DNA of 64,000 bases from Ulota crispa (Eukaryota > Streptophyta > Bryopsida > Orthotrichales > Orthotrichaceae). The stretch is from assembly GCA_963920765.1 (NCBI GenBank), contig OY987245.1, forward strand, positions 15,888,727 to 15,952,726, read 5' to 3'. The notes under the pieces are model-generated. The model did not search any database, was not told where the DNA came from, and saw nothing but the letters and a program-made list of their open reading frames with translations. Shown piece by piece: positions 1-64,000 of this stretch; positions within the stretch are counted from its first letter, which is position 1, and the number at the start of each line of letters is the position of its first letter. Both the position numbers and the translations under genes were made by a program.

Positions 1-625
1 CCATATACTCTAGTTTGTCCCACCTTTGTTGCAAATCTAATATTTGTTCCACCTCATATTTATCGCGGTTCTCAATTTCAACACTTGGCAGTAGCAATTG
101 TATTCTTCCTATAAAATATGACTGTCAATAAGGTTGTAAAAGAGATATATGAAAAATTGAATATACTTGCATAAAAGTTGGTAGCTCCAAATGGTATGCC
201 ACTGGGTTGATCTGCTTTAGAGTAACAAATGGTCCCAATATCTGATAGTCTAACTTCTCACATGGCCACTTGGCCTTAATATTTCGTCAAATAAGTCATA
301 CTTTATTTCCAATTTGAAAATCAGGTGCTTGATTGCGATATTTGTTCGCAGTTGTCTTGTAAGAAGCTTGGGTGGATAGTAGTTGAAGTTTCAAAATATC
401 TTGAATTTGCGATAATTGTCTTGCAAAGCCGTCAGCTGCTGGATTACCATTTGTTGGTGAATTTAATAAATCAAACATCGGATGATAGCCATAATTGGAA
501 TAAAATGGTATTCATTGAGTTGAAGCATGAAAAATATTGTTGTATGCAAATTGCACTAACGGCAAGTATGTTGTCCAGTTATCTTGCTGATAATTGATAC
601 TACATTGTAAATATTGCTCAAAGAC

Positions 626-931
626 TTAATTAACCCATTCTGTTTTACCGTCAATTTGAAAATGGAAAGCTGAAAAAAGATTGATTTCTATTTTCAATAT
701 TTTGAAAATATGTCTCCAAAGCTTCGATACAAATTGGGATCTTTGATTTGATACAATATTGTCTGATAAACCGTAATATTGATACATATTATCAAGAAAT
801 AGTCTTGCTGTATCTTCACTTAATGAAGTCTTCTCACAAAAGACAAAATGTGACATTTTCATAAACCGATCTACTACAACAAAAATGCTGTCAAATAAAT
901 TTGATGGCTGCAAATCCATGATAAAATCCAT
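626..931 (-). pseudogene. Retrotransposon integrase core fragment
   Basis: This 101-codon open stretch carries the first integrase Asp in VVVDRFMKM, the segment DNIVSNQRSQF, and the DGKTEWVN end that holds the catalytic Glu. In active Ty3/gypsy integrases the second motif reads with Asp (IVSD), so the Asn here should abolish activity. The reading continues upstream in element order (to about 1140) as a zinc-binding HDF...HFGYNK segment, but with internal stops. Confidence 0.85.
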
Positions 932-2039
932 AGAAACTGAAGATTACGGCCGACATGGAATAAACCACGATTGCGAAAGTGCATAAGGGCGATGCCAAAG
1001 ATTCTTGGATTTTGAATAAACGTCACAAGAGGTAACAAAATTTTTTTCATCCTTCTATATTTGAGGCCACCAAAAATCTCTAAAAACGGGTTCCAAAATT
1101 TTGTTATATCCAAAATGACTAGCGGCTGGAAAGTCATGACGGGATTAAAGAATGCGAAGTCCTGTTGAACCTTCTGAAATAAACAAATGTTCTTTAAAAC
1201 ATAACAAATCTCTATCTATCTTAAAATTGTCTTCTTCACCAATACAATGTTTAATGTCGAGGGCTACACAATCTTTAATAGTTGCAACGCGCACTTAGTT
1301 GAGGAAGTCTTTATATATTAGTGATATTATAACCGTAGCGCAAAGATAAAATGGTTTTGGCTTCAACAAAGTTCTTTGCTGTAGATCAGATGTTGTTTTT
1401 TCAGCCTTAGATGCAAAGTATGATCTTTTTGATAAAACATCAGATAGTTATTGTTGCTTCCTTGGTTGATATATGATAATAAAATCAAATCGGGATAAAG
1501 ACATATTTTATCAAGCTTCACGTTGATTTTAAACACAAAATGACATGAAGTATTCCAAATTCTTATGATCAGTATAAATAGTCACCAGGTGCGTAGCTCC
1601 TTTAAAAAAATAACGCCACTCTTAAAAAGAATCTACAATAGCAAAAAGTTCCTTATCGTGAATCTTATAATTAATCTTGGCAGCAGAAAATTATCAAGAG
1701 TAAAAGGCAATGGGATGAAGCTTTTTGTCTTCCCCCATTTACAAAAGTACAGCTCTCAAAGCAAAATCTGAAGCATCAATTCTCAAATAGAATGCATTTG
1801 AAAAATTTAGGTGTACTAAAATTAGAGCCGTAGTGAATGTGGTCTTTAAATCTTGAAAAAAAAATTCCGCTAGTGGTCCTCAATCAAGTTTGTCTTTTTT
1901 TGTCAATCAAGTGAACGGAGTAGTAACTTGAGAATAGTCCTTGATGAAGATCCAATAAAAGTTAACAAAACCAAGAAAACATTGTATGTCTCTAATAGTC
2001 TTCGGAACTTTCTGAGACAAAATAGTTTCTACTTTTTTG

Positions 2040-2600
2040 AGATCTATCTTCAAGCTCTCCGTAGTTGCAATGAATCTCAAAAATTCTATCTCAGTTTGGT
2101 GAAATAAGCACTTCTTTGGTTTGGTGTAGAGTCTTTTTTTGTATAAATTTTCAAAGACAAAATGAACATATTTGCATGATCTTCTTCATTTTTGGAAAAT
2201 ACCAAAATGTCATTTACATAGATATCAACAAAGTTGTCAAAATGCTCTCGAAAGATTTCATATATTATATGCTAAAAGACTGTTGTGGCATTTGTAAGAC
2301 TAAAAGGCATAACATTATATTGAAAATAATCATATCTTATATAAAATGTCATCTTTCATTTTGTTTACCTATTTGATTTGTACGAATTTGTAAGCTCCGC
2401 GTATGTCAATTTTTATGAAGATTTTCGCACTTCCGAGTTAACCTAAAAGTTCAGAAATTAAAAGTAATGGATAGCGCTCCTTCTTTGTCACCTTATTGAG
2501 ACCTCGATAATCCACGTATATTCGTAAGAAGCCATCTTTACTTTTCACAAATAAAATAGAAGCTCCAGCAGGTGATTTGAAGTGACGAATAAAGTTCTTG
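2040..2600 (-). pseudogene. Retrotransposon reverse transcriptase fragment
   Basis: Reading the minus strand down from about 2594 gives [20 protein letters not shown] followed by a [10 protein letters not shown] motif, the classic Ty3/gypsy RT start. The active-site box near 2210-2230 is YVNDILVFSK; the first Asp of the usual YVDD is Asn. The domain then runs into LYTKPKKCLF near 2110. Frame changes lie in between, so no intact RT is present. Confidence 0.85.
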
Positions 2601-3467
2601 ACCAAATTTTTGTCAATGTAATTTTATAGTTTTGCTAACTCTGTTTGTGATAGATTATAAATTGAACCAAAAAAATATTGTGCTCTTTTCTCCAAGTCTA
2701 TAGTACATTTATATGATTAATGTTCCGGTAGTATGTCGGCATTCTTTTTCAAAAATACATTTTTAAAATCTTTATTCCGCTCCGGAATACTAACTGTTGT
2801 GATCTTCATTTCACTAGTTAAAACCGTATAGATAACAAATGGTGTATCTTGTTTGACCATTTTTATAAACATCTTTGCTCCAATGAACATGCGTTTATTC
2901 ATTTACGATTTGTCAGTTTATTTGCTAACAAATTTCTTAAGAAATTTTTCAACACGTTGTATAATAAACTTATTGACTGAATAACTTTTAAAAAAAGTCA
3001 TCTTTCGTAACTTTCAATCTGTTGACGGATTATACGCTTCTAACTATGAAAGACCAAAAATAACAAGATTTGACGGAATTTTGATGACATTGAAGATAAT
3101 TTGACTATTATGGCCTTCAAATATCACATCTAAAGACATTGTTTTGTGTATGACACTGCCAAAAGACAAAATCGTCCATCTATCATTTTTATTTTGATGG
3201 GTTGAGATTTCTAAACTAAAAGAAGTTTGTAACTTTTAACAAATTTTTCAACTAAAACACAAACAAATGCTCTCAAATCTAATAGAGTAGTGATTTCAAG
3301 TTTCTGAGGTCCAACCAATAAATGAATGATAAAACAAGAGATAGATTAAGCAAAAAATATAAAACATAAATGTTGTTATAAAATTTTATTATCTAACCGC
3401 ACGGTTCATATTGTAGCTGGATATCTTTGTTTTCCTGAATGATGATAGCTTTAATCTTAACAATACA

Positions 3468-3740
3468 TTAACTTGGCTTCTTTGGGCAATTGGAAACTTT
3501 GTAACCTTTATTGCCATAATACAAGCATAGAATCTCCTCTATGCGACACTTCTTTTCTTCCGGAGTGAGATACTTGACACGTGTTGCGTCGATTTGCAGG
3601 GTTAGTCTCCAAATGCAAAATTGGATTATTTGTCGATATAGACGAGGTAAGACAAGCCGCTTATTCTTTTGATAGAATCTGGTCTTGACGGCGTTGAAAA
3701 AGTTGGTTGTCATATTTAAACGCTTGACTAATTGCCTCAT
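3468..3740 (-). pseudogene. Retrotransposon Gag fragment with degraded zinc knuckle
   Basis: A 90-codon open stretch ends in CLYYGNKGYKVSNCPKK. The retroviral-type CCHC knuckle (CX2CX4HX4C) is recognisable, but the second Cys and the His are both Tyr, so zinc binding should be lost. It lies downstream of the Gag start region (4377 and below) and upstream of the RT, as expected for this element. Confidence 0.75.
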
Positions 3741-4596
3741 TCAACGTTTGCAGATGAGGAAGTGATAAAAGTAATTGTTTCATAGAATCCTTCAATCCTC
3801 AATAAAATTGGCTCATGAAGGCTGCTTCATTTTAACTGATGTCGCACGCAAATTATTAAAAGTCCAAAATTTAAGTTGATGCAGAATGTGTCCCTTGTTG
3901 TAAGGACCAAATTTTTGTAATTGTCCAACAAACCTTATCATGTTCACCAAACGCTTCTGCAAAAGCTCCAAGAAAAGTGTCAAAGTTGCTCAATATAAGT
4001 GAGTTTTTCTCAAATAAAGGAACAAACCATGATAAAGTTTGTCCTATAAGTAAAATTCCAACCAATCTAATTGGTAATTTCTGTGTTGGATATCGTTGCG
4101 ATTGTAAGACAATTATCAATCGAATCTGTTTGACAAACCTTCGAAATTTGGAACGCGTGCCATTGAATTTCTTAGAAAGACTAACACAAAGTTTTTTTTA
4201 TTGTAGTGGTGGTGGTAGATCTTGTTGAACCACAAGTAAAGTTCTTGTCTCCGAATTGACGGAAAGTTAATCTTGTTGAAAACCACCAATAACTCCTTCA
4301 ATTGTTGTGGTCCGATTTGACAACAAGGTGATAGTATTAAGGATGGCTTCTAATTTAGACTCAATAGCTTTGAACATGACATAATTCTAAAAGTCAGCCA
4401 TACAAAGAGACGAAAAATAACAGGATATATAAAGTAAAATAAAATATTGGTTTAGAGGAGGTAAATCGCAACTTTTAAATCTTCAAACCTTCAAAGAAAA
4501 GGGATGTCTGCAACTTTTAATAGAAGAACAAGACACAAATATTGTAATGGATGAGATATCAAATTAGAGGGAATAAATTATAATCTCTAACAAGGG

Positions 4597-4608
4597 CCCT
4601 GATACTCA
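4597..4608 (-). other. Primer binding site of the Ty3/gypsy element
   Basis: Directly inside the LTR, the plus strand reads ccctgatactca, close to the 3' end of plant initiator tRNA-Met (CTCTGATACCA as I recall it). The position fits a minus-strand primer binding site a few bases from the LTR edge; two or three positions have drifted. Confidence 0.6.
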
Positions 4609-4610
4609 AA

Positions 4611-4998
4611 TGAAATAAGACTCTACAAACTATTACAGATATAAAAATAGAAAGATAATTGATAAGAACTAGGAATGAACTTGGATTCAAAAATGAGAAA
4701 ACAAATATAAAAAGAGGTGAGCAATGGCTCAAAGAGATGTATTATTGAGTCTGGACAACACTTCAGCCTTGACTTTTATATATACTCTAATCCAAAGTGA
4801 AAGAAATCTAAGGTAAAAAAGATTCTAAAGTTGAAAATAAAAGAAAACAGAACAGTTCGAAATAACATTCCTAACTACAATTACATGTCCAAACTCCTTA
4901 TTAGCTGTTTTGATTAAAGTAGTAGAGAACAAGAAAGGAGATTAGACTATTTTGAATTAATGCATTCATTTTTATGACAATGAAATTGGGGGCTTACA
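4611..4998 (-). repeat. 5' LTR of the Ty3/gypsy element
   Basis: This 388-bp segment begins TG (tgaaataaga) and ends CA (gggcttaca) on the plus strand; in element orientation it begins TGTAAGCCCC. It lies immediately upstream of the primer binding site and Gag on the minus strand. A TATA-like tatataaaag (element orientation) near 4774-4786 is placed where an LTR promoter would be. No second LTR is in the window, so the boundaries rest on the TG...CA ends and the position of the primer binding site. Confidence 0.65.
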
Positions 4999-7900
4999 AG
5001 ATATGGGAAGTTGCAATGCCCAATCCACTTTCATTTTATGGAATTGTTCTTCAATCAATAGTAGGTCATGCACAAACTCAGCTTTGCATCTATGGAAACT
5101 TAAATTCCAACAATACTTTTTAGAATACAAGCTTTGAAGGAGTTGAAAGTTATGTTACCAAAAATTTAGCATGATTGAACAATTAGATCTGAAATATTGA
5201 TAATTTTTGAAGAAGATCAATATAAAGATAATACATGTTTTAACATTTAAAAAATCATAGTGTAAATGAGAAGTGTCATAACAATTAACCATCTTACTGT
5301 TTTATTTGTACTAGCAATTTCAAAGCCTAATTGAAGATCTTAGATTTTTAGGAGTGGAAGATTTTATTTTTGTCAAACTGTAGTATTGTTAGTTGTTATC
5401 ATTGAAAAATAGCTTATGCTAAAATTGTATTTGGCATGATTTGAAAATTGGTACTTTGTTTCAAAAATGTCCAAAAATTTGTGCATGCACACTTTGAACT
5501 TAATCATTGTTAACAATAAGCTTCTTTTACCTTTGGTAAAAAAAGTCCATCACAAAATTATAAATTTAGATAATTTGAATGTACTTTTTTGAATTGTGTT
5601 TGCATGTGAACTAGCAATACATTTTGTTATTTATATGTTACTCAACTTAGATGATTTAGTATGATTTTGATTATCACAAATTACAAAAGTTTGACAATTG
5701 GTAAATACTAGTCAATCCTAGAATGATCAATATTAAAATAGTTGCCTACTCACTATTTTAGAAATGTAAAAACATTCATTCTCCTTGTATGTTTTTTCTT
5801 ATCTTCTTTTCTTTGTTGTAGTTTTTTGAGAGTACATGTATAAGAAATCTAACTTGAGTTTTAACAAGAACAGTATTAAAAAATTCCTTACACATTGTTT
5901 TCTTGTGTTTTGTATTTTTTTGTTTACCTAGAGTAGAAACATTCCAATATTTATTGTTTTTTTTTTATGAGTTTAACATCCAAAACACATACTACAAGTT
6001 TTTCATGATGTTTTTTATGAAGAAAATTTTGATATTGAAAGAAAATTTATGATCAAAACATATCCAAAGAGCATTATAGCTAATGGATGAGGTTTGTATG
6101 AGTTTCATTGATTGAAATTGTTGTGATTTGATTAATAAGCTTGTCCAAGGTTTAGTGCAATTGCCTACAAGACACAATTATTTTTTCTCTTTACAGAGCA
6201 CACAACAATAATTGAAAGAGAATTTTTCACATATTTCTATGGATGGATTCTTGTTTTTTTTTACAACAAGAAAAAATAATCTTTTGGAATCAATAAACTT
6301 TGAATTCAAATCAATGTATTTTTTACATTTTTGTAAAATACATAATAGAACTGTTGAATTGCCTTCTTCTTGCCATTATGTTTGTCAATCTAACTCATCA
6401 TAATAGTTGAAATGATCTACCTCTTGAAAAATCCATTGACCTCCATAAGCTCGTAATGTTGATTTGGATAAGCCTCAATTTATGAGTTCTTACCTTCCAC
6501 TGATGCATATTCTTTGAACTTGCTTTAGAATGATAGGATTTTGTATATGCTAAGGTTTTTGTATTCATTATCTTTAGGTAAAAAGTAACCACAACAATCT
6601 AAACATTTATTGTGCATCCAAATAGATGAAAAAATCATACATTACATCATAAAATTGTTATTACGTTTACGCTTTATATATCTAGGAATCACTCCATCAC
6701 ACCTTTTGTCTATCAACATGCATTAATTTTGTAATCCAATACAATTACAAGTTGCAAGTTTGATTGTTGGAAAAAGCCACTAAGAGACAACAAGAAACCC
6801 TTGCCATGTGAAAATCAGAATGACATTTAAATTTATTAGAACTCATCAAAACTTTAGAACTTTATTCTACTTTTGGATTTTCAAATGGTTGATGTAAAGA
6901 ATTGTAAGAAAAAATTGAGTGTTTTTTTCTTTTTCAAACAATAATATCTTAAGAAAATTCTACCATTGAAGCATTTAAAAATGAACAAGAGGGTGTAAAA
7001 CATAAAATGAATTATGAGTGACACTATTATTCATGATTGAATCAAAATATTTTGTGAACATACAACAAACATGTGTAGTGTATTAATCAAGCATTTTAGC
7101 AAAATTCACTAGAAAAGATTTGATACATATTATATAGAGTACTCAAACAACAAACAAGTTCAGGTTTTGAGTCTTATAAAATTCTATTTTACCTTTCATT
7201 TACATGTATTGATGTTTTAAGTCATAGCCTGCATCTTAAATATTTGATTGTAACTTATAAGATTTCACTTTCCTTCTCTAGTACTCATTTATAAATGTCA
7301 TTGTTTGTCATCCATAATCCACATTTCTTATGATGATCTTTATTGTACTTTTCTTTTATCATGTCCATCAAATATTAAATTTGTGTTCTTGCTCATTGAA
7401 TGAAAGCATTGTTTGTTTACTATCAAACTCAATGGTGGTGACGTTATTTTTGTCATGGTTGTTTGGATTATCAAAACCTTTTGTTCAAATGTGTGCAAAA
7501 TGGATGGTGGCCATACTCTATCATTGTTGCCATGCATATTGAAAGGCGTCTAGCAAAAATTGCATATTACTTGGAAGAGAGCCTAGTGGAAGCAACAAGA
7601 TGCCTAGTCAAATCATTGATAGCTAATCTACCAATGCATTGAGAGAAACCAAAAGTAGACTTTCAAAAAAATATATAAATTCAAAGTAAAGACGGATTGT
7701 CTTGGTAACAAGAAAATGTAAGAAAGGTGATCTCAAGTAAATGTTGATCATGCACAACAAACTACAATATAAAGAGATGAGAGTATATTAAACTACAATA
7801 CTAAGAAAAAAAACATTTAAAAAAACACACAAGTTTTAAAGAGATAAAAGAATGTGCTGTTGAGATTGAAGATCTTTTTAACCTCAATCCCTATTTATAC

Positions 7901-10408
7901 ACTGTGAGAAGTTCTGCCAAATGTCTACAAGAGAATGTTACCAGTATGTCTTGCTAAATCTTCACAAATGAATTTTTCCAAAAGTTTTTGCAAAATTTTC
8001 ACTAGCAAATCTTCTAGAATTTTTTTTATAAACACCTCACAAAGCTTATGTACATTTATGACAAAACCAGTTGTAAAAGTAGTTGTAAACAACTAGAAAA
8101 AATGTATCTAACTGACTAAAAACTTCAATTTCTTTTCAATGAATTTTTTGACAACAATGAAGAGAAATTTAAAGATTAAGGACGTATATAAAATTTGAAG
8201 TATACTGATTTTGTTTTGAACTTGATATCCATCAAAGTTTATTCAAAGATGCAGTTTTTGTATTCATTGATTGAAGTTTTGTAGCTTGTATTGTACATCC
8301 ATTTAAATTTGGGCTATTCATGCAACTCTAATTCTTTGGATATTTAATTTAGTTTTGAAGTAAAGAAAATAAAAAAAAGAAATAAGACCAAGAATACTTA
8401 TTTTAAACTTTGAACTATCCAAATTTAAACATGACATTAGAACCTTCATTGTTAAAATTTTAAAAATCAAAAACTTGATGGGGGTAAATTATTGTCAATA
8501 CTTTGAATACATAAAGTCAAATTATATATGGTACATGCAAATTGGATTTATAGAAATACAACTCAATTGAAAAATAGAAAGTTTGTAATAATCCTCAATG
8601 TTTTGAAAATGTTTGAAGTAAACTAAAACTTAATATTGCATTTACACATCTCAATTTTAAGATTTTGGCAAAATTTTCTAGTATAGTTTGTCTTTAAAGC
8701 TTTGACAAAGTCTACCATCACAATTCACTGATTAAATATGGTCACTTTTTCTTTGAAAGTTCATACAAGGATCAAGGCTTTGAATGTTACATTCTTTGGT
8801 ATCAAATTAATGGGATGCATGTTTTGATGTCACAGACATCAACTGGTCAAAAAAATGTAGAAAAGTGTCAAGCAAAACTGTCACAAAGTATAGAATGTTG
8901 CTAGAATGTAGTTTTTAAGTAGTTCAAGGTTTCTTGAGAAGTCCCCTTTAGAGAAATTCTTGCATTTATGAATACATGATGAAGTCAAGGTTGAGGGATT
9001 CTCACTTTTCAATCTTAACAATACATCTTATAGAATTCATACATACCATTTTGGCATTGCTCTTGTATATTTTCTTACTAGGTAACAAAATAGTTATGTG
9101 ACTTGAGAAGTCACTATTTGAAAACTCAAGGTATCTTGTGAGAAACAAGGGTATTTTATTGGACCCTATGTATTTTGTTATTTTGGCATTGAAATCCACC
9201 CAATAACATGTATTTTCTTATTTGCTGAATTAAATGCACCCTACAATGGTAACATTGACTTAAAAAGCATATTAACTACCTTATTAGATATTTATGTGAC
9301 TTTTGGTTTGTAGGTATGGAAAATGAAATTCACCCTATAGTGTCTCTTGAGTAGTTTTTACATATTTTGCTAGTATCCCCGTTCAAATTTTGTACTTTTA
9401 GATATACTATGTTTTGTCTTTATTTTTGCTTTTATTTTCTTTGATAACTATGGACAACGGCATTTTTGCAATTCTGTAAATATGTTTAGACATTTGTGCA
9501 ATTTCTGAAAAACAAGGGGCATGTGTACAAGCAACAAGAATTTCAAGGATATCCATCAATTTTTTTCATTTTTTAATGTACAGTCAATTTGTTCTTTGTA
9601 CTATATTTCTTGCAGGTACAAACATTCAAAAAGTGATTGCTACAAAATTTCAAGGAAACTGCATTTTCAGAAACCCACTTTTTGGCATTCTTAAAACACT
9701 TGAAACACATTTGCAAACATAAAGATTTAAACCCTTATATGTTGCATGGATATAATATATACTTTGCCATATAAGTGACATTTGCTATCAACAAGAAGTT
9801 CATATTTAGGATCATAAATAGCTCACAAAAATCATGTTGATTTATATTCCAACTTCTTTGGTGATCTCAAATGTAATAAAGGTGTAAATCCATTCCAAAT
9901 ACAAGAAAAATACCTTGTATTATATTGGCAACAAAGGGTCTTTCAGATTTTTAATGGTTGATGCAAGGGAAAGCATACATATAATCAGATAAACTCCATT
10001 TACTCAGATTGAGCGTCACGCAAAATTATGGTTGCCATCAGTAAATGGATGATGGTAAAATTTATAGCTATAAAATCATGTTTCAAATTCAGAGAAGTAA
10101 GTTTTCTTTGTTACTTGTAGTTCATGGATTCTGAAACAATAGTTTATCACTTTTGTATTTATTTTTTACTCTTTACATTCATATGGTATTGTTAGAAGAT
10201 CTCGTCAAGATTGCATATGCTTCAATCATTCTGTCTTTATAGATATCAATAAGGTTTCGTCCACAACATGGCCTCATCTTGTATTCTTCTTCTAGGCCTT
10301 AGTGTTAGAATTAGCATTGTTCTGAAAGTGGTCCTTTTATTAATACATTAATGGTTGGATAAGGTCAGGTAAGATAAACATTTGGGTAGTGTCAAGGTTT
10401 TACAACAC
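4999..10408. other. AT-rich intergenic DNA, no gene seen
   Basis: I find no open reading frame with a recognisable domain or plausible exon chain on either strand. The longest stretches (about 60-70 codons) are low-complexity, Lys/Asn/Phe-rich translations of AT-rich DNA. A worn copy of the TTAA-flanked repeat seen at 23392-23617 lies near 9727-9945. The rest is probably old transposon remains. Confidence 0.6.
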
Positions 10409-10807
10409 AATATTCATTAATTTGGGAAATACATATTCCTCAAACAAATTTTGGGATTCTACATTTTACATATGTGAGAATATTTTGGTGATTTAAAGTA
10501 GTTTTTGGATAAATCCTCCAAGATATTCTTTAGTAGAAAAACAATAATATATGACTAGGTCACAACAATTACACAATAACTACACAAATGTAATTGAGTC
10601 ATTTTGAAATCAATGCACAATTGTTGTATAGTTGTGCAGTTGTTGTGACCTAGCTGTTTATTGCTGTTTTTACACTAGTGATTCCATCAATGATGGGAGG
10701 TCTTGAAGAAATCATTATAGAATTCACTCTAAATCATCAAAAACTCTTAAAGGTGGAAAAATTCAAAAATCCTAAAATTGGGATTTTTTCCAAATTGAAA
10801 AATATTA
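10409..10807. mobile_element. Diverged MITE with another MITE inside
   Basis: The left end (aatattcattaatttggga) and right end (ttttttccaaattgaaaaat) form an imperfect terminal inverted repeat. It is related to the family with perfect ends at 14484-14737 in the UDP-glycosyltransferase intron. A CACTA-type MITE (10528-10680) sits inside it. Boundaries are approximate because the ends have drifted. Confidence 0.4.
10528..10680. mobile_element. CACTA-type MITE with 3-bp target duplication
   Basis: The ends are inverted repeats: the left reads gactaggtcacaacaattac after a worn cap (ctttagtag), and the right reads gttgtgacctagc and ends ctagtg. The 3 bases before (att, 10525-10527) match those after (att, 10681-10683), as expected for CACTA superfamily insertions. 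The same family occurs at 39391-39580. Confidence 0.65.
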
Positions 10808-11230
10808 CATTCTACTCTTTTTAGTGTTTTTCACTTACATGAAGTACTTGTCGTTAGTCAGTGCTTGAAATTGGTCAACGTTTTCTCTTACCCAAGGCAT
10901 GGACCTTTTCCAAGCATCATTATATTCAGAAAATCACCTTAAAATTGGATCACACTTGGTCGTGATGACAAAAAAAACAATAAAAAAGAAAAAGAAATAA
11001 GAAAAACAATGAAAACCTCGAGACAACTATGGCAAACAAATTCTAAGCACCGTAAAAAGAACGCAAGGTATCATCTCAAAGAAACTGTACAATACAAGAC
11101 AGATGAAACTTGACAGAGAAGCCCATAACACATGCAACCGGCTAAACCTCGTCCCATGCCGGTCACCTGGAGATGCTCTTACTAATTTCTAAAAGCTCTG
11201 CCCCACCATGCAGTTGAGGCCCTGTTTGTA

Positions 11231-12473
11231 GGCTCGGTTTACTGCACGTACGTCGATCTGGGCCCCGCCAATGTCAGAGCTTTAAAAACAATGTTCCATG
11301 GTTGCCCCTGCCCAGGCCCCATAGCGTCTCAGAATGAAACTAAGGTAAGAGGCTCACAAATTGACCATGTAAAGGTTGAAATTGAACTTTGGGGAGGTGG
11401 AACTTCTTGAAATAGTTTTTTTTGTAAGTTTTACTTGAAAGACGAATTGGCATCTAGTCCAAGTTTTTTCATATTTTTTGGAGCTTTATGGATTTAGTTA
11501 TGAAATTTTGAAGTGGAAAGGCCATAGGGCTCTAAAACCACCCACCTCCTCAAATGTGCGTGCGCTGCACATTACTAAAAGGCTATGAATAAGAACATGT
11601 ACATGCAAAGTTCATTTGGGGAGGTGAGCCGTTTTAATGGCCTAATGGAGTTCAAGCCTCCTACCTTATTGTCCACCTTCATGGGCTTAGCTAATGTCAT
11701 CCACGCGCACGATTAATCAAGCAAAAAATTTCAAGTTACTTGATACTGGTGTTGTGTTATATTGTATTGCAAACTTACAGTGATTATAGTTGCTAAAAAA
11801 GCAATGAAAACATTACTTTGCACTAGTGAAAACAATTTGTGCTAGTTATTGCTTTTTTGCTTCTCCAAAACTGGTGTGGCTAATTATTCTATAGTATTTT
11901 TTGAAAAAATGTGAAATGTTTAGCCAACTTTTATACACAAGTTTGGGAGTAGGAGCCCAGATTTCAAGGTTCCACTTGATGTTGCCTCATCCTACTAGTG
12001 CAATGTTCTAATTTCTCACAAAAGCATCATGAGATTTAACTTTGATGAAAGCTTGAAAGCATCCAACTTTACATCTATAAAAAGAAAGTAGCTATCCTTG
12101 CTACCCAACCATTTTTTGGTTAGAAAAAAAGCTAAGACCACTTCATCCAAAATATATTCACTACTTTGCACCTACATTCAAATGCAATAAGAATTTACAC
12201 AAAAAACATACTTTGTATAGTGATTTTAAAGAAAGTGTATGTTCCAAATTACTAGGGATTTGATTTGCAAACTATAGAATAGGTCACAATTTTTGTCAAC
12301 ATTTTGTAGATTCGACCATGGTTTTCTTATAGTGTTATGACCTTTATTTTATTTTTTCAAACCAATCCCTAATAATTTGGAACTTACACTTTTTTAAAAA
12401 TCAATATACAAAGTATGTTTTTTGTGTAGATTTGTACGGGGCCCAGATCGACGTATGTGCAGTAAACCGAGCC
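11231..12473. mobile_element. 1.24-kb segment bounded by a 37-bp terminal inverted repeat
   Basis: 11231-11267 and 12437-12473 are inverted copies with a single mismatch in 37 bases (starting ggctcggtttactgcac). The interior has no long open reading frame, so this is a non-autonomous element or two ends of different insertions. A related end occurs alone at about 61068-61101. No clear target-site duplication is visible, so the superfamily is open. The right end lies about 270 bp upstream of the glycosyltransferase start codon and may touch its promoter. Confidence 0.6.
12191..12435. repeat. Fold-back repeat
   Basis: Arms of about 73 bp at 12191-12263 and 12358-12435 are inverted copies (ttacacaaaaaacatacttt against its complement). 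The roughly 95-bp spacer contains ggtcacaatttttgtcaaca, a half-copy of the CACTA-type hairpin found intact at 41653-41777. The structure lies in the presumed upstream region of the glycosyltransferase gene. Confidence 0.6.
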
Positions 12474-12746
12474 CGATATCTCAACTGAACTCAGCCGAGG
12501 CAGCTGGAACTGCAACACGCACGTTTCTCGAAACGGGCAAGGTCTGGTGCTGCGCGTCCGTCCAATCGAAGGAAGCGCGGCGACAGAGTTGAACGCAATG
12601 CTTTCTTCTGCAGCACCATAGAGCTCGTGGAGCCGCGACACTCTTGCCATTCGTGATCGATTCTCGAGGGTTGGTGTTGTGCAATTCAGGAGCGCCGATT
12701 CTGTTGTGCTGCTGGAGAGTGCTCCGTTGCAGCCCCGCTTGCAGCA

Positions 12747-15700
12747 ATGGGCAAGTGGCGTGCACACGTCGTGGTGGTGCCCATGTTCAGCGCGAATCAT
12801 GCCACCCCCTTGCTCGACTTCGCGATCCGTCTGGCAGGCGCGGCAGTGAAGGTCACGATTTTGAGCGCGGAGTACCACGTGACCAAGGTGTGGACCGACG
12901 CGCTCTACTGGCACTGGGCGCCCAGATTGCGAGCTGCTGGAGATGCCATCGAAATCGTGCCTGTCAAGGATGGCATCTACGATGGCACTTTTGCAGGCTT
13001 TCTCAGAGTTGTGATGCTCGAATCGTCGGAGGCGCTGTTCATCGCTGCGTTTGGAGCTCACTTGGCCCCACTGATGTCGGGAAGTGCCGCCCCTCCGCCG
13101 TGCTGCATCGTCTCCGACATGCTCTTGGGGTGGACGCAGACCTTGGCGGCGCAGTTCGACATCCCCCGTTACGTTCTGCACATCCAGCCAGCGTCCAATC
13201 TGTCGTTTATGCTCCACGTATGGCCTCCGCCTCCCCTCCTACGTGTCAATGCACTTCTTGAGTTGCTGGTTCAGAGATGCGGTTGGTTTTCTGCGTACTT
13301 TCTATTTGCATTGACTAGGTGGCATGAAAACTCAACCTCGCTATGTAAAGTAACGTACTTGAAGCTTGGAAGTGGCATGGGACGTTACTTCCAAAACATG
13401 GCTTTATTGTAACATTAACTTAGATGCTATTCGATCCAGATCAATCCGAAATGAAGAATCTTACACTGTTATAGAATAAGAATCTTATAAATATACCTAG
13501 TACTAGCGTTAGGGTAAACGTGCATGCCGCATCGCAAACGGTGACGGTGATCCGTTGCTTCTTGCTCGAAACTTGCTGGAACATCAATTTCGATCTCTGA
13601 AGTTATGGTGACACAGATCCCTTCCATGTATTTCACCGTAACTCCTTTGTCCTCAATCGTTTATGTTCTCCAATTCCGATGCAGCATGGAAGTAAAACCT
13701 AGGTAGCCTACAACAACTTGCATAACGTATTATTTTATAAATGTAGGATGTGTTTTCTTGTTTCTGGGTGTACTTTTGCGTTCTTGCATGCATTTGAACT
13801 CCGATTATTGCAACGGGTACAAAGCCATAAAAGTGAGCCACCTGTAACTGTTTAGAGAATTTCCCCTCTGAACGTGTTGATGTACTTCGTTCTGGCTTGG
13901 TAACTTTATTTAATACATTCCAATGCTACGCACCTCGTGACAGTGGAGGAGTACTGAGGACAAGCTATGGCTCGCAGGTACCGAATTTAATCGCAGCAGG
14001 GCGGTTGCCGCTCACGGACGACAATCGCACAAAGCCGGTGGAGATCCCAGGATTCAAGTACCCAGTCGACCCGTCAAACTTCGTGTCCGACATCGCGGAT
14101 CCGGATCAAATAAAACTAGGCACATACGAGCTGTACCTTCGCATGTCGCGGCGAGCTCGCGAGGCGCCCATGGTTCTCGTGAACACGTTCCGTGAGTTTG
14201 AAGAAGACGTGTTTAAATCATTCGATAACCTTCGGTCTCATGCGACAGAGGACCAGCCGGTGGGTATCCTACCCTTTGCGGCGTTTCTCTGAACTAGCTT
14301 GGTCTCAGTCGTGGCAGTCGAGAATATTGCTGCCAAAATGCAAGTTTTACATACCTCCGATAGTGACGTAGACATACCTTGCTCTAGAAAATTGCGTTCT
14401 TGCTTGCTTTTCATCGACATAGCGCGGGATTGTTTACCTGCTAACAATTTAGACTTTGGGGTATGCTTTAACCTTCAAACACCATATTCGTTAATTTGGG
14501 AAAAACAGGTGTTCCACTTTGTACTCCACCTTAAACCCAAAATGTTACCTTAAATCAGATTAAAAGGTATCAAATTTAGTATGAGCCACTAAGATTTTTT
14601 CCCTCACAAATTTCTCCTCTTAAGTGAGGACATATGTACAAAAAAAACCTTGAACTTAGTTTTAGGAGGCCTCTTAAAACTTTTAGACCACAATTTGAAA
14701 GTCCCAAAATGTACGTTTTTCCCAAATTAACGAATATCACTGAAGCAGTGAGAATGAATTTAGACTTTGGGGTATGCTTTAACCTTCAGTGAGAATGAAT
14801 CTGTGCATATATATCTTACTGGTGCCTAATAAATGAAATTCTATAGTAAGTTGTAAACGTAGTTGAGGAATGCCAGTATTATGGGGCATGGGGGTTATAA
14901 TCCTCCTCCTCCTCGCCCTCTGCACCAGGGAATCTCTGGTTCAGTATCAAAATCATGCATGGGGATTCTGATCTTCATCTCCTATGTCTGTCGATCTCTA
15001 CTCGAGTTACTCACCCTGAATCATGGTTGCCACGTTGAGTGAAATTTGGCTGTCAGAGAGGACAGGTGGACGTACGAAACAGATGGCCACAGAGGGACAT
15101 GTCTGTCCGCATTTGCCTTTTGACCTAAAAAGAAAAAGAAAATTAGTAATTTTGATTTTTACTATGTGATATGTGATCTGGTTTTAGAACCATATTTTGA
15201 CTTCATGCTGACAACAATGAGTGTGACAGGCATGTAAAAAGTAAGCTCTTTTTTTCATTTTTTCTTTTTTGTCATTTTCTGAAATCAACTATGAGTTGAC
15301 TAAGTCAGATGGACATGAGCTCAACTGGGCATTTTGAGCAGACGGACGGGTGGTCCGATGTGACCACCATGCTCTGAATTGCACGCTGCGTGCTTGAATG
15401 GAGAATCAGAACGTCTTCCTAGTCAATTGGAGTTGTAGGATTCTGTTTCTTCTTTATTTAAGGCATCCTTGCTTTCAGAGGCATTAAACGGAAGAGAGGG
15501 GTGGTGTGCTTGCAGTTTCCCAAGGTCATCCCAATCGGACCTCTGCTTCTTCCAGATGATTTCCCTTCGCCGGGTGCTGCGGCGATCGAGGAGGACCTTG
15601 GTGAGGAGAGCGCGAGCTTAATGAAGTGGCTGGACTCGCAAGCGCCGCGCTCGGTGCTGTACATTGCATTTGGTACTTTGGTAAAGAATAAGAAGGAGAG

Positions 15701-18420
15701 GTTGCAGGAGATTGCCTGGGCTCTGGAGGCCAGCAAACAACCGTTTGTGTGGCTGGCAGGAACTCTGATCAAGAGACCAAACGAGCCGCCACCCCCGAAT
15801 GTCTCCGAGTTTCTCCCTCCAGGTCTGGATCTCCTCTGAGGACCCTGATGCTTCCTAGTCATAACGCATCCAGATTTCCCGAATTAAAGACGTTTATCGC
15901 GTTCAAAACATTTTATTATCAAACTCAAGGACAAAAAAAAAAATGCATTTAATTTACTTCCATTCATACTTTTGGACTCTTTTTAAATTAGTCAAGAATT
16001 TCTGTTAAGAAATTTTCACTCAAGTCAATGCATCTATGCCTGTCATCGTAATGGGGGTGCCAGGTCTATCGATGCAAAGACTTTCTAGAAGCTCTATATA
16101 ATGCTTCTCCTATATTCGTTGTTCATAGCAATGGCACAATATCAGGGATGAACTTTTTTGTGATCATCGTACGAGTTTAAGCCAGCTTTAATCGGCTTAA
16201 ACTTGGATCTTGGGTCCTTCTCTATGTCCTCCGAACTTCGATATGGTTCCTTTTACAAACAGGGTATTCTACGTAAGCTGACCTAAAGGTTGCAGTTACA
16301 TCTGTTCTGAACATGGTAATTGTGATCGAAATGCGGGGTGCTAGGGTTTGAAGAGCGCACACGGGGCCAGGGCAAGGTCGTTACCGTCGTGGTTCCCCAG
16401 ATCTACATCCTCCGACACCCTGCTTGCGGTGCATTCCTCAGCCACTGCGGCTGGAACTCCGTGCTGGAGAGCATTACCAGTGCCGTGCCAATTATTGCCT
16501 GGCCTCAGCAGTTTGAGCAATTCATGACAGCCAGGTCCTAATCATTCTCTCCCATTCCTTAGAAGACTCTCCCTCTCTTCAAACTTCGTATTCTTCATCG
16601 TGTTCTGGTCTCTTACTATCTCCTACAAACTCCAATTAACGCGTTATTCGTTAGATTGGGAAAATTATTACATTGTGGGACTTTGGAAGGATTCAGGTGA
16701 CCACCTGAAACTGAGCTCACAGCCTTTTTTTTGGTACACGCGCCCTCATCTGAAAGGAGGAATTTACGAGGGAAAAAATTTTAGTGGTTCAAACTAAATT
16801 TGATACCTTCGAGTGACTTTTTGGGTTTAAGATGGACTACATACAAAATGGTACCTCTGTTTTTCCCAATTTAACGAATAACGCGTTAATTTTACACTCT
16901 GCACTTTCTCAGTCCCTATACATTCCTCATCTCATGCCCAACTCTGAGTGCACAACTGCCACATGTGAACACACGCCAGAACAGTTGTCCATCCAAGGCA
17001 GTGCAATCAGAGAGGGTCGTGAGTGCAGGTGGTCGTAGATTCGAGACATCCATCATCCCTTACCCATCATCCCTTGCCCATCATCCCTTGTCAAGTCAGT
17101 GCGGACCATGGGAATTGTGCAGTCTCGTAACGTTGTGACAATACATAGTGCTGCATGTAAAAAGTGACATCAGCAAAGAAGTGCTTGGTATAAGAGGAGC
17201 CTCGAGCATGGTCTAGAAGGCAATGGAGATTTCTACTAGTGTTCTGTGATACAAGAGTGTCAGTGAGAGTGAGAGTACAGAGCGAGTGTGGAGCTGGAAG
17301 TGTGCATGAGATTTTGGAGAGAGAGGATGGAGGATGTGATGCTAAGGTAGGTATACCCAACCGTTTAACCCCTAAATGCCCATGACAGCAGAATGTGGTG
17401 TTTTTAACACTATAATTTGGTAGCATGGGCATTTAGGGGCTAGGGGTTTGAGGTACGGCAGGGTTTAGGAAATTTCATGAAAAAATCTGTTGAATTAGCC
17501 CTTCAAGAAGTTATCATGGAACATCATTTTTGTGGAAGAAATTGTTGAAGAATAATTTATATTAAAGGGCAAAGTTATAGTTCATAAGATCCTAAAAGCA
17601 ATTGTAGATTAACCTTGAAAACTACTTGGATGTGTTCCTATACGTGTATTTGATGGTCCCAATACCAACCCTCCCAAACTAGCTCCAAAGTTGACTTGTA
17701 GTAGGACTCTTGCTTTTGTAAGTGGCATTTGTTGCTCCACTTTGGGTTCAAGAGTGTGTGGAGAACAAGAGTGTGACATTGGGAGGTAGTCAACAATGGG
17801 TAAGGTAGGAACACCCATAAGCATTAGTGTCCCCATAACCGTCACCTCTAAAATCTTGGAAAATCTGTGGAAATGAATAGATGTAATTGCAAGGATGTAC
17901 AACATGTGAACATGAAACCTTAGTGTTGGTTATGGGTGCAATGACAATTTGCTCTTTAAAAATTCACAACTTATTCTCACCATATCTAAATAATACATTT
18001 AAAAGTGTAAACTTATTATTTTTATGTTCCTAATAGAATCCTATAATTTGCTAGCTGTTTATTAATGCTCATTATGTTCAAAACCCTTAAACTGACGCTT
18101 ATAGGTGCTCCTACCTTATGTCTACCTTAGAGAAGCGGGTGTTGAAGGGAGTGTGATGAGAGAATGGGACTGACAGAGCAGGTGGAGGGAGTGGGGGCAA
18201 TAGGTATCTGGTGGATATAGCAAAGGTGGCGGTGGAGCTGGTGGAGGAGAAGAGAGGCTTTGTGCGGTGCGAGGAGATCCAGAGGGTGGTGCACTTGGTG
18301 ATGCACAAAGCTGAAGGTGCGGCATTGCGAGCTCGAGCATTGGAGTGGAAGCAAAGTGCGTTGCAGTACGCGCACTCTAATCCTCACTTGGACGCGTTTA
18401 TTGCTGGACTTTGCAGGTAA
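12747..18420 (+). CDS. UDP-glycosyltransferase (family 1), five exons
   Basis: Transfers a sugar from a UDP-sugar to a small acceptor in the cytosol; the acceptor cannot be predicted. Exons: 12747-13217, 13978-14259, 15516-15822, 16345-16534, 18204-18420, all with GT-AG introns and matching phases, giving 488 aa, the usual family length. The likely catalytic His is H18 (FSANHATP) and its Asp partner D124 (CIVSDMLLGWT). The sugar-binding PSPG box spans about 369-412, with HCGWNS at 387-392 and a WPQQFEQ end. Its first residue, nearly always Trp, is Val (VVPQ), and the usual GVP is AVP. The last exon gives the C-terminal helix region (EEIQRVVHLVMHKAEGAAL). The start ATG lies in cagcaATGG after a GC-rich leader. 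Introns 2 and 4 are loaded with MITEs, and intron 4 is 1669 bp. The gene seems intact; transcript data would confirm the junctions. Confidence 0.9.
14484..14737. mobile_element. MITE in glycosyltransferase intron 2 (perfect 23-bp ends)
   Basis: 14484-14506 and 14715-14737 are perfect inverted repeats (starting atattcgttaatttgggaaa). The 254-bp element is flanked by TA on each side if the ends are taken at TTCG. A direct repeat (starting atttagactttggggtatgc) flanks it at 14447-14477 and 14758-14788, so a local duplication happened here as well. Confidence 0.75.
16634..16891. mobile_element. MITE in glycosyltransferase intron 4, same family as in intron 2
   Basis: The ends aattaacgcgttattcgtta and its complement (16861-16891) form a 31-bp inverted repeat with one mismatch; the core is shared with 14484-14737. 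A palindromic taacgcgtta is present on both sides, either as a long target duplication or as a palindromic target around a TA dinucleotide. Confidence 0.7.
17048..17093. repeat. Short tandem repeat in glycosyltransferase intron 4
   Basis: Three near-identical copies of a roughly 16-bp unit (catcatcccttgccc-like) lie in a row. Confidence 0.7.
17342..18129. mobile_element. Nested MITE cluster in glycosyltransferase intron 4
   Basis: An outer repeat begins ctaaggtaggtataccc and ends with its inverted end ctaccttag (18121-18129). A second copy of this outer repeat lies at about 22950-23354. Inserted in it are a small TTAA-type element (about 17369-17439, ends cccctaaatgcccat and complement) and a 318-bp element at 17801-18118 (ends taaggtaggaacacccataa and complement). 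The cluster stops 74 bp before exon 5. Confidence 0.6.
17801..18118 (+). mobile_element. 318-bp MITE with TAAGGTAG ends (empty-site copy)
   Basis: The left end taaggtaggaacacccataa and the right end cttataggtgctccta...cctta are imperfect inverted repeats of about 25 bp. A second copy on the opposite strand (41548-41993) is the same length once a 125-bp insertion plus 3-bp duplication are removed, so this copy serves as the empty-site reference for that insertion. Confidence 0.75.
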
Positions 18421-20513
18421 GGAGCAAGGTCCGGGAAGAACCGACCGCAAGTTCAATGCTAGCCAATTGAAATGAGAAAAATCGTTTGCAATTTATAAAC
18501 TTTGGTTAAAAACCGGTCAAAAATCTTCAAAAAAGTTAATTATAGTATGAAATAGAGAAAATAACCAGAAGAGCTTCTTGATAAATTGGTTCAGTTCAAA
18601 TATTGAAGGAAATCTTCCGAAAAATCTCAAATATTTCCCAGACCCTGGTAAGGACCAGGGAATCCTGGTTTTTATTCAATCTTATACATATCTTGGACAG
18701 TGGTTCATTCGAATTGTTAGTGAGGTATCGACCACGTGTCATTGCGCTGTAGATGAATTAACTGTATAGAACACTGATTTTTCACCCTTTGTTGTTCATG
18801 CATCATATTTTGGTGTCAATCGAATTCTATATTGAAAACCTATTTGCTACAAATTTGTTGTTTCTCAATGTGTTACATGAATTCGTTTTTTTGTTTATGA
18901 GTAAAATTTTCTGATGAGATAGATTCTTTTTGTAGTCGTATGGTGATTTCCTTAAAAGCCATGTGTTTCACATGTTTGTAACATTTGCTTGTACATGAAG
19001 GTGATTGAAGATGTTTGTTATAAGTAAAAGTAAATTATTGGTTTTGAAGAAGATAAAGTAGGAAACAAACCTTAGCTTGTTTGGCCCTTGAAGTTTGAAG
19101 TGTTCAAATTTTAAGTAGTTGGCCGTGCATGTCATATGTGTAGAATGATTCATTCTCCATTTTAGCAAAACTTTGATGGTTATGAAGTGTGTTCATATTT
19201 TAATTGATGGTATGTGATGGTTGGATTTTTGGGTCATTAAAAGTGCAATTACAAGAGCTTTCTAGTGGTTTATCATTTAGAATATTGATTGCAAAGATGT
19301 AAAAAATATCAAAAGTTTTAAAATAATGGTCTAAGATGCATTGTATATTAACCCCTAAAGGGGTTGATCCATTTTGAAGTGGTCAAATTGCATGTCTAAG
19401 CTAAATTTTTCCTTTTGAAGTGTGTTCAAACAAAAAATATATATTTTTATTGCTTGAAACTGTGAATGATATGACATTGCAAGTAATTTCAATTTGTTTC
19501 ATGAAAATTTGTAATTGTTACCATTTTTTTTTCAAGAAATGAACATAAATAAGTTAAAATAGCAAAAAAAGTCCAAACTACTTGAATTTTTTTCAAGAGG
19601 TACAAGCAGCACTAGAGATTAATGTGAAAAAATTTCAATTGGTTATTTTATTTTTTACACCCAAAATAGTTGTAACAAAGAATTTAAAGTCAAATAAGAC
19701 TATCAAACCAAGTTTATCCATATATTTAATTAATGCATATAATTTTGATATTTTTGACTGGAAGACACATGTATTTTCTACTTATGTTATGTTTTCAATA
19801 AATTTGATGGAAATTTGAATTATTGTGATTTTTCAAAGTATATGTGGAAATAAAATCATATCAATTAGAATATATATATATAATTTTGATTTCTCTTATA
19901 TATGAATGGTAGAATGAGAGAGACGGTTTTGTAGTTTAAATTTAAAATGCATTTACAGAGTAGAAAACATGAATGAAAAACACACCATATTGTGTTATTT
20001 GGATTCTAACACTTGGAGCTTTCAATGGCAATAACTCTTTTAAATTATCACAATTTTCAAAAAATTAAATGGAATAAAAAGAAAACTTGTCAAGCTTCAT
20101 TTTCTTAATTTGAACCACAATCCAAAAATTGATATTTTGAAAGATACAATCAAGGTTGACCAAGGTGTATCCACTTTTTGGATGCACAAACCTTAAAGAG
20201 TTAATAGAAGGTAGCAAATTATGTTTCAACTTGTAACTATGTTTCACTACTTCAATTGTTGGTTGACTTTTCAAATATAGTTAAGTATAATGTATGGAGA
20301 GAGCCAACATTTAGTGTAAAATTAGCAAAGTGAAATTATTGAGTTGCCATCTAAATTGTAGTATTTTCAAGTCATATAACTAAATAGAAACTAGAAGAAT
20401 AAAAAATGAACTGCTCATGAACAAAAAATGAGGGCTTATCATCTCTTTTTTGTTATAAATAAATAAATTTCATATATTTTACATAAGTTCTTTCCAGTTT
20501 TTAGCTTAGTAGT
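18421..20513. other. AT-rich intergenic DNA, no gene seen
   Basis: No coding signal was recognised on either strand. A TTAA element remnant reads ttaacccctaaaggggttga near 19350-19370, as if two inverted ends were joined. A short (TA) run lies near 19872. Confidence 0.6.
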
Positions 20514-20517
20514 TTAA

Positions 20518-21535
20518 CCCATTAAGGACCATGGTTGATTCTAGGTGGGTAAGGTCTTTTCTGGGGTTTTGAGGAAAATCATATTAACCTATTAACGCTT
20601 GCGGTCGATTCTTAGGGTGGGCAATCCTTTGTATGGCCATTTGGGGCAAAATTTAAAACTATTGAATAAAGATGTCTACCACAAATTTGACCGTATAGAT
20701 GGAAGTATCTTGCAGGGTTTAGTGCTATGCACCATGAATTATGCTTATTCTTTAGTTGTTACGGCCATCTTTTTGCATTTACTGGTGTATTTTCAGCTTG
20801 TATTCTTTTAGTTTTTTCAACCCTCTAGCCACATGCCACCTCAAATTGGCCTGGTTAATGTCCTAAACTTTTCACTTTCCAATTCCCTGAACCCATTTCC
20901 TTTGCCATGTCATCAAATTCCTTGACATGCTCTCTCTACAAACAGAAAAGAGTCAAAATTGACCAGGAAATGGTCAACCAGACGTTAATGGGTTAACAAA
21001 GAATACAAATGCCTACAGAAGATCCAACCGTATCAATGGCAATGTCATGCATGGTTTATGGGTATGCATTATTTTTTGATGTTTGATTCCGTTTGCAAGC
21101 AAGTTTAAATGTGCATGTATTCATTTTTGTACAAATATGGCGCTCTAGCTACGTTGGTGGGTTGTATTTCTTTATGGATGATTCTTTCTTGTTGCTTAAT
21201 GGACCACATGGCAATTCTTTAAGGTGATGATGGGTTTAGAGAAAACTTGGATTCTTGGGAACACGTACAAGTATTCAATCTTTAGCAATTATGACCATCT
21301 TTCTACATTCATTCTTATATTTTGACTTTGTATCTTCAACAAGTACCTCCTAAATTTTTTGCAATACCTTGACCATGTGGCAATTTAACTAAACTTGATT
21401 TTTGTTTCAAACTATGCAATTCCTAATTACCTACTTATGTTCCCTTAACAACATCCTCAAATTCCTTGACATGCTCTTCCTACCACTAAAAAATGTCAAA
21501 ATTGACCAGAAACTGATCGACCAGTCCTTAATGGA
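20518..21535. mobile_element. TTAA-flanked element (outer copy)
   Basis: The element starts cccattaaggaccatgg after TTAA (20514-20517) and ends ccagtccttaatgga before TTAA (21536-21539). Its ends are inverted repeats. It is interrupted by a related element (20588-20992); without that insertion it is about 609 bp. No transposase reading frame is visible, so it is non-autonomous. Confidence 0.7.
20588..20992. mobile_element. TTAA-flanked element nested in a related element
   Basis: The 405-bp element starts cctattaacgcttgcggt and ends accagacgttaatggg, with TTAA on both sides (20584-20587, 20993-20996). Removing it with one TTAA rejoins the outer element into sequence that aligns with the inner element itself. 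That makes the insertion boundaries and the TTAA duplication directly visible. Confidence 0.8.
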
Positions 21536-22345
21536 TTAATTGTAGTGTTGAATATAATCCATTTTCATTTTAAAAATCTGGTTCTCAAGTGTGTAGAATA
21601 TGGTGGTTGTCATGCTCTTCATAGGTTGCGGTATAGCCAATGTTATGTTTTAGTTGACTGAGTGAGCTCTTTTAATCTATACCTTGCACATCATCTGCTT
21701 GTGTTTGCTTTATTCTAAGAACCTAAGTTAGATCCCAATAATTCCTTTGTAGGTTTGATTTTTGATTTTTTGATTTTTTTAATGCATGTTTCTTTTCACA
21801 AATTTTTTTATTGATATTTTTGCTAATATGCATCTCATGTGTTCGTAAAGGCAGAGTGAATTTTCGAAGAACCTAAATCCCTTTGATAACTTCTTTCTAA
21901 ATTCAGAAACTAATTGTAATTTTTGTTATAACTCAAAAATTATTTTTCTTTACTTTTTGTTTTGAAATTTTTATTGGTGTTCATTTTATCTACTTATGAG
22001 AACCAATATTAGACCATTAAAAATCCATATCTCTTTCCAGGACCCCCTTCAGATTTGAAAATTGATTGGGCCTTTGTCATAGCTTATAATCTTTTTCGCA
22101 GTTCTTTTTTTAAGGTTTTGTATTTGCGTCATGTCTTATCAGAGGCAATTTTTCTGAAAATCAAAATCTCTTCTTAGAGCTTTTTTCATGGATTTACTGA
22201 TTTTTTTGTGTCTTTTTTATATACAGGTGTTGGTAATAATTGTGTTTAAATGAAGCTAAGTTTTCTTATATTTAATTACAAATTTTGGTTTTGAATAAAC
22301 TTCTGATGTACTAATTGTTATCTTTATCCATCTTATTAATGAATT

Positions 22346-22420
22346 ACTCCTTCCGTCCCAAAACAATCTTCTTGTTGGCCTTGAAACTTTGTCCCAAAAT
22401 GATCTTCTTGTATTTGGAGG
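22346..22420. repeat. Stowaway-like MITE end (remnant)
   Basis: The sequence tactccttccgtcccaaaac resembles the start of plant Stowaway (Tc1/mariner) MITEs, which begin CTCCCTCCGTCCC next to a TA. I do not see the matching right end, so this is probably a truncated copy. Confidence 0.4.
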
Positions 22421-22539
22421 AATTGAAGGTCCCGTGGAATGAAGGCCATTTGCATGAGCACATTGGTACACCAAAATCCCCCCTCCATAACAAGCTTGGA
22501 TGCTTGTTTTTAGCACTAGGAATAGATCACCAAGGTACT

Positions 22540-22752
22540 TTGCTCTAAAAGTGTTCACCTCCTAAAAGTGTTTGGTTCTAGGAACATCTTACATTTTGCA
22601 AGAAATATGTACAATTGTCATTGATGAGTTAGGTAGGCTTAGCATATTGCTAAGCCTACCTAACTCATCAATGACAATTGTACATATTTCTTGCAAAATG
22701 TAAGATGTTCCTAGAGCCGAACAATTTTAGGAGGTGAACACTTTTAGAGCAC
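22540..22752. repeat. Long near-perfect palindrome (hairpin)
   Basis: 22577-22645 and 22647-22715 are perfect inverted copies of 69 bp around a single central base. The pairing continues outward to about 22540 and 22752 with a few mismatches. A transcript would fold into a long hairpin. No open reading frame is associated with it. Confidence 0.9.
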
Positions 22753-22949
22753 ACTACCTTAGTGGACCCTCTACGTAGACTTTTTTTATGGCCATTAATG
22801 CTTGTTGGGAGAATATAAATAAATGGAAGCTTTGGTTGGGTTGCACCTGCAAAGTGACAAGTTGGAAGATAAAAATTGTAGAAATTCTTTATACTAGACG
22901 ATGGAGTGTTTCCTTTTGAAATTAACAAAATAAGCTATAACAAAGACAT

Positions 22950-23354
22950 AAGGTAGACAAACCCATACCCAAGCATTTAAGGGTTTGGGGCACCTCAAGG
23001 TCTTGGAAAATTCAAGAAAAAAATCAACAAAATTAGCCTTTCAACAAGTTGTCTTGAAACATGATTTTTGTGATAAAAAGTATTGTATTTTATATTATAG
23101 GACAAAGTTACAGCTCATAGGGTCCCTATTAGCAACTCTAAGCTAACCTTGAAACTATTTGGGTGTGTTCCTATAATGGAACTTGATGGTCCCAATTCCA
23201 ACCATCTCAAAGTAGCTTAGCACTTGATATGTGGCAGAATTTGCTTGTGCAAGAGGCATTCAATGCTCCACTTTGGATTCAACAATGGGTTGAGAAGCCC
23301 CATTAAGTAGGGGTCAGAATTGGGGGACGCTTGGAGAATGAACCCTCTACCTTA
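22950..23354. mobile_element. Second copy of the AAGGTAG-ended repeat
   Basis: The repeat runs from ataaggtagacaaaccc to ctctaccttag and is a direct, diverged copy of the outer repeat at 17342-18129. For example, caaagttacagctcatagg and the stretch around gatggtcccaat are shared. The copy lacks the two insertions present in the other one. Confidence 0.6.
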
Positions 23355-23391
23355 GGTTTAGTAGTGTATTGGTAGAACAGAAGGCTCTTAA

Positions 23392-23617
23392 CTCCTAAAT
23401 GTCTGAGCGTGCTGCTCTAACCAGTACAATACGGGATATTTTCCTTGTATTTGGAATGGATCCACACCTCTATTACATTTGAGATCAACAAAGAAGTTGG
23501 AGAATAGATCAATGCGGTTCTAGTGAGCTACTTGAGATCCTAAATTAAAAAAATTTATTGGTTGCAAATGATAATTATACGTCAGTGTATGTATTATGCC
23601 CTATGGACATTTAAGAG
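23392..23617. mobile_element. 226-bp TTAA-flanked element
   Basis: The element starts ctcctaaatgtctgagcg after TTAA (23388-23391) and ends ctatggacatttaagag before TTAA (23618-23621). It is homologous, on the opposite strand, to the outer element at 42015-46423, which is also exactly 226 bp once its insertion is removed. The sequence on the left flank resembles the D-arm to anticodon part of a tRNA-Lys. Confidence 0.8.
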
Positions 23618-23621
23618 TTAA

Positions 23622-25404
23622 TATTGTGTTCTTTAAGGCATTTGCCTTTGGAGAGTTCTTTTTGTGTAAATATGATACAAACGAATTGAAGGGTCAAAGA
23701 AGCCTTTCTACCATTTTGAATTACCCTTCATATTAAACCAATGTTTCAAGAACCCCTAAAGGACCAATGCAATGAACCCACTTTGGGCTTTTTGGATAAT
23801 TGGACAAGCATTTTCCGTGTAAATACTTGAGATAAGATTAGGGTTTGATTTGTTGGCAAATTCTGACAAAATTTGTCCATTGCTTTTCCTTTCCTCTAGA
23901 AATTCTTTAATAATGAGTGGACAAATCAGCATTCATTTGCTAGCAATTTAAACCTTGGATAAGACTATGAAAATAAAGGTGTATGTGCTCATATTGAAGA
24001 GCTTGCATTCCTTCCAAAAAATTGGAATTGAATAATTTTTGAGTGAGATATGGTACCATATGTGATTTATGTGTCAACATGGGCATCCCTAAAAAAAATC
24101 AAAAACAAAGAGATTGGGAAGGGTGTTGCCTACAAAGTGTTCAAAAGCACTTTACAATGGCTTGGTTAGTGTGAAAAATTTGCAATCATCTCTCCTTGAC
24201 TACATAATAACTTCTATTTTACTTTTTATTTTTAGAAAAAAATTCCTAAGTTGCCAAGTACTCTACAAGATGTTCTAGGTTCACACTGTATAGATTTTGC
24301 AATTGAGATTTCTTACTATAAAAATCCCTTTAGTGAAGTTTTCTTGGTTTAATGACAATCTCAACAAAGTCATTCTCACTTCCAAATTTTTCCCACAATG
24401 TTTTAAGCATTGAGTGATTCTAAATTTTGTGAAGAATGTGGCCAACTTCATGCTCCACAAGAAATTGAAATTACACAAGAAAAAAATAAAGTGGAAGATA
24501 TAATTTTCAATGACCAAAATAAAAATTGAAATTTTAGAGAAGTTTCCAAACTTGTTTTAATCCTACTTTGAGTGCTATTATGTAATGAAACATGCCCTTG
24601 AAAAGTTCAAAATTTTGAGAGGGTGTACATAAGTAAGCAACAAAATAGATATTACAATTGGATTATTAAAAGAAAATCAGAATTTTGATCCATTAATCAT
24701 TTTATTGAGAGAGGTTAGATTCAAGCCATTAGAGCATGTAAACATGAAGGAGTTTTAGGGGTTAAAAGGGTGGAATTCTACAAATTTGGCACTTTCACAT
24801 TTAGAGCATGCGGTTTGAAACCTATACCTATCCTAGAAATCGATGGAACAATAGCATATAAAATACCATCATTTTAACAAAATTTTCCATACAAGGGCAA
24901 TATTTAAGTGTTGGATAAAAATGAGGGCTAGAATAAATTGACCTCCTCACTTGCGCCCTCGAAAAAACGTTGAATTTTTTATCTTCTCCGCGTATGATAA
25001 AATTTGCAAATTTTGAAATCATAATTGCAATCAGAGGTCCCAAATTAGCTAAGTTACAAGGTAAATTAATCAAGCAAAAAATAGGGAGCTTTTATTTATT
25101 TGCACCCTTGGAATGACTTGGATAAGCCGGGCAAGGGGGCCAACTCACTCTGACCAAAATAAGGAGTTTCCGAACTTCAACAACCTCCAAAGTTATCAAT
25201 GGGACACTTTCAATCCACACCATTGTCCCTCGGCTAACCTTTGAAGGACATGATCTTCCATGACCAAGGTAGTAAATGTACCGATTATTGAACCAATAAG
25301 TGCATTCTTTGTTTCTACATTAAATAATGAAGTCACCTATTGGACCCTTTTGGTCCTTAATGTCTTTTAAGTGCTAAATTGAGGGAATTGAAATGTGGAC
25401 ACTA
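23622..25404. other. AT-rich intergenic DNA, no gene seen
   Basis: No exon-like or domain-bearing reading frame was recognised. A single TTAA-element-like end (ttttaggggttaaaaggg) lies near 24752-24770. Confidence 0.6.
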
Positions 25405-25795
25405 GGGAGTTGATATATGCACATCCCAGGGTAAATCATATATTTTTACCATCAAAAAGTTGAATTTGAGAATTTGAATTCAAATTTGGACTCAAAGACC
25501 ATGATTTTGTCTAGAACCATAAAAAAGGTTGCAATTGAACAACACCCAATGAAAAAGCTTATTTTTTTTATAAACAAAAGTAAAAGTAAGACTTTTCCCC
25601 CTAGCTAAGTTTTTTCATTGGGTGCTGATCAATTGCAACATTTTTTTATGGTTCTAAACAAAATCTTGGTCTCTAAGTCCAAATATGAATTCAAGATTCT
25701 CAAATTTAGCTTTTTGATGGTAAAAATCTATGATTTACCCCAAAGGGTTGTGCAAATATCAACCCCCGGTGTGCACATATCAATTCCCTAAATTA
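25405..25795. repeat. Fold-back repeat, copy 1
   Basis: Two arms of about 150 bp are inverted copies; the left arm carries ttttaccatcaaaaagttga and the right arm its complement near 25700-25730. The spacer is rich in aaagtaaaagtaag. A second copy lies at 43345-43725 inside the CACTA element, so this is a dispersed fold-back family. Confidence 0.7.
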
Positions 25796-26363
25796 AATAT
25801 AAACATAAAAAGAATAAGAAGAAAAACTACTTTCATATCACATGGCCACCAATAACAAAGTTATGTTAGGCTACGTTTTTTGCCAAAATGTAAATTGCTT
25901 TTCAAAAAATTAATATATGTTTTCTCTCTTAAATTTTTAATCCATTTCCTTCATGCATAATCCATACCTTAAATTACCTATACCTTAGATGAGATTGTTT
26001 GTTTTAATGTTTTGCTTGTGTGTTTGTTTGTAATGCTCAAATCTAAGAAACCCTAAGCCCCTCTACTGTGTTTTTGGTACTATTGGAATGTTCTCCACAT
26101 GAAAGGATGCACAAACTTTGTTTCAAGGCGTTTGGCCCTACAATGTAGAAGTCATGAATTTTTGAACTTTTTTAATATTTCAAATTTGAAGTAAACTACT
26201 TTATCTTTTTATTTTGGAAAAACCCATTATTTTCACATCACATGTCCAAACGTCACATTTTTGTGAATCATCCAATTGATTGAGATACAATGCATCAAAG
26301 TTTTAGGTTTGCCAAAACCCTAATTGTGGTGAAATGGCCTGGGCACTTGGGGGTTAAACTTAA

Positions 26364-26720
26364 CCCATAAATGTTGAGGAGGACAAAAAATGTCCTCTGT
26401 CTCTGAATTTTTTTTTGTGATTCCGAAAGAAGTCATTTTTCATTTGGTTTTTTTTCAGAAGTGACCATGAACACATGGTCCATCATGGAAGACAAAAAAT
26501 TACCTCGTGAGATGCATTCATAATTTTTTGTAAACCAAATTATGATAAGATTCAAAAACATGGTGTTAAGTCCCAAGCTGCCCTTTTTGCAATTTTCTTG
26601 AGGGCACCATGCTCTATTGACTTTTCCAAATTTTTGAAGCAATACTACTAGCTAGTGTCCATGTGCAGAAACACTATAGACTGCAATAGGCAGAGTAGGC
26701 CACAATGATCCATCCATCCT
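26364..26720. mobile_element. TTAA-type element, right end unclear
   Basis: The element starts cccataaatgttgaggagg after TTAA (26360-26363). It is homologous in opposite orientation to the element at 59458-59819 (shared parts include atggtccatcatggaa and the Gly/Leu-coding-like tail). Its right end has no clean inverted partner. A separate TTAA-ccctt start follows at 26721, so the right side may be truncated or overwritten. Confidence 0.45.
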
Positions 26721-27048
26721 TTAACCCTTAAATGCTGATAGAGACAAAAATTGTCCCTGACAAATACATTGAGCCCTTATATTTGCGGCAATAGGCTGTT
26801 GTGCTTAAGAGTTGAGGATTAACCCGTGAGCACCCAAAGTTATTTTAGGATTTAGGAGAAAATGGGGGATTTAATGGCCACCATAGCTTGGAAAATTACA
26901 TCCAGAAAAAGTGGCTGTAGGATTTGAAAAAGGACTACCTTCTTTGCTAATAGGGACTAGCCATGATTGTTTTCACCATACAAATTAAGAGAAAAAATGA
27001 GATAAAGTTTGGGCCCCAAAGACATGATCTTGTCGCTGGGGCGCTTAA

Positions 27049-27289
27049 CCCCTGAGCGCCCAGGGCATATGCATTCAAATCCATACCCTTGTGTACTTAA
27101 TCCAATAAAAGTATTACTTAAGTAAAGTCAAATAGCTTGAATTTTTTTTGAGTGGTAATAGACACATGCCTAAAGGTACATGAAAAAGTATAACTCCTTT
27201 CACTCTACCATTAAGAAGAGGATAAGAGTCAAACATGAACAATTTTCAAAACTGAGCGGCCCATTTTGAGGTCCTGGTGCGCTCAGGGG
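27049..27289. mobile_element. 241-bp TTAA-flanked element
   Basis: The element starts cccctgagcgcccaggg after TTAA (27045-27048) and ends gtcctggtgcgctcagggg before TTAA (27290-27293). An inverted copy with the same structure lies at 40035-40273. It ends about 400 bp upstream of the petN start codon. Confidence 0.8.
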
Positions 27290-27687
27290 TTAAGGGGTTA
27301 AGAATGTTGTTCGTGTGAGGTTACCTTACACATAAAATCGTAATTAGAACCACGGGTTTGGAGAAGTGAAGGTTCATTCAACTATGGAATGGATGAAAGC
27401 TGTCCAGGCGACGGACGGGGTTATCCTGGCGAAAACCAATGAAAGGCCAGGCAGGCCCCCCCAATCCTGACCAGATAAGCCACCCACGCCCGTGACCACA
27501 CACCCGGTGACCACACTCCCGGTAAGTGTCGCCCGAAGCTCCCACACGCCTCTCATCACTGCTCCGCCGATTGCCCCGCGCCCGCTCATCCATCGTGCTC
27601 GCTGCGTCACAAATCACAATCCTCCCACACGCCCGCTGCTTTCCTGCAGCAACCACCATTTCGCATCGCCCATTCTCTTGCTCAGCC

Positions 27688-28608
27688 ATGGCCGCCCTCG
27701 CCGTTGCCTCAGCTCCTGTCGTCGGCGCCTGCGCCTCTTTGGCAGGAGAGCGCCTCTCCCTCGCCCCTGCTCGCACCGCGACCTTCCCCGTCCAGGTACG
27801 CTCACATTGCATCTCAATTGGCCTTGTCCCGCTGAGGTTTCATCCCTTTCTCACATTTCGAAGTTTCGGCACTTGCCATGAGGAAGAATGAGCTTGTGCG
27901 TTTCGGGAATCGGCTTCGTTCTCGCCCTATTGGCTCTTACTTGAATTGTCAGATGTGTCCTACGGAATTAAGATTTAATTATATCTGAGTGATTTTACAC
28001 CTACTTGTATGTACCAGTGCATGCGTATTCTTAGGGTATGGAAACCGCACGCTATGAATTTAGCGTGTATAACTTTACAGAAAAGATTTTACCCGAGGTT
28101 TACATTTAAGGAGTTCGTGTCCTTTCTGCAATTATTGTCGTCGCCTTTTGGCGCCAATCTGAATTCCGGCGGTTGAGTTCCAGTGAATTTGAATCCGTGT
28201 TCGCTCAATTCTTGATGGAATTGGTATATGACATTGTCGACTAGTATCGGCTTCTGCACAATTGCATTGGAATAATGAGATACGGAGTTGGAGATTGTCG
28301 ATAAAGAGATTGGAATGACGCGGCATTGTTTCTGCGATGCTATTATTGACAGGAATTGCGATGGTGTGAATGAATTGCAGAGGAAGCTAGTTAGATGCTC
28401 AGCTGAACGCAAGTCCGACAGTGATGCAGTTCTCAGGCAGCGTGCTATCATGACGGCAGCGTCAGCGACCGTGATGGCCATCGCCACGCCGGTGTTGGCC
28501 GCGTCGGAGTCCGTACCAATCGACTACACGAGCGTGGCATGGGGAGGCTTGATGGTGATGTTCACGTTCTCGCTATCGTTGGTGGTGTGGGGAAGGAGCG
28601 GGTTGTAG
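27688..28608 (+). CDS. petN: Nucleus-encoded PetN, cytochrome b6f subunit VIII
   Basis: Single-helix subunit of the thylakoid cytochrome b6f complex, which moves electrons between photosystems II and I. Exon 1 is 27688-27795 and exon 2 is 28381-28608, joined in phase 0 across a 585-bp intron (cag|gtacgc ... ttgcag|agg), giving 111 aa. Residues 83-111 are a full-length PetN; the family's usual plastid product is 29 aa. The end [14 protein letters not shown] is identical to plastid PetN as I know it. Residues 1-56 are rich in Ala, Ser and Arg and look like a chloroplast transit peptide. Residues 58-77 ([20 protein letters not shown]) are hydrophobic and end in a possible thylakoid processing site. 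The intron lies within the acquired leader, upstream of PetN. The plastid gene's initiator Met is replaced. The spliced frame, polar leader and intact helix argue for a working nuclear gene, not an inserted plastid fragment. Confidence 0.9.
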
Positions 28609-29308
28609 AGTACACAGCAGTTGCTCCCGGCTTCAGTGAGGGAGGTTCAGCATATCCGCAAACCGCGCCGTCCTCGCAGCTGTAGATTAGTCGACCAGTC
28701 TAGCTTTCGCATTTCCATTGTTTTTGGGCTGAATGTGTAATTCAGTCCCGCTCATTCCCCCTTAAGGGACGTGCATGGGTTGTAGGTCACCTATATCAAT
28801 TCGTCTTTAATTGAGTAAATCTTCATTCCAATTTGGCAAATTTTTGGTACAATTCGTGCCGAAAGTCAGCAATCTCAGAGCTGGTAATCTTGGAATCGCA
28901 ACTTGCCATTTTTTGGCATTTTCTTCTTGCAGATTTTGTACTCTACGAAACGATGGGTTGCACGTTTGAGGTGAGTATTACCGATGGTCGACACTACGTA
29001 TTTTTGGCCTTTCCTGTAAGTGTTCCAACAATGTGAGATGTGTTTTGAAGCAACTTATCAGACTTGATTACTTCTGCACTTGATTTGTTAGAGAACAGTA
29101 TTGGTGTATGTAGTTCTGTTTCTTTCCCAATGTTCAGGATAGTATTCTCTACCTGCATCTGTATTCTAATGGCAACGTTCATGAGTAAAACAGACCATCA
29201 ATAATGTCAACGTTTTGAAGTTGTAGTAGCTAACAGGGCTACAGGGCCATTGGTGGAGTTGGTTATCAAATGTTATGTGTCAGTGTGATAAAAGTCATCA
29301 CCGTACAA
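28609..29308. other. Downstream region of petN, no gene seen
   Basis: This holds the probable petN 3' untranslated region and then the gap before the convergent minus-strand gene candidate. I see no additional coding region. Confidence 0.5.
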
Positions 29309-31528
29309 TTAAATTTTCCTTGCAATGTTGCTGGTTTTGAAGTTGATGAAGAATGACTGCAAGTGATGCTCGTAAACAATGTGCATTCTATGTTAACTTA
29401 CGTTGAATAAATGCTGAGCGTAGAATTACGAGAATAGTTGGTACTGTAGTGGTTCTTACCTTGGGTGTCGCAATCATGTCATTGAAGCTTCCCAGCAAGA
29501 ATCTCGAAGATGCGATCCTCCAGTAATTTGTGCTCACCCTAAATGTCGTTTCATTATTAGGGTAAGAATTCCTCAAATGGGCCTTGAGTTTCCCCCTCAA
29601 AGCCGTATTCGAACTCTCGAAGTAGATGAATAAACCTGCCAGCGAATCGATGTTTTGTCGTTTACATCTGAGCTTTTGCGGCCCTGAAATAAAGTAATAT
29701 ATACTGCCTAACTTTGACCGGGAAAAAGTAAAACCTTTATATCTGTACTGGGCAAGAAATTGACCTCGTTGAATAGATCACATAACGGGTGAAGGACCAT
29801 TTCATGGACTCGTTGCTCTAATGATATAATACTGTTGTCACGGAGTACTTTGTTATCAGCAGTGAGATAAATGAAGGATACCAGGGAGAAGATGGAAAAT
29901 TTTCAGAATCATTCCTGATCTAAGTTACTGGTGAAGTAAAGAGGAAGGTTCAGAATTCATACAGAGAAGTCGCCGACAATAATGACTGGCATCCGCCCGT
30001 GCTTGTCAGCTGCCATTTCCTAGTGAACACAAATGAGGAGAAAGCTGCAGAAACTTATCAAATTTCAACTAACTTATAATCATGTTAAGGACATGAACAA
30101 GCAGCTACGTTACAAGAGCTCTGCCTTGTAGCGCTGGCTCGGTTTTTGAGTAAGGTAATTAATTAAACTTCCTCAAGGTAGCTTCTCTAGATGCAAAGCT
30201 TCCTCTCTTGCCGTCCAGAGTCAAGAAAAATTTAGATACGCCAAGGATCGATACAGCCATGAAAATCGTAACTAAACTTCTTCAGATCTTGTGATCAAAC
30301 TTGATCTCTCAATATTAAACTCCCATGAGGAACAAGCATTTGAAGTTATGTCGATTAGCAAAGGAAGCAGCAATTCAAAACCAAGGAAACAGTTCTGTTT
30401 GGACACGTACACAAGAAACGGGAACTTTCCACAGTATCTACAGATGTTCTCACCTGTAAATCTTGTGTAGGATCCAAGCCAGTCTCGGAATTCGCAACAT
30501 TGGAATCTCAGAATTACCTAAAAGGAAAGTTCAACAAACTTAGTTGCCACAAAATAACGATCAGACTCATGTTCAGCGGTGAACACACGCCTGGCAAGCA
30601 GGTTGTAGCTGAAGTCACTCAGCAGGATTGCACAAATTCAATAACGGAAAATCCAAACCGCTTAATCTAGTAAGGAAAATCAACTTTCAGCTGCTCAAAT
30701 TAAATAAGACGTTCAAGAAGAAGGAAATCTCACCGAGAAGTGCAGAGAGGAAAAGAGAGAAGAAATAGGTCACGCTTCAACATATACAAGAGTAAGGTCA
30801 CACGAAGTGGTCAAACCACAGTACTGACATTCTGAATTGTAATTTTCAAGTCCTAACGAGAGAAAAACCTAGGAAGAGCGAAAAAGCGGCACCAAGGCGG
30901 TCATCAACTGCTTGACAAAAGGTATAGAAACTTGAAAAATCGAATAGGTTTCAAACACTGGCATCAAGAAATTCAAATAACCTTCTCGTATGGTTACCTT
31001 CGAGTCATTGGAGCCTCCACTTCGTAACGCCAATTCAGTGTAAGCAGGCTACTCTAGAATTCAGCTCAGAAAATTGTTTCTATAGAGGATATAAGAAAGT
31101 GACGTACTAGTCAGGAGAGCGCGAACGGTTAAGGTTGCCGATTTCCTTCCACGGCAACCTTAGATCTACATCTCGTGTCTGTTCTGACAAGTAGCACAAT
31201 CCAAGAACAGGTGCTTCTGTTCAAACATAGACTGCTACCTGACGCCCTCCTGCTCGCCGTGATTCCCAGTCTTCGCTGCCTTCTTTCTCAAAGCTTCGCA
31301 AATCTCCCGAATTGTTCCTCAGAGCACCTTGAATCTGCACGGAAAACATGTCTGTCAACTTGTCGCGGAAGAGACCAAGGCGATTGAAGTACGGGCAGTG
31401 ATTTTGATTCGACGTACCTCAATTCTGGCTTCGCTCTCGCCCGAGAACCTTGAATCGACATCTTGAATGTTGCCATTGCGCCATTGAAAAAAGAGAAGAA
31501 CAGAATGAAGTAGCACTAAGTGCCGCAT
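29309..31528 (-). CDS. Candidate spliced gene, product unknown
   Basis: A phase-consistent exon chain can be read on the minus strand. The exons are 31528-31418 (37 codons, start ATG), 31334-31239 (32 codons), 31048-30998 (17 codons), 30517-30454, and 29683-29460. The last exon is 29356-29309, ending in TAA. Very short extra exons are possible near 30850 and at 29413-29402. All junctions listed are GT-AG and several donors are near-consensus (gtaaga, gtgaga, gtacgt). The start MRHLVLLHSVLLFFQW looks like a signal peptide or membrane anchor. A Ser/Glu-rich stretch follows, then a more globular part containing LAGLFIYFESSNTALRGKLK. I recognise no family. Protein-like exons at 31896-31700 and near 31660-31600 on the same strand may be 5' parts of this gene, in which case the start proposed here is wrong. 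Without transcripts this is a working model. Confidence 0.4.
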
Positions 31529-31599
31529 TTAACGAAATATGAAGTATCCAAAGTCCATGAACAGTAGTCCTAAAACTGATTTGCTTTGCATTGCAAAAC

Positions 31600-31896
31600 C
31601 TTAGAAAGTAGTCGCAAAACATCGGGAGATATGTCCCAGTCAGAAGGCACTTCAAACTTCAGGAAAAATGTATGCAAAATATAGAAAAATTGGAAAATAT
31701 TCCACTACTCAAGAACATAAAAAGTCTGTACAATTACACGATTAGTCCATAAGAAGTAGTTGAATGTGTCGTCTTTACAGTCCACTCGCAACGGCTCTAA
31801 ATCAGAAGAAGTAAGCATGATGAGCAGGTCACACGACGTTTGTGCTTGGAAATGCCCTTTCGAGAGAGCGGGCACCAGTATAATTGTGTCAGTCAT
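31600..31896 (-). other. Unplaced coding-like segments
   Basis: Two stretches read like protein on the minus strand. One starts at an ATG at 31896 (MTDTIILVPALSKGHF, ending near DDTFNYFLW). The other is a shorter one after an acceptor near 31661 (FEVPSDWDISPDVLRLLSK). A donor after TNRVI and the acceptor would join them in phase 0. I cannot tell whether they begin a separate small gene or are 5' exons of the candidate at 29309-31528. Confidence 0.3.
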
Positions 31897-32653
31897 TCCG
31901 ACGTGAAAGCCTGAAGGACCTCAGGTGCTCTAAGTGGCATTTCCCCTTCAGTGAAGCCGAGGAATCATTCTAAATACCTGATGATTAATCAACAGTGACT
32001 AGTCTGTCGAGTGCCGTTAAAGATGCAAAAGATCTCCAACTCTAATGCTCTGGAAATTTTGAAAAGTGCTGATCCAAGACTTGGAATAACTTTACAACAG
32101 ATTAAGTGAGCAAGCAATCCAAGAGAAACGCTGATCACAAAGGGAAGGACACCAAAGCATACTTTATACTGAAATTGCTAACTGGTGCCGTGATCAAATC
32201 CTACAAGACTGATGTTACTAGAATGACAGGATTTTCGTAAGCACTGGACATGGAGAACGGAAAGAGGCCGAGTCAGAGTCTTACGTGAATTCAAGACTAC
32301 GATTGCATACTATATGACAACTGAACAAGAGTATCTAGGTCATTTAACATTTTCATTCAAAGTTAGAGCTCTCGAAGAATCATGTAGTCTTCCTGTATAG
32401 AGTTCTGAAAAGTTAGTGCACTGCTTGCAAATATTCAACCAGGAATCGGTTGAACTAAATTCCAGTCCTTGATGCATTGCGTGAGGAGGAAAACTTCTCT
32501 CTTGTACTTCGGTTTCTCATAGTGACAAAGGAACGAAGTTTTTCCCGCAGATGTAATGGTGTTTTCTTAACGCGTCCTCCATTATCATATACCGTCAATC
32601 GATAGAATTCTGCGAAGCAATTTTTCTACCTAGAGTTCCTCTTAAGAATTCGA

Positions 32654-34128
32654 TTAAGTAGGAGGAAGAACCTGTTCATCTTCAGTCAGAATTCCCACTG
32701 AGAACCAAGTGACCATTAGGACGAAGAGGCTAGAAAAAAGAATTTTATAGCGCAGCCATCCTCTGTTAGCATCATACTCTTCAAGGCGCAGCAGATTTCC
32801 GACTCCCTTTGGGAGCTTAGTATCTTGTTGTGCATTTACGTCACGTGTTCCTTCGGACGTCTGTAATATAGCTGGTCCATCTTCATACTTCTCGAAATTG
32901 CTGTTCCTTTTTGAACACTCTTTCACATCCGGTGTCTTAATTATAAATTCCACTTCAGCAACCTTTCCTCCTTCAGTCTCCTTGTCCTGAGGAGACGTGG
33001 TAATGCTGTATTCCTTGCAATCTGGTCCTCGAAACTCGTCATTATGGCCGCTGTTAGTACTGTCAGGGATTGAATCAGGGGAATCCGAAGCTTTGTCTCC
33101 ACCGGATAACGAAATGTGTTTCTTTGAGCCCGTCATGTCAGGGTTTTGGTCCGTCTTTGTATTCAAGATATCATCGAACTCCTGATCATCAATAGAGAAC
33201 CAGTTCACAGACAGATTTGAATGAAGTACGTCCAAGTCCTTTAAACGCAGTCCAGGGTTTGGCTCTGTCGCGGCAATGACGCACTTGGTCTCCTCCGGGT
33301 CAGTGTATTTCAATAACAACTCATTGGACGCTTCCTGTTTCGATATGCAAAGAAATGTGCAACATCTCAGTAACGATATACAGAGGATTAGAAAAACTTT
33401 ATTGTGGTGACCAGATCCTCGATGAAAATTAGAACGCTATCTCGTACAAGAAATCGAGAAAGATCAATTTCAGGTTAAAAATTCACGATTAAACAGCTGT
33501 ATGAAGAGTCGCTCAAGCTTTGAAACTTGTATACAGAACTCTACATTTTCTTGATCCTGAAGTTCAATAGTGACGGGAGAAAGCGACCAAAATATGCAGA
33601 AAGTAATTACAAATTCTGAGCTGGTACTCTCAGAGGAGCATTCGGAGGTAGAAAGCTTCACATCCTCCAGAGCATCTTTCGTTCCCTGAAACGTTTGAAC
33701 AACGATCAAGAAACATGTCATATGAATTCACAAAATGGTGACGTACCAGTTCAGGAGAAGAGACTTGGTCAGGTCAGCGGTCGGACACTCCAATTTCAAG
33801 GTAAATCAGGCAGAATCAAAAAAGGACATGGACAAAAGACTCAAGAGGATTTCGTCAATGCCTTGCGATTGAAAGCAGCATTTCCGCCTCTCTTCTCACA
33901 TCCCGAGTCGGAAGAATCAGATGATGGAGACTTCGCTAAAGATCCTTTCACGCACTTCGACGTAGAAACTGGACCAAGACGCTTCAGAGGAGAGCTCGCC
34001 GAAGTACAGCTCACTAATTGCTTAGATGCGTACTTGGCTTTAATACCAGGCGTCCGCGTAATACGATTCTCTGCCGTCATAGCTTCGATCCGTTGGTGAA
34101 ATCCAAGGGCTTCAGAATGCGCACTTTG
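32654..34128 (-). CDS. Putative tail-anchored protein with KASH-like C-terminus (partial model)
   Basis: Three exons can be supported. The first begins at 34128 (after ttgcag) and reads to an unresolved donor before about 33846; the second is 33685-33611 (25 codons); the last is 33334-32654 (226 codons plus stop). The last two join in phase 0. The protein is hydrophilic and rich in Ser, Asp and Glu. It then has one transmembrane helix (about YKILFSSLFVLMVTWFSVGI) and a nine-residue tail ending LPPT. A single C-terminal helix with a short tail ending in PT is the layout of KASH proteins of the nuclear envelope; known plant ones end in VPT-like motifs. No ARM or coiled-coil domain is evident in the part I can read. 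The 5' end is missing; an open stretch at 34531-34421 might hold it. The KASH reading is inference. Confidence 0.45.
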
Positions 34129-34693
34129 CTGCAACAAGAAGGATTGTGTCAATTGTAAGTGACTACCGCATTACACAGCGGAAAACAGGGGCAAATAAAG
34201 TCCAGCACTGCGATCTTCACCAGCTGTAAAACTTCAAGCAATTTTCGGCAAGGCAAGCGTTAAATCTAAACGTAGAAAAACATAAGATCAAGAAGGATTT
34301 ATTAATCAATTGCTCAAGCGACACTCCATGGCCATATCCAACGTTTATGAGGATAAATGAAACACTGCCGACTTAGAGCGCCTACTAACAGCACCGCAAA
34401 TTAACGAAAAAAATACACAATCAATCCAACAAGCCGGCCAGAGGATCTCCAAAATGCATGTGCACAACGACGCACGCAGCTGCAAAATCCGGTACAAACT
34501 CCTTCCCCGCTTCCTGGATATGGCCACACATGCTGGTAACCTTCAGGTCGAGAGAGACTTTTGAGTGAAGGTGTTGCGCATCCCAAACCTACTCTGACGG
34601 ATACGTATATAGTTAACCAAATTCTACGTGTCACATTCTGGACATACGGTGATTCGAATACTTTACGTCCAAAGCTTGTGACATAAAATAAGG
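34129..34693. other. Presumed 5' region of the minus-strand gene
   Basis: A 36-codon minus-strand frame from ATG at 34531 (MCGHIQEAGKEFVPDFAAAC onward) looks protein-like and could be the first exon of the gene at 32654-34128. I could not find a donor that joins it with confidence. Confidence 0.25.
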
Positions 34694-34983
34694 TACACGG
34701 AATATTGCATATATGTTGACAATTAGGTTGCCTTACCTTGGCAAGGTACCTCATGACTCATAGTTTGGCTACTTGGAGGCGAATTTAATTCTCTATGTTT
34801 TAAGATTTTGCATGGTCTATAACATGGACACGGCTAGTTTGTGTTTAGGTAGCGTAATCATTGTTGCCAAGACTTTAAAGATTGTTCATTGCAATAATCA
34901 TTGATGAAAAATTAATGTAGCAGATACAGTGTAAAGTGTTAAGAAATTAATCAAGGGCAACCTAAATGCAATATACAATGTAG
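34694..34983. mobile_element. MITE with GCAACCTAAATGCAATAT ends, copy 1
   Basis: The element runs from tacacggaatattgcat to gcaatatacaatgtag, with ttgccttaccttggcaagg near the left end. Full or partial copies lie at 41442-41530, 46489-46574, 46581-46885 and 60873-61462, which together define the ends of a roughly 290-305 bp family with terminal inverted repeats (ctacactaaatattgcattt). Confidence 0.65.
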
Positions 34984-36224
34984 ATTATGTTATTGTAAAC
35001 ATATATAATAAAATTTGGATTTGAAAATTGGACAACCCAAGTTATCATCAAACAAGCACAAGAGAATTTTAGATTTGGAATTTTACTCGGTCCAAAATTA
35101 GAACTAGCATTGGAACATTAAAATCTTCAAATAAAAAATGTTTTAAATATATCCGTGCCATTTCCATGGCTTGAACAATTAGAATAAAGCCCAAAGGCAC
35201 AACGAACTTCCAAAGTAAAGTTTGTTGTGCCATTTCCATGGATTGCTTGTTGCTTTCAATGTGTTTAATTTTGGTCGTTCATTTTTCAAATTTAAATTTT
35301 TATATATTTGTTTCATTTTGATTTATTTAAATGATTTTGAATGCTTTCATGATAGTTCTAAGTTTCCATTAAATTAAAGATATTAACAAATTTATTGAGT
35401 TGATTAGAGTGTTTCAGCCATTATGCTCTTAGAGCATTTCCACCTGACCTTTAGTTTCTCATTTTAGGGAGATATTGTGCATCTTGTTTCTCTTACTGAC
35501 TTGTAATTTCTCCCACCCATCCAACTAGGTAGAATAGTGTTAAATAAATAACAAGCCTCCTTGTTTGCAAAAGTAAATAGATTCTCCATCATTGCTTACT
35601 CAACTTATTAATAGATCAAAAAGGTATAGTGTGTAAACATGTTGCCATGCACAAAAAAATACAAATTTTGCAATGCAAAAAAGAACACTTTGAGAGGTCC
35701 AAGCATTAATTGCTCAATATTCATCCAAAAGTGTTCCAAAGAGCTTCTCCAACCCTACCCCGCACACAGACCACTCCAAACGGAGTTTTCCATGCAACTT
35801 TCATTGGGCAAGATGCAGCTCCAAGCTAGAGGTCCAGCTTGCCTTGCCGAAGACGGACAAGAATGGCAAAATGTGGGACCGCTGTTTGTGATACTTGAAA
35901 GTGATATGGACTGGTAGCGGGTCATGCCACAACAGTAAACGAGCTTCCAAAAAAAGAACTCAAGAAATTTCTTGAACGCACTGAAAATTAGCGGGAAGGT
36001 TGACAAGCCCGATCAGGACTCTCCGTGTGACAAGCAGGCGCTATACCGGGATTCCGCATCCTCGCGTGGGCCCGGTGTTTGGCCGTCTGGCGAGTGGAGG
36101 TGCTCTAAGAAGATGTTTGCAGTGCGAGCAAGCTCAGAAATCTCTGGGCTCCCAATCTAACATTGGGCAGGGTTGACTACAACATGTTATGATTTATGAA
36201 TCATGAAAAGAGGAAGCCAGCCGA
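34984..36224. other. Intergenic region and presumed UMP synthase promoter
   Basis: AT-rich to about 35600, then more GC-rich from about 35750 toward the UMP synthase gene. No gene is recognised. Open frames at 35639-35917 and 35972-36160 have no recognisable domains and probably lie in the promoter or leader. Confidence 0.5.
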
Positions 36225-36377
36225 ATGAAGTGGGGCTCCTTTATCCGTTCAAAAGCCTCCGCTCTCTACAATAGACCCCTTCGGCTGAGGTGTGGACCCT
36301 TTTCGCATTCACTTCCTAGGGTTGGAGCAGGGGAGAGGGCTTTGCATTTGAAATCTGTCTGCTGCGCGCGCGTTGCG

Positions 36378-37808
36378 ATGGTGGATGCCAGGGTGGACAG
36401 CTTGGTGCTGGCCCTGCACAATGTGGAGGCAGTGAAGTTTGGCGAGTTCAAGCTCAAGAGTGGGATCATTTCGCCGATTTACATCGACTTACGAGTGATC
36501 GTGTCCTACCCGGCGCTCTTGCAGCAAGTGGCGGAATCCGTGTGGGCAACCGTCGCGGGTGTGGAGCAGGATGTGATCTGCGGAGTGCCGTACACGGCGC
36601 TGCCCATTGCGACGGCGATTTCGCTGAAGCACGATGTGCCGATGGTCATGCGGCGCAAGGAGGTGAAGGATTACGGCACGAAGAAGGCAATCGAGGGGTT
36701 TTTCAAGCCTGGCCAGAAGTGCTTGATCATCGAGGATTTGGTCACGAGCGGGGCGTCGGTGTTGGAAACCGTGGAGCCTCTGGTGGCGGCCGGGTTGAAG
36801 GTGACGGATGTGGTGGTGTTGATCGACAGGGAGCAAGGCGGACCGCAAACGCTGACGAAACACGGGCTGAAGTTGCATGCGGCGCTGAAATTGACGCGTA
36901 TTGTGGATGTTCTTGTGCGCCATGGGAAATTGACGCAAGAGGTCGCAGACTCCGTAGGGAAGTTTTTGGTTGCGAACCAGACGACAGTGAGTATTCCGTC
37001 CGTTGCACAAACGCCTGCGAAGTTGCGAAGGTTGCCGTTCGGAGAGAGGGCTGGCTTGACGAAAAACCCTACCGGAAAGAAGCTCTTCGAGATAATGGAG
37101 AGGAAACAGAGCAATTTGTCGGTTGCAGCCGATGTGAACACAGCTCGCGAGCTTCTTGCCCTTGCAGATGCCGTAGGACCTGACATTTGTGTGCTCAAAA
37201 CGCACGTTGACATCTTCCCCGACTTCACTCCGGAGTTTGGCCGCCAGCTTCGTGAAATTGCCGACAAGCACGACTTTTTGGTTTTTGAGGACCGGAAATT
37301 TGCAGACATCGGCAACACGGTGACCATGCAATACGAAGGGGGCATCCACAAGATTGTGGAGTGGGCAGATATCACCAATGCACACGTTGTCCCTGGTGCA
37401 GGCATTGTGGACGGTTTGAAGTTGAAGGGGCTTCCTAAGGGGCGGGGACTTTTGCTCCTTGCAGAGATGAGCTCTAAAGGAACCCTAGCCAAAGGTGAGT
37501 ACACCCAGGCGGCTGCTCAGATTGCAGCTGATCATCCTGAGTTTGTTATTGGATTTATCTCAATCAACCCGGCTGCCTGGGTGGGCGGCCCAGGCAGCCC
37601 TGCTTTGATTCACATGACTCCTGGCGTTCAAATGAGTGCTGGTGGGGATGCTCTTGGCCAACAGTACAACACTCCTAGCTCGGTCATTGGCGAGAGAGGC
37701 AGTGATATTATTATTGTGGGACGCGGTATTATCAAGGCTGCAGACCCTGCTGCTGCTGCAAAGGAGTATCGCAAGGCGGGATGGACAGCGTACGAGCAAA
37801 GCTTGTAA
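36378..37808 (+). CDS. UMPS: Uridine 5'-monophosphate synthase (OPRT-ODC fusion)
   Basis: Bifunctional enzyme for the last two steps of pyrimidine synthesis: orotate plus PRPP to OMP, then OMP to UMP. From the ATG at 36378 it is 476 aa, the size expected of plant UMPS. The N-terminal OPRT domain shows the PRPP-binding signature [12 protein letters not shown] (about 106-117) and RRKEVKDYG (92-100). The C-terminal OMP decarboxylase domain shows LKTHVDI (about 273-279), the catalytic [12 protein letters not shown] (about 303-314) and phosphate-site residues around [12 protein letters not shown] and VGRGI. The frame is open without introns. It also runs upstream in frame to an ATG at 36225, adding 51 residues rich in Arg, Ser and Leu. 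I chose 36378 because homology begins there, but a longer targeted form is possible. An aataaaatg near 37940 may serve polyadenylation. Confidence 0.95.
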
Positions 37809-39390
37809 GCTCAGAACAGGTTGCATTGTCGCACTACTCTCGATCTCTGCAAGCTTTGGTCTATGGAATTCTCTGCAAGTCTGGATTCTTAAGAGCCTGG
37901 GAAATACAAGTGCTTGTTTGCAACGGTAGCTTTTTGGATAATAAAATGAAGTGGTTTCCAGTGCATATCAGGACGATGACTTTTCTTTTAGGTCACAGAC
38001 TTCATTTTGGATTGACATATGCTACGAGAACATGTATTGTATTTTTGGAGAATGAGAGAAGAAACATTGAATAGTTTGCTTATCAACACGATATATCTGA
38101 TGGCTACACAGATGTCTCTAATGCAAAGAAAACTTGGCTGCTTCACTCAAGTTCAGTTTGCAACAATCTAGAGATATGCAACGTCTTTTTCCTTTTTTCT
38201 CAAATTATCATGTGCAGCACTTCGTGATAGATGATTCTTGAGTAAAGTTTAAGGTGACACTCTGCTCCACTATATGGAATGAATGATTTTGATGAGATGG
38301 AGAGGTTGTTGTATTACATGTTGTGTGTTTGGGGGTGGTTGAATGTATTGAAGGGTTTTATCTTTTGCATGAAGTAGCTGATGGAATGCTTCTCATTTTG
38401 ATTTCAAAACTTACAGATTTGTAAGGTTTGGATTTAGGGTTGATGATGCGGAACATTTTTTTGCTGCACATACAATAAGTTACTGCAGGAAGCAATGACC
38501 AGTTTAGCAGCCACCTAACAGAGCATATCAACATTTCGAAATGGAAATTTGGATTTTGTATGTGGGGCGTTCCATGGCGTTTTTCAGCAAGACAAAAGGT
38601 GAACAAAGAAAAGAAAAACAACTTGGTTGAAATTGATTTGTGCAGGAGTTTAATATTGAATTAACAAGTACATCAGGACACGCTCTGCCATCATGCATGT
38701 AAGCTTAGTCAAGGAGCATGTGGGATGAGTTTCTACAATGAAAGTACCCGACATTAGTTTAATTGCAAAAGTTCATCAACTATGTTATCCTCGTTGGTGA
38801 GTAAATGATTTTGTTTTGCATGAGCTCCAAGATGCCTTGCCATCAGTAATGTGATTTTTTACTAAGTTGTGTAAGGTTTATGTTTATGGGTTTTGCTCTG
38901 AATATAATGGAAGTGTACAGTTTAAACTAGGCCTTCATAATTTGAGAATGTGGAGCTAATATATTAGGAGTGTAATCTCATTCTCTATATGAAAAGCCCG
39001 CAACAGAAGGGTGCGTCAAAAGCAAGTTTTTATATAGGCACCACTTTGAAACAAGGGCATCAGAACTATCTTATTGTTTTGGTTTTCTCCCTGGATGTGC
39101 TACATATATTATCCTCCATCTTGAAGTGCTGCTCAAAGTGCTAATTTTGATTCTTGCTAATGAGAGACTCACAAATTTTAAAACTACCTTGAATCATATT
39201 TTGTGATTGTTTTTTGGTTCTTTGTTCCCATGGTTTCAAGCCTTTAAATAATTATAAAATTTATATAAAATTTACAAACGAAGGTACAAAATTAAAAAAT
39301 GATTACAAGTACGGGCATATTTTGTTAGTAATCATAAAAATTGGGCACTTATAACCTTGGCATTGCCATTTAGTTCACCAACTTCCCAAC
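37809..39390. other. UMP synthase 3' region and intergenic DNA
   Basis: The first few hundred bases are presumably 3' untranslated region. After about 38100 the DNA is AT-rich with no recognisable gene on either strand. Confidence 0.55.
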
Positions 39391-39580
39391 ACTAGAAGAA
39401 AAACAAGGATAAGTGATTGTCACAAATCACAGTGACTAGGTCACCAGAACTACCTTGCAACTGCTCAACATTTGCACAATTACAATCTAGTCATGTAGTT
39501 GTTGTGTAGTTGCAAGGCAGTCCTCGTGACTTAGTTGTTGTGATTAGTGACAATCGTTTATCCTTGTTTTTCTTCTAGTG
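39391..39580. mobile_element. CACTA-type MITE, 190 bp, TSD CAA
   Basis: The left end cactagaagaaaaacaagga and the right end tccttgtttttcttctagtg are inverted repeats, with pairing continuing for about 75 bp. The flanking 3 bases are caa on both sides (39388-39390, 39581-39583), the duplication expected of CACTA elements. Confidence 0.85.
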
Positions 39581-40034
39581 CAAATGCTCAGTAGCAAGTT
39601 ATAAACGACCAAAATGCCTATTTTTTGATTGTTAATATCCCCATATAACCTTCATCAACAAGGCAATTAGAATGTGCAAGCTTTAAAACATTTTTGCTCC
39701 ACTTTCTAAATGCACTTAGCTCTTTATTGCACTTTTTAGGGCTTTTTTTAAGACATTGGTAAGCAGGGTTTTTTAGGCTTTTAAAACTCAGATAACTCCA
39801 AAAAAAAAACTCAAATGTCAGACCTATACAAAAAATGAAAAAAAAATAGCGTCGCAAAGCTAGATGCCACTCCACATTCCAAATCTAGATGCCTGCCATG
39901 TATTAGAAAAAAGAATAAAAAGAATATGTTGTTTGCAACTAGTCAACTATTTAGGTTAGGAATTTAGACAAAAAACAACATGATCTTCACGCCATGTGGA
40001 GCCATATTATTTGAAAATCAAGCCCGTTCTTAAC

Positions 40035-40273
40035 CCCTAAGCTCCCCAAGACTTCAAAATGGGCCGCTCAATTTTGAAAAATGTCCATGTTTGACTCTTA
40101 TCCTCTTCTTAATGGTAAAGTCAAAGGACATGTACTTTTTCATGTACCTTTAGGCATGTATCTATTACCACTCAAAAAAATTCAAGCTTTTTGACTCTAC
40201 TTAGGTAATACTTTTATTGGATTAAGTACATAAGGGTATGGATTTGAGTGAATATGGCCTAGGCGCTCAGGGG
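40035..40273. mobile_element. 239-bp TTAA-flanked element (inverted copy of 27049-27289)
   Basis: TTAA is at 40031-40034 and 40274-40277. The ends are cccctaagctccccaag and tatggcctaggcgctcagggg. The interior is the reverse complement of the copy upstream of petN (shared tttcatgtacctttaggcatg-like stretches), with substitutions. Confidence 0.8.
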
Positions 40274-40580
40274 TTAAGTTTCTTTGAGATAGTGCCTCTT
40301 TTGTTATAAATTTTTGGGTTTTCTAACCCACATGCATAAAATTTATTCTTGCAATAGCATTTTTTGATTTTAGGAAAGTTTGGTCACAATCAACAAGCTC
40401 AAAGTGTAAATACTTGCAACCTAATTTTGCACTTTAAGAAAATCTTATACAATCATATCTGCACCATTAAAAATTACCATATGACTTGAGAAGCTGTTGG
40501 TCCAAAACCCAAAAAAGATCATGTTTGTAAGCAACCCTAATTTGACTACTATTGCTTTGGAGACAATCCTTATTTATTAA

Positions 40581-41299
40581 CCCCTAAAGGACCAATTGAC
40601 CCCTCAGGGGACAAATGGATTTTGGGCATGTACCTACAGCTAATCTACTTTTTGTGATTTTTTGAAACTTTTACTGAAGGTGTGGAATTCAAATATCTAC
40701 GTGGGCATCTAATTTTTCTTCATTTTGACATTTATTGAAGAAGTTAAAAATGAATTTCCAAAAATGGGCGAGATCAAGCAACCTAAAAACTTCTTTAAAA
40801 ATTGCATTTAAAAAAAATAAAAAAATAAAAAAAGGTTCTTTAGACTTATGTAGGTGGGGAGCTTTGAATATTTCAATTTTCATTGATGAGATGAAAGTTA
40901 TAAGAAGTTTTTGTTTGTAGGTTGGAATGGTTTCTCTCAAAATCACACCTACTTGCAAACAAAAACTTCTCACAACTTTCATCTCATCAATGAAAATTGA
41001 ATGATTCAAAGCTCCCCACCTATATATAAGTCTAAAGAAACTATTTCATTTTTTTTTATTTTTTTTAAATGCAATACTTAAAGAAGTTTTTGGGCTGCCC
41101 GATCTTGCCCGTTTTCCAAAAATTTGTTTTTAACTTCTTCAAGAAATGTCAGAATGAAGAAAAAATTAGATGCCCACGTAAATCTTTGAATTCCCCATCA
41201 TCCATAAAAGTTTTAAAAAAATCACGCAAAGTACTTTAGCCATAGGTACATGCCCAAAATCCCATTTGTCCCCCAAAAGGGGGCTTGGTCCTTTAGGGG
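40581..41299. mobile_element. 719-bp fold-back element flanked by TTAA
   Basis: The element starts cccctaaaggaccaattg after TTAA (40577-40580) and ends cttggtcctttagggg before TTAA (41300-41303). Almost the whole element is two inverted arms of about 340 bp around a loop near 40921-40945. The arms differ by scattered substitutions and small gaps. No transposase is encoded. Confidence 0.85.
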
Positions 41300-41547
41300 T
41301 TAATCAAACAACCAAAATATTGTGAGCATGCTTCTAATTGTAACATTTTAAAAATTCTATTCTTATGAGCGATTGCTTTTAGTTTATATCTTTTTTTTAA
41401 TAAGTTTATGATTTTGTGCCTTTCCTTGTAAAATCTCCTATAGTATGTATTGCATTTAGGTTGCCTTAACAATCTGGTTGTCTTACCTTGGAAAGTTACC
41501 TTGGGACTCATGGTTTGGTCACTTGGAAGTACATATAACTCTTTAGA

Positions 41548-41993
41548 TAAGGTAGGAGCACCCATAAGCGTCATTTTAAGGATTTTGAACATGACAAGTA
41601 CTAACAAACAGCTAGCAAATTATAGGATCATGTTAGGAACATAAAAATATTACACTACAAGGAAATCAAGGTCAAATCTACAAAAAGTTGACAAAGATTG
41701 TGACCTAATCTATACTGTATATTAGGTCACAATCTTTGTCAACTTTTTGTAGATTTAACCTTGGTTTCCTTGTAGTGTTAAGTTTGCACTTCCAAATGTA
41801 TTATTTGGATACTGTGAGAATAAGTTGTGTATTTTTAAAGAGCAAACTGCCATTGCACCCATAACCAACACTAAGGGTTCATATTCACATGTTGTACATC
41901 CTTGTAATTACATCTATTCATTTCCACAGATTTTTCAAGATTTTAAAGGTGACGGTTATGGGGATACTAATGCTTATGGATGTTCCCACCTTA
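41548..41993 (-). mobile_element. 318-bp TAAGGTAG-ended MITE interrupted by a CACTA-type MITE
   Basis: This is the reverse-complement copy of 17801-18118. Its ends are taaggtaggagcacccataa and tggatgttcccacctta. Without the 125-bp insertion at 41653-41777 and one 3-bp duplicate it is exactly 318 bp, the same as the empty copy. A partial GCAACC-family MITE end (41442-41530) abuts its left side. Confidence 0.8.
41653..41777. mobile_element. 125-bp CACTA-type hairpin MITE, TSD TTA
   Basis: Nearly the whole element is a hairpin: cactacaaggaaatcaaggt at the left and its complement ending ccttgtagtg at the right. The flanks are tta on both sides (41650-41652, 41778-41780). The interrupted host element has an uninterrupted copy in this window, which confirms both ends. 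Confidence 0.9.
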
Positions 41994-42709
41994 CTAAGAT
42001 TTCATCTAGTTTAACCCTTGAATGACCACATGGCATAGTATATATGCTGTCGTGTAATTAGCATTTGTTACCAATAAGAAGTTTTAATTTGGGATCTCAA
42101 GTAGCTCACTAGAACTGCTTTGATCTATTCTCCAACTTCTTTGTTAATCTCAAATATAATAAAGGAATTACTACTGCAACACCCAAAATTGCTAATGGGA
42201 CACCCTTGTGAGCATGAAATTTGATAACTTAGTGCTATTTTTTATTTATCCAAGTGGTCCATCATTTATTCAATCATGGCATTACCACCTCTTTGAAAGA
42301 AAACATGATAAAAATCAAATTTTTGTTGAAATGTCATTGCACCAATACTATTTTTTGATGTATTTTTGCTTTAGGTAACTCAAAAGTCTTATATTTTTAG
42401 TTTCAAATTTAACACTAGTAGAAAATTCAGCAAAAAATCAACAGAATTTCAACCAAAAACTGTTGATTTTTTTTGTGAATTTGGTCAAGTTGATTTGGGT
42501 ACTTTTCTGTTGATTTTCTGTTGATTACTTACAGTTTTCTGTTAATTTGTTGTTGATTTCTACTATGTATTTTATGTTGTTCAATTCTATTTCTTTTCAT
42601 TTTTAAATTTTTTTTTCATAGAATTTGTTATTATTTTACAAAAATGTGAACTTTTTAGGGGGATGGGCAGCTGCCCGAACTTTTTGGGCAGCTGCCCAAA
42701 CTCCCACGT

Positions 42710-42790
42710 AGCTGCCGGTAGCGGGGTTTGAACTCTCCATCTCTCCTCTCACACTCCACAACCTTAGCACAATCTCTAAACCACTAGAGA
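42710..42790 (-). repeat. tRNA-like segment (possible SINE head) inside the CACTA element
   Basis: On the minus strand, ctagtggtttagagattgtg and, about 45 bases on, gagttcaaaccccgc resemble internal A and B boxes of RNA polymerase III tRNA genes in the right order and spacing. It is not a foldable complete tRNA that I can confirm, so a tRNA-derived SINE fragment is the likelier reading. Confidence 0.35.
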
Positions 42791-43344
42791 ATGTGCAAAT
42801 GCACATGCATACATTAGTATCTTGATTCTATTTGTACATTAAATGTTCATGTCTTTAGTAATCCAGTAGACTTTGGAGGCTATTTCCGCCCATTAAAGGA
42901 TTTTTTTTCAAAAAACTTAAAACTAAGAAACGTTGGTAAATGTATTTTACTTTCACCTCCAACAATTTTTTTTGGATTTCAATCTTTTATCAAAAGTTAT
43001 GAGCTAAAATCAAAGAAGGTGTTTAGAAACTTTAAATAAATTGTTTATTTCCATCCTTTTGATTTTGTTTATAAATTTTTTTTGGAATTCACAAATCTCA
43101 TAAGGATTGTTGCAGGCAAAGGTAGGATTCATTAATAAATATTATTTAGTGTTAGTTTTTTTGTAAAAAGAACCTTATTCTATTAAAATAGCCTCCATAG
43201 TTTGATAACTTCAAATAACATGAAGTCGTGAAAAGTTACGAAATTAAATCCTTGCAATTATAAAATCAAAATTCTATTGACTTTTGAATAGTTTTGGATA
43301 TTTTGTAAGGCCATTAATAAGTGAACCACATCGTTTGAACTACT

Positions 43345-43725
43345 GTATCACACCCTTGGGGTAAATTTTAGATTTCTACCATCAAAAATTTGAGTTTGAG
43401 AATTTTGAATTCAAATTTGGACTTAGAGACCATGGTATTGTCTAGGACCATAAAAAAAGTTGCAATTCAACAACATTCAATGGGGGGGAGCTTATCTTTT
43501 TTTACAAACAAAAGTAAAATTAACAATTTTCTCCCTAACTAAACTTTTTCATTGGGTGTTGTTGAATTGCAACTTTTTGCATGGTTCTAGACAATACCAT
43601 GGTCTCTAAGTCCAAATCTGAATTCAAAATTTTCAAATTCAGCTTTTTGATGGTAGAAATCAAAAATTTACCTCATGGTGTGGTATAGTAATTGGAAGGG
43701 TGTGGTACACATATCAATTCCCATC
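43345..43725. repeat. Fold-back repeat, copy 2 (inside the CACTA element)
   Basis: Homologous to 25405-25795. The left arm carries tttctaccatcaaaaatttg and the right arm its complement (tttttgatggtagaaatc). The arms flank a spacer with aaaagtaaaattaac. Confidence 0.7.
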
Positions 43726-44579
43726 TTTTAAAACTTATAAAAATATTTTATAAAATTGTTTTTTTTTAATTCATTTGGTTAGTAATAGAAGGAAAATTAC
43801 TAAAAATACCCTTTAAGTCTTTCAAAATATCAAGTTTACGCCAAAAATATGTGAAACATAAAAAGTAGTCCTTATTTTTTGTAGGAATATCAATTATACT
43901 CCAATTATTTTGGAAAATTAATAAAATACCTCTTCTATTTTGAAATGTTAAATATATCCTTGTGTTGTTTGAAATGTAAAAATCACCTTTGGTTTCTTGT
44001 AAGAATTTGCATTAAACTATACACTTGGTTATCATATAATACAAAGATATTTTTGGTACTTTTAATCCTTAAGGAACATTTATGATTTCTTCAAAGTATT
44101 GAGGAGCATCATTTACATTTGTTTGTAAAGAAATTTTGATATTCAAAATAACAAAATGTTGTACTTTTTATATAAAATTTTGTTGAATTAGTGAAGTTGT
44201 GTCCAAAAGTATCTAAATCAACAAAAAACTATTGAGTTTTTTGTTATTATGGTCATGTTTTTACTTGACTTTAAAGGCTGCTAAGTTTAAATCTTACCAA
44301 ATTGTGAAAAGTAAAGAAAATAAAACCAGTCAATGTACACTCAAACTTCTAAAAGATTCTTTTTTTTTGAAAACTTATTTTATTTTTTAAAACTTCAAAA
44401 AAATTTAATGAGGTCCAAAAAGATTTTAGAAAGATTTCAAAAACAAACCTAAACTATTGTGATAGTGTTTTTGAAAGTATTTTGATGATTTACAAAAAGA
44501 TTCCTAAAGGACTCTAATTCAGTCTAAGAGATTCTATTTCTATAAGTATTTTGAAGTACTTTAACAAATTTCATAAAGA

Positions 44580-46030
44580 TTTTAAAAAGATTTTCAAAGA
44601 TTCCAAAAAGGTTCTTGAAAATTCTTAGAGATTTTCAAAGATTTTTTGAATTTCAAAAAAGATTCTCAAAAGATTCTCAAAGATTCTCAAAGATTCTCAA
44701 AGATTCTCAAAGATTCTCAATTGTTCTCAAAGATTCTCAAAGATTCCAAAATACTTGAAAAGATTCTCAAAGATTCCAAATGATTCTCAAAGATTTCTAA
44801 AAGATTCTCAAAGATTCTCAAAGATTTCCAAAGATTCTTGAAGATTCCAAAGAGATTCTCAAAGATTCTCAAAGATTCTCAATTGTTCTCAAACATTCTT
44901 GAAGATTCCCAAAAAACTTAAAAAGATTCCCAAAGATTCCAAAAGATTCTCAAATATTTCAAAAAAGATTCTCAAAGATTTTGAAAGATTCTCAGAGATT
45001 CTGAATTGTTCTCAAACATTCTCAAAGATTCCAAAAAACTTGAAAAGATTCTCAAAGATTCCAAAAGATTCTCAAAGATTCCAAAAAGATTTTTTAAGAT
45101 TCTCAAAGATTCTCAATTGTTCTCAAACATTCTCAAAGATTCCAAAAAACTTGAAAAGATTCCCAAAGATTCCAAAAGATTCTCAAAGATTCTAAAAAGA
45201 TTTTCAAAGATTTTCAAAGATTTTCAAAGATTCTCAAAGATTCTCAAAGATTCTCAAAGATTCTCAGTTGTTCTCAAACATTCTCAAAGATTCTCAATTG
45301 TTCTCAAACATTCTCAAAGATTCCAAAAAAATTTGAAAAGATTCCCAAAGATTCCAAAAGATTCCAAAAAGATTCTAAAAAGATTCCAAAAAGATTCTTA
45401 AAGATTCTCAAAGATTCTCAAAAATTCTCAAAGATTCTCAATTGTTCTCAAACATTTTCAAAGATTCCAAAATACTTGAAAAGATTCCCAAAGATTTCAA
45501 ATGATTCTCAAAGATTCCTAAAAGATTCTCAAAGATTCTCAAAGATTTCCAAAGATTCTTGAAGATTCCAAAGAGATTCTCAAAGATTCTCAATGATTCT
45601 CAATCGTTCTCAAACATTCTCGAAGAGTCCAAAAAAACTTGAAAAGATTTCCAAAGATTCCAAAAGATTCTCAAAGATTCCTAAAAGATTCTCAAAGATT
45701 CTCAAAGATTCTCAAACATTCTCAAACATTCTCAAAGATTCCAAAAAAACTTGAAAAGATTCTCAAAGATTCTCAAAGATTCTCAAAGATTCTCAAAGAT
45801 TCTCAATTGTTCTCAAACATTCTCAAAGATTCCAAAAAAGCTTGAAAAGATTCCAAAAGATTTCTAAAGATTCATGAAGATTCCTAAAAGATTCTCAAAG
45901 ATTCTAAAATCTCAAAAAGATTCTTAAATATTCTTAGAAATCTTGAAAAGATTTTCAATTATTCCCAAAAGATTCTTGAAGATTCTTAAAGATTCACAAA
46001 AAATTCCCAAATTATCTTCAAAAGATTCCA
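44580..46030. repeat. Tandem array of ~10-bp repeats (agattctcaa)
   Basis: About 1.45 kb made of a degenerate 10-bp unit, agattctcaa, with variants agattccaaa and agatttccaa. A longer pattern is superimposed: a block reading tctcaattgttctcaaacat recurs roughly every 110-200 bp (for example near 45003, 45115, 45296, 45437, 45805). Because 10 is not a multiple of 3, the array is open over long stretches and yields KDSQRFSKI-like frames at 44899-45845, which I take as by-products. Confidence 0.9.
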
Positions 46031-46488
46031 AAATTTCTGTTGATTTAAACAATGGTGTCCAAATCAACAGAACGTATTTAGTTTTTTACAGAATTCTGTT
46101 AAATTAGTCAATTAGCGTGGGCAAGTGCCCAAATCAACAAAAAACTGTTGATTTTCTGTTGTTTTGGAAGGAGTTTTCTACTAGTGTAAGCACACCTTTC
46201 TTTTTGAGTATAGCTTTAGAATGATAAAGGTAAAAAAAATCTTTTGATCAAAATTAAAAAATCAGCATTAAAAATCACATTTCATGCTTACAAGGGGTGT
46301 CCCATTAGCAATTTAGGATGTTGCAGTAGTAATTTCCTATAATAAAGGTGTGAATCTATTCCAAATACTAAAAAATCACCTCGTATTGTATCGGACTCAC
46401 CGACACGCTCAAATGTTAAGGGATTAAGATGTGAGTATTGTTAGTTTGTTTTTTTGCAACTTAATTGTTGGTGCCATGCCCCAAGCCT

Positions 46489-46885
46489 GTTATATATAGT
46501 ACCAGTAAGTATTTATATAGTGTGAAATGTCAAGAAATTAGTGTGGGGCAACCTAATCGCAATATTTAGTGTAGATTTCTCTACACTGAATATTGCATTT
46601 AGGTTGCCTTGACAATTAGGTTGCCTTACCCTAGTAAGTTACCTCATGATTCATCATTTGGCCACTTGGAGACGCATGGAACTCTCTAAATACTTGAATA
46701 GCACCTGGTTTATGACTTGGAAGCCGCTACTTTATCTTTTTGAAGCTTTATTGTTGTTGACAAGCCCTTCAAAAACTATTTATTGCAATAATTTTTAGTA
46801 AAAATTATTGCTGCTATAAATATTTATATAGTCTGAAATGTCAAAAAATTAGTGTGGGGCAACCTAAACGCAATATTCAATGTAG
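46489..46885. mobile_element. GCAACC-family MITE, one partial and one full copy head to tail
   Basis: A right half ends tatttagtgtag at 46574. Six bases later a full copy (46581-46885) starts ctacactgaatattgcattt and ends gcaatattcaatgtag. Where the two meet, the facing ends form a short hairpin around gtagatttctctac. Confidence 0.65.
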
Positions 46886-47894
46886 TAACTTGGTGATTCT
46901 AATGGGGCTATGCCGCTGTGGGGGGATGTTGCGATGCATGCCACGCATGATGATAGACACTTGTATGGATCCCTCACGGGCGCATCTCACCACTTTGCCG
47001 CAACAAATTTTTACATGGAAAAAAGGCATCAAGCATGCGTCGCAGTAGAAAATCCAGTTCTCCGTCACAATGCGAGCAAGCAAGCAAGCAATCTAAGCAA
47101 AGCACACTCAGGCACATCAGTGCCATCCAAATCCACAACTTACATAACATTGTTCACTTGGGTTTATTCCTCCCCCAGCGGTGGAGGGATATTCCTCCTG
47201 GTTATACGTGCAAGAGATTTTAGTTATAAATCTTGAAAGTCGACTAGTCCTTGGTCAGAGGTAGCGAATGGCATTTGCTGGGATCCTCATATTTGGGAAG
47301 AAGCAAAAGAGAACCCCACTGAAGGTTAACAATGTTATGTAATTACTTGTATTGCCGTGGATGGAGATCTTCAGTGAGATGGCCACTTCACACAGTTGGT
47401 TGCACCGATTTCCCAGCCTCCTGCCTCCGCCATCCCCATTGGTAAACACAAGAAGAACCCAGGCTTTCGTCCCCCTCTCCTTTCGTTTCAATTTCTCGTT
47501 GCCGCTAACTTTACTACAGCTGAGCAATGAGAAGCCAATCTACTGGATGTAAAGAGCATGTAACTTAAGGTGGCAATAAACAATTCACAGCAGGTATGCG
47601 TACAATGCCAATTGGCATTTTAGTCGACGCTTTAAGATTTATTGTTCGACTTGTTGTTGTAATTTGTGTTTTGAAGAGTTTGCGTTGTTGCGCTGTTGTT
47701 CTGTATGTATAGTTTGAGATTCTTTTTCTATAATGGAGTGGCAGAGTGAGGGTGAGTCGAGGTGGTGATGGTAAGAGGCAGACAGGGAGGGAAGGAGAAG
47801 AATTCTATCGATTTTTTTGTTGTGGGACTAGAGTGCAGGGTGGTCTGGTTGCCTCCCCTTCCGAATTAGGGTTTCCGGCCCTCACTCCCCTGCA
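46886..47894. other. Presumed upstream region of the SPATA20-like gene
   Basis: GC content rises toward 47895. No supported gene was found; open frames at 46854-47236 and 47255-47552 carry no recognisable domain. Confidence 0.45.
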
Positions 47895-50800
47895 ATGCTG
47901 GCCAGGCAGAGCCACGTTGTAGTGTCGCGGGGGATTTGTTGCATTCGAAGGGCGCGTTATCCAAAGAGATCGTCCTTTGCGCTTTTGAGTGGCAGGCCAG
48001 GTGTTGTTGCTGCTGCTGCAACTGGAGCGTCGTCGTCTTTGTCTTCCTCCTCCAGTTTGCGAACTTCGAAGCTTTTTAGTTCCCGGATTGGCGAAGAGGC
48101 GCCATTGAGCGGTAGGAGTTTCTGGACGAGCTCAGCGAGGATGGCGGGAGTGAATGATGGAGACGAAGGCTCCGCATCGCATAAACACACCAATCGTCTT
48201 GCAAAGGAGCACAGCCCTTACCTTCTCCAGCATGCGCATAATCCTGTAAGCTTAGCTTAAGACTTGAGTTGCGTTTTGCTTGTCTTACCGGAAATGTGCT
48301 TTATGTGTCAATTGGATGACCTGAATTATTATCACATATTTAATGAATCTGAAGTGCCTTATCAAATATGTAGTTTTGGTATTACTAGTATGACCTGTGT
48401 TGTTGCTAAGGCTGTTGTGGTCAGCTATGCTCCAACTCTATTTTTGTTTGTTGTTCTGGGATTCTTGCTCTGCAATTTTGTAGTTTTATTACCAAGACGG
48501 ACACAACATCACGGTTCTTTGTACTCCAAAGTCCCAGCCCGTATAGATTTTAGAATGCCATTCTAAATTGCCTTATTCTCTAGGCTAATTTTGACACCGC
48601 CAACAGTGTGAATTGTTTAATATGATCTTTGTTGTTGCCCCCATTTCAAATCCCCTACTTGCAACAGATTTTGTATCTTTTATAATCCTTGATGTCAAAA
48701 ATATATTCAACTCCAGTATCTTGTGGTTCCAATTGGTGTGAACTGCTTCAATGTGCACACATCCTACTTTAGGGCTTGTCGATTCTACCAAAAACACCCT
48801 TGTGTACTATAAGTCAGCTTTAATGCATAGTTCTCAAAGATCATGAGATCCTTTTTAGGGTTTTTCATCCTATAGCTTGTGAGAAGTAGAGGCAATATTA
48901 CAATCGGCAATTATTATGGTTGTTTATTGAGAGGATTCGTTGGTAATTTGGAAGCAGAGGTATCTAATAATCTTTTGTTGTAGTCTGTATTGTGAGGCAA
49001 GGGTTGTAATTGATGTCTTTAGAGGTGCAGGTGGATTGGTATCCATGGGGCGAGGAAGCTTTTGCTAGAGCACAAGCTGAGGACAAGCCAATTTTTCTCT
49101 CAGGTAGTAGTTTTTCTTTTACAGCATGGCTTCATGTAGACATTGTAATTCATTTTACCTTCATATACTTGCTAGCGCAATTAATATATCACGTTGAATT
49201 TTGAAATTGATTGTACAATAATTGCCTCCTTGTCTTTTTTTGTGGGTGAAGTAATTCTGATTTGTGAAGGTCAATTTGATTCAGAAAATTTATTTTGAGA
49301 TTTCTAGTTTTAGATTTGTAGTTCTGGTAGCTCTTCCGCATGAATATTGGCGTTAAGTTTAGCTCATTTATGCATTTCCGGTAGTCTCCTTAGAGTGGAC
49401 TATGTTTAATTGGATAGGTTTGGTTCTTGATTCTCATGTTTTACGCTGTTTGTTTCTAGTATGCATACAAGCTTATGTAGAAGTGAATACTACCATTTTG
49501 ATGTTTTTATTTCTGACACTTGTGTTTGTGTTGTGGTCAATGGTCTGGGGTTTTGATGTTCAAGTCGGTTACAGCACCTGCCACTGGTACGCTTCTTTTC
49601 CGGCTGCAGTCTTTACTTGTGCCAACGTCTTAAAGGAGAAGCAAGATTTTTTCTTCTTCTTTTTCCAATCAGTTGTATAATGGCATTTTAGCCTTATCAA
49701 TCAGCAGCATACAACATACATGAAAAGAAGCCAAGTAGTCTTGCATGTCTTAGTGAGACATTGGCACTTTTAGGACATCTATTATGTACTTTCCCTGAAT
49801 TTGTAAGTTTGCTCAATTTCTGATGTTATTAGAGAAGGTAATGGTGGGGGAATACCCTCAAACCAACCTATCAAAGACTTAACCGCTAACTGCCTAAATG
49901 GCCGAAAGTGGCCGCTTCAAAATCTACAAGCGTTGAAATGGATCATTTAAAAACCTGCAATGAAGGTAATAAAAGGTACTGTTAAGGTATCCTACCTTAC
50001 GTTTCTGCACAATAGAAACAGGTCTTTGGAGTCACTACAAACTCCTATGAGCTTCCAAAGTGGATCTTCTGTTCAAGCTTGCACGCTTTAGGGCTGAGTG
50101 AATAAATGGCCAAAGAAAAGTGGTTATCTATAGGAGTTAAAATGAATTATATAAGAAGATCAAAACAAGATGCCTTAATATATCAATGGAAAGAGAAAAC
50201 CTTGCCTTGCATTTTGGAATGTTAACTTTTCTCGTTATAACTTAAATTATTATGCTATGAATTTCCAAAGTGGCATCTCTATTTACAGTTCAAGCACTTC
50301 GGGTTAAATAAATTCTTTTCAGGTGCCATGTTATGGAGGTGGAATCGTTTGAGAATGAAGATATTGCTAAGCTCCAGAACGAATGGTTTATCAACATTAA
50401 GGTAAGCTCATGTGCTCGCATCGTGTTCTAGGTTTAAACTCGGTCATTATGACGTGTAGTTACCTTGGCGAACATTTAGCTGGGTCTTACGAGGATGGGC
50501 TAGCGTGGTACCACTAGCGACAAATTTTGATGTGAAACGGACTAACCTAAATGAGCTGCTGGAGTTGTTTTGCAGGTTGATAGAGAAGAACGGCCTGATG
50601 TCGATAAGGTTCGCTTTTCCCTGTCCTTGCTACGAAATTATATTGCGTCAGTTTTGTTATAACTATTGATCAGTAAATAGAATTTTGTATTATATGTCGC
50701 CTAGTGGGAGGCAGGAGTAGCATAGACCTGTTGTTCAAACCAGCATTCTATTGGTTTGAAAAGCAATGGAGCTCTATTCAAAGTGTAGAGCACTCTATTG

Positions 50801-53800
50801 TAGTTGTTTAAACCAGAGGTCTATGATGTTAACTCGGAGTAGAACTTTTTTGTATATTTCTTATCAAACCTTATTTAGGACGGCTTGCATGGCCTAGCTA
50901 TTGTTCCAACCATATCACATTCCCTATTTGCTTAATTTCGTAGGGTTTGTGGTTTATGAGGGCCTTCAAAGAGCGCCCTAACCCAAAAATATGGGCCTGC
51001 AAAACTTTGAACCTGAAGGAAGAAACCCTAGAGTATGCTGGGTTTCCTCCTTTGGATCTTCTGTGGTACAAATTATCCCGTGGTGGAGATGGAGGAACAA
51101 GCAAACGAATTGGAAGGGCAGCTACTTTTTCTAATTGACAAGATTATTGCCCGCAGGTCTATATGACATATGTACAAGCTTCTCAAGGAGGTGGAGGATG
51201 GCCCATGAGTGTGTTTCTTACCCCTGAGTTAAAGCCTATCGTAGGTGGCACGTACTTTCCTCCAGACGACAAGTACGGGCGTCCTGGCTTTAAAACTGTG
51301 CTAAAGTGAGTATATTTTCTGTCCTTCATACATTTTATAGACGTGGGCGTTATAAATGACTTATATCTCATGTCTTGATTCCTCAATTTCTAACATTTAA
51401 GCTGAAGGAACAAAATGTTGATCATCTTGTTGATCTCTGATTCTGGAGATGCTGAGAAAATCTTCCTGACTATCTCTCCTTCAACTTTACAACCGTTGAT
51501 GGCTTCATGGCCCATAGAATACGGACTCTTGTCATCTGTTCATTTGATTTTTTTCTTCTAGACGTGTTAAAGAGGTATGGGAGTCAAAGAAGGAGTTACT
51601 GCGAGAAACAGGAAAGCAGGTTGTGCAACAACTAGCTGAAGCTACTGCTGCAGTGGCCCCTAGTCCAGAGCTCACTGAGAGCAGCGTTCCTGCTCAAGCT
51701 GTCTCACTTTGTGCTATTCAGGTCCTTCCTTACTTCTCTACATGAACCATTTGTTTGCATCTTATATCTGTAAGATCTTACCCGCATTTGAGAACTTGGA
51801 GAAAGGAGGTCTGTGGTCATATATAAATGTAAGGTAGAGGATACTATTTGCGTTGCTTCAAATTTTCAACATTTCTAGGAGTGTGCTTTTGGGGGATCAT
51901 TATAAACTTGTGGAGGGATCCTGTGTATAAGAGCCAAATCCGTTGAGGTCAAATTTTGATTCCTATGTATGAATTTTTTCTGCAATTTTAATTTGGGAAG
52001 TTGTGTAATTCTACAAATGCCAGCAGAGAATTCCAGTTCCCTTCAAAGACCTGTGATCATATACCACTTTAGCCAGGTCATGCTGACATCACATGCTAAT
52101 CAAAGACCAACCGAGTGTAGGAATACATGAGTTGTAGTTTGTAACAGCGGTTAATACATGAAATGGGACGAGGCCTCTAATGCCTTTAATATCCTCTATT
52201 TTGAAAGCTCAATGTTTAACATAGAGCTAAATATCACTTGTTAATATAATTTTTGGGTGGAGAACACACGCTCGGGTTTGATCTTGGTTGGAGAATCATG
52301 CTCATTCTTCATGCGTTGAGAGTCCATTGTGCTGTATATTTTCTGATGAAGAGGAAATTTGTGATGTGGCTGCAGCTTTCCAAGGGATTTGATGCTAAAT
52401 TGGGGGGTTTTGGAGGAGCTCCCAAGTTTCCTCGACCTGTAGAGGTAGCCCTTATGATGAGAAACTATAAGCGTTTGGAGCAGCAGGGTAAAGACCCTGC
52501 TGCCACACGAGCACTTGAGATGGCTCTCTTCAGCCTGCAATGCATGGCAAACGGTGGGATGCATGATCACGTTGGGGGCGGATTCCATCGTTACAGTGTG
52601 GATGAGTACTGGCATGGTATGCATCCCCTAACTGAAGGATCTTGGGTTGCAAATAAAACTTAATTGTATTGAAATACGTGGATTCTTCACTTTGATAAAG
52701 TTTGCTATAAAAAGAGGAAATGGAAGTTTAGTAATCTGAAGTTATTAGTGCCGTCAAAGTTTTGAAAGTATATTAAATTTTGTTAATTCAATTTAGAAGT
52801 TTGAACAATTATAATGGATAACAAATTCCATTTTTACGTGTTGAATCTTGACATAATTGAATAAAAGCTTATGTAAGTGTATGAACAAAGAAGATGGAAA
52901 TTGATGCCAAGGACGTCAAAATTTTCCCAAATAGTATGTTTATAACATCGAGTAATTTGCAATTTTTTTCTCATGTGAAAAACTTGACAAAACTGACCTA
53001 GATATAAAATTTTCAACTTTGTTATTTATTTGAAATTTAAGCCTGTGTTGTTGTTATTCATTATTATTTAGCATTAATTATCAGTTGGATGATGAAGATT
53101 TGTTGCATGGTGGCTTCTTAGAGAGAGGTTGTTTCTATATTGTGATATCATGGTCCTTTAGGGGTTATTTGATGTCTGTTTCCATCATGCCCTAAGTTGG
53201 CCTAGTTTTTTTCGTGACAAGTATTTACGAAGGTGATCAGGGTTGTATGTCTAGAACGTGAACATCTGGCCTACATATACTACGTTTGGAAGAGACATGC
53301 CGTTTACTTCATTATTATTTTGATCTTTATTCTTCTGGACGTGCAATTTTTTTTCAGTGCCTCACTTTGAAAAAATGCTGTACGACCAAGCCCAGCTCGT
53401 GAACGTGTATTTGGATGCTTTTGCTTCTGTAAAAGACCATACATACTCGTATGTGGCTCGAGATGTTCTGGACTACCTTATTCGTGACATGACCCATCCC
53501 GAAGGAGGAATTTACTCTGCTGAAGATGCAGATAGTGCTGAGACTACAAGTTCTACTAAAAAGAGAGAGGGCCTCTTCTACATCTGGACTCTGCAAGAGG
53601 TCAGCTTCGTCATGACCTACACCTTGAGTTTTGCAACCATCTGCAGATATATGTCCTTGTATTTAGCTATTCATGTCGAGGAAGTTGGAAGCAATGGGCA
53701 AGCACGAATGTGATTGTTTAAATGAAACAGCATAATAAAAATGGTTGGAGTTGCGATCCAGATAATTTCTGTTTCAGGAACTTTTGGACAACATCAGAAG

Positions 53801-56800
53801 AGAACCTTCTCCATGTTTTGTGGGGAGATAATCCAATAATCGTACAGAGGTCTCCCTATGTATCACAGGGAGACCTCTGTATGATCATGGGAAGACCTCG
53901 TCAGAAATTATGGAGAAGATTCTCTTTATGATGGTATCTAAAAGTTTCTGTATTGTTTACTCTTGATTTTTCTGATTTCCTTGTTCAACCAGTGTTCTTG
54001 TGTTGTGTTAAAAGCTTATATTTCAGCGTTCAAAATGTATGATTTGCATTAGGCCACTTGTATTCCAGGAATTTTATTTATGGCATACCTTCTACTAAGC
54101 ATTTGATTAGGATTCGTTTGTGTCATTTAGATTTGGGGATCAAGGTTTTACGGTAATTTCAGTCCGCAATTTACACTTCAGATACTTATTAAAAAAATTG
54201 TTTTATGCACAGATCGAAGAGGTACTTGGAAAGGAGAGGGCTCAAATGTTCATTGCATACTACTACGTAAAAGCTGAGGGAAACTGTGACCTTTCAAGAA
54301 TGAGTGACCCCCATGGAGAATTTGGTGGTAAGAATGTGCTTATCAAACGGCCTACGGTTGATGTAGCAGCCAAGTTTGGGAAAACGGCTGAAGAGATTGC
54401 TCAATACATGGGTGAATGCAGGACTCAGCTCCATGCCTCTCGAGCCTTGCGACCTCGTCCACATCTTGATGATAAGGTCATTTTCTCCATCTTCGTATCT
54501 CCTGTTGGGTGATTATATTGAGTTTTTGTGTCTCAAAGACCTTAATTTGTTGTCTCTACTTTCAAGTGGAGAGCCCAAGTAATGGCCAAAAAATTATTAG
54601 GTCAAGGTTCCCACTGAAAATGAGATGTGTGCTACAAACAATTGTAGTATGTTGGGTCCAGCATTCCAAAGAACGAATGAATTTCTTTGTCTAATTGAAG
54701 TGTGACATGTGGTTATAGGATTAATGGCATGCTTAAGATTCGTAGTTAGGGGGTTCTTAAACTTCCAAGTAGTGAGAATTATACATGGAAATCTTTGAGG
54801 ATTATATGGAAAGAGAGACGTTAAAATTGTGTATTTCTATTTAGGTAGAGACACTTCCGAACAGCTGCTTTTAAATTCAACCCCGAGGCGTTTCAGGATC
54901 TGATATGATTACGCTCTTGCCTGTTTACCGCATGTTGGCGTATTTGGCGGGTTTTTCACTATAATTGTGTTGGCATAGATGTAGCTCAATTTGTCAGAAA
55001 TTAATTACAGATTGTTTTCTTTCGAATCAGGTGATTGTCGCTTGGAACGGTCTCGCAATCTCTGCCTTCGCAAGGGCTTCTCGCATTCTCCTCACTGAAC
55101 CGCCTGGTGTTCGACACGAATTTCCTGTTACTGGGTGTCACGTGCGTTTATCTTCCAATTGCTCTTCTTTTGAAACATTCTTACTTAGTATGTACCGAGT
55201 GTTACCTGGTATCATTGTTTTCTGTTATCTAATCTTGTGAGGCATTCAACAAAATAAGTAAAACTAGACTATTTGAAGAATTTAAAAGGGAACAGTCTCT
55301 TTGGTTCAGAGAGAGGTATCCTCTTAGCCATTGTGATGATTTAGAGGTCTTGTACAGGAAGGTCCATGTATGATCACAGTGATCAGAAAGAAACCTCCCA
55401 TTGAATCATGACAAAGATCCTCTTTGTGATGTTGTCAATAAGTTATTGAAACCAAGTAATTTTAATGAAAATACTATATTTTTTGCAATACTAAAGGTTA
55501 TCCCATGTCCTCTTTAAAATCAGTGGTGGTAATGTGAAGCTGATGAGTTGTGTTGGCAGCGCAGCCAAAGGAGTACTTGACAGCGGCAGAGCGTGCAACA
55601 TTTTTTGTTAAATCTAAGTTGTACAATGAGAAGACCAAAAGATTAACACGCAGCTATCGAAATGGACCTTCTAAAGCCCCTGGTTTTCTGGATGACTATG
55701 CTTTTCTTATAGCTGGCCTTTTAGATTTATTCGAATGTGGGGGCGATTACAAGTGGCTCCAGTGGGCCCTTGAACTTCAATCTTCCCAGGTGGGCCTTTT
55801 TGGTGCTTCGCTCCTTAGCAATGTTAGGACTACTATCATTGAAATTGGACGCTAATCTCTTACAACCAAAAGTTTGTAACTATGAGACGAATGGATTAGT
55901 GATATTGTCAAGCCTCCATACGTTAGAACGTCTATATTAGTTGTCATTTTGCTACTCTCACCAATCATTCAATGAATTGTTTATGTAGCAACGGTTAGAC
56001 TTTTTGTACCCCTGCTAGTGTTGTATAGGTTAAAAGTAAAATCTTAATTATTCTAGTGGTTCAAGGTGAAAACAGAGACATTATGTATGAAAAATGAATG
56101 AAAATTGATGAAAACGGATTTGAGAAGGCCTTTATTCAACAACGACAATTGTGTTATCTACTAAAAGAACTTGGTTTTTTTGACACTTCCAGGTTTCTTA
56201 ACTTTTTTTGACTTTCCAACTGCTAACTGATATGTAGATCTGACTTTCCTCTTGGCACAGGATGAACTATTTTTAGATAAAGAAGGCGGAGCATATTACA
56301 GCACTCCAGAGGGTGACCCATCCATCCTATTCCGGATGAAGGAAGACTACGATGGTGCTGAACCATCTGGAAACTCTGTGACCGCCCAAAACCTTCTTCG
56401 ACTGTCATTGTTGGTGACAGGGGATCTTTCCGAAAGCTTTCACAATTCAGCTGAACATCTTCTGGTAATGCACTAAGACCTCTTTAGTATCGCAGCCTAA
56501 GTACCGAAAATTTACGTAGTCATCTACATCATTGTGATACTCAATAATGTTGTGTGTAGAGGTGGCCATAGAGCAGTACTTGGGGATCACAGGGGTTACG
56601 AAGGTTATCCGATCTCTTTCACATTTGTGAAATCCTACTTATAGTGACAGAATAGCGTGTGATAGTGAGAGTACATAATCGAATATGTTTCTTGTGCCGT
56701 AGGTTTGGCGAGATAGAAGAGGATGTGATATTAGAGAAGTTGATATTAAAGAGGTCTGGAAGGATGATAACATGTGCCTTTGTCATTGTAACACGTCATA

Positions 56801-58094
56801 GCATCGATACATGAATCTTTTATGATTTTACGGGGAACAGATTGCCTAACTGTCCATTACAAACACCGCCTGTAGAACCTGCAGCTGTTTGTGGGTGAAG
56901 TTCGCAATGGGAGAGAGGGAAGGTGTGGGTTATCCATGGCTGTAGTCTAATCGACTAATTACATATTTTTTCAGTTAGTGACATAATTTCCATGATACAG
57001 CAAAATTGGGTGGGGAAAAGACTCAGGTTAGTTAGATGGGTTAAGTCTGATTGGTACTTTCTCATGTTGAATGCATTTTGTATGCAGGCTGTTTATGAAC
57101 AAAGGGTGAAAGAGGTGGCCATGGCTGTGCCCCTTCTTTGTTGTGCATTTGATTCGTTCAATGTTGCTGCTAAGCGCCAGGTTATCATTGCTGGTGCTCG
57201 GAATGCAGCAGATAGTGAGGCTCTTATGACTGCTTGCCATGCTCCCTTTGACCCTGACAAAACTGTAAGTAACCGTAATTGCCGTCGTCGGAGCTCACTC
57301 TTTCTACAATCTTTTCTAAAGTCTGGGACCCATAAACCAGTTGGGTTCCTTAATCTGTTCTTAACCAAAAATATCCTTTTAGATAGGGACAGCTTAAGGA
57401 ACCTAGTCAGTTCATGGAATCCTTACCTTTTTATTTTACCTTTTGGCTGATTCCAATTTTGTCACATAGTGGATGGTTGCTGTTTATACCCAATTTTGGT
57501 TTTGAAAATGAGTTTTATCGTTTTATTTTGACCTATTGAGATAATCGAGGTTATCAGATATTTACATTTGTTTTCCTTTCAGATTAATTATTTTTCAAGT
57601 AATGAGCATTTTGTTTATTGCACTTGTAAGCTCTATGATCTAAATTGTCCAACAATCGGTGATCTTGATAGAACACTAGGTAGATATTTTCTGTCATTTT
57701 AGCCTTAAGTAGGGTTGAGTACTCTAAGTTGTTAGAGTTGAAGTCTAATTCTCACATGCTGGTGAAAATGGTGTCAACGTTGAGTAGAATAATGGAAAGA
57801 TAAGAGGTTCATTTATATTATATAGCTGCGGTTTATTTATTTATTTTTGTTTTTTTGCAGGTGTTCCTGATTGATGAAACGAATACCGAAGAAAGGGCTT
57901 TCTGGCAGTCAGTCAACCCTGTTGCGCTCGCAATGGCACGGAGGAGCCCAGATGGAAAAGCGTTGGCCTACGTGTGCCAGAACTTCACATGCCAAGCACC
58001 ACTGTCCGACCCTAGTGCACTGGAGCAGCTGTTGCGGCAAACATTTACAGGGCCCAAGATAACTTCATTCAAATTAGGATCAGTGACAAAGTAA
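47895..58094 (+). CDS. SPATA20/DUF255 thioredoxin-domain protein, 15 exons
   Basis: Homologue of SPATA20/YyaL-type proteins: a DUF255 thioredoxin fold followed by a six-hairpin glycosidase-like domain; its biochemical role is unsettled. Exons: 47895-48245, 49031-49103, 49565-49586, 50323-50401, 50576-50608, 51157-51305, 51562-51721, 52376-52616, 53358-53599, 54213-54476, 55031-55141, 55565-55789, 56261-56464, 57088-57264, 57861-58094. All are GT-AG and phase-consistent, giving 854 aa. Signature runs are [28 protein letters not shown], the CxxC motif [62 protein letters not shown] and [14 protein letters not shown]. The first ~80 residues are basic and Ser/Ala-rich, suggesting organelle import. 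The CxxC is divided between exons 3 (only 22 nt) and 4. Introns 9 and 11 hold related fold-back MITEs. Confidence 0.93.
53777..53952. repeat. Fold-back MITE in SPATA20-like intron 9
   Basis: Inverted arms run from caggaacttttggacaacat to the complement ending in aaaagtttctg, with a central perfect stem built of cagaggtctccct and its complement. A diverged relative lies in intron 11 (about 55275-55450; shared gatcctctttgtgatgttgt-like end). Confidence 0.6.
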
Positions 58095-59457
58095 GTCAAA
58101 AGGGAAGGAAAATTTGTTTTACATGTGTGCTTTGCAAGTAATCATAGGGTCCACAATGTAAAGTTGTCTCTTATTCTTATTTTGTGGTTGTGTAGGCCCT
58201 TTTTCTCAATCGCAAAACCAATGGTTCACCTTAACTGATATTGGCCAATTTGACGGTGTTCAGTGGCATGTGTTCATGTACAGGAAAAATGGTTAAATCC
58301 AAATGTTATTTAGAAATGATATGCTTATAAACTATATGAAAGTCGAGTATGTCAATACATTTTAAACTAATGCTTGTGAGTCTTTTATGCTGCTCCTTTC
58401 AATGTTGCCTGTGTCGTCTTTCATAGCATCTTCTGTTTCCAATTGGTCTTCATCCCTTCACCTGGATACAGACATCCGTGTGTGTAAATGAAAGCTGTGG
58501 TCATAAATCCCTGAAAAGCCTAAGCTTTAGGCTTTATTAGCTCCCTTCAACTATTGGAAAGTCTTAAGCATAAAACCTCCTGAATGCGAGTAATCTGATA
58601 ATTTATAAAGAATTTGACATTTGTGTACCCAAATCAGTTATAGATTGAGTGTTTGAAAGTTGTGCCTGATAATTGAAAACTACAGTTCCAGCCAATATTC
58701 TATTCTGAAAGGTGCAGTGTGGATAAATTGAACTTTGCTTCACTGAAGGGAAACAAAAGTGTTACTTTGTAATTGAACGGTTAGCCTCAAAACTAGTGGA
58801 CAAATGAAGGATTAGCTTTTGGGTGGGGACAAATGGGTTGTGACGATGTCACAAACGAATGATGGCTTGGGCTTTGGGTTTGTGGCCACCTTTGTGGTTA
58901 CCTAGCTAGGCCCTTGGTTAGGCGAATTGTATGATCTTTCTAATTGTATGAATAAAGGTTCTCTTGTATGGATAAAGGTTTTTCCAACATACTTTAATTA
59001 AGTTCATACTAATTCTCTTGCTAGTGTCATGGATTTTGTTTATTTAAGATCACTTATATATTATGAGTAGCAACTGTAATGGTATTCAAGCAAAACCTTG
59101 TCAATGTCACTATTTCAAACACCTAAATACATATGATTGAGTGTAGATTGGTAGCACTGGCAATATGTAGTGGGGCACGTATATATATTTTTGAATAAAA
59201 ACTAAATAAGAGTTAAAGGTTTGTTAAGAAGTTTGAAAACAATAAATGAATTCTTCACATTTACATTTTGTATTACAAGCATTAGTATGCAGTTCATTTT
59301 TGTACAACTTTTTGCGACATACTTGATGGTGAGAGTATAAGGTGAGTTTTAAGCTAAACTTGTCCATTCTATAAGATTGGAATGAAAGATGTAACATCAG
59401 AGATCTTTATGTGATATTATAAGGATTTTTCAAGGCTAAAATCATATTGAGATTTAA
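58095..59457. other. 3' region of SPATA20-like gene and intergenic DNA
   Basis: No further gene was recognised. The first part is presumably 3' untranslated sequence. Confidence 0.5.
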
Positions 59458-59819
59458 CCCTTAAATGCAAGGTTGGTCAATGACCAACCCAGCTACATTA
59501 CTCTCTATAGTAGCAGCAAGTGTCCAACAATTATAATATTATTTTTTGATATTGTAAAAGTCAATAGTGTGTGGTGTCCCTGTGAAAATTGCAAGAAGGG
59601 CAGCTAGGGACCTAACATTGTGTTTTTGAATTTTCTCACAATTTGGGTTACCCAAAAATATGAGTGTATCTTGTAATGAGATGATTTTTTGCATTCCATG
59701 ATGGATCATGTGTTTTCAATCACTTTTGAAAAAAAATCAAAGGAAGAATAGCTTTTTTTGTAGTATAAAATCTTTTTTTGGAGTTCGAGGCCAAAATTGT
59801 CCTCCTTAGTGTTTATGGG
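59458..59819. mobile_element. 362-bp TTAA-flanked element
   Basis: TTAA is at 59454-59457 and 59820-59823. The ends cccttaaatgcaagg and ccttagtgtttatggg are imperfect inverted repeats. It is homologous in inverse orientation to 26364-26720. Confidence 0.7.
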
Positions 59820-59823
59820 TTAA

Positions 59824-60872
59824 GACATGTGCAAATTGGCAACTTTTGGATACAAATTTGGGAAACAACCACTTATGGTGTTTTAGTGTTTATTGTTGTT
59901 ACTTGAAAACTAATAGCCCCCCTTCCAAATTCATGAATTTTTTAGCTTCAACTATTAATCAAAATCATTATGAATGAAAGGTACTTTAAAGGTGAATGAA
60001 TTCTATCTTCTATAACAAAGACATTCCAATTGAAATTAATCCAAAAGCACTTTTAGATATTGTAAGATGATAAAATTTTAGTAACACAGCCCTTATTGCC
60101 CAAGGGAAGTTGTCCCTTTTTTCTCAACTTAATGTTTGCTTTTTCAATGTGGCAACTTGTCATAGGCTTTGTGACACTATTCATGACACAAAAGGTGTGC
60201 TTGTAGTTTAGCTTCCACAAAAAACAATGGGAATAGGGTATGGAGGAAATTTAAATTGAATGTTGTCAGCTTGCAACTTCTCCAAAAAAAAATCCTTTAA
60301 ATAATCAATTTTGTACATTCAATAGGGTTTCAAAATTTCCTAATTTTTTTTGCATACCAAAATCTGGTGCCTTGGACATTTCAAGGTTAAATAACAACTA
60401 TATGAGTTATTCATAACACCCCTCAATAAATTGAAACTCTTTGAAACTATATGCAAGGTCTTAAGATAAAAATTACAAAAATAAATTGAAACTGTTATTC
60501 ACAAAAACAAAACTATCAGACATTCAAAACCGGCAATGCACTGTACCAATGATCTATTCCAAAACACATCAATGGTGTTGTGAGTGAGCCCATATTTGTG
60601 GTTGCTTTTGAATTGTGCCCCTCTTTGGAATTATTTCTAAGTAAGTTTGTGAAAACATGACCTGGTAAGAAAATCGTGACATTATTCATAAACATATACT
60701 CATGCCCTGCATTGGGTCAACTTCAGACCAAATCCAATGTCAAGAAATGACGACAACTGGCCACAACTGCACAACACCGACAGTTACAACATGGGTTGTC
60801 ACATAAAGAAAAAGAAACCACAATACACTTCTTTCTCAGAATTCACACCGCCAATAAAGTCCCTAGGCTCTA
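59824..60872. other. AT-rich intergenic DNA, no gene seen
   Basis: Nothing coding or RNA-like was recognised on either strand. Confidence 0.5.
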
Positions 60873-61462
60873 CTACACTAAATAGTGCATTTAGGTTGCC
60901 TCACATTAATTTCTTGACATTTTACACTACACAACATTCAGTAGCCTGAAGAGAGGTTGCCTTTCCCTCTCTTCAGGTATCATCCACAAACTTCATTCTG
61001 ATTTTTAAAAAAAAGGTTTTCTTTTAAATTTCTTTAAATTTTTTAAATTTTTTTTTGACATGGCTGGCCCCCACATCAACGTATGTGCACTAAATTGAGC
61101 CTCTTTTTCATAAATTCTTTGACAAATTTAGCCAAGTGTTCCCATAGCTAAAGATTGGTGTGGAATATTCCACACCATTTCATCAGGAGGGAGGCGCTGC
61201 CTGGTAGTGCTACTGAACGTTATGTACATGAATACTTATTGCAACTACAATAATTTTCATTAATAATTACTGCAATAAATAAAATTTAAAGGGCCTTGCA
61301 ACAACAACAAAGTTACAAAAAAAAACTAACGCTATCCAAGTCATAAATCATGTGAAATCCTAAACTCTAAATAGTTGCATGCACCTCCAAATGATCAAGT
61401 AATGAGTCATGAGATAACTTTCTATTAATTGTTAAAATAACCTAAATGCAATATTTAGTGTA
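60873..61462. mobile_element. GCAACC-family MITE, inverted copy with an insertion
   Basis: The element starts ctacactaaatagtgcattt and ends cctaaatgcaatatttagtg. It is about 290 bp longer than the other full copies. The extra part contains a small hairpin (cctgaagagagg and complement, 60946-60979) and an end related to the 37-bp inverted repeat of 11231-12473 (ggcccccacatcaacgtatg near 61068). Confidence 0.55.
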
Positions 61463-64000
61463 CCTTTACAAAGTTTTGAATACATACCGTACTCAAAAAG
61501 CTATCCTGTGCTACACGGACAGATCCACTCCAAGCATAGCGGCTTGATTTCAAGCGCAGGGAGTACGATTTTTATATTATTAAAGCTTAATGAATGTCAT
61601 AATTCTAATCACAGTTCAACTTTTGTATTGAATTTTCTGAAAATATGATATGTAGGTGTTATGTTTGGCTGATTTGCTCACACTGGTGATTTTTGTGGTC
61701 GGGGTTGCTTTAGAGTACTCCTAATATATGAAGTTTGAGCAGAATTTAAGAAAGTGCATTCTTTTAATAGCTAGGATGCCATAATAAAGGGTTATAGGGA
61801 CTCTTAGAAACAACATGATCTTCACAATCCTCCACATGATTGCAAAGTAGGCTTCCTTGTGCGTAAATGTCTAAACAATCAAATACAAATTTTCACTGAT
61901 TTTTTTGGTGAAAACCATCTCAATGGAGTTGGAAAATGTGGTCAATTTTACATAATAATTTGTTACATTCTCTTATTTTTTTCACAAATGAGAATGTCAA
62001 AATTGAGAATCCATAATGTCTAAACACTAATTATGCCACTATAGTTTCTATATAGGTTTTAATTCTACATTATGAAGGTAAATTTGAATAGTACAAGGCC
62101 AAGTTGATCTAGATTGAAGAAGGACAAGATCATGATATTGGTATGGAGATGTTCTTGTGTCATGTATAGCATGTAGAATTAAAATCTCCAAGCATGGACA
62201 ATATTCTAATGTTCTTAATAGCAAAAGGGGCTTATTATACTATCTTTTTGTTGATTTTAAATCACAATATTTGCAATGGGGACCATTACTACGTGGTAAA
62301 ATAAGCCCCTTTCACTTTTAACACTTCAAAATGTGCATATAGCTACTCTTGCTTTGTTTGGCTTGACTTGCAATTGTTATCATGACAAAATAAGCAGCTC
62401 TTTGCACATATTGTAGTACATGCACATCTTCTCCAAATTAAACTAAATTGTCCAAGCATGTTGTCCAAGCATGTATTACCCTCACATAGAGGAACCTCCT
62501 TCTGCAAATTACATTGACCCAAAAAATAATTCCAATTTCTCTTAGCCATGTGGCATGGTTTTCATTTTTTAGATTTTGCACATTCCAAATTGCTTAAATA
62601 TGGCATAATTCCCTATCCCTAGAATTGCTATTTTATACTTGATTGATTATCCTAGTAAACAATCTTCTCAAGCGTCTAAACATAGGTTGGATGCTTCAAG
62701 TGTTAGAATTTTGTTTCTCTAAACTTAAAGTACTTGGGTCTTGGCAAAGTGCTAACAAACTAACGTTTACATGTGTTCTATGGCAATCCTCCAAAAAACC
62801 GTACGGCAATGGTTTCTTCATTAGTGCAAGTGAGCACTGCCATCTGTTAATGCGCTAAAGTTTGGATCAATGGAGATTTTGAATTTATGTGTAGATTTCA
62901 TACAATGTTGCTGCAAAAGTACTTAAAATTTACATTTGTTTCAATTCCTCTTTGACTAACTTATACATTGATGGTTGTATCCTGAGTGCTGCACCTTGAC
63001 AAGGATGATGTTTGCACTTTTACGGGCATCGAAAAGAGTTTGTTTACACAGAGCGCTTAACTTCTTGATCGCACCTTCACAAAAAACATTCACATAAAAA
63101 TACATGTAATCCATTCCTTTTACCAAACTTTCTTGCAACTTCATGCTCAATTACACTTGCACTTGCCACTTGCCATAGATATGGAACTTTCAAGATATGG
63201 TGCAAATGCTTGTCTTCAAGATTTTTGACACATATGATTCTTCTTAGTTTGTGTGATAGCTTTCTCTTTTGTAATGTTGTCACTTAAGGAGATCACTCCT
63301 TGTAATTTTATGGTATACATCTGAGTTAGGAGGGTATTTGATGAAGACCTACATACCTAAAATATGGTATTTAAAATGACCATATTTACATAAGAAAAGC
63401 TACGCGGGACATATTTTCATTACCTTTTGTTTTTTTGTAAATTTGATCATTTGGTTTTTAACCCCTAAATGCCCAAACAACCAAATTTGGGTCTTTACAA
63501 AACTTTGAAGATGAATAAAATCTAATCAAATCACTATTTTCAATACTTTTTTTTCAATAGATATTCATTTTGAAGTCTATTTTCACATCAAAAATCTGAT
63601 TTTGAAACTGAAAGTTGATGGTTTTTCTACTCAAGTATTTATACAAAGGTATCCATTGCAATCTTGAGGTTTTTAGAAGATCTTGAAAATGAGCCTCAAA
63701 TAAACTAGAGGTTGGAGAACAATCCACATTAGAAACTTATTGAAAAAAAATACAGAAGTAGATTTTTAAAGCCATAAATTGATTCAAGTTAGAAGTATAA
63801 TGATCTTAAACCTCATATTTTTTTTGATGACCGACTTTTTAGATTTGAAATGTGAAATGAGGATTAGAAGACTTCAAGTCACTTCGTGAGTCACTTTTGT
63901 AGTTTTAACACCCTTGGATTCAAACATTATAATCTTTCAAACTATAAGTGATATTGTTATGTTTTCTTTTTCGATGTGATCTCTAACATGTTTAGTTTAA
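61463..64000. other. AT-rich intergenic DNA with repeat ends
   Basis: No gene was recognised. A small inverted pair (aaggggcttattatac and gtaaaataagccccttt, about 62227-62312) and a TTAA-type start (ttaacccctaaatgcccaaa near 63459) are visible. The sequence ttgtccaagcatg occurs twice in tandem near 62450-62473. Confidence 0.5.

Follow-up and report, generated by a model that had tools for sequence, protein, structure and literature searches.

Plastomes that lack petN are known from several mosses. The gene is missing in Tortula (PMC2841679), Tetraphis (PMC4035505), Sanionia (PMC5877570), and most Bryopsida (PMC11901946), and it is reported to be present in Takakia and Physcomitrium patens (PMC6726147). 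For Sphagnum palustre, the accounts disagree, with plastid petN given as present in PMC4035505 (unpublished data) and implied to be absent in PMC6726147. The closest described case is Sanionia uncinata, whose plastome lacks petN and whose draft genome contains a nuclear petN homologue that was checked by PCR (PMC5877570, 2018). A nuclear petN in a moss is therefore not new. The available portion of that account names no leader donor, intron, or relation to PsbTn, and we compare the Sanionia gene with ours by description.

Transfer of a plastid gene to the nucleus with a borrowed leader also has precedent. SOD1-RPL32 of Malpighiales combines a plastid gene that moved to the nucleus with a transit peptide from a nuclear gene whose product works in the plastid and which had been duplicated; the donor persists (PMC8018952). 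There, the donor encodes a stromal enzyme and the cargo is a ribosomal protein, whereas the proposed donor of the Ulota petN leader encodes a protein of the lumen, and a membrane subunit is the cargo. Chlorophytes also have a nuclear PetN (including 1q90 chain N), whose longer precursor likewise begins with a leader. However, the leader of Picochlorum PetN (P0006) could not be aligned to three moss petN leaders beyond chance (z 1.1–2.2), so the chlorophyte gene is probably an independent transfer.

The locus that we describe lies in a 64,000-nucleotide stretch of the Ulota crispa assembly (the window), on a 25.7-Mb contig (C4). Very probably, it is a nuclear petN in a moss that no longer has the gene in its plastome, and it would have arisen through the placement of plastid petN in a duplicated copy of psbTn. 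It resembles PsbTn genes (P. patens P0009 and P0121, and the Ulota gene on contig C2) in the leader part of both exons and in intron position. It differs in the mature part, which is PetN in our gene, whereas in PsbTn it is a photosystem II protein of the lumen that has two cysteines. Although this kind of event is already known, the donor appears to be new, as do the proposed psbTn origin of both leader and intron and the link to Sphagnum. Among open-licence PMC papers, we found none that derives a moss petN leader from psbTn.

Table 1. Parts of petN (positions in the window) and the psbTn gene of the same genome
Feature	Location	Strand	Description
petN exon 1	27688..27795	+	Residues 1-36, the N-terminal half of a leader of PsbTn type; putative import part; frame open from ATG to GT donor
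petN intron	27796..28380	+	Phase 0, GT-AG, 585 bp, behind codons V-Q; boundaries read from the sequence
petN exon 2, leader part	28381..28518	+	Residues 37-82: a run rich in basic residues and a hydrophobic signal of thylakoid type, to VLA (about 28381-28500), then ASESVP
petN exon 2, PetN part	28519..28608	+	Residues 83-111 and stop codon; Pfam PF03742 E 5.2e-12, PDB PetN chains
psbTn, Ulota genome	C2:484777-485674		Exon 1 484777-484878; intron 484879-485431; exon 2 485432-485674

The initial annotation described a two-exon, 111-aa frame with PetN at its end, and this was borne out. From the ATG at 27688, exons 27688–27795 and 28381–28608 form an intact frame of 111 codons that ends in a Pfam PetN match. 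The intron edges read CAG/GTACGC and TTGCAG/AGG. PetN stays in frame with four of the eight AGs that lie within 150 nt of the intron's 3′ end and with six of the GTs scanned as donors; only 27796/28380 gives the junction of the relatives, and we rejected the other splice sites. A colinear 111-aa relative (P0001, 80% identity over 100% of the query) reads on across the predicted junction, and this continuity in a relative's protein suggests a spliced transcript. Counting against the overall reading of the gene given above, the residues at the junction are RKL in Ulota petN and MGP or MAP in the relatives. We regard the observation of a two-exon nuclear petN as confirmed. Elsewhere in the window, positions 44842–45562 contain overlapping open frames of a repeated motif (KDSQRFSKILNCSQTFSKIPK and similar), which by its look is a tandem DNA repeat.

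The final 29 residues are well matched to PetN. Residues 86–111 scored 45.9 bits with Pfam PetN (PF03742; E 5.2e-12), exceeding the curated cut-off of 20.3, and the spinach PetN PDB chain was matched at E 1.9e-10. Of the 29 positions in residues 83–111, 22 agree with plastid PetN of spinach, and residue 83 is Ile where plastid PetN has its start Met. Trp8, Ser18, Val22, and Arg26, which are described as highly (100%) conserved in PetN (PMC1540425), are all kept in the Ulota nuclear protein (W90, S100, V104, and R108). Across the assembly (274.8 Mb, 157 contigs), this gene was the sole PetN match at E ≤ 0.001 (7 candidates scored). GC3 of the PetN part is 0.862, compared to 0.638–0.687 for UMPS and psbTn and 0.105–0.156 for plastid petG and petL (petG, 0.105). 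The UMPS frame, which served only as a yardstick for codon usage, is a long uninterrupted frame at window positions 36207–37808 that we take by eye to encode UMP synthase (orotate phosphoribosyltransferase and OMP decarboxylase).

The 82 residues that precede PetN resemble the leader of PsbTn. Alignment with Physcomitrium PsbTn (P0009, a photosystem II 5 kDa protein in which PetN is absent) revealed identity at 46 of 82 positions, and exon 1 was identical to P. patens PsbTn exon 1 at 23 of 36 aligned positions (z 11.9 relative to shuffles). The petN and psbTn leaders of the Ulota genome were identical at 37 of 82 aligned positions (z 18.8). Comparison of three petN leaders with three moss PsbTn leaders gave z values of 18.8–28.1, and none of 1000 shuffles scored as high in any of the nine comparisons. 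A profile of five nuclear PetN proteins yielded 197 matches (7994 candidates scored), with Physcomitrium PsbTn P0009 sixth among the 120 listed. A profile built from two PsbTn proteins only gave 14 matches in 5.8 billion sequences, including a Sphagnum nuclear PetN (E 2.1e-20) and P0001 (E 1.8e-14).

Inside the Ulota genome alone, the likeness between petN and psbTn appears modest. Searching the genome with petN recovered psbTn exon 2 at E 0.15 only, and searching with P. patens PsbTn recovered petN exon 2 (E 3.7e-4), the PsbQ leader (E 9.8e-4), and petN exon 1 (E 0.024). In exon-1 DNA, 75 of 108 columns are identical between petN and psbTn, above 300 shuffles. As for other leftover psbTn DNA, the exon-2 leader, the intron, and the 5′ and 3′ flanks aligned no better than shuffles, and the mature part of PsbTn was not seen downstream of petN.

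The two genes also share an intron position. Ulota psbTn, which is intact and sits on a different contig (C2) from petN (C4), has a phase 0 intron after codons V-Q, matching petN in boundary and phase. For P. patens psbTn and Sphagnum-type petN, protein frames suggest an intron at this site as well. In read-through frames of each (P0130 and P0019, respectively), VSVQ is followed by unrelated residues that begin with V, resembling a GT donor. In P0122, P0123, P0124, P0128, and P0129, exon 2 is entered from unrelated residues that end in Q, resembling a CAG acceptor; P0128 and P0129 are divergent PsbTn frames with the same exon-2 start following Q. Because the leaders are homologous and the intron boundary and phase are common to both genes, petN has the appearance of a copy of psbTn into which PetN was inserted behind the thylakoid signal. 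Thus, the import-type leader with an internal intron that the initial annotation proposed can be described more specifically as PsbTn-type, intron included. Ulota petN combines an intact nuclear frame with a leader that is homologous to that of a plastid protein and is predicted to target the plastid.

We asked how much of this likeness is generic, since petN could be a real nuclear gene whose leader did not come from psbTn, if alanine-rich thylakoid leaders converged and the introns agree by chance. The leader of PsbQ from the Ulota genome, used as a control, also beats most shuffles (z 3.7–9.2 against petN and 9.7–11.2 against PsbTn), and the match of P. patens PsbTn to this leader, given above, likewise favors convergence. 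A lycophyte PsbTn leader compared with petN (z 1.3–5.2) did no better than controls. These controls indicate that a generic likeness of alanine-rich leaders is real, and that the likeness between petN and PsbTn is clear within mosses only. However, the z values of all nine moss comparisons lie above those of PsbQ, and the PsbTn-only profile finds PetN. In addition, the petN and psbTn introns agree in phase and both come after the V-Q codons, a place that the PsbQ frame passes without an intron. Convergence is therefore unlikely, and we favor descent of the leader from psbTn.

Two further leaders came to light in these comparisons. The PsbQ-like gene (L035; C1:39112897–39113094, minus strand) has a leader that resembles PsbTn leaders at the z values given above and lacks an intron at the corresponding place; the resemblance may reflect common origin or a shared style. 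A 122-aa PetN precursor from a metagenome (P0008), which has another leader and a streptophyte-like PetN, scored at about the PsbQ level (z 4.6–9.9); we left it unassigned, and it may be another nuclear petN.

We examined the plastome, which is contig C157 (112.5 kb, of which the 10 kb at bases 85001–95000 read N). No petN was found in the readable 102.5 kb, which include the psbM-trnC stretch. The order there is psbM, ycf66-like frames, trnC-GCA, and rpoB, with no petN among them and with psbM and trnC intact. As petG (37 aa), petL (31 aa), psbJ, psbL, psbF, and psbE are intact in C157, very small genes are detectable in this contig. Of the larger genes, psbA and psbD were matched by Pfam, and open frames that we take by eye to be psbC, psaA, psaB, rbcL, atpB, petA, petB, petD, rpoB, rpoC1, rpoC2, ycf2, ndh genes, and chlB are also present. 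Since Rfam found no rRNA in C157 outside the N stretch, this stretch probably covers the inverted repeat. We rejected two candidate petN remnants. The best translated matches (13876–13820, E 0.042, and 6028–6066, E 0.16) are both at chance level, and the second is near trnC but on the opposite strand; from gene order, the old plastid petN is expected on the strand of trnC.

Together, these results support what the initial annotation had anticipated, a plastome without petN, as in some mosses, and the layout of a plastid-to-nucleus transfer. Readable C157 contains no petN, the assembly contains one PetN match, the frame is intact and preceded by a leader, and the accounts cited above describe the same absence from the plastome in Tortula, Tetraphis, Sanionia, and most Bryopsida.

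Plastid-like insertions do occur in this genome. Copies of psbA and psbD on contig C7 (6529551–6540489; L002 and L007) have the spacing of the plastome and are 99.6–99.7% identical to C157 over 3900 and 2613 bases, and represent either a large and recent insertion of plastid DNA or a join made in assembly. In the window, 256 bp at 6355–6610 are 78.5% identical to C157:105071–105324, in an ndh-type frame, and are a plastid insertion that is old and decayed. A 26.6-kb contig has an open psbA frame (C79:12525–13424; L004) that is only 86.6% identical to psbA of the Ulota plastome and is possibly DNA of another organism.

Given the C7 copies and the 256-bp piece, petN itself might be an open but functionless nuclear insertion of plastid DNA (NUPT), but this is very unlikely. 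The only matches to C157 in the window at E ≤ 1e-3 are 6355–6610 and 43729–43767, and none is beside the gene. Moreover, GC3 resembles that of nuclear genes, none of the four conserved residues has been lost, the frame is intact, and a leader with an intron is present, in a layout that recurs in relatives.

The direction of the transfer can be considered from the distribution of the two genes. PMC12661325 reports PsbTn from angiosperms, gymnosperms, ferns, mosses, and a single streptophyte alga, and we found a lycophyte member (P0131). Before Tortula, petN had been described from every known land plant plastome (PMC2841679). Because PsbTn is widespread and petN was plastid-borne in land plants before Tortula, psbTn is the likely donor. 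These distributions make it extremely unlikely that an older nuclear petN supplied the leader of psbTn, and the divergent PsbTn frames P0128 and P0129, which start exon 2 identically after Q, also argue against this reversal. The leader tree leaves it some room: in this unrooted tree of 17 rows, one branch (78/91; 82% of 200 bootstrap trees, with the bootstrap unsettled) has all five petN rows to one side, no branch is well supported, and Sphagnum petN cannot be placed. It is scarcely credible that the moss gene is simply an ancient green algal nuclear PetN gene, with no separate transfer: longer PetN precursors do exist in chlorophytes (Picochlorum, Chlorella, and Chlamydomonas species), but the sole chlorophyte leader compared, that of Picochlorum, is at chance level against the moss leaders, which match PsbTn instead, and, to our knowledge, petN is generally present in published land plant and streptophyte plastomes, in keeping with the land plant record above.

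In the leader, residues 1–36 include one acidic and two basic residues, and residues 37–57 include three acidic and seven basic residues. On the Kyte-Doolittle scale, residues 58–76, ending in VLA, average 1.74, and the PetN helix (residues 88–106) averages 1.82. This composition is in line with a transit peptide followed by a thylakoid signal and then a membrane helix, although residues 1–19 are hydrophobic too (1.86), which is unusual in a plain stromal transit peptide. Before the hydrophobic stretch, PsbTn rows of the leader alignment have NRR (8/12), another RR (3/12), or neither (1/12), and petN rows have RQR (3/5), KRC (1/5), or QRR (1/5). A change of thylakoid pathway between the PsbTn and petN leaders is possible.

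A model that accommodates these data is that plastid petN sequence landed in a duplicated nuclear psbTn gene and displaced mature PsbTn directly behind the thylakoid signal. The resulting gene would have retained exon 1, the intron position, and the exon-2 signal of psbTn. Its transcript would be made and spliced in the nucleus, and the exon-1 part would take the precursor into the stroma. The exon-2 signal and the PetN helix would then insert into the thylakoid membrane. Cleavage in the lumen after VLA, a site that we placed by eye, would leave the PetN N-terminus in the lumen with about six extra residues, and the processed PetN would join the cytochrome b6f complex.

The capture may be old. 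Sphagnum compactum PetN (P0003), encoded on a 19.2-Mb contig, has the same leader and is 60% identical across the whole query. As the leader is common to this Sphagnum nuclear PetN, the simplest reading is probably a single capture of the psbTn leader before the split of Sphagnum and Bryopsida. Early capture favors the view that plastid petN of Physcomitrium was retained over the view that it was regained. No P. patens PetN with a PsbTn-type leader was among the matches listed, although P. patens proteins are in the database; an unannotated gene is possible. On balance, we lean toward one early capture, long coexistence of nuclear and plastid petN, and loss of either copy lineage by lineage, with Physcomitrium retaining the plastid gene and losing the nuclear one.

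If this is true, one early nuclear backup accounts for the scattered way in which mosses have lost plastid petN. Now that a donor can be named, an intron position is diagnostic, and Sphagnum has a relative of the gene, the history of petN becomes a question that is testable in any moss genome. More generally, a membrane subunit of 29 residues could move to the nucleus by borrowing the leader of a protein that is already delivered to the thylakoid lumen.
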